This document shows positions 1 through 64,000 of a DNA stretch of 64,000 nucleotides, piece by piece. Location of the stretch: the NCBI GenBank assembly GCA_040755395.1, contig JBFMAX010000004.1, forward strand, positions 248,001 to 312,000, in the 5' to 3' direction. This DNA is from Nitrospirota bacterium. Its GTDB lineage: Bacteria > Nitrospirota > Nitrospiria > Nitrospirales > Nitrospiraceae. How positions within the stretch are numbered: position 1 is the stretch's first letter; each line of letters opens with the position of its first letter. The notes beneath the pieces are model-generated. The model did not search any database. It saw only the letters and a program-made list of their open reading frames with translations, and had not been told where the DNA came from. Position numbers and translations under genes: made by a program.

Positions 1-3000
1 CACCAGAATTTGTACATTGCCGCCATCGCCGGTGCCGAAATTCGGAAATGGTTCAGCGGGTAGCGTGGAAGCAAAAATCCCGGAGCTTGTTCCGTCAAAA
101 GACCCTGTTCCCGGATCTGCTCCCGAGATAAAGATATGGTCGGCGGAGATATCAATGTCGCCTGCCGGTCCAAGGCCGGACGTTCGAGCGCTGATCTGAG
201 CCCCGTCCAGAATGTCTAAGCTTCCAGTAGTGATGGAAATATTGCCCGCTCGTCGAGCGACGAACCCTCCAATCGCGAAGACACCCGTGAAACCTCCGAC
301 TGGACCAGGGCCGGCCAACCGGATATTCCCTGCCCGGATGCTGACATCTCCCCCCAATCCAGCGCCGAAGTTCGTCGAGGTGATAAACGCTCCATTCGTC
401 GCGGTCAGATTATTCGTCTGGATATCAATATTGCCGCTGTTGCCAAAGGTGTTGGAGAACGCGTTGATCTGCCCAAAGTTTGTCAACGTGAGATCGTTGC
501 TCACGATGCGAATGTTCCCGGCATTCCCTCTTGCCGGGAAATTCGTGCCGGCAAAGATTCCGGCTGGGAACCCCCCTTGATTAAGGCCTGAAATGAAGAT
601 GGTGTCCGCGTTGATCTCAACCGAACCGCCTTGGCCTGATCCGGCGAAGATCCCCGCGCTGATCTGGGCACCATCTAGTACCTCAAGAGTGTTCGCCGAC
701 ACCTGCAGGCTCCCGGCCTTGGCTGCCGCGGAGGCTTCAGAGGCTACTTGTGTAGTCAACCCCACGAATTCTGGCCCACCCCCACGGAGCGTAACGGTAT
801 CCGCGAACACCTCCAGGCTTCCGGCATCGCCGGTCCCAAATGTGCTGGCACTGATGAATGAAACAGCTTCCGGACCGCTGACCTCTAACCGATCGGCCAT
901 CGTGCTGGTTCCACCCAGTCCTTGGATTGTAATACTCCCTCCACGCCCCGAACTCCCAATCTCCGCTGCAGCGGAAACCTGAGAATGGTAGATCGACGCT
1001 GTCCCCACATTAAGCTCGATACTGCCTGCGTTGCCAGCAGCCAGAGTGGCGGCTTGAATGAAGCTGTTGTCGGTCATCGTCAACAGTGGGGTGGTCACGG
1101 TGACCCGACCGCCGTCGCCCGTGCCTCTGGTTACCGCTTCCAGCGAACCCTCCGAGAAGGAGGCAGATTCGCTCGCGGCGACAGTGATATTTCCTCCTCG
1201 ACCGGCCCCTCCCGAGCTGGCATTGATGTCGGCGTCAGTGAGACTCAGTGTGTCCACATTCACCATGATATTCCCGCCGGGTCCCGCACCCTTCGTGATC
1301 GCCTGGACCGACCCTCCGCCCTCCCTGCTTCCACCCGTTATGGTCAGATCTTGAGCCGTCAGCGTAATGGTCCCGCCGGCCTTCTCACCGCCCGTCACTG
1401 TCGCTGAGACGGTTGAATCGGTTAACTCCATGGAGGTCGCTGAACTGATGGAGATCGAGCCTCCGGCTCCGGTGTTGGCTTCCGTCGTAATGCTGCTGTT
1501 CGTACTGGTGAAGGTGTTCCCGGTGGTGACGAGGGAGATGCTGCCTCCATTGCCCGCATTAGCGGTGGCCGAAACGGTGGCTCCGTTCAGAAGCGTGACG
1601 TCTCCAGCACGCACCAGAATACTACCGCCCTGGCCGTCGCCCGCCGCGCTAGTGAGGAGGTCACTATTGTTCAACGTCACGGAACTGGCCGAGGTGCCCG
1701 AGCCGCCGACGCCCTGGACTGTCACACTGCCGGCGTCGCCGCGACCGGTCCCTGTTCCCGTGCTGCTGCTGCTGCTGATCTCGGAATTGCCCTGCGCGGT
1801 CAGGGTGCCGACGTTCAGTGTGACACTACCTGCGTCACCGGTCCCGGTAGTGCTTGAGGTAATGATGCCCTTATCAGTCATAGCCAGGCTGCCTGTGGTG
1901 ACATTCAAGGTTCCGCCTGTGCCGGTGATCGTTTTCGTAGACAGCCCGGTGAGGTCGGTTTCGAACGGATCAAGTGAGGTCGCGACACCGGTAATCTTGA
2001 CGTCGCCGGCATCAATTGTGATACCGCCGGCGTCACCCGTGCCCGTGCTTTCGGCGGAAATCGTGGCGCCGCTGGAAATACTGAGTCTATTTGTGTCGAT
2101 TTCGATGCTCCCGGCGTCACCCGCCCCGGTAGATCGGGCCTGAATTCGACCCTGATCGTGCAGTTCGATCGTTTCGACGTTCAGGGTAATGCTGCCACCA
2201 TTTCCGGTAGCGAGGTCAGGGCGGGGTTGAAACGCCAGGCTGGAAGCCACAATGCCGGATTCAATACCATCGAATGCGGCGGAAGCCGAAGTGTGATCGG
2301 CGCCGGCAATAAGCAAGCGGTCGGCGGTAATCTCGATATTGCCGGCAGGTCCGATCCCGTTCGTCCGAGCCGAAATGAGTGCTCCGTCAAGGACATCCAG
2401 GCTCCCAGTCGTGATCGAGATGTTTCCGGCTCGCTGAGCGACAAATCCCCCAAGTGCAAAGATGCCATGGAACAGATTTGGCGCCCCTGGCCCGCTCAAC
2501 CTGACACTGTCTGCCTCAATCGTCACATTGCCACCGAGTCCGGCCCCAAAATTTGACGAGGTAATCAGTCCGTTATCAGTCAGGTACAGATTTCGCGCAC
2601 GCACATCGATATGGCCGCTATTTCCGAAGCTTCCGGAAAAGGAACTGATCTGTCCGCCATTGCTAATCGTGAAATCGCCGGTTGTCGTCACTCGGATATT
2701 CCCCGCGGTTCCTCTCGCCGGAAATCCAAGATTGGAGAAGATTCCCGCCGGGAACCCGTTTGAATCGAGACCGGAGATGAGCACCGTATCAGCGGTGATC
2801 TCAATATCGCCGCCTCTCCCTGGACCGGTGAAAACACCAGAGTTGATCTGGGCGCCGTTCAGGACCTCTATGGTCTGGGCGGTGATACGCAAGCTCGATC
2901 CGTTCCCTGACCCTGGATTTGTGACCTGACTCGCCAGGCCTGTGAATCCAACGCCGCCGACCATGCGGACCGCTTCGGCGTTGATTTCCAGAGAACCGGC

Positions 3001-4338
3001 GTTGCCGGCTCCCTGAGTGCTTGTCGAAATGAAGGCTGCTGACTGCCCTCCAAGCAATTCCAAGCGGCCCGTGTTCACCCGGATGTTTCCCGCATGGCCA
3101 GGCCCGAAGGTGGTCGTGTTGATAAAGGCTTGATCCCGAAGAAGTAGGCTCCCCGTCGTAATTTCAATGTCGTTGCCATTGCCGGCATCAGCCGCAGTGG
3201 AGAAGGCCCGCGAGCCGATGTTGGAGTTGAAGTTTCTGGCAGGATCTCCGACCATCTGCAAGCTGCCGGCGGTAATGCGAACCGCGCCGGCATCTCCAGC
3301 CCCGAAGGTTGATGACCCGAACTCGGACCGGTTCATGATGATGTCGCCGGTTACCTGGATGTCGAATCCCACGCCCGGGTGATCCAAAGCACCTAGAGTG
3401 GTGGCACCAAGCTGGACATCCGTGAGTTCCAGCTCTGCGGATCGGATGAAGATAGTGCCGCCTGGATCACCTGCCACTCTTACCGCGGCATCATCGGTTG
3501 CCTGCCGGTTGTCCGTGATAGTGATGGTCCCCAACTGCTCGAAGGAGTGCACCTTCAGGCTCGGGGGAGTTCCGGGCGCAGTCAATACGACCTCGCCCGC
3601 AGAAGCAACGCTGACGAGATTGATTCGCCCGCTATCCGCGCGCAGAGCGCTTTCGATTTCTGGGCTTGAAGTGCCTCGCCCGACGATCGTGATATCCCCG
3701 CCGATCACGGACAGGCTCTGGCCAGGTAAAACCGCAAGGTTGCTTTGTTGAATGGTAATCGCCACGGGCCTCGGTACCGTGAACCCAAACGCTTCCACCG
3801 GTGCGATCGAGAGGGTGCTGGGCCGCGGCAGGTCGGCATGAAACCGCGCGCCGTCGGTCATCCGGAGGTAGTCCGCCGTGCTGGCGTTGAAGGCGCCGCC
3901 GACGTTGAGTTCCGCGGTGGGCCCAAACACAATGCCGGCGGGATTGATCAAGTAGAGATTGGCGGTGCCGAAGTCGGTCGTTTGGATCGTGCCCCAAATG
4001 TTCGAAGGGTTCCCGCCCGTGACCCGGCTGATGATGTTGTTGGTCGGGAGACTTGTTTCGTTTAGGAAATTCGCAATGTTGTTGGTCGCGAGGCTGAATT
4101 CGCCGAAGCTGTGGAACAGATTGGGGCCGTTGCCGGGCCGAGTGCCGCCGGTGATGTCGTAGTTGATTTTGCCGCTGGGCAAGGTGACAGGTTCGCTGAT
4201 CCGGGTCCCGAGACCGGATTCCGTCAGGGCCGTGGTGATCTGGGCATAGCCGACGGGGAGGGGTGCAGCCAGCGAGGCGCAGAGGTAGAGGACCAGCAAC
4301 CAGGTCAGGGAGGAGGGATGGCGAGCGTGACGCCGCAT
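1..4338 (-). CDS. Filamentous haemagglutinin-type exoprotein (TpsA-like), N-terminal 1,446 codons, runs off the left edge
   Basis: Secreted or surface-displayed exoprotein of a two-partner secretion system. The frame is still open at base 1, so the C-terminus is missing. Residues 1-33 form a signal peptide (MRRHAR n-region, leucine-rich core, ending near PVGYAQ). The next ~120 residues carry the haemagglutination-activity (TPS) domain, with NPSNIWGTI and NPAGIVFGP motifs. The rest is a beta-helix of short repeats such as GNAGNIxI and GxGGxIxI, almost without cysteine. AGAGG precedes the ATG at 4338 at proper spacing. No TpsB-type outer-membrane transporter is seen; it may lie beyond the edge. 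A role in adhesion or biofilm is inferred from the family only. Confidence 0.88.
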   Translation of the reverse strand, partial: MRRHARHPSSLTWLLVLYLCASLAAPLPVGYAQITTALTESGLGTRISEPVTLPSGKINYDITGGTRPGNGPNLFHSFGEFSLATNNIANFLNETSLPTNNIISRVTGGNPSNIWGTIQTTDFGTANLYLINPAGIVFGPTAELNVGGAFNASTADYLRMTDGARFHADLPRPSTLSIAPVEAFGFTVPRPVAITIQQSNLAVLPGQSLSVIGGDITIVGRGTSSPEIESALRADSGRINLVSVASAGEVVLTAPGTPPSLKVHSFEQLGTITITDNRQATDDAAVRVAGDPGGTIFIRSAELELTDVQLGATTLGALDHPGVGFDIQVTGDIIMNRSEFGSSTFGAGDAGAVRITAGSLQMVGDPARNFNSNIGSRAFSTAADAGNGNDIEITTGSLLLRDQAFINTTTFGPGHAGNIRVNTGRLELLGGQSAAFISTSTQGAGNAGSLEINAEAVRMVGGVGFTGLASQVTNPGSGNGSSLRITAQTIEVLNGAQINSGVFTGPGRGGDIEITADTVLISGLDSNGFPAGIFSNLGFPARGTAGNIRVTTTGDFTISNGGQISSFSGSFGNSGHIDVRARNLYLTDNGLITSSNFGAGLGGNVTIEADSVRLSGPGAPNLFHGIFALGGFVAQRAGNISITTGSLDVLDGALISARTNGIGPAGNIEITADRLLIAGADHTSASAAFDGIESGIVASSLAFQPRPDLATGNGGSITLNVETIELHDQGRIQARSTGAGDAGSIEIDTNRLSISSGATISAESTGTGDAGGITIDAGDVKITGVATSLDPFETDLTGLSTKTITGTGGTLNVTTGSLAMTDKGIITSSTTGTGDAGSVTLNVGTLTAQGNSEISSSSSTGTGTGRGDAGSVTVQGVGGSGTSASSVTLNNSDLLTSAAGDGQGGSILVRAGDVTLLNGATVSATANAGNGGSISLVTTGNTFTSTNSSITTEANTGAGGSISISSATSMELTDSTVSATVTGGEKAGGTITLTAQDLTITGGSREGGGSVQAITKGAGPGGNIMVNVDTLSLTDADINASSGGAGRGGNITVAASESASFSEGSLEAVTRGTGDGGRVTVTTPLLTMTDNSFIQAATLAAGNAGSIELNVGTASIYHSQVSAAAEIGSSGRGGSITIQGLGGTSTMADRLEVSGPEAVSFISASTFGTGDAGSLEVFADTVTLRGGGPEFVGLTTQVASEASAAAKAGSLQVSANTLEVLDGAQISAGIFAGSGQGGSVEINADTIFISGLNQGGFPAGIFAGTNFPARGNAGNIRIVSNDLTLTNFGQINAFSNTFGNSGNIDIQTNNLTATNGAFITSTNFGAGLGGDVSIRAGNIRLAGPGPVGGFTGVFAIGGFVARRAGNISITTGSLDILDGAQISARTSGLGPAGDIDISADHIFISGADPGTGSFDGTSSGIFASTLPAEPFPNFGTGDGGNVQILV
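100..880 (-). repeat. Internal duplication in the haemagglutinin-type gene, copy A
   Basis: This stretch aligns with 2280-3060 at a constant offset of about 2.18 kb, at both DNA and protein level. Shared protein phrases include FVA.RAGNISITTGSLD, LDGA.ISART.G, FPARG.AGNIR and FGNSG.ID. By eye identity is roughly 70-75%. It is a within-gene duplication of about 260 residues of beta-helix. Confidence 0.75.
2280..3060 (-). repeat. Internal duplication in the haemagglutinin-type gene, copy B
   Basis: Partner of the copy at 100-880. The order of motifs is the same in both copies and the reading frame is preserved. This fits expansion of a beta-helical adhesin by unequal recombination. Confidence 0.75.
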
Positions 4339-5005
4339 CCGGAACCTCTTCTCGCTGCGTCCCCATGGGACGCGACGAGGGGCTAGGGGGCTTTCTCTTA
4401 TGCAGGTAGCTTGCCGTTGCCGTTCGAACTATAAGTCAATGAAGTTTCAGCAACTTCGCATCACCGGCAATGCCGTAAGGGCGAAGAAGTATCGAATGCG
4501 ATACATGCAAGTTATCCTGATGGATACACGAGACGGGAACCTACTCCTTCAAGCTGACTTCTTACCTCATGTGCCGTTCTTGAGATCGCGCAGGCGAGCG
4601 GTACCAACAAGCAGTTCTCCCGGACAATGTCAACCTAATTCTTACGTAGGGTAACGCAAGTGGATTTATTCGTGTCGCGGGCATTGCGCGCAGGACAGAC
4701 TCAAGTTCGCCGGACCGGCAGGCAGGCGGAGACAGGATCAGGGCATTCCTCGATGCTGCTCTTGGCTTGCCTCGACAAGTGTAAGTCCGTGAAACTGTTG
4801 ATATAAATGGTCAAGCTGCTCAGCGGATCGCTTGGTGTTTTGTTCGAGGTGATTGGTCGGATGGTCGGTCAGTCTAGCCGGATGATGAAACAGGCGAGGG
4901 CACGGAGAAACTGGTTTTGAAATAGGACATGCCCTCATCGCAATGGTGAAAAGAGCCCGAGCAGCGGATGTCATCTAGAGCCTCCACCGCTCGGGATATT
5001 TTCCT
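4339..5005. other. Gene-free stretch upstream of the haemagglutinin-type gene
   Basis: About 670 bases with no gene I can support. The half next to 4338 should hold the promoter of the haemagglutinin-type gene, but no clear -35/-10 or sigma-54 element was seen. A 78-codon minus-strand frame (4738-4974) has no recognisable domain and unconvincing composition, so it is not called. Confidence 0.4.
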
Positions 5006-5213
5006 CTCGCTATACGGTGAAGGGGTCGGCGTAGACGTGGTTCCTGGCCACTCGATCGACCGCCGCCGCCAGCCTGTGCGACTCGATGGGTTTCGTGAGG
5101 TAGTCCGACACCCCGCGCTTGTACAGGTCGGCGGCGCCGCCCGTGTCGGGGTAACCCGTGAGAATCAGGACGGGCACGGAGGGGAACTGCGCGCGGAAGT
5201 ACGAGATGGCTTC
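5006..5213 (-). pseudogene. Truncated duplicate of the response regulator at 6078-6482
   Basis: These 208 bases are nearly identical (only a few mismatches) to 6074-6281, the 3' half of the intact CheY-like gene about 1.07 kb away. The copy keeps the region coding for the C-terminal part of the receiver (SVPVLILTGYP to the PFTV terminus). It lacks the 5' half with the acidic pocket and phospho-acceptor aspartate. Similarity stops abruptly at 5213, after GATGGCTTC. The region just left of 5006 is also weakly similar to that left of 6074. It is a decayed tandem duplication flanking the toxin-antitoxin pair. Confidence 0.85.
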
Positions 5214-5343
5214 GCTCTCTTAGCAGAACGACGAGTTGTCCAAGAGAAGACGCCTCCGCTGCCCTTGATGGCATTTATGATAGCAGACCATGGTCAATTT
5301 ATGGTCCGGTTCGGCTGCGACAAGGCCGCGGGGTTCAGCCGGG

Positions 5344-5655
5344 CTACTCATATGCTCGCCTCTTCCAGTAGCCAGGTTCTCGCTTGAGATGCATCACCGC
5401 TAAGACGCGAATGATCTGCGATTGACGCTGGTAGACGATTCCAAACGGAAACCGGTGGAGGATATATCGCTGCGTATCTTTCCCCGGATAGCATGGCCAG
5501 GTTGTCGGGTTGTCGCGAATCCGCGAGATAGCACTTTCCACCTCGTGAAGGAAGGCTTCGCCAAGACCGGCCCTCTGCTGTTCATACCAGGCCTTAGCCC
5601 GTTCCAGCTCCTCCGAGGCCTCCCGATGGAACTTGATCTGGAAATCACTTGCCAT
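5344..5655 (-). CDS. RelE/ParE-family toxin
   Basis: Small 103-residue toxin of a type II toxin-antitoxin module. The protein has the ParE layout: an N-terminal helical hairpin with the FHREASEELERAKAWYE signature, the block IRDNPTTWPCYPG, and a C-terminal strand pattern RYILHRFPFGIVYQ...IIRVLAVMH. Its start overlaps the end of the antitoxin gene by 11 bases (ATGGCAAGTGA), so the two are translationally coupled. ParE proteins usually act on gyrase and RelE proteins on translating ribosomes; the sequence alone does not settle which. The pair sits between a truncated and an intact copy of a response regulator. Confidence 0.9.
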   Translation of the reverse strand: MASDFQIKFHREASEELERAKAWYEQQRAGLGEAFLHEVESAISRIRDNPTTWPCYPGKDTQRYILHRFPFGIVYQRQSQIIRVLAVMHLKREPGYWKRRAYE

Positions 5656-5872
5656 GCCGCAAGCGTTCCCGGACCTCTTCCCAGGGGATCATTTCCGCGA
5701 CACCGCGCTCCACTTCCGACAATCGTCGTTGAACCTCTTTCTGCCAGGCCGCTTCGACATCCCGGTCGGCGACCGGATCGAGGCTCCTGAGCAACTGCTC
5801 GGCTAACTCCGCACGCTCATTCACAGGAAGCTTGAGAGCCTGTTCAAGCAGAGCTTGGGATTGTCCACTCAT
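5645..5872 (-). CDS. Addiction-module antitoxin component (TIGR02574-like)
   Basis: A 75-residue protein, first gene of the toxin-antitoxin operon. It matches the putative addiction-module component family: an N-terminal helix (LLEQALKLPVNERAELAEQLL), an RSLDP turn, then AAWQKEVQRRLSEVERG and an IPWEEVRERLR tail. These antitoxins bind and neutralise a ParE/RelE partner through the C-terminal helix. The downstream toxin starts inside its last codons. No operator palindrome was identified upstream, although the module should be autoregulated. Confidence 0.88.
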   Translation of the reverse strand: MSGQSQALLEQALKLPVNERAELAEQLLRSLDPVADRDVEAAWQKEVQRRLSEVERGVAEMIPWEEVRERLRHGK

Positions 5873-6030
5873 AGCATCACCCTTTGCCGCTGTACCAGAG
5901 CAAATTCTCTGTGTGGGTCACGGCGATGCTATCAGAAGTCGACGGGGACGGCAACGACAGGCGGACGCTTAGATCTTGGCCTTAAGCCCGCGCATGTCCG
6001 TAACGCAAGAAGATGTTGAGAGAAAGCCGG

Positions 6031-6060
6031 GCGGCGGACGCTATGCCTAGCGTCCACCGC
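6031..6060 (-). terminator. Hairpin just after the response-regulator stop
   Basis: GGACGCTA (6036-6043) pairs perfectly with TAGCGTCC (6048-6055) over a TGCC loop. GCGG/CCGC extend the stem beyond one mismatch. It lies 18 bases past the stop of the minus-strand response regulator, as expected for a terminator. There is no clear T-run, so intrinsic termination is uncertain. Confidence 0.5.
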
Positions 6061-6077
6061 CTCTGGCCTTTGCCTCG

Positions 6078-6482
6078 CTATACGGTGAAGGGGTCGGCGT
6101 AGACATGATTCCTGGCCACTCGATCGACGGCCGCCGCCAGCCTGTGCGACTCGATGGGTTTCGTAAGGTAGTCCGACACCCCGCGCTTGTACAGGTCGGC
6201 GGCGCCGCCCGTGTCGGGGTAACCCGTGAGAATCAGGACGGGCACGGAGGGGAACTGCGCGCGGAAGTACGAGATGGCTTCCTCCCCCCGGACTTTCGGC
6301 ATGTTGAGGTCGCACACGATCGCGTCGATCATGAGCGGATTGTCCCCTGATGTCATCTCCGTGACGGCCTCTTCTCCGTTCGCTGCTTCGACCGTGTCGT
6401 AGCCCGCCTTGTTCAAGCAGAACCGCACCGACTTCCTGACGTCCGCTTCATCATCCACTACGAGAATTCGACCGAGTGCCAT
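6078..6482 (-). CDS. Single-domain response regulator (CheY-like receiver)
   Basis: A 134-residue protein made only of a phosphoacceptor receiver domain, with no output domain. The acidic pocket is D10-D11-E12, the phospho-acceptor is D58 in IVCDLNMPK, the switch threonine is in LILTGYP, and the conserved lysine is in YLTKP. Single-domain receivers relay phosphate between kinases or bind a partner protein. A perfect sigma-54-type promoter lies 110 bases upstream on the same strand. A truncated near-identical copy sits at 5006-5213. The start is supported by AGGAGG eight bases upstream (CCTCCT at 6491-6496 on the plus strand). Confidence 0.92.
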   Translation of the reverse strand: MALGRILVVDDEADVRKSVRFCLNKAGYDTVEAANGEEAVTEMTSGDNPLMIDAIVCDLNMPKVRGEEAISYFRAQFPSVPVLILTGYPDTGGAADLYKRGVSDYLTKPIESHRLAAAVDRVARNHVYADPFTV

Positions 6483-6591
6483 GGCTGCGTCCTCCTGGTT
6501 ATGGGGTTCGGCCGGTTGGCCTTGACCCTGGTTGACTATCTACTGAGTTCTATCGTTTCTCTGAGTGCTGTGCCGTACACCACGAGCATGG

Positions 6592-6607
6592 AGCAACCGT
6601 TGTGCCA
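6592..6607 (-). promoter_or_regulatory. Sigma-54 promoter for the response regulator
   Basis: Read on the minus strand this is TGGCACAACGGTTGCT, an exact match to TGGCAC-N5-TTGCT with GG and GC 12 bases apart. It lies 110 bases upstream of the start at 6482. A 17-base palindrome at 6728-6744 is a candidate enhancer site. Confidence 0.8.
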
Positions 6608-6727
6608 AGATGTCTCGAATGCACCGCGGCCGAACCAAGTGATTGATTTGTCATTGGAACTCACGATTTGAACATCAGGGGGAGTTCGCTCAACCGTGGG
6701 CGGGCCTATTCCTGGGATCATCCAAAA

Positions 6728-6744
6728 AGATAAGTTCCTTATCT
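6728..6744. promoter_or_regulatory. Palindrome AGATAAG-N3-CTTATCT, candidate enhancer-binding site
   Basis: AGATAAG and CTTATCT are perfect inverted repeats around TTC. The site is 120 bp upstream of the minus-strand sigma-54 promoter at 6592-6607, and also 157 bp before the plus-strand EBP gene at 6901. It may bind a sigma-54 activator or act as the operator of the divergent gene. The motif differs from the TGCAA-type sites further right, so a different regulator is implied. Confidence 0.45.
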
Positions 6745-6900
6745 GAACGGATCGTTCCTGTCTCCTGATGGTCCGTCCAAATGAGTGGGACCGGGAAGGC
6801 ACATATGAGGTACAATCCCGCCGCCGAAGCTTCTCGTCACCCTCCGTCGGACGGGTGAGCGGGCCGTGTGCCATGCCGGAAAGGAACCGGAGAAGACAAG

Positions 6901-8250
6901 ATGAAACCCTTGATCCTGATCGCTGACGACGACCCTGACATTCTCAAGATTCTGCGGGTCGGGCTGCACGCCAAAGGTTATGACACCGTGGCCGCGGCGG
7001 ACGGGCGAGAGGCGCTGGCGGCTCTCAATCAGACGAACCCGGATCTTGCGTTGCTCGACATCGAGATGCCGCACCTCAGCGGCATCGAGGTCCTCAAGCA
7101 CATTCGCCAGGAACGACCCGGTTTACCGGTGGTCATCTTGACGGCGCATGCCACGATCGGACGGGCGGTGGAGGCCATGAAGGAGGGAGCGACCGATTTC
7201 ATCCCGAAGCCCTTCGAGCTGGAGCACCTCTTGGTCGTGCTTGGCAAGGCGCTGGAACGGGAAGGGCTGCGTCGTGAAGTCGAAGCGCTGCGCTCGCAGA
7301 TCGACAGTCGGTACGATCCGCTTGTCAGCTCGACGCCGGCCATGAACCAGATCATCGACACGGCGAAGAAAGCCGCGCAGAGCGATGCGACAGTATTGCT
7401 GCTCGGCGAAAGCGGAACGGGCAAGGATCTGTTGGCGCGCTCGATCCACGCGTGGAGTCCGAGACGGGATCGGCTGTTCGCCCCGGTGAACTGCGTGGCG
7501 TTGTCGGAAGAATTGCTCGAGTCCGAATTGTTCGGGCACGAGAAGGGAGCGTTCACCGGCGCCCATACACAGAAGCTTGGCAAGCTGGAGGTGGCGACGG
7601 GTGGAACCGTGTTCTTGGACGAAATCGGCGACATGAAGCCGGGGCTTCAAGCCAAGCTCTTGCGGTTTCTCCAAAATCGTGAGTTCGACCGTGTCGGCGG
7701 AACCCGATCCATCAGGGTGGATGTGCGCATCATTGCCGCCACGAATCGCGATCTGTCCCAGGCCGTCAAAGCGGGCGCCTTTCGCGCGGATCTCTTCTAC
7801 CGCCTCAATGTGGTGAGTTTGACGTTGCCGCCGTTGCGTGAGCGAAAGGACGACATCCCGCAGATTGCGGAGCTGTTTCTGAGCAAATACTGCCGTGAAG
7901 CCAAGAAGCCGCCGATGCGCATTTCAGAGCAGGCGATGCGGAAACTCCTGTCACACTCCTGGCCCGGCAACGTGCGCGAACTGCAGAACGCGATCGAGCG
8001 GGCGGTGGTGCTCAAAACCGGAGAGTGTCTTGACCCCGACGATTTCGTCCTGCAACCCCTGGATCTTTCGCCGGGGGACACGGACGGAGCGGATCTTCCG
8101 TTTCATGAGTCGATCGAGCAGCACAAACGTCGCATCATTCTCCGCGCGCTTTCGAAGACCGGCGGAAGCCGCATTCGGGCTGCTGAACTGCTTGGTCTCC
8201 AGCCGAGCTATCTGTCCAGGCTCATCAAGCAACTGAATGTCAGTCGTTAG
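6901..8250 (+). CDS. NtrC-family sigma-54 response regulator (REC-AAA-Fis), orphan
   Basis: A 449-residue two-component transcription activator. Residues 1-120 are a receiver with D53 as phospho-acceptor (LALLDIEMP). Residues ~145-370 are the sigma-54 interaction AAA+ domain with Walker A GESGTGKD at 169-176 and an intact GAFTGA loop at 216-221. The C-terminus is a Fis-type helix-turn-helix (GGSRIRAAELLGLQPSYLSRLIKQL). It should remodel RNA polymerase-sigma-54 at -24/-12 promoters when phosphorylated. The ATG at 6901 is preferred over one at 6868 because the receiver starts there and GGAG precedes it. No kinase gene is adjacent upstream. Confidence 0.93.
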   Translation: MKPLILIADDDPDILKILRVGLHAKGYDTVAAADGREALAALNQTNPDLALLDIEMPHLSGIEVLKHIRQERPGLPVVILTAHATIGRAVEAMKEGATDFIPKPFELEHLLVVLGKALEREGLRREVEALRSQIDSRYDPLVSSTPAMNQIIDTAKKAAQSDATVLLLGESGTGKDLLARSIHAWSPRRDRLFAPVNCVALSEELLESELFGHEKGAFTGAHTQKLGKLEVATGGTVFLDEIGDMKPGLQAKLLRFLQNREFDRVGGTRSIRVDVRIIAATNRDLSQAVKAGAFRADLFYRLNVVSLTLPPLRERKDDIPQIAELFLSKYCREAKKPPMRISEQAMRKLLSHSWPGNVRELQNAIERAVVLKTGECLDPDDFVLQPLDLSPGDTDGADLPFHESIEQHKRRIILRALSKTGGSRIRAAELLGLQPSYLSRLIKQLNVSR

Positions 8251-8419
8251 GAGAGAGGCAGCCTTGCCTCGACCGGGTGGCGGGTGTTCGAGCTCCTGTA
8301 CCGTGTCTCATTTCCCGTGCTGCGCTCCCCTTCTTGACCCCTATCGGCTGAAGGACTAGGCTTGGGCGGCCGGAGACGACAGCATGCGTGAGTGAGGGCT
8401 CGAAAGGGAGGCCGTGACA

Positions 8420-9793
8420 ATGGCGGAGCGTCAGGGCGCGATTCTGGTCGTTGATGACGATGCGGAGATGCGGGAACTGGTCCGGGATGTGCTCGCGGAG
8501 CGGGGCCATCAGGTGACCACGGCCGGCGGAGGCAGGGAGGCGCTGCAACGGCTCGCCGAAGGAGACTATGCGGCTGTCCTGACCGACCTGCGCATGAAGG
8601 AGATGCAGGGGATCGAGCTGCTGAACGAGATCAGGCGCCTGTATCCCGACACCGGCGTGATCCTGATGACGGCGTTCGGCTCCGTCGAGACGGCGGTCGA
8701 GGCGATGAAACACGGCGCGAGCGACTATCTCGTCAAGCCGGTGAAAACCGACGAGCTGGTCCGCGTGGTCGAACGCGTGTTGCGGGAGGCGGCCCTCCGG
8801 CGGGAGATCGCGCGTCTCCGGCGGGAAGTTCACAAGGAATACAGCTTCCACCAGATTCTGGGGAAGAGCAAGCCCATGCAGGAGGTGTTCGACCTGATCC
8901 GGCGGGTCGCCGACAGCCCGACGAACGTCCTGATCACCGGCGAGAGCGGGACGGGGAAAGAGTTGGTCGCCAAGGCGATCCATTACAACAGCGATCGCCG
9001 CCATGCGCCGTTCGTGCCGGTCAACTGCGCGGCCATTCCCGAGGCGCTGCTCGAAAGCGAGCTGTTCGGCCATATGAAAGGCGCCTTCACCGATGCGAAG
9101 GTGGACAAACGCGGGCTCTTTGAGGAGGCCCACACGGGGACGCTGTTCCTGGACGAGATCAGCGAACTGCCGATCATGCTCCAAGCCAAGCTGCTGCGGG
9201 CGATTCAAGAAAAAGTCATTCGCCGGGTCGGCGCGACAAAACCCATTCCCGTTGATGTTCGGATCATCGCGGCTACGAACCTAAACCTGGAGGAAGAGGT
9301 CAAGGCGAAACGGTTTCGGGAAGATCTTTACTACCGCTTAAACGTGATTGAAATTCCTCTGCCTCCGCTCCGTGAAAGACGCGAGGACATCGTCATGCTG
9401 GTGGATGCTTTCTTAAAGAAAGCGGGTGAGACCAGAGGCAAACGGGTCCAAGGCGTGAGCGAGGCGGCGCTTGCCTTGCTGGTCGATTACGTCTGGCCGG
9501 GGAATGTCCGCGAACTGGAAAATGTGGTCGAGCGCGCCGTGACCCTCAGCCGCGGGGACAAGATTGTTCCGGAGGATCTGCCGCCGGCGATCCAGGGCGC
9601 GCGCGGGGAGCGACGCATTCTCGACGAAGCGGCCGAGCGGACGCTCCCGTTGGAAGAAGTGGAAAAGGAATACATTCTGCGGATTCTGGAGAAGACCGGC
9701 GGAAACAAGTACCAGGCCGCGCATATTCTGGGGATCGACCGGAAGACGCTCTATCGCAAGCTGGGCGAGATCGAAGGCAAGGCGCAGGGGTGA
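8420..9793 (+). CDS. NtrC-family sigma-54 response regulator with a GAFTDA loop
   Basis: Two-component activator of 457 residues: receiver (acidic D12-D14, phospho-acceptor D56 in VLTDLRMK), AAA+ domain with GESGTGKE Walker A and LFLDEI Walker B, and a C-terminal Fis-type helix-turn-helix (GGNKYQAAHILGIDRKTLYRKL). The sigma-54 contact loop reads GAFTDA instead of GAFTGA. GGAGG eight bases before ATG 8420 supports that start over GTG 8414. The histidine kinase at 9798 follows after four bases and is the likely partner. The pair resembles AtoS/AtoC- and ZraS/ZraR-type systems, but the signal is unknown. Confidence 0.93.
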   Translation: MAERQGAILVVDDDAEMRELVRDVLAERGHQVTTAGGGREALQRLAEGDYAAVLTDLRMKEMQGIELLNEIRRLYPDTGVILMTAFGSVETAVEAMKHGASDYLVKPVKTDELVRVVERVLREAALRREIARLRREVHKEYSFHQILGKSKPMQEVFDLIRRVADSPTNVLITGESGTGKELVAKAIHYNSDRRHAPFVPVNCAAIPEALLESELFGHMKGAFTDAKVDKRGLFEEAHTGTLFLDEISELPIMLQAKLLRAIQEKVIRRVGATKPIPVDVRIIAATNLNLEEEVKAKRFREDLYYRLNVIEIPLPPLRERREDIVMLVDAFLKKAGETRGKRVQGVSEAALALLVDYVWPGNVRELENVVERAVTLSRGDKIVPEDLPPAIQGARGERRILDEAAERTLPLEEVEKEYILRILEKTGGNKYQAAHILGIDRKTLYRKLGEIEGKAQG

Positions 9794-9797
9794 CCGC

Positions 9798-10862
<1,065 letters not shown>

Positions 10863-10867
10863 CAAAA

Positions 10868-10908
10868 GCGAATAGCTGATAGCATACCAGCTCTATCCTC
10901 TATCCTCC
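10868..10908. repeat. Intergenic palindromic word repeat (TAGC/TATC words)
   Basis: Short words related to GAATAGCTGATAGC on the left and AGCTCTATCCTCTATCC on the right form an imperfect inverted repeat. It is one member of the locus-specific intergenic palindromes described in the findings. Confidence 0.45.
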
Positions 10909-11061
10909 CGCGGACTGTGGCATCCCGCGACATCCCTTCTCCCGGCCGATGGGGTTTTTCTCGCCATCGAGCCGACTCCCCGACGCACCCCCCGCGCTCC
11001 ATTCAACACTGAATCTTGAGGGATAATCGCGTGTTGCGCGGTCTGGCCCGACTGGACCGAT

Positions 11062-11077
11062 GGGCATACCCCTTGCG
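11062..11077 (+). promoter_or_regulatory. Possible sigma-54 promoter for the receiver at 11125
   Basis: GGGCATACCCCTTGCG keeps the GG and GC with the correct 12-base step but departs from consensus at the first base, the sixth base and the last base. It is 48 bases upstream of the GTG start. No matching enhancer palindrome was found 105-107 bp upstream, so this call is weaker than the others. Confidence 0.45.
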
Positions 11078-11124
11078 TCAGCTGGTGTCAGAAACCTCCC
11101 GGTCAAGCCGAAAGGGGAACATCC

Positions 11125-11505
11125 GTGCACGAAAGGAAAGCGGTCGTGTTGCTTGTGGTGGAAGACGATCAGGAGATGCGCAGCCTGCTCTGCGACGAGT
11201 TGATGAGCGACGGGTATCAGCTTCGGGAGGCCGCCACCGGGGAGGAGGCCCTCTCGTCGATCGGCAAGGAGGTGCCGGACTTGATCCTGACGGATCTCAA
11301 GATGCCGTCCGGGGGATTGGAGTATGTGAGTCGGCTGCGTCAGGCTGCGCCATGCTGCCCGATCGTGCTCATGACCGCCTTCGGCGAGCAAGGGATCCGG
11401 CAGGAGGCGTTCCATCGCGGGGCCACGGCCTATTTCGATAAGCCGGTCCGCATTGCCGAGTTGAAGGCAACCATCAAACGGCTGCTGGATCATCAGAGAG
11501 CATAG
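11125..11505 (+). CDS. Single-domain response regulator (receiver only)
   Basis: A 126-residue receiver protein without output domain. The acidic pocket is E13-D14-D15, the phospho-acceptor is D57 (LILTDLKMP), followed by the switch threonine in VLMTAF and the lysine in YFDKPV. It starts with GTG preceded by GGGGA at seven bases. It lies between a kinase/EBP pair and another EBP, so it may be a phosphate sink or relay in that network. The loop after the phospho-acceptor is slightly shortened (PSGGLEYV), common among EBP-type receivers. Confidence 0.9.
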   Translation: MHERKAVVLLVVEDDQEMRSLLCDELMSDGYQLREAATGEEALSSIGKEVPDLILTDLKMPSGGLEYVSRLRQAAPCCPIVLMTAFGEQGIRQEAFHRGATAYFDKPVRIAELKATIKRLLDHQRA

Positions 11506-11529
11506 TTTGAACAGAGCTCACAGCGAACA

Positions 11530-11590
11530 GCTTCACCCTCACCCCTCCCTCCCCCCTCGAGGGGGAGGGTGAGGGAGGGGGGTGATTTTC
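11530..11590. repeat. Strong C-run/G-run hairpin
   Basis: CCTCCCCCCTCGAGGGGGAGG is the core of a near-perfect inverted repeat, with CACCCTCACCCCTCC and GGTGAGGGAGGGGGGTG as outer arms. Related hairpins recur at 39908, 42093, 52614 and 54545. It lies between two genes on the same strand and may terminate or attenuate transcription. Confidence 0.65.
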
Positions 11591-11618
11591 ACGAGTGTAT
11601 AAAGAGGAGACAACGCAA

Positions 11619-13019
11619 GTGGAGATGGCCGGGTTTCCGAACGAATCCATAGCCAGCGGCCCCTTCGCCGATGAGGTGTTGAACGCCCGATTGGAGGCGC
11701 TCAGACTCCTGGCGGACCATCTTCCTAATCGTGTCCGGGTCGTGGTGCTTGGTCCGGATCTGCGGATTGTGTATTCCAATGAGCCGGCATGGACCTCGGC
11801 TGCCGATCTCGAATCCGCCCGTCCGGCCCCGTGCTATGAGGTCATTGGTAAACAGATCAAGCCCTGCGATCCCTGTCCGGCGATGCACTCGCTTGTCACA
11901 GGTGAAACGGCCTCAGTCCCGGCCGCGCCCGGCCACGCCTTTCCATGCGGAATCAGTCAGGCGTTTCCTTTGAAGTCCTCTCGAAACGACACGCAATCGG
12001 TCCTCGTGTTGCTGCATCCTCCGAAGGGGACGGGTAGAGGGCCGGCGCCGGAGAATGACGTCCACGAGGAACGGGAAGACGAACGACTCGGCGACCTGAT
12101 CGGCCGCAGCCCGGTGATGCGGCAGATGTTCGAGATGATTCGTCTGGTCGCCGACAGCCAGGCGACGGTGCTGCTCCAAGGTGAAAGCGGGACGGGGAAA
12201 GAATTGGTCGCGAAAACGATCCACCGGCTCAGCGCCCGTTGCGATCGCCCCTTCGTGGTCGTTGACTGCGGGTCCTTGCCCGAGGCCTTGCTGGAGAGCG
12301 AGCTGTTCGGCCATGTGAAGGGCGCCTTCACGGGAGCCGTCTCGTCCAAGCGCGGGCTGTTCGAGGAAGCCGATGGAGGGACGATCTTTCTCGACGAAGT
12401 CGCGGACACGTCCCTGCAATTTCAGGCCAAGCTGCTGCGGGTGTTGCAAGAGGGCGAGATCAAACCGGTCGGAAGCAACCAGCGGATCAAAGTGGATGTG
12501 CGGGTCATTTCCGCCAGCAACAAAGATCTTCTGGATCTCGTGAAGGCGAAAGCGTTTCGCCAGGACCTCTACTATCGACTGGCCGTGTTGCCGTTGTTCC
12601 TGCCGCCGCTCCGCGAACGGCGCGAAGACATCCCGCTGCTGGTGCGGCACTTCATGGCGGTGTCCTGCAAGCGACATCGACAACCCGTCCGAGTCGTGAC
12701 CCCGGAGGCCATGCGGGCGTTGACCAACGCGCCCTGGCCCGGGAATGTGCGCGAGTTACAGCATGTGATCGAGCGCGCCGTTGTGACCACCAGCGGCTCC
12801 GAACTGACCTGCAAGGATATCGCCGGGCTGGCGTCGCTCCCTCCTTGCGGCGATTTGCGGACCGTTTCGCGCGGCGCCGCGGAGCAGGCGGAGCGGGCCC
12901 GCATCCTCGAAGCGCTCCAGGAAGCCGGGGGCAACCGGGTCAAGGCCGCCCGTCTCCTCAGGATCAGCCGCGCCAGCCTCTACAACAAGCTGCGCGCCTA
13001 TGGGATCGACCGTGAATAG
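11619..13019 (+). CDS. Sigma-54 activator with N-terminal PAS-like sensor (no receiver)
   Basis: A 466-residue enhancer-binding protein. The N-terminal ~140 residues are a PAS-like sensor, not a receiver, with a cysteine pattern in PCYEVIGKQIKPCDPCPA (C-x12-C-x2-C) that could hold a metal or act as a redox switch. The AAA+ domain has GESGTGKE, an intact GAFTGA loop and FLDEV. A Fis-type helix-turn-helix closes the protein (GGNRVKAARLLRISRASLYNKL). GTG 11619 is chosen because AGGAG ends nine bases upstream. A TGCAA-N3-TTGCA palindrome lies 28 bases past its stop and may be its own target. Confidence 0.9.
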   Translation: MEMAGFPNESIASGPFADEVLNARLEALRLLADHLPNRVRVVVLGPDLRIVYSNEPAWTSAADLESARPAPCYEVIGKQIKPCDPCPAMHSLVTGETASVPAAPGHAFPCGISQAFPLKSSRNDTQSVLVLLHPPKGTGRGPAPENDVHEEREDERLGDLIGRSPVMRQMFEMIRLVADSQATVLLQGESGTGKELVAKTIHRLSARCDRPFVVVDCGSLPEALLESELFGHVKGAFTGAVSSKRGLFEEADGGTIFLDEVADTSLQFQAKLLRVLQEGEIKPVGSNQRIKVDVRVISASNKDLLDLVKAKAFRQDLYYRLAVLPLFLPPLRERREDIPLLVRHFMAVSCKRHRQPVRVVTPEAMRALTNAPWPGNVRELQHVIERAVVTTSGSELTCKDIAGLASLPPCGDLRTVSRGAAEQAERARILEALQEAGGNRVKAARLLRISRASLYNKLRAYGIDRE

Positions 13020-13046
13020 CGCATCGCTCTGCTTCCCTTCCCGAGA

Positions 13047-13059
13047 TGCAAACTTTGCA
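13047..13059. promoter_or_regulatory. Enhancer site (TGCAA-ACT-TTGCA) for the 13167 promoter
   Basis: A perfect inverted repeat, extended to ATGCAAA-C-TTTGCAT, 107 bp upstream of a sigma-54 promoter. The same element at nearly the same distance precedes the promoters at 14729 and 19149. Binding by an EBP is inferred. Confidence 0.7.
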
Positions 13060-13166
13060 TGCCCCTCAGGTCGCCGGGATCCTCTTTCTCGCTCACTCCT
13101 GAACAGCGGACCTCCAAGTTTTGAATTTCATTGAAAAGATAAGCTCGAAGGTCTTGGCTGCCTTGA

Positions 13167-13182
13167 CGGCACATCTGTTGCT
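13167..13182 (+). promoter_or_regulatory. Sigma-54 promoter for the zinc-ribbon/TPR operon
   Basis: CGGCACATCTGTTGCT matches the -24/-12 consensus at every position except the first T. GG and GC are 12 bases apart. Transcription should start near 13193, about 40 bases before the GTG at 13233. Confidence 0.78.
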
Positions 13183-13232
13183 CGCCCGGTGAGAAATGAA
13201 AGTAGCTGAGCGCGAACGGAAGATGTCCGGAC

Positions 13233-13424
13233 GTGAGACCCCTTACCTGCGCTTCCTGCGGCCAAACGCTGACCCACGCGATCTGGGACAAGCTGACGGA
13301 ACAGGTCTACTGCGACCGCTGCATTCCCCCGTTGCCCCCGGCCTCAGACCGGAACATCCGGTCTCGTAGCCCGATGGACACGAGCCGCCGGACGGGCTTG
13401 GTACGGAAACGATCCGATGAATGA
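13233..13424 (+). CDS. Small zinc-ribbon-like protein (two CxxC pairs)
   Basis: A 63-residue protein of unknown function. CASC (residues 6-9) and CDRC (residues ~27-30) form a four-cysteine zinc- or iron-binding knuckle; the C-terminal half is basic and probably disordered. It starts with GTG about 40 bases after the predicted transcription start. Its stop overlaps the start of the next small gene by eight bases, so the two are coupled. The operon continues with a TPR-like protein. A similar four-cysteine protein occurs at 15441. Function is not known; a role as metal-binding or rubredoxin-like partner is possible. Confidence 0.7.
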   Translation: MRPLTCASCGQTLTHAIWDKLTEQVYCDRCIPPLPPASDRNIRSRSPMDTSRRTGLVRKRSDE

Positions 13425-13590
13425 CGAAGCCGAGAAGGTGTTGGAACCCGAGGACAGCCCGTGTGAGTGCTGCGGGCGCACGTCGCCGCGCCTTTTCTTC
13501 GACCAGCGAAGCCGGCTGCTGCTGTGCCCGCGGTGCTTCAAGGGCATGCGAGAGCTACGAACGCACCAAACCTTCCGTGAGTCTGCGTAG
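13417..13590 (+). CDS. Small zinc-ribbon protein, 57 residues
   Basis: A short gene overlapping the previous one by eight bases (ATGAATGA). It encodes a compact acidic-to-basic protein with CECCGR near residue 16 and CPRCF near residue 37. This C-x2-C ... C-x2-C pattern is typical of a zinc ribbon, with the hydrophobic strand RLFFDQRSRLLL between the pairs. The arrangement closely parallels 15441-15623 (YCDRCARRSSTLVLDDL...LCAEC), so the two are probable paralogues. Function unknown. Conserved CxxC spacing, coupling to neighbours and a sigma-54 promoter upstream argue that it is real. Confidence 0.72.
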   Translation: MNDEAEKVLEPEDSPCECCGRTSPRLFFDQRSRLLLCPRCFKGMRELRTHQTFRESA

Positions 13591-13614
13591 CGTCACAAGA
13601 GATCAGGCGATCTT

Positions 13615-13932
13615 GTGCGACGGAAGACCCGATACCAGATACAAATTGCCGATGAAGAAACGAAGCTCCGCTGGTTGATCAGCCGCCAACCCGGCAGCCT
13701 GGAACTCCGGTATTACCTGCTGTTCCTCTTGGTGGCTAACCGGCGATATATGCAGGCAGCCAAGGAATGTGCGCGGATTCTGGAGCGTCACTCGGACGAC
13801 GTGATCGCCAGAATATGGATGGCGGCTTTGGGAAGGCGGCTGCTCCTGGCGCAGGTCCGTCGCGCGATTCGGCGGCGGCGCAAGAGGCGTGGAAATCGTT
13901 TGTGGAGGCATGTCTGCCGCTACTCGGAGTGA
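13615..13932 (+). CDS. Small TPR-like protein
   Basis: A 105-residue protein whose centre reads like one and a half tetratricopeptide repeats (PGSLELRYYLLFLLVANRRY, then AAKECARILERHSDDVIA). The C-terminus is strongly basic (RRAIRRRRKRRGNR). TPR proteins act as protein-protein adaptors. It is the third gene in the sigma-54-driven run starting at 13233. GTG 13615 is the only reasonable start; a downstream start would cut the repeat. Other small TPR proteins occur at 14793 and 20091 behind the same kind of promoter. Confidence 0.62.
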   Translation: MRRKTRYQIQIADEETKLRWLISRQPGSLELRYYLLFLLVANRRYMQAAKECARILERHSDDVIARIWMAALGRRLLLAQVRRAIRRRRKRRGNRLWRHVCRYSE

Positions 13933-14021
13933 CGCGGTCGCGACTAGCACGGCCGGGCTTTGTGTTGTCCACCAAGCCCTCATGCTTTATCATCAGTCCG
14001 CCGCACCGTCGACACGTCATC

Positions 14022-14384
14022 TCACGACGCCTTCGAAAGCGGCTCGTTCCCGGCCGCGGGAGTCATATCGCCCTGCTCAGGCTGGTGCGAAGAGGGCGCG
14101 CCCATTCCCCTTGGAATATGCAGCCTCTTCAGCACCTCGTGTTCTCCTTCTTTCACAAACTGGGCGGAGACCCAGTCTCCGACGATCAGATCGGCCAGGG
14201 TCTTGCGCTCATCGCCCGCGAGGATTTCGCTGTCTGGCCTGACGTCCAGACGCCGAACTCTCTTGCCGTCGTGCTCGGAAGGCTGAATGACGATGGTGTG
14301 GTGGACCAGATCGAGCCCAACGAGGGTCCCCCGCAGCTTATAAGCCTTTTGGGACGTCCGTTTCTGAAGCGTGTTGGCTGCCAT
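14022..14384 (-). CDS. Hypothetical protein with a beta-rich (DUF5666-like) domain
   Basis: A 120-residue protein. Residues ~15-90 read as alternating beta strands (YKLRGTLVGLDLVHHTIVIQP, VRRLDVRPDSEIL, LIVGDWVSAQFV), the pattern of small OB/DUF5666-type barrels that often sit in secreted or periplasmic proteins. No signal peptide is evident here, and the C-terminal 30 residues look disordered. AGGAG at the right distance before ATG 14384 supports the start. It is transcribed against its neighbours and appears to be a single-gene unit. No function is assigned; the domain resemblance is by eye only. Confidence 0.65.
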   Translation of the reverse strand: MAANTLQKRTSQKAYKLRGTLVGLDLVHHTIVIQPSEHDGKRVRRLDVRPDSEILAGDERKTLADLIVGDWVSAQFVKEGEHEVLKRLHIPRGMGAPSSHQPEQGDMTPAAGNEPLSKAS

Positions 14385-14610
14385 GGCTGTGTCTCCTCTT
14401 CTTCAAATAAATGGCGCTGTTGATCGACGAGCCTTATTAGAACCGTGAACGCATACAGCATGCCTCGGTAGCTGAGAAGGGTTCGTGTTATGACGGGGAA
14501 GCGCCGGAGCCGGCGGAAAACTCGGAGGAACGACGCGGGGCGGAAGCCTAGACGCGAGTGAGAGAGCCGGTATCACACTCCATCGTCGTCGGAACAGTCC
14601 TGCGGATAAG

Positions 14611-14623
14611 TGCAATCTTTGCA
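14611..14623. promoter_or_regulatory. Enhancer site (TGCAA-TCT-TTGCA) for the 14729 promoter
   Basis: A perfect inverted repeat 105 bp upstream of the sigma-54 promoter, matching the elements at 13047 and 19030 in sequence and distance. Confidence 0.7.
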
Positions 14624-14728
14624 GCCTTCATCCTGGCTGTGAAGGGAGGGCTGTCGCCGGCCGGCCTGTGCAGCGTAATTCTTCAAGTTGAACGATGAGT
14701 TGCCCATGTGGACATGCGGTGTGGCTGA

Positions 14729-14744
14729 TGGTGCGCGAGTTGCT
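14729..14744 (+). promoter_or_regulatory. Sigma-54 promoter for the TPR gene at 14793
   Basis: TGGTGCGCGAGTTGCT keeps TGG..C and TTGCT with the correct 12-base GG-GC step. The predicted transcript starts near 14756, about 37 bases before ATG 14793. Confidence 0.72.
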
Positions 14745-14792
14745 TATGACAAAAAACAGGCAATGCTGCAGGAGCCCATCAGCCCGCGATAA

Positions 14793-15332
14793 ATGGAAAA
14801 GGTTGAGGACTTGAGGAAGGAGCTACAGATCCCCGTCGTTGACCTGGCGACTCGCCTCCGGCGGATCACGGAAATCCTGGATCAGATCGTGCCGGAAGCG
14901 GAAGAGCGCCATGTGGAGGTTCAGGCTTCGCTCGCACGGACCTTCGCGCACATCGCTCGCCATGACATCGCTCAGGCTATCTCCCTCCTGGAGAACATGC
15001 TCAGGAAAGATCCGCTCTGGCTTCGCGGGTATCTGCTCTTAGGCACCATCTACGAAGAAGCACAGGGCGCCGGGCAAGCCATCGCCGTGCTCGAGAGCGG
15101 GATCAACATCTGCCGGGCGTGCCTCCGGTCATCCGCCATGCAAAGTTGCTCCCTGATCAAGAGGGGAACGTTCGGCCATGAAGTACGGTCTCGTCTCCTG
15201 CGTCGAGCCGCCTGCCTCTCGCGTTACGAACGGATTCTGCGACACCGGTTTGCACAAGTGCTGGTCCAGGCGGGCCGCTTCGAGGAGGCGCTCCAATATT
15301 GGACCGAATTCGAGCCCCTGCATTGCGCCTGA
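14793..15332 (+). CDS. TPR-repeat protein
   Basis: A 179-residue protein. Residues ~40-110 form two tetratricopeptide-like helical pairs (ARTFAHIARHDIAQAISLLENMLRKDP and WLRGYLLLGTIYEEAQGAGQAIAVLESGI). A second pair near the C-terminus reads HRFAQVLVQAGRFEEALQYW. Between them is a Cys-containing basic stretch (CRACLRSSAMQSC) that interrupts the repeats. It is probably an adaptor protein. It follows a sigma-54 promoter with an enhancer palindrome and precedes a small zinc-ribbon gene on the same strand, mirroring the arrangement at 13233-13932. Confidence 0.75.
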   Translation: MEKVEDLRKELQIPVVDLATRLRRITEILDQIVPEAEERHVEVQASLARTFAHIARHDIAQAISLLENMLRKDPLWLRGYLLLGTIYEEAQGAGQAIAVLESGINICRACLRSSAMQSCSLIKRGTFGHEVRSRLLRRAACLSRYERILRHRFAQVLVQAGRFEEALQYWTEFEPLHCA

Positions 15333-15440
15333 TGGCATGCCGCGCAGGCTCTGCGAACGCATGAGGCGGCGAGTTGAGGGTGACGGGAAGAGCGATGAAA
15401 GGGATCCACATGGGACCAACCAAAAGGAGGATCTAACTTC

Positions 15441-15623
15441 ATGAACATGGTGAAAACATCGGGGCAGGAACAGGCGCCGGTGCAGTACTGTGACCGGTGC
15501 GCCCGGCGGTCGTCAACCCTGGTTCTTGATGACCTCAGCTTGCAGGAACTCTGCGCTGAGTGCCGGCGGGAACTGGCACGATTACGGGCAAGACACATTC
15601 AGCCCATCAAGGCGGGGCGCTGA
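15441..15623 (+). CDS. Small zinc-ribbon protein, 60 residues
   Basis: A four-cysteine mini-protein: YCDRC near residue 17 and LCAEC near residue 37, with a hydrophobic strand (STLVLDDLSLQEL) between. This is the zinc-ribbon layout also seen at 13417-13590. An almost perfect ribosome site (AAAGGAGG) lies ten bases before ATG 15441. It is the second gene behind the sigma-54 promoter at 14729, about 110 bases after the TPR gene. No function is assigned. Pairing of a small ribbon protein with a TPR protein at two loci suggests they work together. Confidence 0.75.
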   Translation: MNMVKTSGQEQAPVQYCDRCARRSSTLVLDDLSLQELCAECRRELARLRARHIQPIKAGR

Positions 15624-15728
15624 CCGGGTCCAAGGTCCGCCGGCGGCCGGCGCGTTCGCGGGGATATACAGGGTGGTCCGGCGGTGTTAGCATACCGGTG
15701 AGTCTCACTCCAAGCCCGGTTGATCAGG

Positions 15729-17126
15729 ATGTTCCGGCCCGTTCCAGAGACCACGCTTTTCCGCGGGATTCCGTTTCGCCTGATCGCGTCCGTCCTTTTG
15801 ATCCTCGCGCTCGCCGTCTCGGTCATCCTCCTCTTCAGCTTAGAGCATGAGAAGCTCCTCTTGCGGGGGCTCACGGAAGGCAAGCCCGTTCCCACGGAGC
15901 TCTTTCCTGCGCTCTGGCAGTCACGCCGCGATCTGATCGCGGTGACCGTCCTCCTGTTCCTGGTCAGCGCGATCGGCATCGCCGCCGTGATCACGTTCTT
16001 GCATTATCACAGCACCAGGCGGACCCTCGAAGAGGTGAAAGGGCTTGCGCGGAATATCCTGCAGAGCATCCCGACCGGGGTGCTCACGGTGAACCGCGAC
16101 GGAGTCATCACGGCCGTCAATCCGACGGCCGAAGCGGTGTTGAAACGGTCGTCGTCGGGCTTGCTCGGCCATCCCTACGAGTCGGTGTTCGCCGAAGGCG
16201 AAACGATCCGGGCGGTGCTCGACGAGGCGTTGCGCAGTCACCGGCACGTGAGTCAAAAGGATTTGCCTTACGAGAGGGGCGACGACCTGGCGCGGACGAT
16301 CCGCGTCAGCACCGCCGAGTTGACGGGAGACGACGGTCAACCGGCCGGTGTCATTCTGCAGGCCCAGGACGTCACCGAATGGCTGGCGTTGGAACGACGC
16401 GTCCACGTCGCCGAGAAGCTCGCGGCGTTACACACCTTGTCGGCCGGGATGGCGCACGAGCTGCGGAATCCGCTCAGCGCGATGGATTTGAATCTGCATC
16501 TGCTGGAAGAGGAACTGAAGGACAAAGAGGCGTTGGGTCCGCAGGCCGCGCATTATTTGCACGTGCTCAATGCGGAATGCCGGCGGCTGTCCGCGATCCT
16601 GGACAACTTTATGAAATTCGCCCGGCCCGGAGCCCCCAGCCTCCATGAAGTGGACATGAAGAAACTGATCGCGCACATTTTAGCGCTCATGCAATTCGAG
16701 GCGGAGGAGCGTAAGATCCGCATCGAGCGAATCATCGAAGAAGGATTGCCGCCTGTGCTGGGCGATGAAACCCAGATCAGCCAGGTCCTGGTGAACGTGG
16801 TGGTCAATGCGTTTCATGCCATGCCGGAAGGCGGTATCTGCCGGGTCGGCGCCTTTCGGCGCGAGGCTGACGGGCAACCGTGGGTCGAGATCTCCGTCAG
16901 GGACACGGGGGTGGGGATCAAGCAGGAAGAGTTGGCGCGGCTGTTTGAGCCGTTCTACACCACGAAGCCGAGCGGGAGCGGGCTGGGCCTGGCGATTGCC
17001 TATCGAATTATCCAGGACCACGCCGGGACGATCGAAGTCACGAGCGCGCCGGGGAACGGCGCAACGGTCGTGATGAAGTTTCCGGCGGTCGTTGGACCGC
17101 CGCAGGCGGCCGCGGTGGGATCATGA
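15729..17126 (+). CDS. Membrane sensor histidine kinase, partner of the EBP at 17123
   Basis: A 465-residue two-component kinase. Two transmembrane helices (residues ~15-37 and ~65-90) enclose a short periplasmic loop. They are followed by a PAS domain (NILQSIPTGVLTVNRDGVITAVN), a HisKA helix with H243 in MAHELRNPLSAMD, and a HATPase with NVVVNAFHAM, DTGVGI, FYTTK and SGSGLGLAI. The layout resembles ZraS/AtoS kinases that partner with NtrC-type regulators. Its last four bases overlap the start of the regulator (ATGA). ATG 15729 is preferred over TTG 15720; no strong ribosome site marks either. Confidence 0.92.
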   Translation: MFRPVPETTLFRGIPFRLIASVLLILALAVSVILLFSLEHEKLLLRGLTEGKPVPTELFPALWQSRRDLIAVTVLLFLVSAIGIAAVITFLHYHSTRRTLEEVKGLARNILQSIPTGVLTVNRDGVITAVNPTAEAVLKRSSSGLLGHPYESVFAEGETIRAVLDEALRSHRHVSQKDLPYERGDDLARTIRVSTAELTGDDGQPAGVILQAQDVTEWLALERRVHVAEKLAALHTLSAGMAHELRNPLSAMDLNLHLLEEELKDKEALGPQAAHYLHVLNAECRRLSAILDNFMKFARPGAPSLHEVDMKKLIAHILALMQFEAEERKIRIERIIEEGLPPVLGDETQISQVLVNVVVNAFHAMPEGGICRVGAFRREADGQPWVEISVRDTGVGIKQEELARLFEPFYTTKPSGSGLGLAIAYRIIQDHAGTIEVTSAPGNGATVVMKFPAVVGPPQAAAVGS

Positions 17127-18481
17127 AACAGGTTGCCGACATCCTCGTCGTAGACGACGAGGTGAATATTCGTAGCGCGCTGGTGACGATGCTGGAAAAG
17201 AAGGGCCACCGCGTGTGCGGGGTCGGGACCGGGGAAGAAGCGCTCGCGCATCTGGAGGAAGCTAGGGCGGACTTGGTGATCACCGATCTCAGGATGCCGG
17301 GAATCGGAGGCATGGAGTTCCTGCGCCGCCTGAAAGGCGCGTGGCCGGACACGGAGGTCGTCGTGATGACCGCCTACGGCTCCATTGATACGGCCGTGGA
17401 GGCGATGCGGTTGGGCGCGTACGACTATCTGACCAAGCCCATTGATCGGGAACGATTCCCCGTCGTGGTCGAGAAGGCGCTGGAGCGCCACTTTCTGGCG
17501 GCGGAAAACAAACAGCTCCGCGATCGTCTGGAGACGAGGACGCGCTTCGAACAGATGGTCGGCGCGAGCGAGCCCATGCAGCGCGTGTACGAGCTGGTCG
17601 ATCTGGTGGCGGGAAGCGACGTCACGATCCTGCTCACGGGAGAAAGCGGAACCGGCAAGGAGCTCGTCGCCCGGGCCATCCATCACAAGAGCGCGCGAGC
17701 GAACGGGCCCTTCGTCACGTTGAACTGCGGGGCTCTGCCGGAGAACCTCTTCGAAAGCGAGTTGTTCGGCTATGAAAAAGGGGCGTTTACCGGAGCCATG
17801 GCAACCAAGGTCGGCCGGTTTGAGCTGGCCGACGGGGGCACGCTGTTGCTCGACGAAGTGGGCGAGTTGTCCCTGAAGTCTCAGGTCGACTTTCTGCGGG
17901 TGCTGGAGACCAAAGAGTTTCGCCGGCTCGGCGGGACAAAGGTGATCACGGTGGACACGCGGATCATCGCCGCGACCAACCGGAACCTGGAGGAAGCCGT
18001 CAAGCGAGGCGAGTTCCGCGAAGATCTCTATTATCGATTGAATGTGGTGCCCATCAAACTTCCGCCGTTGCGTGAACGGGGAGAGGACATTCCGCTGTTG
18101 ATCGAACACTTTCTCCATGAATTTGCCGCGCGGCACAATCGGGAACCCAAGGAGATGTCGCGCGAGGCGATGCGACTGCTGCGGCTGTATGCCTGGCCGG
18201 GGAACATCCGGCAACTGCGCAACCTCCTCGAGCGGTTGGTCGTCACGGTGCGCGAGACCACCATTCAACCGCACCATCTGCCGGAGGAAGTGCAGGCCAG
18301 TCGGGAAGATGTCCGCACGATGGTGATCACGCTGGGCAGCTCGCTCGAGCAGATCGAACGGGAAGTGATCCGGCGCACCTTGGCCGAAGTGACGAACCAC
18401 CGGGAAAAGGCCGCGAAGCTGTTGGGGATCAGCCTGCGCGCGCTGCAATACAAGATCAAAGAATACGGAATACGAGACTGA
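17123..18481 (+). CDS. NtrC-family sigma-54 response regulator (REC-AAA-HTH)
   Basis: A 452-residue two-component activator, translationally coupled to its kinase by a four-base overlap. The receiver has D11-D12 and phospho-acceptor D55 (LVITDLRMP). The AAA+ domain carries GESGTGKE, an intact GAFTGA loop and LLLDEVGE. The C-terminal helix-turn-helix reads HREKAAKLLGISLRALQYKIKEYGI. It is a candidate regulator of the sigma-54 promoter at 19149, which lies downstream and drives the oxidoreductase-like operon. A TGCAA-N3-TTGCA palindrome occurs 101 bases past its stop. Confidence 0.94.
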   Translation: MKQVADILVVDDEVNIRSALVTMLEKKGHRVCGVGTGEEALAHLEEARADLVITDLRMPGIGGMEFLRRLKGAWPDTEVVVMTAYGSIDTAVEAMRLGAYDYLTKPIDRERFPVVVEKALERHFLAAENKQLRDRLETRTRFEQMVGASEPMQRVYELVDLVAGSDVTILLTGESGTGKELVARAIHHKSARANGPFVTLNCGALPENLFESELFGYEKGAFTGAMATKVGRFELADGGTLLLDEVGELSLKSQVDFLRVLETKEFRRLGGTKVITVDTRIIAATNRNLEEAVKRGEFREDLYYRLNVVPIKLPPLRERGEDIPLLIEHFLHEFAARHNREPKEMSREAMRLLRLYAWPGNIRQLRNLLERLVVTVRETTIQPHHLPEEVQASREDVRTMVITLGSSLEQIEREVIRRTLAEVTNHREKAAKLLGISLRALQYKIKEYGIRD

Positions 18482-18582
18482 TTCTTTCCACTATCCCGCC
18501 TGATTATCCGTTCACTGAATACCCGCCCGTTCCGCCGAGTGCGCGCATCCTGCGCGAGGCGGCGAAGCTTCCGATCCGTATC

Positions 18583-18595
18583 TGCAATTCTTGCA
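18583..18595. promoter_or_regulatory. Orphan TGCAA-TTC-TTGCA palindrome
   Basis: Same consensus as the enhancer sites at 13047 and 14611. No sigma-54 promoter with correct spacing lies 105-107 bp downstream; a GG...TTGC pair at 18687-18702 has a step of 14, not 12. It may be a distal site for the 19149 promoter. Confidence 0.5.
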
Positions 18596-19029
18596 CGGCT
18601 CGGGGTGCGATGAGGCGATCCGTTCTGTAGCCCCTCCACGTTCATACCATAAGCCCTCGATGTTCATCGATGTCATGCGTCGGCCCGGCTTCAGCACCTT
18701 GCCTGCAAAGGCACGATGAAGAAGCCTCTCGTCGAGAGACGTTGGGGCACCGTCAGTCAATGTGGCAGAGGCACAGGGTGACAAAGAACATTAGCAATCG
18801 TGCAAACGGGCGGGTGGGTTGGAGATCGTCTGCGCGTCGACCTGGGTCTCGGCTGTGGCCGCCACTGCGGTCTCGGAGATCCGGCTCAGGCTTTTCATCG
18901 AACTGGTCATGCTGGTCGCCGCAAACTCCGTGCTCCGCGACGACTGCCTCCTTTGGCGTTTGAAGCAACAGAGTCGTCAACGCGATGTCGGAGCATCGCG
19001 CCCGCATGTCTCGCAGAAACTCGTCAAGG

Positions 19030-19042
19030 TGCAGTTTCTGCA
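19030..19042. promoter_or_regulatory. Enhancer site (TGCAG-TTT-CTGCA) for the 19149 promoter
   Basis: A perfect inverted repeat differing from the TGCAA-type sites by one symmetric base change. It lies 106 bp upstream of the sigma-54 promoter, the same distance as at the other two loci. Confidence 0.62.
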
Positions 19043-19148
19043 TGGCAGGAGGGATCGGACGCCATCGGCGCACCGTTCCGTCCCTCTGCTATCGTCGAAC
19101 CCTCGGTAGTTCCTCGCGTGTCCATGTGACCATTCCTGCCGATCCTCG

Positions 19149-19164
19149 TGGCACCGACCTTGCT
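19149..19164 (+). promoter_or_regulatory. Sigma-54 promoter for the PorE-like/oxidoreductase operon
   Basis: TGGCACCGACCTTGCT is an exact TGGCAC-N5-TTGCT match. Transcription should start near 19175, some 85 bases before the GTG at 19259. This is the first promoter seen for the run of genes leading into the Ehr-like complex. Confidence 0.85.
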
Positions 19165-19258
19165 GAACGAGCCGACTCTTCAGAGAGACGCGCGCAGGAC
19201 AAGGTGATAGCCGTGGCGGCCGATCATCGGAAAACTGTTGAGCCGGGAGGAACACGCA

Positions 19259-19966
19259 GTGGGCGAAATGACGAACAAGAGTGCTGAGATGAAAAAGAAT
19301 GCCGATCGGATCATCGATGTGGGCCCGGCCGGGTTTCAACCACCGTCGGCGATGGAGATGGGCGTCACGGTCCCCGATCCGGGGTTCGGGCTGCTCTATG
19401 GCCGGCATGCACCGGAAGACGAGGTGATCGCGGAGGCCGCCCGGCAGCTCTTCACGCGGAAGAACCCGACGATTTTTCCCGGCCCCCTCTATCTGTGGGC
19501 GTGGCATCCCGACTGGATCGCCAAAGGGCAAGCGCTCTTGCGGCTGGCTGCCGAAATTCCCGGTGTCATGATCATCCCGATGCCCGACTACCGCGCGAAG
19601 TATCCGAAGATCGATCCCGAGGAAGCCATCAACCCCAATCATCCCAACCTGACGATCTGGGGGAACAAGATCGAAGCGGCGTTGTTCATCGGGATCCACT
19701 GCCACTATGCCAATCTGGCGTTGCGGATGGTGCGGGCGGGAACGAACTGCCTCACCATCGCCTTCTGCCACGATATCCACGAGGACGCCATGGTCAGCTT
19801 GCAGGATTTGGACGTCAAGAAGATGGACCATGTCATCGCCATCTTCCGCAAGGTCAGAAAAGAACTGGGGATCGCCATGCCGAAAGACGGGAAAACCGTC
19901 CGGCTCACCGGTACGCAGGTTCGAGCCAACCACGGTGTGGAATCGGTGAACCCGTTGGTGGCGTAG
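19259..19966 (+). CDS. PorE/ForE-like protein (CODH beta/ACS epsilon family), copy 1
   Basis: A 235-residue cytoplasmic protein of the family annotated as CO dehydrogenase beta subunit/acetyl-CoA synthase epsilon subunit (PF02552). In Aquificales and Nitrospira this family supplies the extra subunit of five-subunit pyruvate or 2-oxoglutarate:ferredoxin oxidoreductases. Typical blocks are NPTIFPGPLYLWAW, IIPMPDYRAKYPKI, NPNHPNLTIWGNKIEAALFIGIHCHYANLAL and GTNCLTIAFCHD. GTG 19259 is chosen because GGGAGG ends eight bases upstream. A paralogue at 22271 lies on the other side of the gamma/alpha fusion. Assignment to the family is by recognition of these blocks; its job without alpha and beta subunits is unknown. 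Confidence 0.78.
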   Translation: MGEMTNKSAEMKKNADRIIDVGPAGFQPPSAMEMGVTVPDPGFGLLYGRHAPEDEVIAEAARQLFTRKNPTIFPGPLYLWAWHPDWIAKGQALLRLAAEIPGVMIIPMPDYRAKYPKIDPEEAINPNHPNLTIWGNKIEAALFIGIHCHYANLALRMVRAGTNCLTIAFCHDIHEDAMVSLQDLDVKKMDHVIAIFRKVRKELGIAMPKDGKTVRLTGTQVRANHGVESVNPLVA

Positions 19967-20090
19967 AAACAGCGGAGATCGGTCGGCCGGATACGGCATG
20001 GGATTCGGGATGGGCTCGATGGGAGAGCGAGGAACGGAGGCGTCGCAAGCGCCGCTATCGCTAGGGCCGGATCAGCAGGAGGAGCAATCG

Positions 20091-20330
20091 ATGACGGCCG
20101 GAGAACGGAGCAGCCGGCTTCGTCGATTGCAAGATGCGGTCACGATCTGCCCGACCGATCTCACGACCCGCTGTGAGCTGGCAAGTTTGCTGGAGGTGCT
20201 GAACCAAAAGGAGGAAGCGCTCTTTCATTGGAAGGCGATTCTGGCCTGCAACCCGAATCATCTCGAAGCCTGGGAAGGCGTTGCGCGGTGCAGGGAAAAG
20301 CTGGCGCGAGGGCTTCCGCGCACGTGCTAG
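20091..20330 (+). CDS. Small TPR protein, 79 residues
   Basis: One complete tetratricopeptide pair plus flanking helices: CPTDLTTRCELASLLEVLNQKEEALFHWKAI followed by NPNHLEAWEGVARCREKL. AGGAGG precedes ATG 20091 at eight bases. It sits 124 bases after the PorE-like gene, in the transcript expected from the 19149 promoter. It resembles the small TPR proteins at 13615 and 14793, which also follow sigma-54 promoters. It is likely an adaptor or assembly factor; the partner is unknown. Confidence 0.75.
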   Translation: MTAGERSSRLRRLQDAVTICPTDLTTRCELASLLEVLNQKEEALFHWKAILACNPNHLEAWEGVARCREKLARGLPRTC

Positions 20331-20423
20331 GTGTGGAGCGGGCCGTGCTGGCTGCGTGAGGAATTCGTGGTTGCAACGGCCTCGTGATCGTCTGGTCGAC
20401 AACGGAAGAAAGGAGGTGAGAGC

Positions 20424-20501
20424 GTGGCGGCGAAAAGAAAGGCGAGTTCAAAGAAAGCCAAGACAAATCTTGCGAGTACAAAAAAGAAAAAGAAAAAGTA
20501 G
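20424..20501 (+). CDS. Lysine-rich 25-residue microprotein
   Basis: A 25-codon frame starting with GTG behind a near-perfect ribosome site (AAAGGAGGTGA, six bases away). The product starts VAAKRKASSKKAK and ends in a run of six lysines, with no acidic residue. Such peptides bind nucleic acid or acidic proteins, or can stall ribosomes through poly-lysine. It lies between the TPR gene and a small hypothetical gene in the same operon. Because codon 20-25 are AAA/AAG, a slippery A-rich stretch is also present. Real translation is plausible but unproven. Confidence 0.5.
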   Translation: MAAKRKASSKKAKTNLASTKKKKKK

Positions 20502-20528
20502 CAGGCAAGGATTTCGAGCGAGAGCGAC

Positions 20529-20798
20529 ATGGACATGCTCATCGTACAGCTTCCAAGGGGACGCACGGCCGTGGTGCGATGGAACGCGGAGACCGGCCGG
20601 GTGACGACGAATCATCCTGGGCTTCGTGTGACGGCGTTCAGAAACGGAGTCAGGGACTTCAGCGGCAAACTCGTGCTCCCGCATGCGGGACGTGAGTTCT
20701 TGTCGGCGCTCTATGACGCGCTGTTCCTGAGCGGCTATCAGGTGCGTTGGTGCCGGCCCGCCAGGGAGCTTGACCGCAGCGTACCTTCACTGGATTGA
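20529..20798 (+). CDS. Hypothetical protein, 89 residues
   Basis: No family recognised. The protein has an N-terminal beta-like stretch (MLIVQLPRGRTAVVRWN), a middle segment (HPGLRVTAFRNGVRDFSGKLVLP) and a C-terminal helix (FLSALYDALFLSGYQVRW). There are no transmembrane segments and one cysteine. It sits 14 bases before the gamma/alpha fusion gene and on the same strand, within the operon from 19149. Starts at 20529 or 20535 are both possible. A link to the oxidoreductase is suggested only by position. Confidence 0.55.
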   Translation: MDMLIVQLPRGRTAVVRWNAETGRVTTNHPGLRVTAFRNGVRDFSGKLVLPHAGREFLSALYDALFLSGYQVRWCRPARELDRSVPSLD

Positions 20799-20812
20799 CA
20801 GGAGGAGGTCCA

Positions 20813-22246
20813 GTGCCGCCTTTCACCGCTTGGCTTCCCGCACGACGGGATCATGAATCCGACCTTGTTCTAACTCTCGCGGGAGAGGGCGTCGTCGGAC
20901 TGAAAGAAGGCCTCTCCGCGCTCGAGCGGGCGCTGATCGCCGAAGGGTTCGACGTGATGGCGCAGAAAGGGCGTGCGGACGGGCAAGGGCGGCGCTCGAC
21001 CGTCCGCCTGCGGGTGTCGACGGAACCGGTCACGTCGATGGGCACTGGTTGTGACGTGTTGGTCTGCTTGGACGAGGGTGTGTCCCAACTGGCTCCATTC
21101 GGCCTGGCGCGGGGGAGCGTGCTGGTCTGTGAGCAAACGAGCCTGGCGAAGTTGTCGCCGGCGGCGAAAGAAGCGGGCGTGGTCACGTACCCCGTGCCGT
21201 TTACCGATCTCGGTCGCCAAGTCGGGAAGAACTTCTCGGGAAAAGGGCTGGTCGCCGTCGGCGCGGTGGCGCGGCTCTTGGGCATTCCGCGGGACACCGT
21301 GCGCAACTGGGTGACCATGGAATTCCGCCGCCGGTACGTGGACGCCGGGTTCAGGTACGCGGAGGAGCATCTCCCCAAACGTGATGTGTTTGCCCTTGAG
21401 CCGCCCCAAGCGGCCCTGCCCCGTGTGATCCTCGATGCCCATCAAGCGGTGCTGTTGGGGCTCGGCGTGTCGGAGTGCGGGTGCGGGCCGGCCTGCCTGT
21501 CCGGCCGTGAGCGGTCGCCGGACGAGTGGGTCGCCGCGCACGTGAGCGAGGCCCGGCAGCTCGTCTCGTCCCTCAAGAACCGGAGATTTCCCGGGGTGAC
21601 CGTGTATCGCGGCCCGGAGGCAAAAATGATGGTGATGGTGGGCGCCGATCCTACCGAGGCGCTGGCGGATGAGGATACGGGTCGCAACCAGGTCGTCCTA
21701 GTCGCGGCCGATCTCGCCGACGCGGTCCGGTTGATGGGAATCGCCCAGCGCCTTGTCCGGGACCAGGATATGGAAGTCTGGGTCGCGGTCGACGAAACGC
21801 TGGCGGGCCGGACGCAGAGCGTGCCCGTTCACACGCTCGAGCAGATGGCCAGCCACCCGCCGCCGGCACGCCGCGAAGGGATGCCTGCCGGGACCGCAGG
21901 CTGGCCGCTCAGCGTGGAGCAGGACGGTGGGCCCGGCGCCGAGGTCGGATATGTGACCTGGGGAGCGGCGCAAGGAGTCGTCCGTGAAGCGGTGGCGTTG
22001 TGCCGGAGTTTCGGACTGGCCGTCTCCGCGCTCTATCCGAAGGTGTTGAACCCGGCGCCGGTCGACGATATTCGATCCTTCGCCGCATCGGTCGGGCGCC
22101 TGGTCGTGGTGGAGCCGGGGCGGTCCGGGTGCTACACGAATTGGGTGGAGGCGCAGACCGGGCTCACTACCGCCACCATCGAGCCGGAGCCGGGAGCAGC
22201 CCTGACGCCGATGGATCTGTTCATGCGAGAAGGCCTCGGAGCGTAG
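20813..22246 (+). CDS. 2-oxoacid:ferredoxin oxidoreductase gamma domain fused to a degenerate alpha C-terminal part
   Basis: A 477-residue fusion. Residues ~15-205 are a POR gamma-type domain (LTLAGEGVVGLKEGLSALERAL, CDVLVCLDEG, YPVPFTDLGRQVG, VAVGAVARLLGIP). After a Cys-rich linker (CGCGPACL) come remnants of the alpha subunit: a segment like the end of its pyrimidine domain (AVRLMGIAQRLVRDQDMEVWVAVDETL) and a complete transketolase-C-like domain (VGYVTWGAAQGVVREAVALCRSFG...LYPKVLNP...LVVVEPGRSG). The thiamine-binding pyrimidine core is missing, and no beta subunit is in the window. GGAGGAGG precedes GTG 20813. It may be a scaffold or a regulatory oxidoreductase piece. Confidence 0.72.
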   Translation: MPPFTAWLPARRDHESDLVLTLAGEGVVGLKEGLSALERALIAEGFDVMAQKGRADGQGRRSTVRLRVSTEPVTSMGTGCDVLVCLDEGVSQLAPFGLARGSVLVCEQTSLAKLSPAAKEAGVVTYPVPFTDLGRQVGKNFSGKGLVAVGAVARLLGIPRDTVRNWVTMEFRRRYVDAGFRYAEEHLPKRDVFALEPPQAALPRVILDAHQAVLLGLGVSECGCGPACLSGRERSPDEWVAAHVSEARQLVSSLKNRRFPGVTVYRGPEAKMMVMVGADPTEALADEDTGRNQVVLVAADLADAVRLMGIAQRLVRDQDMEVWVAVDETLAGRTQSVPVHTLEQMASHPPPARREGMPAGTAGWPLSVEQDGGPGAEVGYVTWGAAQGVVREAVALCRSFGLAVSALYPKVLNPAPVDDIRSFAASVGRLVVVEPGRSGCYTNWVEAQTGLTTATIEPEPGAALTPMDLFMREGLGA

Positions 22247-22270
22247 AAGTCGAACAAAGGAGAACTTGAG

Positions 22271-22888
22271 ATGAAGCCTTATGAAATGACGGTCGGTCCG
22301 GAGGGGTATCTTCCTCCCGCGGTGTCGTCCAAAGGGGTGGTTCTGCCTTCCAAGGGGGAGGGGCTGGTGATGGGCCGGATCGTGCCGGAGCAGCAGGCGA
22401 TCGAGGAGGCGGCGCGGCGGCTCCTCTCGGCCACGAACCCCACCATCTTTCCCGGTCCGCTCGTCTTATGGGCCTGGAATGAGCAGGCGTCGCGCGAGGC
22501 CAAGGTGGTGAAGGCGCTGGCCGAGGCGGTCCCGGCCAGGGTCATCCCGATGGCGGATTATCGGCCGAAATATCCGAAGATCGTCCCGGAGCGGGAAATC
22601 AACCCGAACCACCCCAATCTCACCATCTGGAAGAATAAGATCGATGTCTGCCTTTTTGTCGGCGTCCATTGCCATCAGTCCAACATCGCGCTGAAGATCA
22701 TCCGAGGCGGAACCAATTGCTTCACGATCGCGCTCTGCACCTTCAACGGAGACGATGAAGCGCACATCACGATCCGCGATTTGACGGCTGAGACGATCCA
22801 GCGCATCGTCGATGCGGTGAAGCGATTGAAACAGACCAAGTCGCCCACCGGGTCGGACGGGCGATTCGCGCCGATGGGACGGGCATAA
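22271..22888 (+). CDS. PorE/ForE-like protein (CODH beta/ACS epsilon family), copy 2
   Basis: A 205-residue paralogue of the protein at 19259, sharing NPTIFPGPL.LWAW, YRPKYPKI, NPNHPNLTIW.NKI, GVHCHQSNIALKIIRGGTNC and TIAL. It has the shorter N-terminus typical of the five-subunit oxidoreductase epsilon proteins. AAAGGAG at eight bases marks ATG 22271, only 24 bases after the gamma/alpha fusion, so the two are co-transcribed. Two copies flanking a gamma/alpha fusion is unusual; a heteromeric complex is one reading. The conserved His-Cys-His (HCHQSN) could bind metal, but this is conjecture. Confidence 0.8.
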   Translation: MKPYEMTVGPEGYLPPAVSSKGVVLPSKGEGLVMGRIVPEQQAIEEAARRLLSATNPTIFPGPLVLWAWNEQASREAKVVKALAEAVPARVIPMADYRPKYPKIVPEREINPNHPNLTIWKNKIDVCLFVGVHCHQSNIALKIIRGGTNCFTIALCTFNGDDEAHITIRDLTAETIQRIVDAVKRLKQTKSPTGSDGRFAPMGRA

Positions 22889-22940
22889 GAAACAGTCAGC
22901 CAACAGCGGGCAGCGAATAGCGAAAAGCGAGCGGCAAGGG
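22889..22940. repeat. Intergenic AGCG-word repeat
   Basis: AACAGTCAGCCAACAGCGGG followed by AGCGAATAGCGAAAAGCGAG gives tandem variants of an 7-8 base word. It belongs to the intergenic word-repeat set, here with only one clear arm. Confidence 0.4.
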
Positions 22941-22971
22941 GACTCATGAGGTGTTGCGAGGAGGGATGCTG

Positions 22972-23904
22972 ATGAGAATGTTCGTGCAAGCGGTCTGTGT
23001 GGCGGTCATGAGCGGCTTGGCGGGGGCGGCGTGGGCCTACGAAGAAGTTCCTGTGCCGGAGGGAGGCGCCGTCGCCGGCACCGTGATCTTCGATGGAAAA
23101 GTCCCCAAGCCGAAAGGATACAACCTCACGACGTTGCCCGATCCGGTGTATTGCGGGCGTATTTCCGACGGACAGGGCTGGCGTATTCTGCAACCCTTCG
23201 ACGTGGGGCCAGCGGGTGAGTTTCGCGATGTGGTGGTGTATCTGGAAGGGGTCGAGAAGGGCAAGCCCTTTCCCGACAACGGTGTGCCCCAAATCCAGGC
23301 GAAAGATTGTCTGTTTCTCCCGTTCACCACGGTCGTGCGGGACAAACAATCGGTGACGGTGGTCAATATGGACCCGGTCATGCACGACATTCAGGCGTAT
23401 GAAACTTCACATTTGGGCCCCCGCGTGCTGTTCAACGTGCCGCTGCCGATGAACCCCCGGCATCCGCGGAACTTCAAGGACCGCAGCGAGGCCGCCCTGT
23501 ACCACAAACACATGGCCGGAGCGCCCATGAAGCAATTCGTCAACTTGAGCAAGGGCCGGCGGATCTTCGTCATGCAATGCGGCTTCCACGCATACATGGA
23601 AAGCTGGGGGCTGGCCGTCCAGAACCCGTATTATGCGAAGGCCGACGAGCAGGGCCGGTTCATCATCGCTGATGTGCCGCCGGGCACCTACACGTTGGCC
23701 ATTTGGCATCCGTACATTCGGACCGCGATCAGACAAACCGTGACCGTCGGTCCCCAACAGACGATCGAAACTCGCCTGGTGGTCCCGGCGCCGACCGGGC
23801 GGCTCTATGCCAATGAAGTATTGGACCATCCGTACAACCGGTACAGCGTCACGGAAGAAGTGAAGAAAGAAATCGAGCCGATGGTGGAAACCCAGCGTCA
23901 TTGA
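22972..23904 (+). CDS. Secreted cupredoxin-like protein with carboxypeptidase regulatory-like fold, copy 1
   Basis: A 310-residue periplasmic protein. Residues 1-21 are a signal peptide (VQAVCVAVMSGLAGAAWA). The body combines an N-terminal beta-sandwich (VAGTVIFDGKVPKPKGYN), a central cupredoxin-like region with likely copper ligands (H in NMDPVMHDIQAYE; CGFHAYM giving C-x2-H-x2-M), and a C-terminal carboxypeptidase regulatory-like domain (DVPPGTYTLAIWHPY). ATG 22972 follows GGAGGG at suitable spacing. A close paralogue sits at 38938 on the far side of the Ehr/multicopper oxidase block. Likely a periplasmic electron carrier or copper-binding partner; function inferred. Confidence 0.75.
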   Translation: MRMFVQAVCVAVMSGLAGAAWAYEEVPVPEGGAVAGTVIFDGKVPKPKGYNLTTLPDPVYCGRISDGQGWRILQPFDVGPAGEFRDVVVYLEGVEKGKPFPDNGVPQIQAKDCLFLPFTTVVRDKQSVTVVNMDPVMHDIQAYETSHLGPRVLFNVPLPMNPRHPRNFKDRSEAALYHKHMAGAPMKQFVNLSKGRRIFVMQCGFHAYMESWGLAVQNPYYAKADEQGRFIIADVPPGTYTLAIWHPYIRTAIRQTVTVGPQQTIETRLVVPAPTGRLYANEVLDHPYNRYSVTEEVKKEIEPMVETQRH

Positions 23905-24079
23905 TCCAACAAGCCCGGTCATCGCCTGGTGCTGCGCCCAACTGGTTGTTCCTGCCGGAAGATCGGCGCAGTGCCCCGTGGAGGCATCCGGATCCGACCG
24001 ATGCGCCTCTGTATGAGGATTCATCATCCATTCGCGCCGTTCCCGGTTCGGCCAAACCGATAGGACGCTCTCCGACCCC

Positions 24080-26104
24080 ATGCTGAACCTGTTGTGGTTG
24101 TTGCTCGGGTGCTATGCGCTCGGGATGCTGTCACCCCTGTGCCTGCGGCGGCCACAGGCGCAAGCGCTGGCCGCCCACCTGTTTGCCGCCGCCGGGACCG
24201 GAATCGGGGTTGGTCTTGGGATTCGGGGACTGCTCTCTGCGGAGCCGCTCGCCGCCGCGGCCGTATCGTCCCTGCCGCTGCTCACCTTTGCCATCAGGCT
24301 CGACCCCCTCGCCTCGTTCTTCCTGCTCACCGTCTCGCTCGTCGCCCTCGCCGTCTCAATCTACGCGATCGGCTACGTCCCGCACATCCGGGGCGGTGCC
24401 TCCGTGAAAGGACTCGGCGCGCTTTATAACGCCTTCTTGGCCTCGATGACGCTGGTGGTGCTGGCGGACAACGGCTTCTTCTTTCTCATTGTCTGGGAGC
24501 TGATGTCGCTGCTTTCCTATTTCCTGGTGGTGACGGAGCATGAGAAAGCGGACGTGCGCTACGCGGGCTTGTTCTACCTGATCATGGCGCACGTCGGCAC
24601 CGCCTTCATCCTCCTGGCGTTTCTGATCTTCTTCCAGCAGGTTGGGTCGTTTTCATTTGACGCGTTCCGGCATGCTGCCGCGCCTCTGCCGGAAGGGATG
24701 CGAACCCTCGCATTTGTCATGGCGCTGATCGGTTTCGGCGCCAAAGCCGGGATCGTGCCGCTCCACGTCTGGCTTCCCTATGCCCACCCGGCCGCGCCCT
24801 CGCATGTCTCGGCGCTGATGTCCGGGGTCATGATCAAGACGGCGATCTACGCGCTGGTTCGCGTCTACTTCGATTTCTTGGGCGGCCAGTTCCCGTGGTG
24901 GTGGGGGTTCGTGGTGCTCGTCGTCGGCGCGGTGTCGGCGCTGTTGGGCGTCATGTACGCGCTGATGGAGCATGATCTCAAAAGTCTGCTGGCCTATCAC
25001 AGCGTCGAGAACATCGGGATCATTCTGCTGGGGATCGGGGCGGGTATGATCTTTCAGACGTACGGGCTCAAGGAGTTAGCCGCGCTGGGCGTGCTGGCCG
25101 GGCTCTACCATACCGTCAATCACGCGACGTTCAAGGCGCTGCTCTTCTTGGGAGCCGGCTCGCTACTGTACGCGACTCACACGCGCAACTTGGAAGAATA
25201 CGGAGGCTTGCTCCGCCGCATGCCCTGGACGGGGCTCTTCTTTCTGATCGGAGCGGTCTCCATCTCGGCGTTGCCTCCTACGAACGGGTTCGTCAGCGAG
25301 TGGCTCGTCTTCCAAACTCTGTTTCTCAGTTTTCAGATTCCGGCCGTGCTGCTGAAACTGGTGCTGCCGCTCGCCGGGGCGATGTTGGCCCTGACAGGGG
25401 TGCTGGCGCTCGCCTGCTTTGCGAAAGCGTTCGGTATCTCGTTTCTCGCGCTGCCCCGGAGCACCCATGCGCGGCGCGCGCAAGAAGTGCCGGTCTCCAT
25501 GCGCCTCGGCATGGGTGCGCTGGCCGCGCTCTGCGTGCTGCTCGGGATCGGGCCGATGATGGTGGTGCCGCTGTTGGACCGGGTCGTCGCTCCGTTTGCG
25601 GGGACGGCGATCGGCGGCAAAGTGGTGGCGCTCGACGGCTGGGCCTTGGCGCCCGTGAACGTGGAATTTTCCAGTGTCTCTTCTCCGGCGATCGCCCTCG
25701 GATTGATCGCCTTGTCGCTCCTGGGCCTCGCGTTGGTCGCGGTGTTCGGCGGCCTGGCCAAGAAACGTTATTTCAAGACATGGGGTTGCGGGATCAACCT
25801 GACGCCCCGCATGGAATACACCGCGACCGGGTTCGTCCAGCCGATCAAGCGGGTATTCAGCGCGATCTATCGACCCACAGTGAAGTTAGAGGCGGAGATG
25901 CTCGAAGAGTCGCGCTATTTCGCCAAGCGGCGCCGGTTCGAAATCCATATTGAGCCGGTCTTCCAGAAATATCTTTACGATCCGGTTGTCCGGTTCTTTT
26001 CGACCATGGCCGACCGCCTGCGGGTCATCCAGGCCGGAAGTCTCCATCTCTACCTGACTTACATCTTCGTGACGCTCGTGATGTTGTTGCTCTTGGCTGT
26101 GTAG
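24080..26104 (+). CDS. hyfB: Hydrogenase-4 component B-like (NuoL-type) ion-pumping subunit
   Basis: A 674-residue polytopic membrane protein with the antiporter-like (proton-conducting) fold. Charged helices typical of the family are present: YFLVVTEHEK, GFGAKAGIVPLHVWLPYAHPAAPSHVSALMSG with the key lysine in FGAKAG and the His-x2-Trp-Leu motif, and LKSLLAYHSVENIGI. A C-terminal amphipathic extension (IEPVFQKYLYDPV) ends in another helix. It opens a seven-gene run with the order B-C-E-F-F-G-I, as in formate hydrogenlyase-2 and Ehr complexes. No strong ribosome site precedes ATG 24080. Confidence 0.9.
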   Translation: MLNLLWLLLGCYALGMLSPLCLRRPQAQALAAHLFAAAGTGIGVGLGIRGLLSAEPLAAAAVSSLPLLTFAIRLDPLASFFLLTVSLVALAVSIYAIGYVPHIRGGASVKGLGALYNAFLASMTLVVLADNGFFFLIVWELMSLLSYFLVVTEHEKADVRYAGLFYLIMAHVGTAFILLAFLIFFQQVGSFSFDAFRHAAAPLPEGMRTLAFVMALIGFGAKAGIVPLHVWLPYAHPAAPSHVSALMSGVMIKTAIYALVRVYFDFLGGQFPWWWGFVVLVVGAVSALLGVMYALMEHDLKSLLAYHSVENIGIILLGIGAGMIFQTYGLKELAALGVLAGLYHTVNHATFKALLFLGAGSLLYATHTRNLEEYGGLLRRMPWTGLFFLIGAVSISALPPTNGFVSEWLVFQTLFLSFQIPAVLLKLVLPLAGAMLALTGVLALACFAKAFGISFLALPRSTHARRAQEVPVSMRLGMGALAALCVLLGIGPMMVVPLLDRVVAPFAGTAIGGKVVALDGWALAPVNVEFSSVSSPAIALGLIALSLLGLALVAVFGGLAKKRYFKTWGCGINLTPRMEYTATGFVQPIKRVFSAIYRPTVKLEAEMLEESRYFAKRRRFEIHIEPVFQKYLYDPVVRFFSTMADRLRVIQAGSLHLYLTYIFVTLVMLLLLAV

Positions 26105-26170
26105 AAGACCGTTTCTCTCATTAATTTCGTTTATTGGGTTCAAGCAGATAAACCAAGCACACCGAGTTCC

Positions 26171-27121
26171 ATGCTGCAAGCCGCCATGTTGGTAGTCGCC
26201 CAAACGATCGTCTTGCTGGGGGTTTCCCCGTTCCTCGTAGGGCTCATTCGGAAGGTGAAGGCGCGCCTGCAACTGCGCCGGGGGGCGAGCGTCTTCCAGC
26301 CCTATGCCGATCTGGCCAAGCTCTTTCGCAAGCAGCCGGTCGTTTCGACCGCGACGTCATGGATCTTCACGGCGACGCCGTACCTCGTCTTCGCGTCCAC
26401 GCTGGCGGCCGGTCTCTTGGTCCCGGTCTTCACGTCCAGGATCCCGCTGAGCTTCGCGGGCAACATCATTGCGCTCGTGTACCTGTTGGCGCTCGGCACC
26501 TTCTTTCTCATCCTCGCCGGCCTGGACGCCGGCTCGGCCTTCGGCGGGATGGGGAGCAGTCGGGAAGCGATCGTGGCTTCGCTGACCGAGCCGGCCATGA
26601 TCATGTCCATCTTCGCCATCGCGCTGACTGCCGGATCCACGAATCTCTCCACCATCGTGCACAAGACCGCCTTGCTGGAAGGGATCGTGACCGATCCCTC
26701 GCCGCACCTGATGGCGCTGGCAGCGCTGTTCATTGTGGCCATCGCCGAAACCGGCCGGGTCCCGGTGGATAATCCCGCGACGCACCTTGAGCTCACGATG
26801 ATCCATGAGGCCATGATCCTGGAATATTCGGGGCGGTACCTGGCGCTCGTGGAGTGGGCGGCCGGTCTCAAGTTGCTGGTGTTCCTCACGCTGATCGTGA
26901 ACGTGTTTGCGCCCTGGGGGATCGCCACCGACATGGAACCGGTCGCGCTCACGGTCGGCCTTCTGGCCTATGTGGCGAAGGTCTCGGGGTTGGCCGTGGG
27001 GATCGGCGTTCTCGAATCCATGTTCGCCAAACTCCGGCTGTTTCGTGTGACGGAATTTCTGGGCGTCGCGTTCATCCTGGCGCTCCTGGGAATGATCTTT
27101 TTCTACGTTCTGAGAGGATGA
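26171..27121 (+). CDS. hyfC: Hydrogenase-4 component C-like (NuoH-type) membrane anchor subunit
   Basis: A 316-residue membrane protein of the NuoH/HyfC/HycD family, which connects the peripheral redox arm to the ion-pumping arm. Diagnostic motifs are KARLQLRRGASVFQPYADLAKLFRK near the N-terminus, and EAMILEYSGRYLALVEWAAGLK and TGRVPVDNPATHLELTMIHE in the loops facing the quinone/large-subunit interface. Eight helices can be traced. It lies 66 bases after the B component. The start at 26171 puts the first helix at the N-terminus; ATG 26186 is a possible alternative. Confidence 0.92.
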   Translation: MLQAAMLVVAQTIVLLGVSPFLVGLIRKVKARLQLRRGASVFQPYADLAKLFRKQPVVSTATSWIFTATPYLVFASTLAAGLLVPVFTSRIPLSFAGNIIALVYLLALGTFFLILAGLDAGSAFGGMGSSREAIVASLTEPAMIMSIFAIALTAGSTNLSTIVHKTALLEGIVTDPSPHLMALAALFIVAIAETGRVPVDNPATHLELTMIHEAMILEYSGRYLALVEWAAGLKLLVFLTLIVNVFAPWGIATDMEPVALTVGLLAYVAKVSGLAVGIGVLESMFAKLRLFRVTEFLGVAFILALLGMIFFYVLRG

Positions 27122-27122
27122 C

Positions 27123-27791
27123 GTGCCGTTTATCTCGTCTCAGATCGGTTCGCAATTGGTGGATCTTTGCTCCGCGCTGCTCCTGCTGGTCTGCTTCGGC
27201 ATCGTGGCGCAGCGGAGGCTTTTGGCCTGTGTGGACTTGTTCGCTCTGCAGTCGGGCTTCCTGGCGCTGACCGCGACTGTGGTGGCGTTTCTCACGGGCA
27301 TCCACCATATCTATGTCGCGGCCGCGCTCACCGTCGTGATCAAGGTTATCGTGATCCCCCGCATTCTCAAACAGGTCATCGAGCGGTTGAACGTGACGCG
27401 CGAGCTGGTCATGAACGTGAACATCCCCACCGGGTTGCTGATCTGCGGAGGGCTGGTGATGTTGGCCTTTTCCATCTCTCAGCCCATTATCCCGTTGGGA
27501 TTCCTGCTGACCCGGGATTCCCTCGCCATTGCTCTCGCGATCGTGCTGATCGGCTTCTTCACGATGATCGCCCGCAAGAAGGCCGTCACGCAGGTGATCG
27601 GCTTCCTGGTCATGGAGAACGGCCTGTTCCTCGGCGCCACCGCGGCCGCCTACGGCATGCCGCTGATCGTGGAGCTGGGCGTGTTCTTTGACGTGCTGGT
27701 GGGCGCCTTGATCATCGGGATCTATACCCATCGGCTGCAGGATGCCTTCGACACGGTGGATACGAGCAAGCTCACGATTCTCAAGGAGTAG
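27123..27791 (+). CDS. hyfE: Hydrogenase-4 component E-like (NuoK-containing) subunit
   Basis: A 222-residue membrane protein of the HyfE type, longer than NuoK because it has extra N-terminal helices. The NuoK-like part includes GFLVMENGLFLGATAAA with the conserved membrane glutamate, and ELGVFFDVLVGALIIGIYTHRLQDAFDTVDTSKL at the C-terminus. The lysine-bearing helix KVIVIPRILKQVIERL is typical of HyfE. GTG 27123 lies one base after the stop of the C component and follows GAGAGGA, so translation is coupled. It should sit between the H- and N-type subunits in the membrane arm. Confidence 0.9.
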   Translation: MPFISSQIGSQLVDLCSALLLLVCFGIVAQRRLLACVDLFALQSGFLALTATVVAFLTGIHHIYVAAALTVVIKVIVIPRILKQVIERLNVTRELVMNVNIPTGLLICGGLVMLAFSISQPIIPLGFLLTRDSLAIALAIVLIGFFTMIARKKAVTQVIGFLVMENGLFLGATAAAYGMPLIVELGVFFDVLVGALIIGIYTHRLQDAFDTVDTSKLTILKE

Positions 27792-27794
27792 CCC

Positions 27795-27878
27795 AGGGGA
27801 CTGGCGCCCTTCTTCCGGCGCCTGTCCCTTTCCAGCACGGGGACAGGCACCTGCTTCGCAGGAGCCAGTCCCCTCGCG
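27795..27878. repeat. Nested inverted repeat between the E and F genes
   Basis: AGGGGACTGGCGCC at the left pairs with GGAGCCAGTCCCCT at the right, and GCGCCTGTCCC pairs with GGGACAGGCACC inside. The long cruciform-like element splits the E and F genes, normally adjacent in such operons. It may be a small non-autonomous mobile repeat. Confidence 0.6.
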
Positions 27879-27955
27879 GGCGGATGGGCGCCCCGATTGG
27901 CGCCACCCGCATTTTCGTTGTGTAGGGGGTTGTTTTAAGGCTCGGGGAGACTGTG

Positions 27956-29437
27956 ATGGCCTGGTCGCTGCTCTTGCTTGTGACGACACCTGTTGCGGTT
28001 GGCGTCGGCAGCCTCCTCTTAAAAGATCGGCGCGCCGTGGACGCGCTGCAGTGCGTGCAGGCAGGCGCCCTCCTGGCGTCGGCCGTTCTGGTGGCCGGGA
28101 GCGTGGCCGTCGCTGGCGGCGTGTCGGCGGGTATGCTGCTGCAGGCCGACGCACTGAGCGCGTGGCTCGATGTGATCATCGGCCTGGTGGGGAGCACCGG
28201 GACCTTGTATGCGGTCGGTTACATGGGCGAGGAGATTGACCGCGGGCATCTGTCCTTGATGCGCTATCGGCGGTTCTTCTGTCTGTTCGATCTCTATCTT
28301 GCCGCCATGCTCACGGCCGTCAATCAGGAAAACATCGCCCTCATGTGGATTGCGGTCGAAGGCTCGACCCTCTCCGCGGCGCTGTTGATCGGGTTCGAGC
28401 GCAGCAAGGCCGCCTTGGAAGCCGGCTGGAAGTTCGTGATCTTAAGCTCAGTGGGTATCGCGCTGGCCTTGTTCGGGACCATTCTCGTCTACTATTCCTC
28501 CGAACATCTGCTGGGGGTGTCGAGCGAAGCGCTCCGCTGGTCCCAATTATATCGGGTGGCGGAAGGGTTGGATCCGACCGCCATCAAGCTGGCGTTTATC
28601 TTTGCCGTGATCGGCTACGGAACGAAGGCGGGGGTGGTGCCGATGCATACCTGGTTGCCGGACGCGCACGCCGAAGCACCGACGCCGGTGAGCGCCATGT
28701 TGTCGGCGAACATGCTGACGCTCGCGGTCTATGCCATTCTGCGGTTCAAGGCGGTGACGGATCGCGCCGTGGGCTCGGCTTTCAGCGGCAGCCTTTTGGT
28801 CGGACTGGGCTTGCTCTCGCTGGCCATCGCGGCGGCGTTCTTCCTCGTGCAGCGAGAATACAAGCGGCTGTTCGCCTATTCCAGCATCGAGCACATCGGG
28901 GTGGCGTTGCTGGGCTTCGGCATCGGCGGAGCAGGAACCTTTGCGGGGACCTGGCATCTGTTGAATCATGCCTTGGCGAAGTCCACGGCCTTTTACGGCG
29001 CAGGGCTGGTGTTCCTCCGGCATAATCACAAATTGCTCGACCGCGTGACGGGGCTGCTCGGTCAAATGCCCCTGGCGGGCGGGGCGATCCTGATCGCCGG
29101 CGTCGTGCTGGCGGGCCTGCCGCCGTTCGGACTGTTCGCCAGCGAAGTCTTGATCGCGGTCGCGGCGTACACGGCGGGACCGGAACTGGCCGGCGCGTTT
29201 CTGGTTCTGCTCGCGCTGGCCTTTGCAACGTTACTGTATCAGGTGCTCCGCATGACGTTGGGCTCGCCGGGGGAGGCGGGGCGCGCGCTGGGACCTCGGT
29301 GCCGCCTGTTCGCCGGCGTCGCCGTGGGAATCAACGTGGCGGTGCTGGGAGCGATCGGTCTTTACGTGCCGCCGGGGCTTGAGACCCTGCTCAAGTCGGT
29401 GGTGACGATTCTGGCCGTGACGGGTGAGGCGCCGTAA
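27956..29437 (+). CDS. hyfF: Hydrogenase-4 component F-like (NuoN/M-type) pump subunit, copy 1
   Basis: A 493-residue antiporter-fold membrane protein. Key blocks are WIAVEGSTLSAALLIGFERSK (conserved glutamate), FIFAVIGYGTKAGVVPMHTWLPDAHAEAPTPVSAMLS (conserved lysine) and QREYKRLFAYSSIEHIGVALLG. It should carry one proton or sodium channel. ATG 27956 is preferred over GTG 27953 because GGGGAGA lies at better distance. Its TAA stop shares a base with the ATG of the next gene, a second F-type subunit. Two consecutive F-like genes are an unusual addition compared with E. coli hyf. Confidence 0.9.
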   Translation: MAWSLLLLVTTPVAVGVGSLLLKDRRAVDALQCVQAGALLASAVLVAGSVAVAGGVSAGMLLQADALSAWLDVIIGLVGSTGTLYAVGYMGEEIDRGHLSLMRYRRFFCLFDLYLAAMLTAVNQENIALMWIAVEGSTLSAALLIGFERSKAALEAGWKFVILSSVGIALALFGTILVYYSSEHLLGVSSEALRWSQLYRVAEGLDPTAIKLAFIFAVIGYGTKAGVVPMHTWLPDAHAEAPTPVSAMLSANMLTLAVYAILRFKAVTDRAVGSAFSGSLLVGLGLLSLAIAAAFFLVQREYKRLFAYSSIEHIGVALLGFGIGGAGTFAGTWHLLNHALAKSTAFYGAGLVFLRHNHKLLDRVTGLLGQMPLAGGAILIAGVVLAGLPPFGLFASEVLIAVAAYTAGPELAGAFLVLLALAFATLLYQVLRMTLGSPGEAGRALGPRCRLFAGVAVGINVAVLGAIGLYVPPGLETLLKSVVTILAVTGEAP

Positions 29438-30981
29438 TGGGGACGGGTGCGGCTCCGGTTGCGGTTCTTCTCGGGGCGCCACTGCTTGTGGCGGGTCTGA
29501 GTTTGCTCACCAGGCGCGCTCAGGTGCTGCACGGGCTGAACCTGGCCACCATGACCGCGCTGGGCATTGCCGAGACGGCCGTGGTTCAACGCGTCTTGAC
29601 AGAGGGGCCCTTCACCGCGCTCTGGGGGCTTGTCTATCTGGACGCGCTGTCCGCCTTCATCCTGTTGATCATTACGGCGATCGGGCTCACGTGTTCACTA
29701 TATACATGGTCCTACCTCGACGAGTATGTGGCGCGGGGCGCGATCTCGCCGCGGCGGCTCAGCCGGTTCTTTGTCCTGTTTCATCTGTTTCTCTTCGCGA
29801 TGATCGCCGCGACGTCGGTGAACAACCTCGGCGTGCTCTGGGTCGCCGTCGAAGGAACCACGTTGGCCACCACCTTTCTCATCGCGTTCTTCAGAAAGCG
29901 CGAAGGCCTCGAGGCCGGATGGAAATACCTGATCCTCTGTTCGGTCGGGATCGCCTTGGCGCTGTTCGGGACCGTCTTGACCTATTACTCGTCGGTGCGG
30001 GTCTTCGGGGATGTCAGCGCGGCGCTGAACGTGACTACGCTTGAGGAAGCAGCCGGCCGATTGGATCCGCACGTGCTGAAGCTGGCGTTCCTCTTTATCC
30101 TGGTCGGGTACGGCACGAAGATCGGCCTCGCGCCCATGCACACCTGGGTTCCGGAGGCGTATGGCGAGGCGCCGGCGCCCGTCACGGCGATGCTGGCCGG
30201 CGTCTTGGAAACCGTCGCCGTCTACGCCGTCCTTCGCAGCAAGGCCGTCATGGACCATGCGCTTCCCGCGGAATTCACGGGCAACCTGCTGATGGTCTTC
30301 GGCTTGCTCTCGTTCGTCGTGGCCGCGCTCTTCATCCTGCTCCAGCGGGACTACAAACGCCTGTTCGCGTACTCGAGCGTCGAGCACATGGGCGTCGCGA
30401 TGGTGGGCTTCGGGGTGGGCGGCCCGGTCGGCACGTTCGGCGGGCTCTTTCATCTCCTTAACCACGCGTTGGCCAAGTCGCTCGCGTTTTTCTCGGCCGG
30501 CAACGTGCATCGCCGGTTCGGGACCCGCGAGATCGACCAGGTGCGCGGGTTGGCGGCCGTTCAGCCGCTGACGGCGGCGGCCCTGCTGGTCGCGGGCTTG
30601 GCGCTGGTCGGCATGCCGCCCTTCTCAATGTTCATGAGCGAGGTCATGATCGTATCGGCGCTGGCCAATCAGGATTTTGCCTCCGATACGCTTCACCTTG
30701 GAAGGTTCCTGACCATCACCATGACCGATGATGTGCGCGGTCTTGCGATCGTGACGCTCTTCCTGGTGTTCGCCGTCGCCCTGTTCGGCGGGTTCATGTC
30801 TCGCGTGGTCGCGATGGTCTGGGGAGCCCCGCCGGACGGGGTGAAGCGCGGCGAAGGATGGGAGATCGGACACGTGTCGTTGCTTCTGACGATCGCGGCG
30901 TTGGTCGGGCTCGGGATGGCGATGCCGGATCCGATGAAAGGGCTCGTGGATCGGGCGGTCTCCGTGTTGCTGAGGGAGTAA
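29437..30981 (+). CDS. hyfF: Hydrogenase-4 component F-like (NuoN/M-type) pump subunit, copy 2
   Basis: A 514-residue paralogue of the preceding protein, with the same landmarks: WVAVEGTTLATTFLIAFFRKREG, FILVGYGTKIGLAPMHTWVPEAYGEAPAPVTAML and QRDYKRLFAYSSVEHMGVAMVG. The start overlaps the upstream stop by one base. Together with the B component the complex would have three antiporter-type pump units, as many as respiratory complex I (NuoL, M, N). The large subunit gene begins five bases downstream. Confidence 0.9.
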   Translation: MGTGAAPVAVLLGAPLLVAGLSLLTRRAQVLHGLNLATMTALGIAETAVVQRVLTEGPFTALWGLVYLDALSAFILLIITAIGLTCSLYTWSYLDEYVARGAISPRRLSRFFVLFHLFLFAMIAATSVNNLGVLWVAVEGTTLATTFLIAFFRKREGLEAGWKYLILCSVGIALALFGTVLTYYSSVRVFGDVSAALNVTTLEEAAGRLDPHVLKLAFLFILVGYGTKIGLAPMHTWVPEAYGEAPAPVTAMLAGVLETVAVYAVLRSKAVMDHALPAEFTGNLLMVFGLLSFVVAALFILLQRDYKRLFAYSSVEHMGVAMVGFGVGGPVGTFGGLFHLLNHALAKSLAFFSAGNVHRRFGTREIDQVRGLAAVQPLTAAALLVAGLALVGMPPFSMFMSEVMIVSALANQDFASDTLHLGRFLTITMTDDVRGLAIVTLFLVFAVALFGGFMSRVVAMVWGAPPDGVKRGEGWEIGHVSLLLTIAALVGLGMAMPDPMKGLVDRAVSVLLRE

Positions 30982-30985
30982 GAAG

Positions 30986-32578
30986 ATGGCGGACGCAAAA
31001 GCGGCGGTCGCGTTGTTGCAACAGGCGTTTCCGAGCGCGGTGGTGGGCACCGGCGAGGTCCGCGGCACGCCGCTCGTTCGCCTGCAAGCCGACCAGGTGC
31101 CGCTGGTCGCGCACTACCTGCACACCAAACCGGATCTGCGCGGCAGCTTGTCGCTCCTTTGGGCGGTGGACCACCGGCCCCGCGAAGCGCGCTACGAGTT
31201 GTTCTATCTGTTCACGCTGGCCGAGCGGCGAGATTGGTTGGTGCTTGTGACGGAACTGCTGGGCAACACCCGGCAGTTTCGCTCCATCACGCCGTCGATC
31301 CACGCGGCCAAATGGTACGAGCGCGAGATCCGCGACATGTTCGGCATGATCCCCGTCGGGCATCCGGACATGCGCCGTCTGGTGCGCCATGAGCACTGGC
31401 CGAAGGGGACGCACCCGCTCAAGAAAGATTTCCGGTGGGACACCGTGCTCGCGCGGGCCCAGGGGGAGTATGCCTTCCGCCACATCGAAGGCGAAGGCGT
31501 GTTTGAGATTCCGGTCGGTCCGATCCACGCGGGTATCATCGAACCGGGCCACTTCAGATTCTCCGTGGCCGGGGAGCCCATCATGCAGCTTGAAGTGCGC
31601 CACTTCTGGAAGCACCGCGGGGTCGAAAAACTGTTCGAACAGATGACCCTGACCGACGCCGTATCGTTGGCCGAACGGGTGTCCGGTGACACGACCGTCG
31701 GCCACAGTCTCGCGTACTCTCAGGCGGCCGAAACGCTGCTGGGGGTCGAGGCGCCGCCGCGGGCGTGCTATCTCCGCAGTCTCTTCCTCGAGTTGGAACG
31801 TTTGCACAATCATCTGGGCGACGTCGGCGCGATCTGTAACGATACCGCGTACACGCTGGCCCATGCGCATTGCGGACGGATGAAGGAGCGCATCATGCAG
31901 CTCAACGATCGTTTGACCGGGTCGCGATTTCTGCGCGGCGTGATCCGTCCCGGCGGCGTCAACCTCGACTTGAGCGAGCGGCAACTTGAGGACGTGGCGG
32001 CGGAGCTCGATGTCATCGAGCCCGATTTCACGGAGCTCGAACGCATTCTGTTCGCCAATGCCTCGCTCACGGACCGGCTGGAGACGACGGGCGTGCTGAC
32101 CGAGCGAACCGCCTGGGACCACGCCGTGATGGGCGTCGTGGGCCGGGCGTCGGGCATCGATCGGGACATCCGGCGCGATCGGCCCTTTGCGGCCTATGGA
32201 GAACTTCAGCCCAAGGTGCCCGTCTATCGATACGGGGATGTCCGCGCTCGGATGCGCGTGCGGATGGACGAGATTCATGAATCGATGAGACTCATCCGGG
32301 AGATCCGCCGGCGGATCCCCACCGGGTCGGTGACGGCGACGCCGAGCCGAACACCGGGGGAGGGAGAATGGGCGTTGTCCGCGGTAGAAGGTTGGCGAGG
32401 CGAAATTCTCTATATGGTCATGGCCGGTGCGGGCGGGCGGATTCACCGGTGCAAAGTGCGCGATCCCTCGTTCGTGAATTGGCCGGCGATCCAGTGGGCG
32501 GTCCTGGGGAACATCGTCCCGGATTTTCCGTTGATCAACAAGAGCTTCAATCTGTCGTATGCGGGAAACGACCTCTGA
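30986..32578 (+). CDS. hyfG: Ehr-type large subunit (NuoC/NuoD fusion, HyfG-like) without Ni-Fe ligands
   Basis: A 530-residue fusion of a NuoC-like domain (residues ~1-165; SIHAAKWYEREIRDMFGM) and a NuoD/hydrogenase large-subunit domain (HFWKHRGVEKLFEQM, LFLELERLHNHLGDVGAICND). In true Ni-Fe hydrogenases two CxxC motifs bind the metal. Here the first reads RVSGDTTVGHS (S233, T236 in place of cysteines) and the second reads NLSYAGND (S524, G527), so the Ni-Fe site cannot form. This matches energy-converting hydrogenase-related (Ehr) complexes. Histidine and aspartate typical of quinone-type NuoD pockets are not obvious either. The electron donor or acceptor is unknown. Confidence 0.9.
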   Translation: MADAKAAVALLQQAFPSAVVGTGEVRGTPLVRLQADQVPLVAHYLHTKPDLRGSLSLLWAVDHRPREARYELFYLFTLAERRDWLVLVTELLGNTRQFRSITPSIHAAKWYEREIRDMFGMIPVGHPDMRRLVRHEHWPKGTHPLKKDFRWDTVLARAQGEYAFRHIEGEGVFEIPVGPIHAGIIEPGHFRFSVAGEPIMQLEVRHFWKHRGVEKLFEQMTLTDAVSLAERVSGDTTVGHSLAYSQAAETLLGVEAPPRACYLRSLFLELERLHNHLGDVGAICNDTAYTLAHAHCGRMKERIMQLNDRLTGSRFLRGVIRPGGVNLDLSERQLEDVAAELDVIEPDFTELERILFANASLTDRLETTGVLTERTAWDHAVMGVVGRASGIDRDIRRDRPFAAYGELQPKVPVYRYGDVRARMRVRMDEIHESMRLIREIRRRIPTGSVTATPSRTPGEGEWALSAVEGWRGEILYMVMAGAGGRIHRCKVRDPSFVNWPAIQWAVLGNIVPDFPLINKSFNLSYAGNDL

Positions 32579-32660
32579 GCGAATAGCTATGGCTGGTAGC
32601 CAACCGCTTCCAGCGATGAGCGTCTAGCTGGTAGCTGTTCGCTATTCGCTCTTAGCTGAG
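32577..32660. repeat. Palindromic word repeat (TAGCT/AGCTA words) before the I gene
   Basis: GCGAATAGCTATGGCTGGTA at the left mirrors TAGCTGTTCGCTATTCGCTC at the right, giving a long imperfect hairpin of 6-8-base words. It ends just before the ribosome site GGAGGAG of the small-subunit gene. Confidence 0.7.
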
Positions 32661-32672
32661 TTAGGAGGAGCC

Positions 32673-33194
32673 ATGTTTCGCATTCTGAAAAAAAGCCTGA
32701 AAACCGGCGTCGTGACCGGCCGGTATGCCGAGCCGGCCCCGGCAGAGATGCCACCCGATGCACCGGCGGTGGAGAAAACCAAGCCTTTCCGGCGCTCGCT
32801 GGCGATACGGGAGGTAGATACCGGCTCCTGTAACGCCTGTGAGATGGAAATGAATGCGCTGATGAACCCGGTTTACGACGCCGAACGTTTCGGAATTCAC
32901 ATTGCCGCGTCGCCGCGGCATGCCGATGCCCTGGTCGTCACCGGTCCGGTGACCGTGAATATGGAACGGGCGCTGAAGGATGTCTATACACAGACTCCCG
33001 ATCCGAAGGTTGTCATCGCCTTGGGGGACTGCGCCATCACCTGCGGCCTGTTCAAGGGGAGCTACGCCGTGACCGGTCCGGTCGAGAAACATGTGCCTGT
33101 GGATGTGCGTATTCCCGGGTGCCCGCCCAGGCCGGCGGAAATCCTACAGGCGTTGAGCCACATTCGAAAACGGTCCCACGACCGTCGCAGATGA
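32673..33194 (+). CDS. hyfI: Ehr-type small subunit (NuoB/HyfI-like), [4Fe-4S] protein
   Basis: A 173-residue NuoB/HyfI-type protein that holds the N2-like iron-sulfur cluster next to the large subunit. The four ligand cysteines can be seen: C53 and C56 in GSCNACEME, C120 in GDCAIT and C150 in PGCPPRP. The additional C124 is also common in this family. An N-terminal ~45-residue extension precedes the domain. AGGAGGAG marks ATG 32673. No HyfH/NuoI-type ferredoxin or NuoEFG module is nearby, so electrons must reach this cluster from an unidentified partner. Confidence 0.93.
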   Translation: MFRILKKSLKTGVVTGRYAEPAPAEMPPDAPAVEKTKPFRRSLAIREVDTGSCNACEMEMNALMNPVYDAERFGIHIAASPRHADALVVTGPVTVNMERALKDVYTQTPDPKVVIALGDCAITCGLFKGSYAVTGPVEKHVPVDVRIPGCPPRPAEILQALSHIRKRSHDRRR

Positions 33195-33337
33195 TCAGCC
33201 TTCGTTGAGTCCGGCTGGGCCCTCATCGTTTCTCTTCCCTCTTGATCGCTGTTTTCTTTCGAGAGCCTCATTGGCGCGTCCTGCCCCATTTTCCCTCGAC
33301 GGATGTCTAATCGTGTGGACAGTCGCAACGCGTTGAC

Positions 33338-33353
33338 AATCTTCGGAAAGATT
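33338..33353. promoter_or_regulatory. Palindrome AATCTT-N4-AAGATT
   Basis: A perfect six-base inverted repeat 145 bp upstream of the sigma-54 promoter at 33499, and partly overlapping a TTGACA hexamer (33333-33338) with no good -10 partner. It is a candidate activator or repressor site. Confidence 0.35.
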
Positions 33354-33429
33354 CATTCGGGCGCGATCGGCTGTCTCTTGGCTGTCTAAGGCTGTGGAGC
33401 GGCGACCCATTCCTTCTCCAGCCTGACGC

Positions 33430-33442
33430 AATGTTCAACATT
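33430..33442. promoter_or_regulatory. Palindrome AATGTT-C-AACATT
   Basis: A perfect odd palindrome 56 bp upstream of the sigma-54 promoter at 33499. It is a possible binding site for an activator or repressor of the multicopper oxidase gene. Confidence 0.4.
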
Positions 33443-33498
33443 TACGAACGCCGCTTCAGGAGAGGAGAAACGAACGTTCATGAGGCTCGAGCAATCCC

Positions 33499-33514
33499 GG
33501 GCACGCTGGTTGCG
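33499..33514 (+). promoter_or_regulatory. Sigma-54 promoter candidate for the multicopper oxidase gene
   Basis: GGGCACGCTGGTTGCG contains the core GGCACG-N4-TTGC with the correct 12-base step between GG and GC. It lies 241 bases before ATG 33756, giving a leader of about 230 bases that includes a palindromic word repeat. No TGCAA-type enhancer site was found at the distance used by the other promoters. Confidence 0.65.
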
Positions 33515-33615
33515 CATTATGGACGGCGCTGGTGAAGGCGCGGGTGATTTTGGACCGGCCTCCGAATGACCCTTGAACCTCTGCAAAGAGGGCCCCTTCA
33601 CCAGCTCTTTTCAGG

Positions 33616-33738
33616 AAGCTAATAGCCAATAGCTAATAGCCGGCAGCCGGAGGTCGGAAAAATATCGGGATCTCTTCTTCACAATGCACCCAGCATTGTC
33701 TCATCGTTGCTATCAGCTATTCGCTGTTAGCTTATTAA
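33616..33738. repeat. Palindromic word repeat (AATAGC words) before the multicopper oxidase
   Basis: GCTAATAGCCAATAGCTAAT (from 33620) mirrors GCTATCAGCTATTCGCTGTT (to 33730). The two arms are separated by about 70 bases. The right arm ends 20 bases before the start codon, so folding could affect translation. Confidence 0.7.
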
Positions 33739-33755
33739 ACTAAGGAGGCCGCACT

Positions 33756-36700
33756 ATGAAGTGGTCGTATTTACATTTCCAACGCAGGTCGCGTCGCCGG
33801 CGAGCGACGCGATGTCTGCAAGCCGCGGTGTTGGCGAGTAGTCTGGTCGCCTCTCCGTGGCTGTTTGCCGCGGAGCCGGGGGGAATGTCCCATCAGGGAC
33901 ATGCCTCGCCCGTGGCGATGCCGGGCTGGACCCAGACCTTGAAGGGCCAGACCGTGGTCGAAGACACCATCGAAGGACGGGCCGATCGCTCTGAAAAGAT
34001 CGAGCTGCAGCATCACCGGCTCATGCGCCGGCTGGAAGAGCAGGCGCAGAAGGATGCGCAGGCCCAGCAGACCTCCGGTGCCTTCAACAACATGTCCATG
34101 ATGCACCAGTACATGGGGCAGGACGGAAGCAGTTTTCTGCTGGCCACGGACGCGGGAAAGGGGGAGCCGGTCCTGACCACCGGGGGCCGCTGCCCGGCCG
34201 GCGTGCCGACCAAGCACTACGATGTCTCGATGATCAGCGTCGAGATCACGCTGAACCGGTGGCTGGATTATTACCCCGGCTACATGTACGTCTTGACCGA
34301 GAACATCGACAAGGTCCGGGCGGAGGAAGCCAGGAACAAGGCGGCCCGCGAGAAGGAAGGATTTGATCCGGGCGCCGTGTCCACCGGGTTGCAAGGCGAC
34401 ATCATCCAGCCCTTGGTCCTCCGGGCCAACCAGGGCGATTGCGTGAAGCTGACGCTGCGCAACCAAATGGAGGACGAGGACGGCAGTCTGTTCATCCAGG
34501 CGTCCTCCATGGTCGTCAGCGCGACCGGCAAGCCGGCGACCACCACCAATCCGGACGCGATCATTCCTCCGAGCAAGTCGCGGGAGTTCGAGTGGTACAT
34601 CCATCCGCACATGCAGGAGGGCGTGCGGCAGTTCCATTCGTACAGTCACGACCGCGAATTGACCGTCTTGGGTTTGTTCGGCGCGTTCGTGATCGAGCCG
34701 AAGGGGTCCAAGTACCTCGACCCGCTCGGAACCGGCGCCGCTCCTGAGACCAAGAGCGGCTGGCAGGTCATGATCGACAACGGCTCCGGACCGGACTTCC
34801 GCGAATTTGTGATCTTCTATCACGAGGTCGGCGACGAAGCGTTCCGTCCGTTGAACAAGAAAGGCGACTTCCTGCCGCAGCGCGATCCGCTGACCGACGC
34901 CTATCGGCCAGGCGGCCGCGCCTTGAACTACCGGAGCGAGCCCTTCGGCATCGACGAGATGCACCTCCAGCACGAGTACTTCGGCTTCGAGGACGAGTCG
35001 TTGGCCTACAGCGCCTATACCTTCGGCGACGTGCCGACGACGATTCCGCGGGCCTACCTGGGCGATCCGGTCAAGTGGCGGTTGGTGCACGGAGGCTCCG
35101 AGGTCTTCCACTCCCATCATCCCCACAGCGGATCGATCCGCTGGCAACGTAGCCCGGTCACGGAGCCCAATATGCTCTGGGCGGCTGGTCAAGATGGGCC
35201 GGTGAAGTATCCGGTCGTCAGGACCAAGTCGGACCGGGTCGACGTCGAAGTCATCGGGCCGTCCGAAGCATTGGACCTGGAGCCGGAATGCGGCGCCGGG
35301 CAGTGCCAGCACCTGGCGGGCGAGTTCCTGTTCCACTGCCACGTGGCGCACCACTATGTGGCCGGTATGTGGGGATACGGACGGGTATACAACACGCTGC
35401 AGGTCGGCCAGGGCCATACCGATACCATGCCGGACATGCGGGAATTGCCGGACCGGCAGGGGCGGATGAAACTCGGCGTGACATCCGACAAACTGATCGG
35501 CACGACCGTGGATTGGTTCGGCAAGCGGTTCAAGATCGTGGACAGGAACCAGAAGACCAACTGGAAAGCCGATCCCGCCGTGGTGAACATCAAGGACTGG
35601 GTCGAGATGTTCCTGCCGGCGCAGGGCAAGCCGGGCCATACGGACGACGAGCGCGGCCAGATCATGGCCTATGACGCGACCGTGTGGGACTGGAAGTGGA
35701 ACGGCAATATCGCCCTCGGCGAGCGGGAAAGCACGGCGAAGAATCCCAAGTATCCGGCCGCGGTCAAGTGGGACGACAGCACCAGACCGCCGATTCTGTT
35801 TGATCCCACGACAGGGAAATTGGCCTGGCCGCTGTTCAAGCCTCACTTCGGCAAACGCGTGCCGTTCTCCGCAAATCACAACGGCGCGCCGTGGTTGGAG
35901 CCGATTCACCAAGATGAGAACGGCGAGCGGACCAGCGAACCGGCCAAGCCGGGCGAGCAGGGCCGGTGGAGCCTCTGTCCGGACAACGCCAATCAGAAGT
36001 TCTACAACCTGCACTTCATTCGGCTCCCGATCACCCTGGCCAAGAAACAGGGAAAAGAGCCGCCGATCGTGGACAAAGACGGCCTGATCTACGTCTTGCA
36101 TGAGGAAGAACGGTTGATCAGGGCCAACGACGATCTGAAGTATCCCGCGGTCATCCGCGCCAACGTGTATGACTGCGTGGATCTGGTGCTGACGAGCGAG
36201 TGGGACGACGACGACTTCACCAACTTCCAGTCGTCCAAGATCAACATCCACCCCCATTTCTTCCAGTTCGATACGGGGAACTCGGATGGAGTGATCTCGG
36301 GTTTCGAATACGAAATGTCGGTCCGGCCCTTCACCATGTGGGGGAAGCCGACCAAGCACGGATTGCCCGCGCCGATGGTGGCGAAGCTGAAGAGCGCGGT
36401 CAAAGCCGGGGCGACGTCTGTCAAGATCGAGATGGCGCCCGGGGCCACGCCGTTCCACGTCAACACCGAGTTGATGGTCGGCATGGACTGTTTGGAGAAG
36501 GGCAACGATCCTACGGCCTCGCTGCCGCGGGATAGGAGCTGCTCGGAGGTCGCCCGGATCAAAGAGATCAAGGGCGATACGATCACGTTCTTCAAGCCGC
36601 TGAAGCACAACCACCCGGCGAAAGACCTGGTGTCGCCGGAGTTCGTCCGGTATCGGTGGTGGGTGGATGTGGATATGGGGACTGTCTTCTGGCACGACCA

Positions 36701-38690
36701 CGCGTTCGGCGCCACGACCTGGCCGCACGGCGGGTTCGGGGTGACGATCGTGGAACCCTACGGATCCACCTACCACGATCCGAAGAACGGCAAGCTCGTG
36801 TGGAGCGGGCCGATCGCGGACATCCATAGCACGGAGCCGATCGGCGCCGGCGTGAGCGGGAGCTTCCGGGAACTGATGGTGTCGATCCATGACACCGTCC
36901 CCCATACCGTGAACGTTATCCAAGCGGGCAACCCGCCTGGACAGCCGGTCGAAGTGGCGCTGGAAGCCGGCAAGACCGTGTCCTTCCAGATGCCAGAAAA
37001 GATCCTGATGGCGCCCAACCCCTATATTAACGGGGGTACGCATACGACGGGGAGCGGCCTGAACTTCCGGGCCGAGCCCTTCGCGCAGCGGTTGGCCAAC
37101 AATCCGGATACGTCGAAGCTGTTCAGCAGCGCGATCCACGGGGATCCGGACACGCCGCTGTTGCGTGCATACGTAGGCGATACGATGGTGTTCCGGCTGT
37201 TGCATCAGCTCATGAACGAGTCGCATGTCTGGACGCTCTCCGGGCATACCTTCCTTACGGAACGGTACGCCGCGGATGCCAATCGGAAGTACTCGATTCA
37301 CGTCGGTATCGCCGAGCGGTATGACCTGGTGACGAAAGCAGGCGGCTTCCAAGGTATGCCGGGCGATTACATCCACTTCAACGGCCGGAGTTCGCACTTC
37401 GCCGAAGGCGGATGGGGCATCATCCGCGTTCTGGACAAACAGGTGCCGGATTTGATGCCGTTGCCGACCGGGACGAAACCGTTCGCGATTCCGCCGGTGC
37501 CCAAATCGGTCTGCCCGGCCGACGCCCCGGTGAAGACCTTCAACGTGGTGGCGCTGGATCGCCCGTTGAAACTGAACCCGAAGGCGCCGGACGCGATCGA
37601 AGTGGACTTCGAGCGGAAGATCGAAATGACCGTGCCGGAAGGCAAGATCTTCGCGCTCGAGGAGGAAGTCACCAAGGTGGCGTCGGACGTGATGCCGCAT
37701 CCGCTCACGCTGCGGGTGAACCTGGGCGACTGCATCAAAGTGAATCTGAAGAACAAGATGAAGAGCAGCCGGGCGTCGTTCTTCGCGCCGGGGCTGGCCT
37801 TCGATCCGAAAGACTCGCTCGGCCTGAACGTCGGGAATAACCCCGGCGATCAGACCATCGCGCCGGGCGAGAGCCGGACCTACACCTACTATGCGCATCC
37901 CGCAAACAAGGAGACGACGTCGCTGGTATGGGACGGCGGCAACATCGTGACGAACCCGCGCAACGGCCTGTACGGAGCGATCATCGTCGGGCCCCGCGGA
38001 TCGCAATATCGCGATCCGGTGACCGGGCAGGATATCTCGCTCAAGAATGCTTGGCGCGCGGACGTGATTGTTGACCGGAGCTTGCCGGAGAACGCGGGCA
38101 AGGTGAACTACCGGGATGTGGCCCTTTTCTTCCAGGATGAGGACAACATCATCGGCACTGCGTTCATGCCCTACGTCCAGAACGTCGCGGGGCTGACGGC
38201 GGTGAACTACCGAGCGGAACCGTACAAGTTCCGCGAGGAGCAGGGCTGCTCGCTCGGCCGGATCTTCCAGCCGTGCGTGGTGGACAAGCCCGAGGATCCG
38301 ATCACCCCCTTGATCGAGGCGCATGCCGGAGATCCGGTGCGGATCCATGTGATCGGCGCCAACAGCGAACAGAATGGGATGTTCGGGATCGAAGGCCACG
38401 AATGGCCGATCGAGCCGTACATGCCGGGTGCCGACATGATCAGCGTGGTGGAGTACGCCGGGTCGGAGACTCTGGATGTCTTCGTCCGGGGCGGCGCGGG
38501 CGGTCCGTACCGGTTGCCGGGAGATTACGTCTGGTCCAACGCGCGGCTCCCCTACACGCAGTCCGGGCAGTGGGGCTACTTCCGGGTGCTGCCGGCCGGT
38601 GATCAGCGTATCCTGCCGCTGAACGGCGCCGGTGCCGGGATCAAGCGCACGGAAGCCGAGCCGGCGGCGATCCCGACCGCGATGCGGTAG
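33756..38690 (+). CDS. Giant multi-domain multicopper oxidase (1,644 residues)
   Basis: Secreted oxidase with an N-terminal signal peptide after a very basic stretch (FQRRSRRRRATR, then AAVLASSLVASPWLFA). Repeated cupredoxin domains run through the protein. Copper-ligand motifs can be seen: IHPHMQEGVRQFHSYSHD (~280), FHSHHPHSG (~450), FLFHCHVAHHYVAGM (~524; type 1 Cys with flanking His and Met), NIHPHFFQF (~828), FWHDHAFG (~977), HVWTLSGH (~1154) and GHEWPIEP (~1546). The last domains have partly lost ligands. The size and domain number recall MnxG- and ceruloplasmin-like oxidases. Substrate unknown; metal or small-compound oxidation in the periplasm is possible. GGAGG lies eight bases before the ATG. 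Confidence 0.85.
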   Translation: MKWSYLHFQRRSRRRRATRCLQAAVLASSLVASPWLFAAEPGGMSHQGHASPVAMPGWTQTLKGQTVVEDTIEGRADRSEKIELQHHRLMRRLEEQAQKDAQAQQTSGAFNNMSMMHQYMGQDGSSFLLATDAGKGEPVLTTGGRCPAGVPTKHYDVSMISVEITLNRWLDYYPGYMYVLTENIDKVRAEEARNKAAREKEGFDPGAVSTGLQGDIIQPLVLRANQGDCVKLTLRNQMEDEDGSLFIQASSMVVSATGKPATTTNPDAIIPPSKSREFEWYIHPHMQEGVRQFHSYSHDRELTVLGLFGAFVIEPKGSKYLDPLGTGAAPETKSGWQVMIDNGSGPDFREFVIFYHEVGDEAFRPLNKKGDFLPQRDPLTDAYRPGGRALNYRSEPFGIDEMHLQHEYFGFEDESLAYSAYTFGDVPTTIPRAYLGDPVKWRLVHGGSEVFHSHHPHSGSIRWQRSPVTEPNMLWAAGQDGPVKYPVVRTKSDRVDVEVIGPSEALDLEPECGAGQCQHLAGEFLFHCHVAHHYVAGMWGYGRVYNTLQVGQGHTDTMPDMRELPDRQGRMKLGVTSDKLIGTTVDWFGKRFKIVDRNQKTNWKADPAVVNIKDWVEMFLPAQGKPGHTDDERGQIMAYDATVWDWKWNGNIALGERESTAKNPKYPAAVKWDDSTRPPILFDPTTGKLAWPLFKPHFGKRVPFSANHNGAPWLEPIHQDENGERTSEPAKPGEQGRWSLCPDNANQKFYNLHFIRLPITLAKKQGKEPPIVDKDGLIYVLHEEERLIRANDDLKYPAVIRANVYDCVDLVLTSEWDDDDFTNFQSSKINIHPHFFQFDTGNSDGVISGFEYEMSVRPFTMWGKPTKHGLPAPMVAKLKSAVKAGATSVKIEMAPGATPFHVNTELMVGMDCLEKGNDPTASLPRDRSCSEVARIKEIKGDTITFFKPLKHNHPAKDLVSPEFVRYRWWVDVDMGTVFWHDHAFGATTWPHGGFGVTIVEPYGSTYHDPKNGKLVWSGPIADIHSTEPIGAGVSGSFRELMVSIHDTVPHTVNVIQAGNPPGQPVEVALEAGKTVSFQMPEKILMAPNPYINGGTHTTGSGLNFRAEPFAQRLANNPDTSKLFSSAIHGDPDTPLLRAYVGDTMVFRLLHQLMNESHVWTLSGHTFLTERYAADANRKYSIHVGIAERYDLVTKAGGFQGMPGDYIHFNGRSSHFAEGGWGIIRVLDKQVPDLMPLPTGTKPFAIPPVPKSVCPADAPVKTFNVVALDRPLKLNPKAPDAIEVDFERKIEMTVPEGKIFALEEEVTKVASDVMPHPLTLRVNLGDCIKVNLKNKMKSSRASFFAPGLAFDPKDSLGLNVGNNPGDQTIAPGESRTYTYYAHPANKETTSLVWDGGNIVTNPRNGLYGAIIVGPRGSQYRDPVTGQDISLKNAWRADVIVDRSLPENAGKVNYRDVALFFQDEDNIIGTAFMPYVQNVAGLTAVNYRAEPYKFREEQGCSLGRIFQPCVVDKPEDPITPLIEAHAGDPVRIHVIGANSEQNGMFGIEGHEWPIEPYMPGADMISVVEYAGSETLDVFVRGGAGGPYRLPGDYVWSNARLPYTQSGQWGYFRVLPAGDQRILPLNGAGAGIKRTEAEPAAIPTAMR

Positions 38691-38696
38691 CCAGGA

Positions 38697-38766
38697 CTGA
38701 GGTGCGAGGACTGAGGACTGAGCTAACCGCACACTCGGTCCTCAGCGCTCGGCACTTGAGACGCCG
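38697..38766. repeat. Palindromic word repeat (GAGGACT words)
   Basis: Tandem GAGGACT words (GAGGACTGAGGACTGAG) on the left mirror CTCGGTCCTCAGCGCTCGG on the right around CTAACCGCACA. The word differs from those at other loci. Confidence 0.75.
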
Positions 38767-38937
38767 AAGCCTGTTGCACCTCAGCAGGTTCCCGTGAGCG
38801 GAGGTGAGCGGAGAGTGTGAGAAAGAGATAAGGATGGCGGGGGAGCTGCGAACGAGTTGTGGCTCCCCCGTTTCTTTATACCTCTCGCGTGCTTTAGGAT
38901 AGACGTACTCATCCACCGCACGCGAAAGGAGGAAAGG

Positions 38938-39885
38938 ATGGAGAGCAGACGGAGACAAGCACGACGGTATTGGCTGGGACTTCCGCTGGCGGGGTTGCTG
39001 TCAGTGGCCGGACCGAGCTTCGCGTATGAGGAGGTGCAGGTCGTTGATGGGGGCATGCTCACCGGCACGGTGGTGCTGGAGGGAAAAGTCCCGAGGCCGA
39101 AAGGGTACAACCTCACGACGTTGCCCGATCCGGTGTATTGCGGCCGGATTTCCGACGGGCAGGGCTGGCGGCTGTTGCAACCCTTCAACGTCGGAGCCAA
39201 CGGCGAATTCCGGCAGGTCGTGGTCTACCTGGAATCGATCGACCGGGGGAAACCGTTCGGGACGTTCACGCCACCGCGTATCGAGGCGATCGACTGCCGG
39301 TTCCTCCCCTTCGTGACGGTCGTCCGCGATCAACACGATGTCGTGGTGGTCAACATGGATCCCGCGATGCACGACATCCAGGCCTATGAGACCTCGCATC
39401 TCGGGCCGCGGGTGCTGTTCAACGTGCCGTTGCCGATCAGTTCGAAATATCCGAACGAGGCCGGGCTCAGCGCGCATTTCCACAAGCACTTCGCCGGGAC
39501 ACCGGTGACCCAGACCGTGAGAATGACGAAAGGGCGGAAGGTCTTCGTCATGCAATGCGGGTTTCATGCCTACATGGAAGCGTGGGCGCTGGTGGCGGAC
39601 CATCCCTATTATGCGGTGACCGACAATGACGGGCGGTTCGAGCTGACCGACATTCCCCCGGGCACGTATACCGTGAAAATCTGGCATCCGTATCTCCGGG
39701 AAGAGGTGAAGCGAGTCGTCACGATCGAGCCGAAGGAACAGACCAGCGTGACCTTGCAGGTCGAATCGCCCAAAGGCCGCCTGTATGCGAATCAGATGGT
39801 GGACAGTCCGTACATCCGGTATCAGATCACGCAGGACGTGCAAAGCCAGATCGTCCCGACGCTGGAGAAGCAGAGTTATGAATGA
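38938..39885 (+). CDS. Secreted cupredoxin-like protein with carboxypeptidase regulatory-like fold, copy 2
   Basis: A 315-residue paralogue of the protein at 22972, about 60-65% identical by eye, with the same key segments: YNLTTLPDPVYCGRISDGQGW, MDPAMHDIQAYETSHLGPRVL, MQCGFHAYMEAW and DIPPGTYTVKIWHPY. The N-terminus is a signal peptide after a basic stretch (RRRQARRYW, LPLAGLLSVAG). AGGAGG marks ATG 38938. Likely type 1-like copper ligands are His in AMHDI, Cys and His in CGFH, and Met in AYM. Position next to the multicopper oxidase suggests it donates or accepts electrons for that enzyme. Confidence 0.78.
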   Translation: MESRRRQARRYWLGLPLAGLLSVAGPSFAYEEVQVVDGGMLTGTVVLEGKVPRPKGYNLTTLPDPVYCGRISDGQGWRLLQPFNVGANGEFRQVVVYLESIDRGKPFGTFTPPRIEAIDCRFLPFVTVVRDQHDVVVVNMDPAMHDIQAYETSHLGPRVLFNVPLPISSKYPNEAGLSAHFHKHFAGTPVTQTVRMTKGRKVFVMQCGFHAYMEAWALVADHPYYAVTDNDGRFELTDIPPGTYTVKIWHPYLREEVKRVVTIEPKEQTSVTLQVESPKGRLYANQMVDSPYIRYQITQDVQSQIVPTLEKQSYE

Positions 39886-39907
39886 TGGCTTTTCAGGAAA
39901 TCGCGTG

Positions 39908-40085
39908 GGTCTTTCTTTTTCCCTCTCCCCCGCAAAGCGGGGGCGAGGGAGGTCCTGGAGTTCTATACCCACACAAGATCCGGAAGAACCTGAGTGATGA
40001 AGAGGGCGAGCGGCACGAGGCGAGAAGCGAGGGGCTGGATGTTGGAATAGAGAGAGGGGCGAGGGGCGCGAGGCAAAAGGCAAGG
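39908..40085. repeat. C-run/G-run hairpin followed by a GAGGCGAG-word array
   Basis: CTCTCCCCCGCAAAGCGGGG is a tight hairpin at 39919-39938. From 40005 to 40085 words like GAGCGGCACGAGGCGAGAAG and GAGAGAGGGGCGAGGGGCG run in tandem. Their complementary arm, CTCGCCTCGTTCCTCGTGCC, falls at 40142-40161 inside the signal peptide of the next gene. Confidence 0.65.
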
Positions 40086-40100
40086 GGTAAAGCAAAAGCC

Positions 40101-41030
40101 GTGAAGTGGAAAGCCGGAACGATCCGCGCGTTGTTCTGCATGCTCGCCTCGTTCCTCGTGCCCCTGGCCCCTAGCCTGGGCATGGCCGACCATGATCGTC
40201 CGAAACGGCCGCCCTTGTGGACGCCGCTGTTCGAAGCGGAACGGCTCGCCGCGATGGAGGTGCCGGAGGATATGGTCGAGGATATGGTCATGGTGCCGGC
40301 CGGCTGGTTTCTGATGGGAAGTGATCCAAAGACCGACCGCGCCGCCGGTCCCCAGGAGCAACCGCAGCGGCTGGTCTATCTGAGTGCGTTTCAGATCGAC
40401 CGGTACGAGGTCACGAACGTCCAGTATCTTCGGTACGTCCTGGCGACCGGCGCGGAGTGGCCTCCCTATTGGAGAGAAGAGCCCTTCCCGGAGAAGATTG
40501 CCTGGCATCCGGTCATCGGTGTGAGCTGGCGCGAGGCGGATGCCTATTGCCGGTGGGCGGGCAAACGGCTGCCCACAGAAGCCGAATGGGAAAAGGCGGC
40601 GCGCGGGACCGACGGCCGCATCTTCCCGTGGGGCGATGAGCCGGCCGGATGGCTGAAAAGCAATATCGCGCACAGCGGCTCCGGACGCGTGAAGCGGTAT
40701 CCGCCGCTCGCCAACGTAAACCGTTACGACCGCGGGGTGAGTCCCTACGGGGTCTATCAGATGGCGGGGAACGTGAGCGAATGGGTGGCCGATTGGTTTG
40801 ATCCGGAGTATTACCGGAGGGGCGAGACGCACAACCCCACCGGCCCCTCGCAGGGCATCGACAAAGTCTTTCGAGGCGGGTCCTGGAACGAAGACCCGGA
40901 AGTGGCCCGCTCGGCCGGCCGCAACGCCGGCGCACCCGACCACCGGAGCTATTTGATCGGGTTTCGCTGCGCATGCGATGCACGTGGAGCCATAAACCTG
41001 ACGCGTGAAGCGAGGGCCGAACAACGGTGA
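40101..41030 (+). CDS. Secreted formylglycine-generating-enzyme (SUMF1) family protein, copy 1
   Basis: A 309-residue secreted protein with a FGE-sulfatase/C-type-lectin-like fold. Signature blocks are MVMVPAGWFLMGSD, YEVTNVQYLRYV, VSWREADAYCRWAGKRLPTEAEWEKAARG, NVSEWVADWFDPEYY and FRGGSWNED...GFRCACD. True FGE oxidises a cysteine in sulfatases; many family members do not and only bind partners or substrates. No sulfatase gene is seen here. GTG 40101 is chosen so that a signal peptide (IRALFCMLASFLVPLAPSLG) leads the protein; an earlier start at 39882 would translate a repeat. The signal peptide itself overlaps the complementary arm of that repeat. Confidence 0.8.
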   Translation: MKWKAGTIRALFCMLASFLVPLAPSLGMADHDRPKRPPLWTPLFEAERLAAMEVPEDMVEDMVMVPAGWFLMGSDPKTDRAAGPQEQPQRLVYLSAFQIDRYEVTNVQYLRYVLATGAEWPPYWREEPFPEKIAWHPVIGVSWREADAYCRWAGKRLPTEAEWEKAARGTDGRIFPWGDEPAGWLKSNIAHSGSGRVKRYPPLANVNRYDRGVSPYGVYQMAGNVSEWVADWFDPEYYRRGETHNPTGPSQGIDKVFRGGSWNEDPEVARSAGRNAGAPDHRSYLIGFRCACDARGAINLTREARAEQR

Positions 41031-41089
41031 TTCCGCCCGAGCGAACGACGCTGCACGAGAAACGAGATGCGAACGAAAGAGGCCGACAT

Positions 41090-42061
41090 ATGAACAGGGA
41101 CAAAATCGGCGGATGGGCTACGGCGAACCGGGTCGTGAACGCGCTCCTCGCCATCGGCGCCGCCCTGGCTCTGGCGAGCTTCGCCTGGGGACTCGACACG
41201 CAGGACATCACGGTCGAATGGACGCCGGAAGGTAAACAGTTGGCTCTGAAGCGGGTCGCCACGTGGCCGGCAAAAGAGGAAATGGTGCTGGTCCCCGCCG
41301 GACCGTTCCTCATGGGCAGCGACAAGCGCGTCGACCGCAACGCGTATCGGATCGAACTCCCGCAGCGGCGGGTCTATCTCGATGCATTCGAGATCGACAA
41401 ATATGAAGTGACGGCGCTGCAGTACCTGAAATTTGTTCTGGCGACGAATCGGCGGCCGTTGCTGGATTGGCGGTATGACGGTGGAAACTTTCAGGAGAGT
41501 ATGGCGCACCATCCGGTGATGCACGTGACGTGGTATGACGCGGACGCCTATTGCCGGTGGGCGGGCAAACGGCTGCCGACCGAGGCCGAGTGGGAGAAGG
41601 CCGCGCGCGGGGAGGATGGCCGGATTTATCCCTGGGGCAATCAGACCGCGGGCTTGAGCCGCGCGAACTTCGGGCGATCTGGGCTCTCCGGCCCCGTGCG
41701 GGATCGACCCGAACGGCTCCTGCTGTATCCGCCCATCATCGCCGTGGATAAGTACGAGAACTCGGTGAGCCCGTACGGTGTGCATCAGATGATCGGCAAC
41801 GTCGCGGAGTGGGTGGCGGATTGGTATGACAAGGACTATTACGCCGGGGCGCCGGAGCGGAACCCCAAAGGTCCCGAGACGGGGACTCAAAAGGGCTTCC
41901 GCGGCGGCGGGTGGATCGACAGCACCACGACCGTGCGGGCGGCGATGCGCAACGGAACCGACCCGAATACGAAGATGAACTGGCTGGGCTTCCGCTGCGC
42001 GCGGGATGCATCGCCGAAGGTCCGGCCCGTTGCGACGGAGGTGAGCGCTCCGGCGCGGTGA
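41090..42061 (+). CDS. Secreted formylglycine-generating-enzyme (SUMF1) family protein, copy 2
   Basis: A 323-residue paralogue of the preceding protein, in tandem. It carries a signal peptide (NALLAIGAALALASFAWG) and the family blocks MVLVPAGPFLMGSD, YEVTALQYLKFVL, VTWYDADAYCRWAGKRLPTEAEWEKAARG, NVAEWVADWYDKDYY and FRGGGWID...GFRCARD. ATG 41090 follows GAGG and puts the signal sequence at the N-terminus; the frame opens earlier at 41027. Close coupling of two copies downstream of the multicopper oxidase suggests a role in its maturation or in a periplasmic complex; that is conjecture. Confidence 0.82.
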   Translation: MNRDKIGGWATANRVVNALLAIGAALALASFAWGLDTQDITVEWTPEGKQLALKRVATWPAKEEMVLVPAGPFLMGSDKRVDRNAYRIELPQRRVYLDAFEIDKYEVTALQYLKFVLATNRRPLLDWRYDGGNFQESMAHHPVMHVTWYDADAYCRWAGKRLPTEAEWEKAARGEDGRIYPWGNQTAGLSRANFGRSGLSGPVRDRPERLLLYPPIIAVDKYENSVSPYGVHQMIGNVAEWVADWYDKDYYAGAPERNPKGPETGTQKGFRGGGWIDSTTTVRAAMRNGTDPNTKMNWLGFRCARDASPKVRPVATEVSAPAR

Positions 42062-42092
42062 AGCGCCGATCTCCGGTAAGCATACCAGCAAC

Positions 42093-42150
42093 TACTCCCC
42101 CACCTTTCCCTCTCCTTTTGAAGGGGGGAGGGTCTCGGGGAGGGGGTGAT
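42093..42150. repeat. C-run/G-run hairpin
   Basis: CTCCCCCACCTTTCCCTCTC pairs imperfectly with GAAGGGGGGAGGGTCTCGGG and GGGGAGGGGGTGA downstream. It is related to hairpins at 11530, 52614 and 54545. It ends about 30 bases before the next start codon. Confidence 0.6.
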
Positions 42151-42183
42151 TGTCCTGCTGCTCGGGCCGGAAGGAGGGCCACG

Positions 42184-42930
42184 ATGAAGACGCTCGCCGC
42201 GGACGTCGAGCCGAGTCTCAAACGGGCGCTCGAGGCGGTGTATCTGGGGCTAGTCCACAGCCGCTATTGGCTGCAGAACGAGTTTCTGCTTCTCGAGCGC
42301 TTTCTGCCTCCGGATCTGGTCGAGGCGCTGATCTCGGAAGCGGACGACCTCCGGTCCGGCATTCACCGTAATTATGTCCCCGGGCACAAGAAAGGCGGCA
42401 GCGTCAGCTTCTACGCGATCCGAGACCAGGCGCCGGTCACGCTGGCGCTGTACCAGTCGCCGGCGCTCCGCATGTTTCTCAATCGCCTGGCCGAATCGCA
42501 CCTGTTGCTCTGCCCGGAAGACGACCCCCATTCCTGCGCCCTCTACTACTACACCGAGCCGGGCGACCATATCGGGTTCCACTATGACACCTCCTATTAC
42601 AAGGGGAAGCGCTACACGGTTTTGATCGGGCTGGTCGAACGATCCGAACACTGTCGGCTGGTCGCGAGGCTCTATCAGGACCATCCGGAGCGGGAAATTC
42701 GCGAAATGCGAATCGCGATGGAGCCGGGAACCGTCGTCGTCTTCAACGGGGACAAGCTCTGGCACGCCGTGACGCCCCTGGGCAAGGGAGAGGAGCGCAT
42801 CATCCTGACCCTGCAATACGTCACGAATCAGGAGATGGGCCCATTCAAGCGGATGTTCTCCAATTTGAAGGACGCGTTCGCCTATTTCGGACCGGCGGTG
42901 CTGATGAGGAGAAGACCGGCGAAACAGTGA
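42184..42930 (+). CDS. 2-oxoglutarate/Fe(II)-dependent oxygenase (prolyl-4-hydroxylase-like)
   Basis: A 248-residue non-haem iron oxygenase. The double-stranded beta-helix carries the metal facial triad: H and D in GFHYDTSYY, and the distal H in DKLWHAVTPLG, with the 2-oxoglutarate-binding arginine in EERIILTLQY. Such enzymes hydroxylate proteins or small molecules. GGAAGGAGG lies seven bases before ATG 42184, whereas the longer open frame crosses the hairpin repeat. It follows two FGE-family genes and overlaps the next gene by four bases, so modification of a periplasmic or metalloprotein partner is possible but not shown. Confidence 0.85.
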   Translation: MKTLAADVEPSLKRALEAVYLGLVHSRYWLQNEFLLLERFLPPDLVEALISEADDLRSGIHRNYVPGHKKGGSVSFYAIRDQAPVTLALYQSPALRMFLNRLAESHLLLCPEDDPHSCALYYYTEPGDHIGFHYDTSYYKGKRYTVLIGLVERSEHCRLVARLYQDHPEREIREMRIAMEPGTVVVFNGDKLWHAVTPLGKGEERIILTLQYVTNQEMGPFKRMFSNLKDAFAYFGPAVLMRRRPAKQ

Positions 42931-43484
42931 CTCGATCGTTGCCACAATGCCGAGAGCCGCCATCGGTCATGGAACGGCAAGCCATCTCGCTGACCGTCAG
43001 GATCCCGGAAACCGAGGAAGCCCTGTTGTCGGCGGCGCTGCCCTTGGCGCATCTGGCGCCTCGCTATCAGCTCATCGAAACGGAGGGAGCCCTTCGCGTG
43101 CACGTCGCGCACTTTCCAGACCTGCCCTCGGAGATCTATCAGGCCGCCAGGCTGATCGGAGAAGCGCTCAGCCTCCCTCGGGTCTCTGTGACGATCAATT
43201 CGCGGTCCGTTATCAATCTCTCTAAATTCCTGAGCACGCTGCTGTGTTACGGAGAAAGTCTCGGCGAACAGGACAAGGGAGCCTATTGCGCCCGCCAGGC
43301 TGATCGAATCGGTGAAGCGGCGGGCTGTCCCGTGTGGACCTGCCATGCGCGCTGTCCGTTCATCTGCGCGCGGTGCCTGCAATTGGTCCGGAACGCCGGC
43401 GCGACGCCGGTCGAGGAGCAACTCAAGACGATCGCAGTGCTCGCGGAGGTGGACTGGTGTCCGAATCTCAAATGGCATAACTAA
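42927..43484 (+). CDS. Hypothetical protein with a Cys-rich C-terminal half
   Basis: A 185-residue protein, no family recognised. The first ~110 residues are of mixed alpha/beta character (ISLTVRIPETEEALLSAALP, IYQAARLIGEALSLPRVSVTINSRSV). The second half has eight cysteines (LLCYG, YCARQ, GCPVWTCHARCPFICARCLQL, DWCPN), with the central cluster C-x4-C-x3-C-x3-C-x2-C fit for metal binding. It overlaps the oxygenase gene by four bases (GTGA), so the two are coupled. The alternative start at ATG 42969 is equally plausible. It may be a metallochaperone or substrate of the oxygenase. Confidence 0.68.
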   Translation: MTRSLPQCREPPSVMERQAISLTVRIPETEEALLSAALPLAHLAPRYQLIETEGALRVHVAHFPDLPSEIYQAARLIGEALSLPRVSVTINSRSVINLSKFLSTLLCYGESLGEQDKGAYCARQADRIGEAAGCPVWTCHARCPFICARCLQLVRNAGATPVEEQLKTIAVLAEVDWCPNLKWHN

Positions 43485-43540
43485 TCAACGTCTCGGGGCC
43501 GGCCGAGGAATCATGCAACACACGATAAGGAGGCAAGAGC

Positions 43541-44239
43541 ATGATCGACGGCTGGCTCAGGAGAAAACTATGCAGATTCACTGGAGTACTGCTCATTGTC
43601 GGGATGGGGCTGGGGACGCTTTCACCGGCGTCGGCGGAGGAAACCGGCAACATGGTCGTCTTCAAGGGCGGATTCATGCGGCTGAACAGCGACCGGGCGA
43701 ATGAAGTTTTTACGGATGCGCAGAATGTCAACAGTAAGGGTTTCAATGATGGCCAGAACGGTTGGTACGTTGGTGCGTGGTTGGACAATGTGCTGTCGAA
43801 AGATTCCTGGGGCCTGATGAGCGGTGTCTGGGCCATGGGGGAGATCGGGCTTCAATTCAATCGGATTAGTTCCCGGACGGTTCAAAGTCCTCCGGCTGCC
43901 GGACTCGCGAGTGGTGCCCTTGACGGCGGAACTAACAACCAACGGAAGCTGCAACTGACCATGGTGACGATCGACATCGCGCCGAAGCTCAAGTTCATGG
44001 AGGGCAGTGCATTTCGGCCGTGGCTCATCCCGGTCGGGTTGGATATTCATGTGATCAGCCCTCCGTCGAATCAGACGCAGTATCTGGATGTTGGGGTGCA
44101 GTTCGCCGGGGGATTCGAGTACCGTGTATGGAAGGCGTTTCATGTGGGAGCCGATGTGCGCTATCACCTGGCGGCCAACATGACCAATACGGAGAACAGC
44201 TATTTCCAGGTCGGACCCTATGTCGGGATCGCGTTCTGA
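43541..44239 (+). CDS. Outer-membrane beta-barrel (porin-like) protein
   Basis: A 232-residue exported protein with a signal peptide (FTGVLLIVGMGLGTLSPASA). The mature part is rich in alternating aromatic strands (VVFKGGFMRLNSD, GWYVGAWLDNVL, GLMSGVWAMGEIGLQFNRI, AGGFEYRVWKAFHVGADVRYHLAANM) and ends in aromatic phenylalanine after VGPYVGIAF, as expected for insertion by the Bam machinery. The size fits an eight-stranded barrel. AAGGAGG lies seven bases before ATG 43541. Function unknown; possible uptake or structural role near the copper enzymes. Confidence 0.78.
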   Translation: MIDGWLRRKLCRFTGVLLIVGMGLGTLSPASAEETGNMVVFKGGFMRLNSDRANEVFTDAQNVNSKGFNDGQNGWYVGAWLDNVLSKDSWGLMSGVWAMGEIGLQFNRISSRTVQSPPAAGLASGALDGGTNNQRKLQLTMVTIDIAPKLKFMEGSAFRPWLIPVGLDIHVISPPSNQTQYLDVGVQFAGGFEYRVWKAFHVGADVRYHLAANMTNTENSYFQVGPYVGIAF

Positions 44240-44261
44240 TGAATCGTACGCGCGGGTGGGA

Positions 44262-44337
44262 CGGGCGCGAAAGGCGAGACGTGTTCCATCTTCGAGCAGA
44301 AGTCCCGCTCGCGCTTGTCGCGCTTGTCTCGCTCGGT
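44262..44337. repeat. Palindromic word repeat (GCGAAAG/GCGAGAC words)
   Basis: GGGACGGGCGCGAAAGGCGA mirrors CGCTCGCGCTTGTCGCGCTT on the other side of a ~30-base spacer. The right arm runs up to the start codon of the radical SAM gene. Confidence 0.6.
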
Positions 44338-44338
44338 G

Positions 44339-45493
44339 ATGGCCATGCATCCGCCACCTCGTCTCGTCTACTGGGAGCTCACCAAGCGCTGCAATCTGCG
44401 CTGCGCCCACTGCCGGGCCGTGCCGGAGGCGGAGGCCGATCCCTCCGAGTTGACCACGGCGGAGGGCTTCAGGCTGATCGACGAACTCGCGCTGATCGGC
44501 CGGCCGCTGCTGGTGCTGACCGGCGGAGAGCCGCTTCTGCGGGATGATCTCTTAGTCCTCGCCAACTATGCCCGGCGTCGTGGGCTGCCCTCGGCGCTCG
44601 CCACGAACGGGACGCTGGTCACCCGCGCGATCGCCCGGCACATCGTCTCCGCGGGATTCACGCGGGTGTCGATCAGCCTCGACTGCCCCGACGCGGAGAC
44701 GCACGATGCCTTCCGCCGTGTGGCCGGAGCTTTCGATGCGGCTGTGGACGGGTTCATTCACCTCAAGGAACTCGGGATGTCCCTGCAGGTCAACACCACC
44801 GTCACGAACCACAACCGGGACCGGTTGGAAGAGATCTATGAGCTGGTGCGGAAACTGGGCGCCGCAGCCTGGCACCTCTTCCTGCTCGTCCCGGTCGGCT
44901 GCGGGCTGGAGATCGGCCCATCCCTGCAACTGACCGCGCGTGACTATGAAGCGGTCCTGTGGTGGATCGACGAGTTAGCCGAACGGGAGACCATGGAGAT
45001 CCGGACAATCTGTGCGCCGCACATCCAGCGGATTCGGTTGCAGCGGCAAGAGTTGCAACGGGGTAACGGGATAACGGGACAACGGGGTACGGGGGGAAGT
45101 CCCGCTATCCCGCTATCCCACTACCCCGCTACGTACCCCGTTACACCCTTACCTCTCTACCCCTCTACCCCGGCAGTTCGAAGAGGCTGTCTGGCCGGGA
45201 GTGAGATCTGCTTCGTCTCGCATCGTGGCGAGGTGTTCCCGTGCGGCTATTTGCCGTTCAAAGCGGGCGACCTTCGACGGCAATCCTTCGCCGACGTGTG
45301 GGCCGCATCGCCGGTGTTCGCCGACCTCCGCGATCCGGACCGCCTCATGGGCAAGTGCGGGGGGTGCGAATACCGAATCGTCTGCGGCGGCTGCCGCGCC
45401 CGCGCGTTCGGCCAGACCGGCCATTACCTCGGCGAAGAACCGGCCTGTCTCTATCTGCCCCAGCGGATCAGCGCGGCCGGCGCGACACGATGA
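44339..45493 (+). CDS. Radical SAM/SPASM protein with an in-frame palindromic repeat insert
   Basis: A 384-residue iron-sulfur enzyme. The radical SAM cluster is C18-x3-C22-x2-C25 (RCNLRCAHC), followed by the SAM-binding GGEPLL and the strand SISLDCPDAETHDAF. The C-terminal SPASM part has GCLAGSEICF, FPCGY, CGGCEYRIVCGGC and PACLY, able to bind further clusters. NirJ/AhbD- or PqqE-like proteins share this layout; substrate unknown. Between the barrel and SPASM parts (residues ~240-280) lies a proline/tyrosine-rich stretch encoded by a palindromic word repeat, in frame. ATG 44339 is chosen because the earlier TTG lies inside another repeat. Confidence 0.83.
   Translation: MAMHPPPRLVYWELTKRCNLRCAHCRAVPEAEADPSELTTAEGFRLIDELALIGRPLLVLTGGEPLLRDDLLVLANYARRRGLPSALATNGTLVTRAIARHIVSAGFTRVSISLDCPDAETHDAFRRVAGAFDAAVDGFIHLKELGMSLQVNTTVTNHNRDRLEEIYELVRKLGAAAWHLFLLVPVGCGLEIGPSLQLTARDYEAVLWWIDELAERETMEIRTICAPHIQRIRLQRQELQRGNGITGQRGTGGSPAIPLSHYPATYPVTPLPLYPSTPAVRRGCLAGSEICFVSHRGEVFPCGYLPFKAGDLRRQSFADVWAASPVFADLRDPDRLMGKCGGCEYRIVCGGCRARAFGQTGHYLGEEPACLYLPQRISAAGATR
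45055..45172. repeat. Palindromic word repeat (GGGATAAC words) inside a coding sequence
   Basis: GGGTAACGGGATAACGGGAC and ACGGGGTACGGGGG on the left mirror CCCGCTATCCCGCTATCCCA and ACGTACCCCGTTACACCC on the right. The whole ~118-base unit lies within the radical SAM gene and keeps the reading frame. It adds about 40 residues between conserved domains. Confidence 0.85.
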
Positions 45494-45512
45494 CACCGCG
45501 GTGCTTGGTGCC

Positions 45513-47163
45513 ATGCAGTCGGCTTCCTATCTCTACGCGCGCCTGTTCGGGCTGGGCGCCGCTCATGCCTTCGGGATCCCCGGGGACCTCATCCTGCCGT
45601 TGTACGCCGAGTTGGAGCGGAGCCCGATCCGGCCGATCCTGACCACCCACGAACCCTCCGCCGGTTTCGCCGCCGATGCCTATGCCCGCCTCAGGGGAAT
45701 AGGCCTGGCCGTCGGCACCTATGGAGCCGGCGCGCTCAATATGGTGAATGCCATCGCCCAGGCCTATGCCGAGAAATCGCCGGTGCTGGTCCTGAGCGGG
45801 GCGCCCGCTCTGGCCGGCCGCTCGCCTGAACTGTTGATCCATCATAAAGTCAAGACCTTCGAGACCCAGCGGCACATCTATGAACACGTCACCGTGGCCG
45901 CCGTGGCGTTGGAAGATCCGACGAGGGCGTCTGCGGACATCGACCGCGTCATCGACGCGGTACGCCGAGAGAAGCGGCCCGGGTACGTGGAGATTCCGTG
46001 CGACATGGTACGGGCGGACATCGGCAAGCGCGGCGCGGCCGCCGTTCCGGTCAGCGAGCGGGATGAGGCGGCGTTGGCCGAAGCGATGCAGGAGATCACG
46101 ACCCGCTTCAACCGGAGCCGTCACCCGGTGATCCTTGGCGGGGGTCGAGATCATGCGGCTGGGGCTCAGGGATCGTCTTATTCAGCTCGCCGAACGGCAC
46201 GGGCTTCCGGTCTCGACGTCCTTTATGGGAAAAGCCGTCTTCCCGGAGCACCATCCAAATTTCATCGGGACATACATGGGCGCGGCCGGCCATCCGTACT
46301 CGCGCCGCATGGTCGAAGAAGCGGATTGTCTCCTCATGTTAGGCGCCTGGCTCACCGATACCGAGACCGGCCTGTTCACGAGCGCGATCAAGCGGGAATC
46401 CATGATTCAGGTCCTGGCCAACGAAATCGTCATCAGCCATCACCGGTATGAGCGCGTGGGCTTGGTCGAGGTCATGACCTCGCTGCTTGCGGAAAGGAAG
46501 ATCACGCCGCGGACGTTCAAGAACGAGTATGTGCCCGAGAGGCCGGACTCGCGCGGAGAGTCGCTGATCGCGGGCGTCTTTGCGGAATTGAGCCGTCTGG
46601 ACGACCAGCTCTACGTGTTCACCACCGATGCCGGCGATTGTCTGTTCGGCTCGGTGGAACTCAACGCGGAGCTGATCCTGAATCCCGGCTACTATGCCAG
46701 CATGGGCTTCGGCGTGCCGGCCGCGCTGGGCGCCGGCTTGGCCCTGCCGGACCGCCGGCCGATCGCTCTCGTGGGCGACGGCGGATTCCAGATGACCGGG
46801 ATGGAGATCGCCACGTTGGTGCGGTACGGGGTGCACGCCGTCGTGATCGTGCTCAACAACCGGGGGTATCGCAGCCTGGAAGCCTTGGGCGCTCCGCCGA
46901 CCATTTGCGACATCCCGGCTTGGGACTATGTGATGATTACTGAAGCGCTGGGTGCGACCGGCGTGCGAGTCGGAACACGGGATGGATTCCGCAGCGCGCT
47001 CCATGCCGCCTGCCACCGGCCGGGTGTGACCGTCATCGAAGTGATGATCGATCCCTCCGATCATTCGCTCGCGCTCGACCGGCTTCGAGCCGCTGTCCTC
47101 TCGCAGCGAGAAACAACCGGACCCGCGGCGGACCCCTCGCGATCAGCCGGGCCGGACCGATAG
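45513..47163 (+). pseudogene. ThDP-dependent decarboxylase/synthase-like enzyme with one frameshift
   Basis: Thiamine-diphosphate enzyme of the pyruvate/indolepyruvate decarboxylase-acetolactate synthase superfamily. The first frame (to ~46140) has FGIPGDLILPLYAEL, THEPSAGFAADAYARL with the catalytic glutamate, and VEIPCDMV. The second frame continues with the central domain (RLIQLAERHGLPVSTSFMGKA) and the C-terminal ThDP site (VGDGGFQMTGMEIATL...NNRGY). A single extra base near 46135-46144 (a G5 run) joins VILGG to VEIMRLGL; removing it gives one 549-residue protein. Length 1,651 is one more than a multiple of three. Either a young pseudogene or a base-calling error. Confidence 0.85.
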
Positions 47164-47173
47164 GACTGGCTCT

Positions 47174-47650
47174 ATGACGGTGTTGGTAGTCTGGCTCCAT
47201 CTGCTCGCGGCGGTCAGTTGGATCGGCGGGATGGTGTTTCTCTCCGTCGTGCTGGTGCCGACTCTAAAGGTCGGATGGAGCGCGGCTCAGCGGGCGATCT
47301 TGTTCAGAACGGTCGCATTGAAGTTCCGGTTTGTTGTGTGGGTCTCGGTCGGCGTCCTGGTGGCGACCGGCCCCGCGCTCCTCGCATTGCGGGGTCTCTC
47401 CCTACTCGAGCCGAGCCGCTGGTCCTCCGTGTTGACCGCCAAATTGTTTCTTGTCCTGACGCTCCTCGCCCTGACAGGGGCCCATGATTTCGTGGTCGGA
47501 CCCCGCGTCGGCCGAATCCAGCAACAACCGGAAGCCGATCGAACGGAGATGGATCGCCTCCTGGTTGCCTGGTCGCCGTGGATCGCGCGCCTCTCGCTCG
47601 TGTTGGCGCTGGGCATTCTTTTTCTGGCCGTCGCCCTTGTCCGCACGTGA
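47174..47650 (+). CDS. CopD-like four-helix membrane protein
   Basis: A 158-residue inner-membrane protein with four hydrophobic segments. WLHLLAAVSWIGGMVFLSVVLVP carries the His/Trp motif of CopD-type proteins, and LTAKLFLVLTLLALTGAHDFVVGPRVG contains further histidine and arginine residues. Small members of this family are linked to copper or haem handling and to cytochrome-like functions. It follows the ThDP enzyme by ten bases and precedes a short disturbed frame. Its exact role is unknown, but the window's other copper proteins make a copper-related function plausible. Confidence 0.78.
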   Translation: MTVLVVWLHLLAAVSWIGGMVFLSVVLVPTLKVGWSAAQRAILFRTVALKFRFVVWVSVGVLVATGPALLALRGLSLLEPSRWSSVLTAKLFLVLTLLALTGAHDFVVGPRVGRIQQQPEADRTEMDRLLVAWSPWIARLSLVLALGILFLAVALVRT

Positions 47651-47945
47651 AGCTGAGTGCCAAGCGGGCGGTTGTGAGCAGCTTGCGCCGCGATCCAGAG
47701 CAGGCTACCCTGGCGATCGATGCGCAGCGGAGAAGACTCGCGCAACAACCGGATCGCCGGTTTCCTTGCCAAGGACCGTCTGTCGGACCCGCGACGAACT
47801 GGCCGGGGCGGAGGCCGGCGCGATTCTCGGCCGCCCGCGCGAGGCGCCGGAGGTGGCGGTGATGCCGCATTCCGATAGCCCCGCGGTAATGACGACCGTC
47901 CGGAACGCCTGCGCGCAGGCCGACTACGAGTTCGGCGATCTCTAA
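47647..47945 (+). pseudogene. Short disrupted coding region, family unknown
   Basis: GTG 47647 overlaps the CopD-like stop (GTGA) and opens with VKLSAKRAVVSSLRRDPEQ...IDAQRRRLAQQPDRRF. That frame then degenerates, while another frame continues with strong coding bias (DELAGAEAGAILGRPREAPE, AVMPHSDSPAVMTTVRNACA) to a stop at 47945. A single frameshift near 47760 would join the two into a protein of about 98 residues. No family was recognised. The call rests on codon bias and coupling to the upstream gene. Confidence 0.4.
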
Positions 47946-47948
47946 CGC

Positions 47949-48018
47949 GCGGGCGAGTAGCTAGCAGCGAATAGCTCAGAGCTATGTGCTGTTCGCTATC
48001 GGTTACTTGCTAGCTTCA
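47949..48018. repeat. Palindromic word repeat (TAGCAGC/AATAGCT words)
   Basis: GCGAGTAGCTAGCAGCGAAT and AGCTCAGAGCT on the left mirror GCTGTTCGCTATCGGTTACT and TGCTAGCTT on the right. It ends 17 bases before the DUF488 gene. Confidence 0.7.
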
Positions 48019-48035
48019 ATGGAGGAAGGCCGTCC

Positions 48036-48395
48036 ATGATCCGAATCGAGCGGGTGTATGACCTCAAACGGCGCGGCAGCGGCGCCTATTTTCTCGTGGA
48101 CCGGCTTTGGCCGCGCGGGGTGAAGAAAGAGACGCTCCGCCTCGACGGCTGGCTCAAAGACGTCGCGCCGAGCGACACGCTTCGCACGTGGTTCGCCCAC
48201 GACCCGAAAAAGTGGCCTGAGTTTCAGCGCCGATATTTCGCGGAGCTCGACCGCAACCCCGAGGCCTGGCGTCCGCTGCTGGATGCGGCGCGATCCGGCA
48301 TGGTGACGCTGTTATTCGGCGCCAAAGATCTCGAGCGCAACAACGCCGTGGCGCTGAAGTCTTATCTCGAAGCCAAGTTGCGCGCCGCGCCGTAG
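48036..48395 (+). CDS. DUF488 (YeaO-like) family protein
   Basis: A 119-residue cytoplasmic protein of the DUF488 family. Conserved blocks are IERVYDLKRRGSGAYFLVDRLWPRG, LDGWLKDVAPSDTLRTWFAHDP and WPEFQRRYFAEL, and the last third includes TLLFGAKDLERNNAVALKSYLE. Biochemical function is not established for this family. GGAGGAAGG precedes ATG 48036. It stands alone after a palindromic repeat and before the Mla-type operon; nothing in the position suggests a pathway. Confidence 0.9.
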   Translation: MIRIERVYDLKRRGSGAYFLVDRLWPRGVKKETLRLDGWLKDVAPSDTLRTWFAHDPKKWPEFQRRYFAELDRNPEAWRPLLDAARSGMVTLLFGAKDLERNNAVALKSYLEAKLRAAP

Positions 48396-48658
48396 TCCAC
48401 CAACCGGCGGCCGTCTTGGCGTCTCCCGTCAAGAACGCTCTCGGCTACGGACCCTGCTCGCCGGACCTGCGGGACGCGTGATGACCCCCCAACAAGCATC
48501 CCGCTCTGAGTGCCGATTTCATCGGCTTCCGTGGGGCGGTCGAGGCGGCTAGAGAAGCGGCGCGACCTGACCGCGTCTTTATGCGAGAATAAGAAAAGAC
48601 GCGAAGGTGAGGCGCCCCCCGCTTCGAGGGGAAAGGCGGAGCGCGGCGGGTTTCACCC

Positions 48659-49780
48659 ATGAAGGAGTATCCCCAAGCGAGTCGATTGTGGACCGATGGC
48701 GGCACGGTCCACATTGCCGGGGCCTGGACCTTGGCGGAACTGCCGGCGATCGAACGGGCGATGACCGCCGCTGCTTGGCCGTCGGGCCATGACCTGGTGT
48801 GGGACGCCGGCCGGGTCACCGCGATGGATTCGGGCGGGGCGGTCTTGCTCCACCGGACGCTGGCGCGGCTCGAACGCCAGGGAAGGCGGGTCGCGCTGCG
48901 CGGGCTGCGCCCCGAGTTCGCCGAACTGTTGAGGCTGGTCTCCGCGCATGGGACCCAGGTCGGACTGGAGCCGGCCGGGCCATCGGGGAACTGGCTGGAA
49001 GGTATCGGGGTCCTCGTATGGAACCGCCTGCAACAATGGATCGGCGGTCTGGGATTCTTGGGAGAGAGCGCCGTCGCGCTGGTCCGGTCGCTGGCCGCGC
49101 CGCGCTCGATCCGGTGGCGCGCGCTGTGGAACAGTCTGGAGCTGGATGGGTTCAACGCGTTGCCGATCATCGGGCTGCTCACGTTCCTGATGGGAATCGT
49201 GATCGCCTATCAGGGAGCCGAGCAGTTGCGGACCGTCGGCGCCAACATCTTCATCGTGGATCTCGTGGGCATCGCCCTGCTGCGGGAAATCGCGCCGCTC
49301 GTGACCGCCATTCTGGTGGCCGGCCGATCGGGGTCGGCGTACACGGCCCAGATCGGGACCATGAAGGTCACCGAGGAATTGGACGCGCTCCGCACGTTGG
49401 GGCTGTCGCCGATGAAGGTGCTGGTGTTGCCCAAGGTCTTGTCGTTGGCGATCGCCCTGCCGCTGCTGACGGTCTATGCGGACGTGGTGGGGGTTTTCGG
49501 CGGCATGCTGATCGCGGCGAGCCAGTTGAGCGTGACGTTTCTCGAATTCCTGACCCGTTTCGAGGAAGCGATCGCGTTGCGGCATTTCCTGATCGGCGTG
49601 GTGAAGGCGCCGGTGTTCGCGGCGATCATCGCGCTGGTCGGCTGCTATCAGGGTTTCCAGATCCGCGGGGGCGTGGACGACGTCGGCCGCCGCACGACGA
49701 TCAGCGTGGTCCAGAGCATCTTTCTCGTCATCGTGTTCGATGCGTTCTTCTCGATCCTCTTGAGCTGGTGGAAGCTGTGA
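48659..49780 (+). CDS. mlaE: MlaE-family lipid ABC transporter permease with N-terminal STAS domain
   Basis: A 373-residue inner-membrane permease of an MCE/Mla-type phospholipid transport system. Residues ~1-110 are a STAS-like domain (VHIAGAWTLAELPAIERAM, WDAGRVTAMDSGGAVLLHRTLARL), which in other members lies in a separate MlaB protein. The remaining ~250 residues are the MlaE permease (FNALPIIGLLTFLMGIVIAYQGAEQL, EIAPLVTAILVAGRSGSAYTAQIGTMKVTEELDAL, FFSILLSW). It is the first of four genes: permease, ATPase, MCE protein, lipoprotein. GC-rich palindromes separate it from the next gene. Confidence 0.93.
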   Translation: MKEYPQASRLWTDGGTVHIAGAWTLAELPAIERAMTAAAWPSGHDLVWDAGRVTAMDSGGAVLLHRTLARLERQGRRVALRGLRPEFAELLRLVSAHGTQVGLEPAGPSGNWLEGIGVLVWNRLQQWIGGLGFLGESAVALVRSLAAPRSIRWRALWNSLELDGFNALPIIGLLTFLMGIVIAYQGAEQLRTVGANIFIVDLVGIALLREIAPLVTAILVAGRSGSAYTAQIGTMKVTEELDALRTLGLSPMKVLVLPKVLSLAIALPLLTVYADVVGVFGGMLIAASQLSVTFLEFLTRFEEAIALRHFLIGVVKAPVFAAIIALVGCYQGFQIRGGVDDVGRRTTISVVQSIFLVIVFDAFFSILLSWWKL

Positions 49781-49781
49781 A

Positions 49782-49955
49782 GCGCGGGACTCGGGCGACT
49801 GGCGAGACGGGCGCGAAGCGCGCGAGGGGCGAGACTCGCGCGGTCTCGCCTGCGAGAAACGCGGGAATAGCGCGACTTGCGCGAAAGGGAAGAAGCCGGA
49901 TCCACCCGTCCCGCTTGTCGCGCGTTTCGCGCCTTTTTCGCGCAGCGCGAGCAGG
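49782..49955. repeat. GC-rich palindromic word repeat (GCGCGA/GCGAGAC words)
   Basis: Words such as GCGGGACTCGGGCGACTGGC, GCGAGACGGGCGCGAAGCG and GCGCGACTTGCGCGAAAGGG run in tandem. Complementary words occur to the right (CCCGCTTGTCGCGCGTTTCG, CGCCTTTTTCGCGCAGCGCG). It fills the whole gap between the permease and ATPase genes. Confidence 0.75.
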
Positions 49956-49958
49956 GGC

Positions 49959-50789
49959 ATGGTAACCACAGGCCGAGGTGAGACGAAGACCGGGAGTGAC
50001 TTCGAGGGCGTCGGCACGCCGCTCATCGACGTCCGTCACGTTTCTACGCGGTTCGGCGAAGCGGTGGTGCACGAGGACGTGAGCCTCACGGTGTACCGAG
50101 GAGAAGTCTTCGCCATCGCGGGGGGCAACGGCAGCGGCAAATCGACCCTGCTGCGCGAGATCATCGGGCTTCTGAAGCCGACTTCCGGGACGATCCGGGT
50201 GTTCGGCCGGGAATGCGCCGGTCTCAGCGAAGCCGGCGTCCGAGCCCTGCACCGCCGCTGCGGCGTGATGTTTCAACACGGGGCGTTGTTCAGTTCCCTG
50301 ACCGTGGCGGAAAACGTCGCGGTCCCGCTGCGGGAGCACACCGGTGTGAGCCCCGGCCTGGTCCGTGACATTGCCATGTTCAAGATCGCGCTGACCGGCC
50401 TCCCGCCGTCGGCCGCCGACAAGTACCCCAACGAGCTGAGCGGCGGCATGCGGAAACGGGCGGCGCTGGCCCGCGCGATTGCGCTCGATCCGGAGCTGCT
50501 CTTCCTCGACGAACCGACCTCCGGTCTCGATCCGATCAGCGCGGGGGCGTTCGACGACCTGGTCAAGGAGCTCAAGAAACTGCTGGGGTTGACGATCGTG
50601 ATGGTGACGCACGATCTCGACTCGCTCTGGCGGGTGGCCGATCGGGTGGCAGTCCTGGGGAACGGCAGGGTGCTGGGGATCGGCACGATGGAGGAATTGT
50701 CCCGGTCCGCCGATCCGCTGATCCGCGAGTATTTCCACGGCCCGCGAGGGCGGGCGGCGAGGGAACAGCGTGAAAGACGTGAAGCGTGA
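49959..50789 (+). CDS. mlaF: MlaF-family ABC transporter ATP-binding protein
   Basis: A 276-residue ATPase that powers the MlaE permease. The motifs are complete: Walker A GGNGSGKST, Q-loop MFQHGALFSSLTV, signature LSGGMRKRAALARAIAL, Walker B LLFLDEPTSGLDP, and the H-loop in MVTHDLDS. About 20 residues precede the domain. ATG 49959 is the first start after the repeat; one at a later position would remove part of strand one. It is the second gene of the operon. Confidence 0.94.
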   Translation: MVTTGRGETKTGSDFEGVGTPLIDVRHVSTRFGEAVVHEDVSLTVYRGEVFAIAGGNGSGKSTLLREIIGLLKPTSGTIRVFGRECAGLSEAGVRALHRRCGVMFQHGALFSSLTVAENVAVPLREHTGVSPGLVRDIAMFKIALTGLPPSAADKYPNELSGGMRKRAALARAIALDPELLFLDEPTSGLDPISAGAFDDLVKELKKLLGLTIVMVTHDLDSLWRVADRVAVLGNGRVLGIGTMEELSRSADPLIREYFHGPRGRAAREQRERREA

Positions 50790-50866
50790 CAACCGCGAGA
50801 AAAGCGGGACATGCAGGAAAAGCGCGACTTGCGCTCGTCGCGCGCCTCCCGCGTGAGAGGATACGG
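50788..50866. repeat. GC-rich palindromic word repeat
   Basis: CCGCGAGAAAAGCGGGACAT and GGAAAAGCGCGACTTGCGC mirror CTCGTCGCGCGCCTCCCGCG on the right. It fills the gap between the ATPase and MCE genes, using the same type of word as the repeat at 49782. Confidence 0.65.
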
Positions 50867-50868
50867 AG

Positions 50869-51831
50869 ATGGAACCGAAAGTGAACTACGTCCTGGTCGG
50901 AGTCTTCGTCGTGGTGCTGGGTGTCGTTTTGCTCGGTATCGTGCTGTGGCTCGGCAAGGGCGAGTACGGGACCGCGCATGATCGGTACTACGCCTTCATG
51001 CGGGAATCGGTCGCCGGTCTGAGCGTGAACTCGCCGGTGAAGTATCGCGGCGTGGAAGTCGGGTACGTGGCCGATATCCGGCTCAATCCCGATAATCCGG
51101 AGGAAGTGCGGCTCACGTTGGACATCACCCGCGGTACGCCGATCAAAGAGGATACGGTCGCGGTCCTTCACGTCCAGGGGTTGACCGGCTTTGCCATCGT
51201 GGACCTCACCGGCGGGACCCGCGACTCGCCGCCCCTGTCGGCCAAGCCTGGCCAAGAGTATGCGGTGATCAAGACCGGGCCGTCGCTGCTCGCGCGGTTG
51301 GACAGCGCGGTGTCGCGGCTGCTGGAAGACCAGTCGCTGTCCCGGCTGTTGGCCAATCTCAACACGCTGGCGCAGGACGCCCGCGGCGTGATCGACGAGG
51401 AGAACCGTACGGCGCTGAAGCAGATCCTGTCGGATCTGGCCACGGTCAGCCATACCCTGGCGGCGCGGAGCGAGCGCGTGGATCAAGGGGTGGCACACGC
51501 GGCGCAGACGGCGGAGCATCTCGCCAAGCTGAGCCGCACCCTCAACGAACAAGTCCCGTCCCTGCTGGAACGGGTCAATAAAAGCGCCGCGGCCTTGCAG
51601 ACGATGACGGAAGAGATGGCCCGCGCCGGCAAGGCCGTCGGCGCGGTCGTGAACGAGACCAGGCCGAACGTCGAACAGTTCTCCCGCCAGACCTTGGCCG
51701 AGACCGGCCTGTTGATCGCGGAGCTCCGGCAACTGACCGCCACGTTGCAGCGCGTCGCCCGGCAGATCGAGCGGGAACCGAACGCCCTGGTTTTCGGCGG
51801 GTCGCCGCAGCCGAGAGGGCCGGGGGAATGA
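50869..51831 (+). CDS. mlaD: MCE/MlaD-family substrate-binding protein
   Basis: A 320-residue periplasmic protein anchored by an N-terminal helix (YVLVGVFVVVLGVVLLGIVLWL). Residues ~38-118 are the MCE domain (SVAGLSVNSPVKYRGVEVGYVADIRL, VRLTLDITRGTPIKEDTVAVLHVQGLTG). The rest is a long helical region rich in alanine and glutamate, as in PqiB/YebT- and MlaD-type proteins that form a channel or tube for lipids. The start follows GAGAGGATACGG. Its stop overlaps the frame that leads into the lipoprotein gene. Confidence 0.93.
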   Translation: MEPKVNYVLVGVFVVVLGVVLLGIVLWLGKGEYGTAHDRYYAFMRESVAGLSVNSPVKYRGVEVGYVADIRLNPDNPEEVRLTLDITRGTPIKEDTVAVLHVQGLTGFAIVDLTGGTRDSPPLSAKPGQEYAVIKTGPSLLARLDSAVSRLLEDQSLSRLLANLNTLAQDARGVIDEENRTALKQILSDLATVSHTLAARSERVDQGVAHAAQTAEHLAKLSRTLNEQVPSLLERVNKSAAALQTMTEEMARAGKAVGAVVNETRPNVEQFSRQTLAETGLLIAELRQLTATLQRVARQIEREPNALVFGGSPQPRGPGE

Positions 51832-51836
51832 GAGTA

Positions 51837-51915
51837 ACAAGTTCGAAGTTCGAGGTTCGAAGTTCGATGTGGACGGAGCTTCGACCTCGAACCTCGACCT
51901 TCGAACCTCGAACGC
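51837..51915. repeat. Palindromic word repeat (GTTCGAA words)
   Basis: AAGTTCGAAGTTCGAGGTTC on the left mirrors GACCTCGAACCTCGACCTTC and GAACCTCGAACG on the right around GATGTGGACGGAGC. It is the clearest example in the window: both arms consist only of 6-7-base variants of one word and its complement. Confidence 0.85.
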
Positions 51916-51941
51916 TGCCTGGTCGAGTGAGGATGCCGAGC

Positions 51942-52586
51942 ATGGTGAGCCGAGGGGTGCAGACAGTCATCGGCGCGCTGGTCGCGACGACGCTCGCGGC
52001 CTGTCTCTCGCCGAGATCGGAAAGCGGCCCGATCCACACCTACCTGCTGCGCGCCGAAGAGTTTACGTGGGCCGACAAGGAACCGGTCGGCCGAACCGCC
52101 GCCTCGCCGGTGTTGCTGGTCGGCCTGCCACAGGCGGAGGCGGGATTCGACACGCCGCGCATGGCCTATGTGACGCGACCCTATGAAGTGCGGTACTACG
52201 CCGTCAACCAGTGGGCCGACACGCCGGCCCGCATGCTGGCCCCGCTGCTGGTGCAGGCGCTCGAGAAGAGCGGAGTCTGGCAAGCCGTGATCCCGATGCC
52301 GAGTTCGTTCCGCGGGGACTATCGCCTCGACACGCTGGACGTGGCGCTGGAGCAGCAGTTTCTGGAGACCCCCAGCCGCGTCCGCGTGGCCCTACGCGCG
52401 CAGTTGATCGATCTGAAGGAACCGGGCGTGATCGGGACGCGCCGATTTGAAGTGTTCGAGCCCGCGCCCAGCGAGGATGCCTACGGCGGCGCGCTGGGGG
52501 CCAACCGGGCGGTGACGAAATTGCTCGACCAGATCGCGCGATGGGCGGTCGCGTGTCTCAGTAAACATCCGGACTGTACACAGTGA
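51942..52586 (+). CDS. ABC-type transport auxiliary lipoprotein (PqiC-like)
   Basis: A 214-residue outer-membrane or periplasmic lipoprotein ending the Mla-type operon. The lipobox TLAAC places the acylated cysteine at residue 21. Typical blocks are IHTYLLRAEEF, SPVLLVGLPQAEAGFDTPRMAYVTRPYEVRYYAVNQWADTPARML and VALEQQFLETPSRVRVALRAQLID. The ATG at 51942 is chosen because GTGAGG lies nine bases upstream; an in-frame start at 51828 would translate the palindromic repeat. The protein probably links the MCE tube to the outer membrane. Confidence 0.88.
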   Translation: MVSRGVQTVIGALVATTLAACLSPRSESGPIHTYLLRAEEFTWADKEPVGRTAASPVLLVGLPQAEAGFDTPRMAYVTRPYEVRYYAVNQWADTPARMLAPLLVQALEKSGVWQAVIPMPSSFRGDYRLDTLDVALEQQFLETPSRVRVALRAQLIDLKEPGVIGTRRFEVFEPAPSEDAYGGALGANRAVTKLLDQIARWAVACLSKHPDCTQ

Positions 52587-52613
52587 CGGAGCGCGGACGT
52601 GGTGCGTGATGAA

Positions 52614-52700
52614 AATTCCCCCTCCCCCTCGCCCTCTCCCACAAAGGGGAGAGGGTACACACGTTCTCTCTTCCCCCTTGATGGGGGAGGGACGGGTGGG
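52614..52700. repeat. C-run/G-run hairpins
   Basis: CCCTCGCCCTCTCCCACAAA followed by GGGGAGAGGGTACAC makes one hairpin; CTTCCCCCTTGATGGGGGAG makes a second. They fill most of the gap after the lipoprotein gene and may terminate the Mla-type operon. Confidence 0.65.
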
Positions 52701-52759
52701 GGTGTCGCTATTCGCTGCCCGCTTTTGGCTCGTTCCACATCAGCCGCTGATACCGTGCC

Positions 52760-53236
52760 ATGAAATCTTCATTGAGAACGGGCTTGAGTTTCGGGTTGAC
52801 CTCGGGTGTTATCACGACGCTGGGACTGATGGTCGGCCTTCATTCCGGCACCCATTCGAAGGCTGTGGTCATCGGAGGGATTCTGACCATCGCCGTCGCG
52901 GACGCCCTGTCGGACGCCCTGGGCATCCATGTCGCCGAAGAATCGAAAAACAGCGGGACGACGCTGGAAATCTGGGAATCGACGATCGCCACGTTTCTCG
53001 CGAAGTTCGTGATCGCGATGACCTTCGCCGTCCCGGTATTCCTGCTTCCTCTCGAGACGGCGGTCGGCGTCAGCGTCGTCTGGGGGTTGACCTTGTTGGC
53101 CGCGCTGAGTTTTGTGCTGGCCCGGGCGCAGCAGATCGCGCCGTGGAAAGTCATCGGTGAACATCTGCTCATCGGTGTCTGTGTCGTAGCGATCACCCAC
53201 TATCTGGGGGATTGGATTCGCGAGGCGCTGGGGTAA
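52760..53236 (+). CDS. Short VIT1/CCC1-like membrane protein
   Basis: A 158-residue membrane protein resembling the transmembrane part of VIT/CCC1 iron-manganese transporters. The first helix reads LSFGLTSGVITTLGLMVGL, and the second VVIGGILTIAVADALSDALGIHVAEES with the acidic residues (D and E) used for metal in that family. Three further helices follow. It is shorter than the usual ~230 residues and lacks the cytoplasmic metal-binding insert. No strong ribosome site lies before ATG 52760. Metal transport is a guess from the fold. Confidence 0.72.
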   Translation: MKSSLRTGLSFGLTSGVITTLGLMVGLHSGTHSKAVVIGGILTIAVADALSDALGIHVAEESKNSGTTLEIWESTIATFLAKFVIAMTFAVPVFLLPLETAVGVSVVWGLTLLAALSFVLARAQQIAPWKVIGEHLLIGVCVVAITHYLGDWIREALG

Positions 53237-53237
53237 G

Positions 53238-53385
53238 GCGAGGGGCGCGAGGCGAGTGGCGTGAAGGCGTCAATGGTCATTGGTCGATGGCAAGAGGCTT
53301 TTCACTGGCCCTTTATCCGGAGCTTATTGACCAATGACCGATGACTGTTGACGATCTTCCTCCGGTTGACGAATGACGTGCTCAT
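53238..53385. repeat. Palindromic word repeats (GGCGAGT and CAATGAC words)
   Basis: GCGTCAATGGTCATTGGTCG on the left mirrors TTGACCAATGACCGATGACT on the right. TTGACGAATGACG follows. A shorter array, GAGGGGCGCGAGGCGAGTGG, precedes the first arm. It sits between the VIT-like and AI-2E genes. Confidence 0.75.
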
Positions 53386-53409
53386 CCGGGGTTGATTGCA
53401 CGGCAAACC

Positions 53410-54501
53410 ATGACGACTCGACCGAACCTGCACGAAGAGGACCCGACGAGGCGCGCCATTCGCATCGCGCTGGCCGTGGGCATCCTCGTCCTCAGCGCCG
53501 CGGTTTTCAGCCCGTTTTTCTCCCCTCTCTTGTGGGCGACCGTGCTCTGTTACGCTCTGTATCCTTTGTACAGCCGCCTGGTGCGCGCCACGGGCGGTCG
53601 GCAGACGCTCAGCGCGCTGATCATGTGCGTCATCATGACCATCGGCCTCATCGTGCCGTTGGTCTATCTGTCCATTCTCATCGCAGAAGACCTGGCGGAT
53701 ACCTATCGCGCGGTGGTCGCACTGCTCAAAGAAGGGGACCAGCCCTTGATCGAAGGCTGGCGCCGCTATCCCGTCATCGCCGCGATCGTGCAGGAACTGC
53801 AGAGACTGGAGCGATTGACGGGAACGGAGCTGCGTTCGAGCCTTGCCGAGAACCTGACCGACTTGGGCCGATTGCTCTTCGGGCAACTGACCCGCATCAT
53901 GACCAACGTGTTGTACGGGGTGATGCAGTTGAGCATGATTCTGCTCTGCGCGTTCTATTTTTTTCGGGACGGCGAAACCATTGTCGAGTGGATCCAGTGC
54001 ACCCTGCCGGTACCGGCCGAACGGCAGCGGCTGGTGATCATGCGGTTCGACGAAGTGATCAAGGGCGCGGTGTACGGGAATACGCTCATTGCGTTGCTCG
54101 AAGGATCGATCGGAGGCCTGGCGTTTTGGCTTGTGGGACTGCCCTCCGCCGTGCTCTGGGGGGCGGCCATGGCCGTTCTTGCCTATCTGCCGCTGGTGGG
54201 AGCCGGGCTGATCTGGGTGCCCGCCGCCCTCTGGCTGCTCCTGCAAGGCGCCTATGTCAAAGTCGGTGTGCTGGTTGCGGCCGGAATTATGATCGCCGTG
54301 ACGGATTACCTGGTCCGTACGATCGTGGTCGGAAGCCGATCCCGGCTTCACACATTGCTCGTCTTTTTTTCCGTGTTGGGCGGCATTCACATCTTGGGTC
54401 TGGTCGGAATCGTGGGCGGGCCCCTGGTCGTCGCGGTGGCCATTACGCTGCTGGAGAGTTATCGGATCGAGAAGTCTCCGGTGGTGACCGCGCCATCCTA
54501 G
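53410..54501 (+). CDS. AI-2E family (PerM/TqsA-like) membrane protein
   Basis: A 363-residue polytopic membrane protein of the AI-2E transporter family. The N-terminal helices (IALAVGILVLSAAVFSPFFSPLLWATVLCYALYPLYS) and the C-terminal block (GNTLIALLEGSIGGLAFWLVGLPSAVLWGAAMAVLAYLPLVGAGLIWVPA ... ILGLVGIVGGPLVVA) are characteristic. Some members export autoinducer-2; others move ions or unknown small molecules. ATG 53410 is preferred over an earlier TTG. The gene lies between two palindromic repeats. No partner gene is evident. Confidence 0.9.
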   Translation: MTTRPNLHEEDPTRRAIRIALAVGILVLSAAVFSPFFSPLLWATVLCYALYPLYSRLVRATGGRQTLSALIMCVIMTIGLIVPLVYLSILIAEDLADTYRAVVALLKEGDQPLIEGWRRYPVIAAIVQELQRLERLTGTELRSSLAENLTDLGRLLFGQLTRIMTNVLYGVMQLSMILLCAFYFFRDGETIVEWIQCTLPVPAERQRLVIMRFDEVIKGAVYGNTLIALLEGSIGGLAFWLVGLPSAVLWGAAMAVLAYLPLVGAGLIWVPAALWLLLQGAYVKVGVLVAAGIMIAVTDYLVRTIVVGSRSRLHTLLVFFSVLGGIHILGLVGIVGGPLVVAVAITLLESYRIEKSPVVTAPS

Positions 54502-54539
54502 CACCCGCGAGCCTTCGGCCCGCGCTGAACGGCCGGCAG

Positions 54540-54602
54540 CTTCCCCCTTGCCTCCTCTCCCCCATCCTGGGTGAGAAAGGAGGGTGAGGGGGGCGATTTT
54601 CA
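54540..54602. repeat. C-run/G-run hairpin
   Basis: CTTCCCCCTTGCCTCCTCTC and CCCATCCTGGGTGAGAAAG, with GGAGGGTGAGGGGGGCGAT downstream, make an imperfect inverted repeat related to those at 11530 and 52614. Confidence 0.55.
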
Positions 54603-54655
54603 TGCTGCCGGGTGGGCCCGAAGGCCCATCCCGGCTGTTTGCCGAGCGGTGACTT

Positions 54656-55588
54656 ATGAGCCTTCGCAGCGGCGTCGTCCTGGCGGGTGGGATTCTCCGC
54701 GTGGCGGTGCGCAAGTTTGCCCAGGTCAACGGGTTGTTTCTCGCGAGCGGGCTGGCCTTCAGCCTGATTCTCTACGCGATCCCGCTGGCGCTCATCATGA
54801 TTTCTCTTCTCGGATACACGGTGCTGGGGTCCGCGCAGGCGATGAGCGAAGTCGAGTCCGTGATCCGGCGTTTCCTGCCTCGATCCCAGCAGGCATTTGC
54901 CGAGAACGTCGCCTCGATCGTGGCCAACCGCGGCCTGCTCGGCGCGGCCGGCTTCGTGTCGTTCCTGGTGTTCAGCACGACCGTATTCGGATCCATTCGA
55001 TTTGTTCTGAACATCGTGTTCGAGGCCGGTCCGGGCCGGAGTTTTCTTGGGGGCATCGCGCGCGATCTGCTCATGCTGGCGTTCTGCGTCGCGTTGGTCC
55101 TAATCGCGATCGTCGCGGGTTGGCTGCTGGATCAGGTCCGCGCCGCCGGCGATCATCTCCCGTGGCTGGCGCCGCTCTGGGAGTTCGTTGTCCGCGCGGT
55201 CAGAACGCTGCTCGCACTCGCGTTGGCCGGGGGCTTGATCTACGGCTTGTACCGTTTTTCTCCCGCCAAGACGTTGAGCCCGGACGCGCTCGCCGTCGGA
55301 TCCCTGGCGGCACTGGCGCTGTTCGAAGTGGCCAGGCGAAGCTTCGCCTGGTACATCGAGTTCGCCCAGTCGAGCATCGCGTTATACGGCGCGCTCAGCG
55401 GTCTCGTGTTTCTGTTCTTTTGGCTGTACTATGCCTCGGCGGTCTTTGTCTTGGGTGCGGCGGCGGGCTGGGCGTATGAGCATATGAAGCGCGCCGACTC
55501 CGGCTCAATCGCAACGCCGGCGCTCGGCCTCGCTATGATCGCCATCATGCCGCATCTGGGCGATTGGATTCGGAAGGCGTTGCGGTGA
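54656..55588 (+). CDS. YihY/BrkB-family membrane protein
   Basis: A 310-residue integral membrane protein with six hydrophobic segments. Family landmarks are NGLFLASGLAFSLILYAIPLALIMISLLG, IVANRGLLGAAGFVSFLVFSTTVFGSIRFVLNIVFEA and SSIALYGALSGLVFLFFWLYYASAVFVLGAAAGWAYEH. Members were formerly called ribonuclease BN, but they are not nucleases; function remains unclear. ATG 54656 is the likely start, giving a typical length. A C-terminal amphipathic tail ends the protein. Confidence 0.9.
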   Translation: MSLRSGVVLAGGILRVAVRKFAQVNGLFLASGLAFSLILYAIPLALIMISLLGYTVLGSAQAMSEVESVIRRFLPRSQQAFAENVASIVANRGLLGAAGFVSFLVFSTTVFGSIRFVLNIVFEAGPGRSFLGGIARDLLMLAFCVALVLIAIVAGWLLDQVRAAGDHLPWLAPLWEFVVRAVRTLLALALAGGLIYGLYRFSPAKTLSPDALAVGSLAALALFEVARRSFAWYIEFAQSSIALYGALSGLVFLFFWLYYASAVFVLGAAAGWAYEHMKRADSGSIATPALGLAMIAIMPHLGDWIRKALR

Positions 55589-55681
55589 CTTGCGCGTACG
55601 GCCGAAACACTTGGTCAGGGTAGCGAGGAATAACGAGCGGCATCGCGTTACCTGAGCGCCGAACCGACCGAGACACCGCTC

Positions 55682-57387
55682 GTGGCCTACTTCTCCATGG
55701 AAATCGGCTTGGACCCGTCGATTCCGACCTATGCGGGAGGACTCGGAGTGCTGGCGGGCGACACGATCCGCTCGGCCGCCGATCTGGAAGTGCCCATGGT
55801 TGCGGTGACCTTGCTGCACCGGCGCGGCTACTTCTACCAGCGGCTGGACCACGCTGGCCGACAGACGGAGGAGCCGGTGCTGTGGCCGATCGATGATTTT
55901 CTGGAGCCGGTGGATGGACGAGTTGCGGTGGACATCGAAGGCCGGACCGCGGGAGTCCGCCCTGGCGGTATTCGGTGAAAGGCGTGTCGGGTTTTACCGT
56001 CCCGGTGTACCTCTTGGACACGGACGTGGAGGAGAATCAGCCCGGAGACCGCCGCTTGACGGATGTGCTGTACGGCGGAGACGCGTCCTATCGACTCTGC
56101 CAGGAAGTGGTGCTGGGGTACGGCGGGCTGAAGATCCTACGCGCATTGGGCTATCGCGAGGTGCCGTGCTATCACCTCAACGAAGGGCATGCCGCGCTGC
56201 CGGTTCTGGCCCTGCTGGAGGAGAAACTGGCCGCGCGGGGCGGGACCGGGCCGGTCTCCGCCGAGATGGTCGAGGCCGTGCGCGAGCAATGCGTCTTCAC
56301 CACCCACACGCCCGTGCCGGCCGGCCACGACCAGTTCCCGGCCGACCTCGCCCGCCGCATACTCGGCGAGCGCCGGTGCGGATGGTTGCAGGCCTGCGGG
56401 ACCGGACGGGCGCTGAACATGACCGAGTTGGCGTTGCGCGGTTCCCGGTACATCAACGGCGTCGCCATGAAGCACGGCGAGGTGTCCCAATCCATGTTTC
56501 CGGGCTATCCGATTCACTCGATCACCAACGGGGTCCACGCCGTGACCTGGGCCGCCCCGGCATTCCACGCGCTGTACGATCGCCGCCTGCCGGACTGGCG
56601 GCGCGATCCGTTGTCGCTGCGGTACGCCTTGGGCATTCCCGGCGCGGAGATCTGGGCGGCGCATGCGGAGGCCAAGCGCGCGCTGGTGGAGTTTATCAAT
56701 CGCGAGACGAACGCGGGATTCGATCGCGACGTGCTGACCCTGGGATTCGCCAGACGCGCCACGCTCTACAAGCGGGGCACGCTGGTTTTTCATGACATGG
56801 AGCGCTTGAAGCAGATCGCCCGGCAAGTGGGGCCGTTCCAGCTCGTCTTCGCCGGCAAGGCCCATCCGCGGGACCAGGACGGGAAGGACACGATCCGGCG
56901 GATCCACGAGGCGCGAGACGCGCTCAAAGGCGCCGTCGCGGTCGCCTACCTCAACAATTACGACATGGCGTTGGCGAAGCTCGTCTGTGCCGGCGTCGAC
57001 GTGTGGCTCAATACCCCCCCTGCCGCCCCTGGAAGCCTCCGGGACCAGCGGGATGAAGGCGGCGATCAACGGAGTTCCGAGCCTCAGCGTACTGGACGGC
57101 TGGTGGCTCGAAGGCCATGTCGAGGGAGTCACCGGCTGGTCGATCGGGGAGCGCATCGACGCCTGTCTGGAACCGGCACCAGGGATGGATGCCTGCCATG
57201 CGGCGGCGCTGTATGACAAGCTCGCGAACCAGGTCCTGCCCTGCTTTTATAAGGACCGTGAGCGCTTCATTGGGATCTGCGGCACTGCATCGCCTTGAAC
57301 GGCGCCTTCTTCAACACGCATCGCATGGTGGCCCAGTATCTGCACAACGCTTACTGGCTGGTGGGGCGCTTCGCCCGAGGGTTGTGA
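55682..57387 (+). pseudogene. glgP: Alpha-glucan phosphorylase-like enzyme with three frameshifts
   Basis: Glycogen/alpha-glucan phosphorylase of the ~570-residue type. Pieces in order: [28 protein letters not shown] (frame 1), GFTVPVYLLDTDVEEN through [16 protein letters not shown] to VDVWLNTP (frame 2), [27 protein letters not shown] with the PLP-binding lysine (frame 3), and FFNTHRMVAQYLHNAYW (frame 1). Frameshifts lie near 55960 (one base missing), in a C7 run at 57014-57020 (one extra) and near 57277 (one missing). Corrected, the gene gives 568 residues. The first start, GTG 55682, leaves few residues before the conserved motif. Decay or sequencing error. Confidence 0.87.
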
Positions 57388-57401
57388 TGCCTTTTTTCTC
57401 G

Positions 57402-57803
57402 TCACTCAGGCGCCACGGTTACGTGATCCTTGATCGTTTCATACGCGGCCTCGGAGAGAATCCCTTTCCCCACAAGGTCGTCTCTGGTCCGATAAGGACG
57501 ACCTCCGATGATCGACCTGGCGGTTGTGTCGTCGACTCCGGGCAGCGTTGTGAGCTGATCGAGGGACGCGGTGTTGAGATCGAGTAAACGGCCTTCGTCC
57601 GGACGGTCCCGCGGAGGCCGGTCCAAGCGTTCGACCGCAATATCGGGCGGTCGTTGCACCTGGGGCGGAAACGTCGATCCGGTCCCGGCGGACGCCGTTT
57701 GGTCGAGACGAGGAAACAGGAAGGTCGGCCCCGGCGAGAGGAACATGAAGCCGAACGCTACGATGAGTGGGACGATTCTGGTGGTGCTGGTACGGTGAGT
57801 CAC
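57402..57803 (-). CDS. Helix-hairpin-helix (ComEA-like) secreted protein
   Basis: A 133-residue protein with an N-terminal signal peptide or anchor (TRIVPLIVAFGFMFLSPGPTFLF) and a C-terminal helix-hairpin-helix domain (LLDLNTASLDQLTTLPGVDDTTARSIIGGRPYRTRDDLVGKGILSEAAYETI). Such domains bind DNA; in ComEA they act in natural uptake, and in other secreted members the role is unclear. The middle is proline- and arginine-rich. The gene is convergent with the phosphorylase-like gene, ending 15 bases from it. Confidence 0.85.
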   Translation of the reverse strand: MTHRTSTTRIVPLIVAFGFMFLSPGPTFLFPRLDQTASAGTGSTFPPQVQRPPDIAVERLDRPPRDRPDEGRLLDLNTASLDQLTTLPGVDDTTARSIIGGRPYRTRDDLVGKGILSEAAYETIKDHVTVAPE

Positions 57804-58094
57804 GGAGCTGTCTCCTTGTGAAAGTCCGCTTACGTCTCTATCTTAAATTGTTAGACGATAGCCGTGTCGAACTGTTTCCACGAAGATGGTCTGATGCTTC
57901 GGTGACGCGGTGTTTCGGGCTGTGTTAGGCTATGTCCGCGTCAACGGCCTGGAACGGAGCCTGTCTCGTTTCGCTCCGGCCAGACCACTATTTTTTGTCT
58001 TAGCCCGAACGGGGTTGAGCCCGGCTATGCCGTCACATCGGGCGCGGAACGGCCGGAACGTGTGTCCTCGTCGGCGGTGAAAGGAGTGCCCTCC

Positions 58095-58526
58095 ATGAAC
58101 GTATCGGTCGGGAAAGTCGTGTCGGTCGAATATACCCTGCGGATCGATGAGGAAGACATCGTCGACACGAATGTCGGCGCCGATCCCTTGATCTATCAGC
58201 ACGGGGCGCAGGAAATTCTGCCCGGCTTGGAGAAGGGGCTGGAAGGCATGGCGGTCGGCGAGAGCAAGCGGATCGAGGTGAGTCCCGCCGAGGGCTACGG
58301 CGACGTGCATCCTGAAGGGTTCTTCGAGATCGCCAAAGATCGGATTGCGCCGGACGCCTTGCGCGTCGGGGCGAAGCTCCAGGGTGAAGCGCCGGATGGG
58401 ACGCCGGTGTTCCCGCGCGTGGCCGAGATCCGGGAGGAGACGGTCGTGTTGGACTTAAATCATCCGCTGGCCGGCAAGACCCTCTACTTCGATGTGAAGG
58501 TGCTGGATATCAAGCAGTCCTCATGA
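58095..58526 (+). CDS. FKBP-type peptidyl-prolyl isomerase (SlyD-like)
   Basis: A 143-residue cytoplasmic foldase. The FKBP domain is split by the IF insert as in SlyD: VSVEYTLRIDEEDIVDTN, QEILPGLEKGLEGMAVGESKRIEVSPAEGYG, then HPEGFFEIAKDRIAPDALRVGAKLQG and ETVVLDLNHPLAGKTLYFDVKVLDI. The C-terminal histidine-rich metal-binding tail of E. coli SlyD is absent. AAAGGAG eight bases before ATG 58095 supports this start over an in-frame one at 58062. It acts as a chaperone and prolyl isomerase. Confidence 0.93.
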   Translation: MNVSVGKVVSVEYTLRIDEEDIVDTNVGADPLIYQHGAQEILPGLEKGLEGMAVGESKRIEVSPAEGYGDVHPEGFFEIAKDRIAPDALRVGAKLQGEAPDGTPVFPRVAEIREETVVLDLNHPLAGKTLYFDVKVLDIKQSS

Positions 58527-58569
58527 GCCTGCGGCCCGACCCGTTGCAACGCAAAGGGGGAAGGGTGAG

Positions 58570-58711
58570 GCACGGATCGCCAACCGTCAAACGTTTCCCG
58601 TTCTCCGTTACTCGTTCCCCGATTGACGGTTGTCGATTGACGAATGACGTTTGACGAATGACGAGTCGCGCCGGGACCCATTGCATCCGGGAGCAATGGG
58701 TGCCCGCCAGT
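58570..58711. repeat. Palindromic word repeat (TTGACGA words) plus a shared hairpin
   Basis: GATTGACGGTTGTCGATTGA and CGAATGACGTTTGACGAATG form a word array with weak complements (CCAACCGTCAAACG) at its left. From 58671 CCGGGACCCATTGC pairs with GCAATGGGT and CCCG. The same stem occurs at 62527-62563, also beside a TGACGAATGACGAG word. It fills the gap before the gene at 58768. Confidence 0.7.
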
Positions 58712-58767
58712 GGCGCTCGTTTCGCGACCATCCGAGTGGCGCTGATGGCTGTTGGCTGAAAGCGATT

Positions 58768-60405
58768 ATGAAGGCGTCGGATCTGCTCGTGCGCTGTCTG
58801 GAACATGAAGGGGTGGATTTTGTCTTCGGGGTGCCCGGCGAAGAGAACCTCGACGTCATGGACTCGCTGTTGGGCTCGCCCATCCGCTTCATCGTCACGC
58901 GCCACGAGCAGGGCGCGGCGTTCATGGCCGACGTGCATGGGCGACTGACGGGCCGGGCCGGGGTGTGTCTCTCCACGCTGGGGCCGGGCGCGACCAATCT
59001 CCTGACCGGCGTGGCCGACGCCTATCTGGACGGCGCGCCGCTCGTGGCGATCACGGGGCAGGCGTCGCTGGACCGCATGCACAAAGAATCGCATCAATTC
59101 ATCGATGTCCTGTCCATGTTCAGGCCGGTGACCAAATGGAACGCCGAGCTGTTCACCCCCCAGATCATTCCGGAAACGGTGCGCAAAGCCTTCAAGGTCG
59201 CACAAACCGAAAAGCCGGGGGCCACGCATCTGGAGTTGCCCGAGGACGTCGCCGCTCAACAGGTCGCCGACTTGTCCTATCACAGCCCGTTGCGCGTCCA
59301 ATTCCCGTTCTTGCCGGAGCCGCTGACCGCGCAGGTGAACCGGGCGGCGGAGGTGATCGCCAAAGCCCGCCGGCCGATCATCCTCGCGGGCAACGGGGTG
59401 GTGCGCGGCCGCGCGCATGAGGCGCTGCGCCGGTTGGCCCGCCAGTGCCATATTCCCGTCGCCCACACCTTCATGGGCAAGGGGGTCATGCCGGACAGCG
59501 ATCCGCTGTCCCTGTACACGATCGGCCTGCAAATGCAGGACTATTCGGCGGCGGTCTTCGCCGACAGCGACGTGGTGATCGCGGTCGGCTACGACCTGGT
59601 CGAATACGCCCCCTGCTTCTGGAATCCGAACCGGGACAAGCACATCGTCCATGTGGATGTGACGCCCGCCGAAGTGGATGCGCATTACATCGTCGATGTC
59701 GGCGTGCTGGGCGATCTCTCGCTGTCGCTCGACCAGATCGGGGACCAGCTCACGTCCTTCGAGCCGCAGTGGGCCAAAGCCACGCGGGAACGGATTCAGG
59801 CGGCCTTCGATGCGGAATGGGCGGCTCCGCCCTTGTGGCCCATGCGGCCGCAGCACATCGTGCGCGAACTGCGCGCGGCGCTCGGATCGGACGCCCTGGT
59901 GGTCTGCGATGTCGGCGCCCACAAGCTCTGGATGGCTAGAATGTTCCCCTGCGAGGTGCCGAATACCTGCCTCATCTCCAATGGGTTCGCTTCCATGGGC
60001 ATTGCGTTGCCCGGCGCCATTGCGGCCAAGCTGCTGTTCCCGCAGCGACAGGTAGTGGCCGTCACCGGCGACGCCGGGTTCCTGATGAACTCGCAGGAAA
60101 TGGAGACCGCCGTGCGGCTCCGTCTGCCGCTCGTCGTCCTGATCTGGCGGGACGACGGGTACGGCGTCATCCGCTGGAAGCAGCAACTCAAGTTCGGGCG
60201 GACGTCCGGGGTCGAGTTCGGCAATCCAAACTTCGTCGCCTATGCTGAGAGCTTCGGCGCGGTCGGTTATCGAGTCGAGGGACCGACGGAGTTGGGCGCC
60301 GTCCTCAAGGAAGCCCTCGCCTGCGGCAAACCGGCGGTGATCGATTGTCCGGTGGATTACTCGGAGAACCTCAGGTTGGCGGAGCGGCTCAAACAGGAAT
60401 TCTGA
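58768..60405 (+). CDS. Acetolactate synthase-like ThDP enzyme (catabolic type)
   Basis: A 545-residue ThDP enzyme in the acetolactate synthase large-subunit family, closest in layout to catabolic AlsS (no FAD-linked anabolic partner is nearby). The N-terminal domain has VFGVPGEENLDVMDSL and the catalytic glutamate in TRHEQGAAFMAD; the middle domain has AAEVIAKARRPIILAGNGV; the ThDP site is VTGDAGFLMNSQEMETA with the second motif RDDGYG. It would condense two pyruvates to acetolactate. ATG 58768 starts the domain directly; the open frame extends upstream through a repeat. Confidence 0.88.
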   Translation: MKASDLLVRCLEHEGVDFVFGVPGEENLDVMDSLLGSPIRFIVTRHEQGAAFMADVHGRLTGRAGVCLSTLGPGATNLLTGVADAYLDGAPLVAITGQASLDRMHKESHQFIDVLSMFRPVTKWNAELFTPQIIPETVRKAFKVAQTEKPGATHLELPEDVAAQQVADLSYHSPLRVQFPFLPEPLTAQVNRAAEVIAKARRPIILAGNGVVRGRAHEALRRLARQCHIPVAHTFMGKGVMPDSDPLSLYTIGLQMQDYSAAVFADSDVVIAVGYDLVEYAPCFWNPNRDKHIVHVDVTPAEVDAHYIVDVGVLGDLSLSLDQIGDQLTSFEPQWAKATRERIQAAFDAEWAAPPLWPMRPQHIVRELRAALGSDALVVCDVGAHKLWMARMFPCEVPNTCLISNGFASMGIALPGAIAAKLLFPQRQVVAVTGDAGFLMNSQEMETAVRLRLPLVVLIWRDDGYGVIRWKQQLKFGRTSGVEFGNPNFVAYAESFGAVGYRVEGPTELGAVLKEALACGKPAVIDCPVDYSENLRLAERLKQEF

Positions 60406-60490
60406 GTTCTGAATTCTGAATGATGAGTTGGATGAAGGGCGAGACTCACCATTCATCATTCAGAATTCCTCATTCATCATTTCACCCGGA
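60402..60490. repeat. Palindromic word repeat (GAATTCTGAATGATGAG words)
   Basis: TTCTGAGTTCTGAATTCTGA and ATGATGAG on the left mirror TTCATCATTCAGAATTCCTC and ATTCATCATTTC on the right around a ~25-base centre. The right arm ends ten bases before the OsmC start. Confidence 0.8.
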
Positions 60491-60497
60491 GGGCGAT

Positions 60498-60932
60498 ATG
60501 GAGGTCCGTAGCAAGGTCTACACGTACCGCACGACGGTCAAATGGACCGAGAAGAAGATGGGCGTGATGGCATCGCCCGGAAAACCGGAGATCCAGGTCG
60601 CGACGCCTCCGGAGTTCAAGGGACACGAAGGGATGTGGTCGCCGGAAGATCTCTTTGTCGCCTCGATCAATAGCTGTGTGATGAGCACCTTCCTCGCGTT
60701 CGCCGAGCGGGCCGGCCTGGCGTTCACGGCTTATGAGAGCGACGCCGAAGGGCGCGTCGAATTGACGGGCGGCAAGCTTCAAGTGACGGCGGTGGTCTTG
60801 AAGCCCAGAGTGACGCTGGCGCCGGGCGTTGATTCCGCCAAGGCCCAAGAGATCCTCGCCAAGGCCGAAGCCAACTGTCTGATCTCCAATTCGGTCAAGA
60901 CAAACATCACGATGGAGGCGACGATCGTGTGA
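60498..60932 (+). CDS. OsmC-family protein
   Basis: A 144-residue cytoplasmic protein of the OsmC/Ohr family. The two redox cysteines are present: the first in SINSCVMSTFLAFA and the second in KAEANCLISNSVK. Other blocks are MWSPEDLFVAS and TAVVLKPRVTL. Members reduce organic or hydroperoxide substrates by a thiol cycle. CCGGAGGG lies a few bases before ATG 60498; the open frame extends upstream only through the repeat. It probably has its own role in oxidative stress. Confidence 0.92.
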   Translation: MEVRSKVYTYRTTVKWTEKKMGVMASPGKPEIQVATPPEFKGHEGMWSPEDLFVASINSCVMSTFLAFAERAGLAFTAYESDAEGRVELTGGKLQVTAVVLKPRVTLAPGVDSAKAQEILAKAEANCLISNSVKTNITMEATIV

Positions 60933-61011
60933 AGAGAGAGAACCACAAACTCCTCGCGCGATTTCCTGGAAACCCCGACAGCCGTTACGCGCGTTCTCTT
61001 TTCTTTCCTTC

Positions 61012-61494
61012 TCACCAGACTTCCGAGGGCGAACGATGGAGTTCCGCCACCCTCGGAAAGACCAGCGCGGCAAAGTCGGCATACCGCATCCGGACCGCTT
61101 CGCAGTGATTGCCGGCTTGAAAGAAGATGTGCTCGTCTTCGGCCAGCGATCGATCCACATACACGTCCAGTCCGTAGAGATTCCCGAACGGCGGCATGGC
61201 GCCCAGTTCGCAGTCGGGGAAGAGGTCCTTGAGTTCATCCTCGGTCGCCAACCGAACATGGTGGGTCGGAAACAGGTCTCGGAGCCGATGGAGATCCAGA
61301 TTCCAACTCGCGGGCAACACGGTCATGACGAACCGCCCGTCCACTCTCACGATCACGACCTTGGCCATCTCCTTCTCGGGGGCATGGAGCGAGTGGGCGA
61401 TGGCGAGGGCCCGGAAGGCCTCCGGGTGCCGCAAAACATCGTAGTGGACGTGTTCGCGATCAAGATACTCTTGGAGTTTGCGTGTGATGGCCAT
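61012..61494 (-). CDS. YbaK/prolyl-tRNA editing family deacylase
   Basis: A 160-residue aminoacyl-tRNA deacylase-like protein (YbaK/ProX family). Conserved features are the lysine in EKEMAKVVIVRVDGRFVM, LATEDELKDLFPDCELGAMPPFGN (GxxPPFG motif) and YVDRSL. Members hydrolyse mis-charged Cys-, Ala- or other amino-acyl-tRNA-Pro. AGGAGG at seven bases before ATG 61494 is a textbook start. It is convergent with the OsmC gene. Confidence 0.93.
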   Translation of the reverse strand: MAITRKLQEYLDREHVHYDVLRHPEAFRALAIAHSLHAPEKEMAKVVIVRVDGRFVMTVLPASWNLDLHRLRDLFPTHHVRLATEDELKDLFPDCELGAMPPFGNLYGLDVYVDRSLAEDEHIFFQAGNHCEAVRMRYADFAALVFPRVAELHRSPSEVW

Positions 61495-62073
61495 AGCGTA
61501 CCTCCTGCGCGGAGAATGTTGGTCTGAGACCGGTCACGGCATCATTGTTCCACGCCTCAGCCTATTCCCTTTCCTTCTCTTGTTCAATGCCCAGAAAAGC
61601 TGCGGCTGTCGGGCTTTTTGTCCGTAAACCGGAAACCGCGACCCGTTGACTGTTAACCGTTGGTCGGAAAACGGGGAACGGAAAACGTATAACGGATAAC
61701 GGATAACGGATAACGGCGGCGCTCGCTTGTCTCGGCCGGTGAAGCCTGCTATTCTCCCGCTGCTTTTTTGTGTTCCGTTCCCAGGGTTTGCTGTAGCCGA
61801 GAACCAGCATGCGGACCCCGCGCACGCTTCACCTGCGCATTCGTGTTGTGCCTCGTGCCGATCTTCGTCCAGATCCTATTCCCGCGACACATCCTCCGCG
61901 CTTAGCGTTCGCCTTCGCTTGCACGAGTTTCTCGCCGCGCAATATCCCCCGCAGGTATCCGTAAATGCCCCCCAGGAGATCCTTCCCTTAAAAAGGGGAA
62001 AGGGAGTGAGGGGTAAAGCTGACAGCTCTTCGCTGCTCGCCGTTGGCTGTTTTGACAGCAGAGGACCCGAGCG
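61495..62073. other. Gene-free stretch with word repeats
   Basis: About 580 bases without a gene I can support. It contains the ATAACGG array (61640-61722) and a second word repeat (61965-62050). Open frames here are short and cross the repeats. The promoter of the minus-strand YbaK gene should lie at the left end. Confidence 0.5.
61640..61722. repeat. Word repeat (ATAACGG tandem array)
   Basis: GTATAACGGATAACGGATAA repeats four times at 61685-61720. AACGGGGAACGG words run before it, and complementary words (CCGTTGACTG, TTAACCGTTG) lie to the left. It is the most regular array in the window. Confidence 0.75.
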
Positions 62074-62340
62074 TTGAGTCGCGCAGCATCGATATCCGTG
62101 ACGAGCAGTCGGTGGTCGGAACTGTCCCTTCCTTTCCTCCTGCTGTCATCCTTCGCGATCGGGGTGGGCATCGCGCTGTTTTCGCTGGCCTTCTTGCGGG
62201 CTTCCGTGGTTCGTGAACGAGGCGAGGATCTGGCCAGGACGGCGGTCGGGGCGGCGGATACCATCGACCGGATTCTGTTTCGGCGGGTCGTGGATATCCG
62301 GACGTTTGCTGAGAGTCATCATGATCGCGACCTGGGATGA
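62074..62340 (+). pseudogene. Truncated sensor-kinase N-terminus
   Basis: An 88-codon frame that looks like the start of a membrane sensor: one strong transmembrane helix (LSLPFLLLSSFAIGVGIALFSLAFL) then ARTAVGAADTIDRILFRRVVDIRTFAES, typical of a dCACHE-type periplasmic sensor. After FAES the sequence changes and a stop follows seven codons later. The missing part of the sensor and all kinase domains are absent. An ORF-free structured block replaces it, and a REC-PAS gene starts at 62784. TTG 62074 or GTG 62098 could be the start. Confidence 0.6.
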
Positions 62341-62783
62341 GCGGGAAGTAAACCAGCCCGCATTCTTCAGTGGGCCGTGAAAAGGCGCTGTGTGGCTTGC
62401 AGGTGCGAATCCTGACCGGGGCGTTATCGGGACACCCCAGCAGCTACCAAGGTGGCCGGAAGGGGAACCGACTGGTCGAGGCTCTTGGAACACCGGCCCA
62501 CTTGAGGTGGGTCTGCAAACGGTCGGGCCGGGACCCATTGCTCTGGGACTGCAATGGGTCCCGGTGTGAAGCCTGAACAGGCCTCGAAAGTGATGCTGCG
62601 ATGGCCGACCGGCCTGAATAACCGGGAAGGCCGCTGGAGCCTGTGCGAGTACACGACCGACGACCACAGACTTCCTCGCCGGGGCCAGGGGCGCAGCGCA
62701 CCGGCACAGCACAGAGCGCAACACGGGAGCTCCCGCGCGGCGAAGCGTTGCGAGTCACGCCCGTCGCGCCAGTCGAGTGACGA
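62341..62783. other. ORF-free structured segment between a broken sensor gene and the REC-PAS gene
   Basis: 443 bases without a credible gene but with strong secondary structure. CCGGGACCCATTGC (62527-62540) pairs perfectly over a nine-base loop with GCAATGGGTCCCGG (62550-62563). Other short complementary blocks occur (CCGACCGGCC/GGAAGGCCG; GGAACCGACTGG/CCGGCC). Composition and stems suggest a structured RNA or a remnant of a mobile element such as a group II intron, but no domain V or reverse transcriptase is seen. Confidence 0.45.
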
Positions 62784-64000
62784 ATGACGAGTCAGAATTC
62801 CTTGCGCATTCTTTTGATAGAAGATAACCGGTGCGACGCTCGGTTGTTGAAGGAACATCTGGCTGAGGCCGGCGCGTCCCGGGTTCAGGTGACGCAGGTT
62901 GACCGGCTCGCGACAGCCATCGAACTGGTGGCTGGCCAGAAGCCGGATGTCGTGCTGCTGGATCTCTCGCTCCCGGACAGCCATGGCCTCGAGACGCTGA
63001 CCCGCATGCATGCGGCCGCGAACGGCGTGCCCATCGTCGTCCTGACCAGCGTCGAGGATGAAGCGCTGGGACTCCGGTTGATCCAGGCCGGAGCGCAGGA
63101 CTACCTGGTCAAGGGCCAGGTGACCGGCGCTCTCCTGACCCGAGCTCTGCGCTACGCCGTCGAACGAAAACGCATGGAGGCGGCGTTGAAACAGTCCGAG
63201 CGAACCCTGCGCGCGCAAGCCCGGTTGCTCCGTTCCATTTTGTGCAGCATGGGGGAAGGCGTCGTGGTCGTTGACGAAGCGGGCATACCCGTGATGTTCA
63301 ACCCGGCGGCCGAGCGGATATTGGTTATTCCGCCGGCGGGAGTCTCATCAGCAGAGTGGATACAGCGGATGGACGCGTTGTGCCCTGACATGGCTTCGCC
63401 GTCTCGGAGTGCGGACTTACCGCTCCTGCAAGTCTTCCGGGGAGACGAGGTCAATAACGTGGAGCTGTTTATCCGCCGAACGGGGAGCGCCCGAGGCTCC
63501 TGGCTGACCGTGAGCACGAGGAGGTTACAGGGTGACGATAGGACCGCGCGTGGAAGTGTCGTGGTGTTTCACGACATCACCCATCACAAGCTCGTGGAGG
63601 CGGAGTTGCGCGACTCCGAGCATCGGCTCCGAAGTTTGATCGAGAGCGCTCAGGACATCATTTTCACCATCTTCAAAGACGCCATCATCACCTCACTGAA
63701 CCCTGCTTTTGAGCGGCTGACGGGCTGGTCCTGCGGCCAGTGGATGGGAAAACCCTTCGGCGACCTCCTTCATCCGGACGATCTGCTGTTCACGGCGGAC
63801 CTCGTGGCACATACGGTGACGGAGCGCGAGGTACTCACAACGGCCTTGCATATGCGCAGGAAGGAAGGCGGCTATTTGACGGTGGAAACGACCCTTGTTC
63901 CCCATGTGAACGGCGGGCGGGTGGTCGGTGTGATGGGCATTGCACGCGATGTCTCGGAGCGGAAGCGGGCAGAAGAGGCGCTCCGCGACCATGCAGAACG
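62784..64000 (+). CDS. Response regulator receiver-PAS-PAS signalling protein, runs off the right edge
   Basis: The first 405 codons of a hybrid signalling protein, frame open at 64000. Residues 1-125 are a receiver with E13-D14 and phospho-acceptor D60 (VVLLDLSLPD), switch threonine in IVVLTSVED and lysine in YLVKG. A coiled linker (VERKRMEAALKQSERTLRAQ) leads into a first PAS (LRSILCSMGEGVVVVDEAGIPVMFN) and a second PAS (LRSLIESAQDIIFTIFKD). A histidine kinase or GGDEF output probably follows. ATG 62784 lies within a TGACGAATGACGAG word; no good ribosome site is visible. Confidence 0.88.
   Translation, partial: MTSQNSLRILLIEDNRCDARLLKEHLAEAGASRVQVTQVDRLATAIELVAGQKPDVVLLDLSLPDSHGLETLTRMHAAANGVPIVVLTSVEDEALGLRLIQAGAQDYLVKGQVTGALLTRALRYAVERKRMEAALKQSERTLRAQARLLRSILCSMGEGVVVVDEAGIPVMFNPAAERILVIPPAGVSSAEWIQRMDALCPDMASPSRSADLPLLQVFRGDEVNNVELFIRRTGSARGSWLTVSTRRLQGDDRTARGSVVVFHDITHHKLVEAELRDSEHRLRSLIESAQDIIFTIFKDAIITSLNPAFERLTGWSCGQWMGKPFGDLLHPDDLLFTADLVAHTVTEREVLTTALHMRRKEGGYLTVETTLVPHVNGGRVVGVMGIARDVSERKRAEEALRDHAE

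Follow-up and report, generated by a model that had tools for sequence, protein, structure and literature searches.

In-frame arrays of short inverted words in the linker of a radical SAM/SPASM gene and in related genomes of a Nitrospiraceae-like family

The DNA analyzed here, a stretch of 64,000 nucleotides that we call the window, carries on the plus strand (44315..45493) a gene for a radical SAM/SPASM protein of the TIGR04053 / AhbD / NirJ2-like type. The frame opens at a TTG codon at 44315, the likely start is the ATG at 44339 or a codon nearby, and the frame continues to 45493 without interruption. On the same strand, a Radical SAM domain (Pfam PF04055) is encoded at 44375..44848, residues 21-178 when numbered from TTG 44315, and a SPASM domain (PF13186) at 45188..45370, residues 292-352; their scores, 84.5 and 39.2 bits, both pass the curated cut-offs of 29.5 and 21.5, respectively. 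The equivalog model TIGR04053 is matched with 346.9 bits, under its curated cut-off of 395, a score that may have been depressed by the linker described below. In a fold search the predicted structure resembles PqqE, SkfB, SuiB and anSME.

Between the two domains there is a word palindrome (45057..45172, plus strand) in which 8-bp words in both orientations are read as part of the gene. An earlier note on this DNA had placed it there, in frame, and the open reading frame, together with the position of the Pfam domains, agrees with that placement. Four words in the plus orientation are followed by approximately nine in the minus orientation (CCCGCTAT ... CCCTCTAC), with a period of 8. The plus arm (45057..45094, plus strand, 4.9 copies at period 8) reads AACGGGGT / AACGGGAT / AACGGGAC / AACGGGGT, and the minus arm (45100..45172, plus strand) consists of TCCCGCTA / CCCGCTAC and variants, an orientation that is free of stop triplets. 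Two pairings of inverted arms can be drawn, 45060-45091 with 45132-45163 (75% complementary) and 45059-45086 with 45101-45128 (82%). The word type that had been proposed, GGGATAAC, is valid as the degenerate word GGG[A/G]TAAC (GGGRTAAC) and not as an exact sequence, because the exact octamer occurs only once in the window. When the codons of the linker were shuffled 10,000 times, the 32 inverted 6-mer pairs of the real sequence compared with a mean of 5.8 (p<=1e-4), and its 39 direct 6-mer pairs with a mean of 4.6 (p<=3e-4). The folding energy of the RNA is only mildly unusual (z -1.9), and a function of the element as an RNA hairpin was rejected for this reason.

The palindrome encodes approximately residues 248-286 (TTG-44315 numbering), GNGITGQRGTGGSPAIPLSHYPATYPVTPLPLYPSTP, which are rich in Gly, Pro, Thr and Tyr, much as had been claimed from the sequence. 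An AlphaFold2 model of the protein, built on a 36-sequence alignment (A1), has a mean pLDDT of 83.6, with most residues outside the segment 246-281 near 90; this segment (numbered from ATG 44339; 45074..45181, plus strand) has a pLDDT below 50 and is predicted to be disordered. According to the model, the repeat-encoded segment is a disordered spacer that joins two rigid parts, and this predicted role would explain why the protein tolerates a word array.

The whole 118-bp element matches only itself within its own genome (designated G000), and a two-word pattern with up to two mismatches finds 9+8 (17) matches in the genome and none for the reversed control. From the in-frame location, the excess over shuffled sequences and these genome matches, we conclude that the element is real, in principle translated, and one of a dispersed kind. 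A stricter repeat detector, adopted after a loose one had performed barely above Markov controls, found 57 clusters in 464 kb of G000 compared with 7-18 per control run; the 57 clusters also include fixed repeats (AAGAAAAGGGGTCGGGAGTC, CCCTCTCCC, GCAACGGGT) and GC-rich coding matches, and are not an exact count of word arrays. Most word arrays are intergenic. The other clear in-frame array of this census, which includes the window, lies in a gene for a HerA-like ATPase (PF01935; G000:C1:502507-502604), and the coding-flank test undercounts coding arrays, given that it missed the radical SAM element, whose right flank fell below the threshold. The window also has further word palindromes or arrays, apparently intergenic, at 38680-38760, 51839-51925, 58582-58665, 60396-60481 and 61620-61716, built on GGACTGA, GTTCGAA, TTGACGA/CCGTTCC, TTCTGAA/AATGATG and AACGGAT. 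As a separate observation, the fixed inverted repeat AAGAAAAGGGGTCGGGAGTC / GACTCCCGACCCC, present at two loci (L140, G000:C4:201394-201523; L141, 204619-204770), flanks a Y1 transposase match at C4:201985-202329, an arrangement similar to a REP/RAYT pair.

The radical SAM linker was measured in relatives between the conserved motifs CAPHxxR and RGCLAG. A search of 175 genomes of the family yielded five orthologues, including that of G000, and a scan of public genomes added 80 loci; the linkers of two of these, L033 and L034, are the same as in the family genomes G012 and G131. The linker is 22-95 amino acids long across 83 homologues, 50 in G000 and 44, 40 and 56 in close Nitrospiraceae orthologues, whose residues are unrelated to those of G000. 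It is built from CGTGAAG words together with their complements in G012 (p<=0.0014) and G131 (p<=0.0002), and from GGTTGAG/CTCAACC words with borderline values in G010 and G007 (p 0.03 and 0.024), the linker of G007 being truncated where its contig stops. In a uniform ranking of 84 protein linkers by self-complementarity, the five Nitrospiraceae loci came out on top, followed by G010; no word structure was seen in Nitrospirota linkers from beyond the family (L150-L154, L035).

These comparisons modify what had been suggested for the origin of the segment. The earlier note held that the palindrome adds about 40 residues at a clear insertion point, and that such elements can enter coding sequences and be tolerated. 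A gap over residues ~240-280 was looked for in orthologues and none was found: all 83 of 83 homologues have a variable linker of 22-95 amino acids, the segment is missing in no orthologue, and a clean insertion point is not supported. A simple insertion that leaves a clean gap was rejected on these grounds; what remains of the proposal is a repeat of a dispersed type that is translated and tolerated. The same residues, whose presence in unrelated lineages had been named as contrary to an insertion, were not seen there. As no gap in a homologue covers the element, it occupies an ordinary variable linker, which it seems to have supplanted, and the site is a pre-existing variable linker whose DNA is made of different words in different genera. 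An insertion may have taken place in the very last step of the G000 lineage; the orthologues compared come from other genera, and among the genomes compared no empty or swapped radical SAM site was found in any genome near G000. The evidence at this locus comes from five family orthologues, two of them borderline, and the dynamics described next are drawn mostly from the HerA-like gene and from intergenic sites.

Orthologues of the HerA-like gene are present in 142 of the 175 family genomes, and its linker was compared in 91 of them between QIKxLM and P[ML]LPPDVPQ. It is 26-53 amino acids long, mostly 32-36, and inverted words are significant (p<=0.01) in 24 of the 91; in three orthologues from a different family of the same order, the linkers have 37 amino acids and no words. 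Left arms use words such as GTGAAAC, GGGGTAA, GTGAGGG and GTCAATC, and right arms TTTCACC, TACCCCG, CTCACC, AATGACG and CTCAGCA. It was also noticed that most left-arm words start with GT (GTGAAAC, GTAAGGG, GTAACGGG, GTCAATC, GTGCTGA). On a tree built without the linker, word classes changed at least 24 times in the left arm and at least 28 times in the right, where shuffled labels gave means of 32.7 and 37.2; the inheritance of words is weak by these counts, on class labels that are crude and a tree in which many branches are weak. The same word class recurs in separate places of the tree. Close relatives also carry different words: in G170 and G176 the flanks are 94.8% identical and the right arms differ (CACGTTTCACCTTTCACC... 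in one, CTCAGCACTCAGCACTCAG... in the other), and in G165 and G126, with 92.2% identical flanks, both arms differ and the 7-bp register is kept. The two arms matched in class in 38 of the 59 classified linkers and mismatched in 21. Two other genera (L169, G094; L172, G169) also have GGGRTAAC words in frame in their HerA-like gene, at the position where G000 has CGTGAAG words.

Words of 7 and 8 bp rotate through the three codon phases, so that one containing TGA or TAA threatens the frame once in every three copies. Within the radical SAM array, the sole arm word in stop phase reads GGGACAAC instead of GGGATAAC, and a CAA codon (45080..45082, plus strand) replaces the in-frame TAA expected from the consensus, whereas out-of-frame TAA triplets are kept at 45064 and 45072; there is none in frame. 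In the left halves of 95 coding linkers, stop triplets number 0 in frame 0, 141 in frame 1 and 130 in frame 2. The absence in frame 0 is expected of an open gene; the information lies in how the other two phases and the non-coding arrays differ from it. Among CGTNN words, those in stop phase have TGA in 0 of 32 and TTA in 18 of 32, and those out of phase have TGA in 67 of 101 and TTA in 1 of 101; in non-coding arrays TTA is found in 1 of 39. The Fisher test of this contrast gives p ~1e-12, an optimistic value given that sequences within clades are related and not independent. The contrast between phases shows an adaptation of the arrays to translation.

The same vocabulary is used between genes. 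In syntenic stretches of G170, G175 and G176, with flanks approximately 81-97% identical, a first intergenic site has GTGAAAGG, AGTAAAAGGTT and AATGAAAAATGAG at the same position. A second has CGTTCGTGAAGCG (decayed in G170) or GAGTGCTGAGTGCTGAG, and a third GTGAAAAG, TCTGGTTCATC or no array. An intergenic GGTTGATCTGGTCTGTC site is common to the three genomes, and an intergenic GTCAATGG array of G175 is absent from G170 and G176. GGGRTAAC arrays were found in 18 of the 175 family genomes, from 7 genera, the control giving 0, and CGTGAAA arrays in 58 of 376 genomes of the phylum, nearly all of them in the Nitrospiraceae-like family.

From these results we favor, with a probability of about 0.7, the view that these are ancestral disordered linkers whose DNA has been repeatedly overwritten in frame from a word pool shared by the family. 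The starting state would be a natural disordered linker, in this case joining the radical SAM barrel to the SPASM cluster domain, whose DNA would be overwritten by a word palindrome of 7-9 bp words whose orientation is reversed between the left and right sides. The words at a given site would then be replaced over time, in one arm or in both at once, and at coding sites the survivors would be those without frame shifts or stops, every third left-arm word losing its TGA or TAA. The comparisons show words replaced block by block at fixed sites, in frame and with a common vocabulary. New words may be copied in from other arrays by ectopic conversion through shared words, the arms may be homogenized by hairpin template switching during replication, and the linker would probably have no function of its own beyond spacing. 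A broader proposal, to which we give tentative weight and which falls short of even odds, is that a process in the Nitrospiraceae actively exchanges word arrays at fixed coding and non-coding sites from the shared vocabulary, rewriting linkers block by block with no change of frame, orientation or length.

It is also possible, though rather unlikely, that each array was born in place, within a linker that evolves fast, from polymerase slippage combined with template switching at hairpins, and with no exchange between loci. In yeast coding genes, quasipalindrome template switching homogenizes the arms of inverted repeats and alters protein-coding sequence (PMC8604942), heptanucleotides are the commonest of the longer simple repeats of bacteria and polymerase slippage has been proposed for them (discussed in PMC4679880), and the word register is kept between related linkers (L216/L204). 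Nonetheless, identical words occur at unrelated loci in many genera and the same HerA-like class appears in separate places of the tree; local birth is disfavored because independent origins would not yield a shared vocabulary.

We consider it unlikely that a mobile word-palindrome element, similar to a MITE or an RPE, was inserted once, in frame, in the G000 lineage and tolerated, the word linkers of relatives being separate insertions at a permissive site. The dispersal of the word family in the genome and the intergenic presence or absence of the GTCAATGG array would fit such an element, and palindromic insertions that keep the frame have a precedent in the RPEs (PMC10969869). However, the orthologues show no length gap, the HerA-like linker keeps a similar length while its words change and is equally long in the wordless sister family (37 amino acids), and the arms change separately, as the 21 mismatched linkers illustrate, unlike what is expected from the insertion of a whole unit. 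Neither a fixed consensus nor a recognizable transposase accompanies the arrays. As regards the terminal inverted repeats and target-site duplications of MITEs, the arrays have inverted arms, and no obvious duplication is seen at the sites of presence or absence, whose flanks have diverged.

The overwriting of linkers from a common word pool is also preferred to selection at the protein level, that is, a Pro/Thr/Tyr-rich linker peptide of which the DNA words are a by-product. Many unrelated homologues do have repetitive linkers, for example with HPGG repeats, but the same words occur between genes, the peptides encoded in relatives are completely different, and the inverted words exceed those of codon shuffles that preserve peptide composition, which makes this explanation very improbable. 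An assembly artefact or chance low-complexity sequence, for which the 74 contigs of the G000 assembly might be invoked, can practically be dismissed in view of the open frame with its sole in-phase TAA changed, the similar constructions at the same site in independent assemblies, and the shuffle controls.

REP/BIME elements are fixed sequences of 20-40 bp tied to a Y1 (RAYT) transposase. The word arrays are likewise dispersed, short, palindromic and intergenic, but they have no fixed consensus, many different words are used per genome, and they are present in G094, where no Y1_Tnp match was found; for this last reason a Y1 transposase is not required for them, and the Y1/RAYT enzyme, considered as a motor, showed no clear correlation. 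The cyanobacterial STRR heptamers are tandem 7-bp words, mostly intergenic and scattered over the genome. The same has been described for the TAACTGA repeats of Beggiatoaceae, a single word that is almost never inverted, carries stops in all three frames and lies at the ends of ORFs (PMC4679880). Our arrays, likewise mostly intergenic and scattered, consist of tandem words of 8 bp at the radical SAM locus and 7-9 bp elsewhere; in contrast, they combine several words, have inverted arms, and show stop-phase variants in their coding copies. RPEs are palindromic repeats that occur in intergenic DNA and also, in frame, within unrelated genes, whose proteins tolerate them; their units, of approximately 150 bp, form named families and encode a conserved peptide (review PMC10969869). 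The word arrays also lie both in frame (radical SAM, HerA-like) and between genes, but there is no fixed alignable unit, only words of 7-9 bp that vary from copy to copy and, at a given site, are replaced from one relative to another; the encoded peptides are not conserved between relatives, and the clean gap of element-free orthologues was not seen for the radical SAM array among 83 homologues. Coding palindromes are also known from the mitochondria of Nematomorpha (PMC6649704), and together with the yeast case (PMC8604942) they share with our arrays inverted repeats within coding sequence and the homogenization of arms; in contrast, those cases alter a few codons or overlay conserved regions, whereas here whole disordered linkers are made of words shared with intergenic arrays. 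The arrays thus behave like a domesticated palindromic repeat outside the definitions of RPE, REP and single-word heptamers, a variant of intragenic palindromic repeats for which our search of the open-access literature returned no earlier account in the Nitrospiraceae-like family.

In bacteria, the palindromic repeats known within genes are for the most part fixed elements, such as the RPEs, that inserted a single time; in contrast, here a single linker position holds unrelated word arrays across genera, even where the flanks are 92-95% identical. The codon-phase rule implies selection on single words of a repeat, and gives direct access to the domestication of selfish or mutational DNA as protein. 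The HerA-like gene, given its presence in 142 of 175 genomes, is a comparative test bed for the birth, spread and homogenization of short inverted repeats, and fast-changing linkers in this family are not to be taken as signs of adaptation at the protein level.

Two other features of the window were noted. The segments 5050-5160 and 6115-6230 are nearly identical and lie approximately 1.07 kb apart, apparently a recent tandem duplication. Downstream of the radical SAM gene, a gene similar to indolepyruvate/phenylpyruvate decarboxylases (TIGR03394, 45507-47163) is split near 46140 into two frames, the first matching profile positions 9-207 and the second 210-531; the break adjoins a run of five G, and the split may reflect a frameshift, a pseudogene or a sequencing error.
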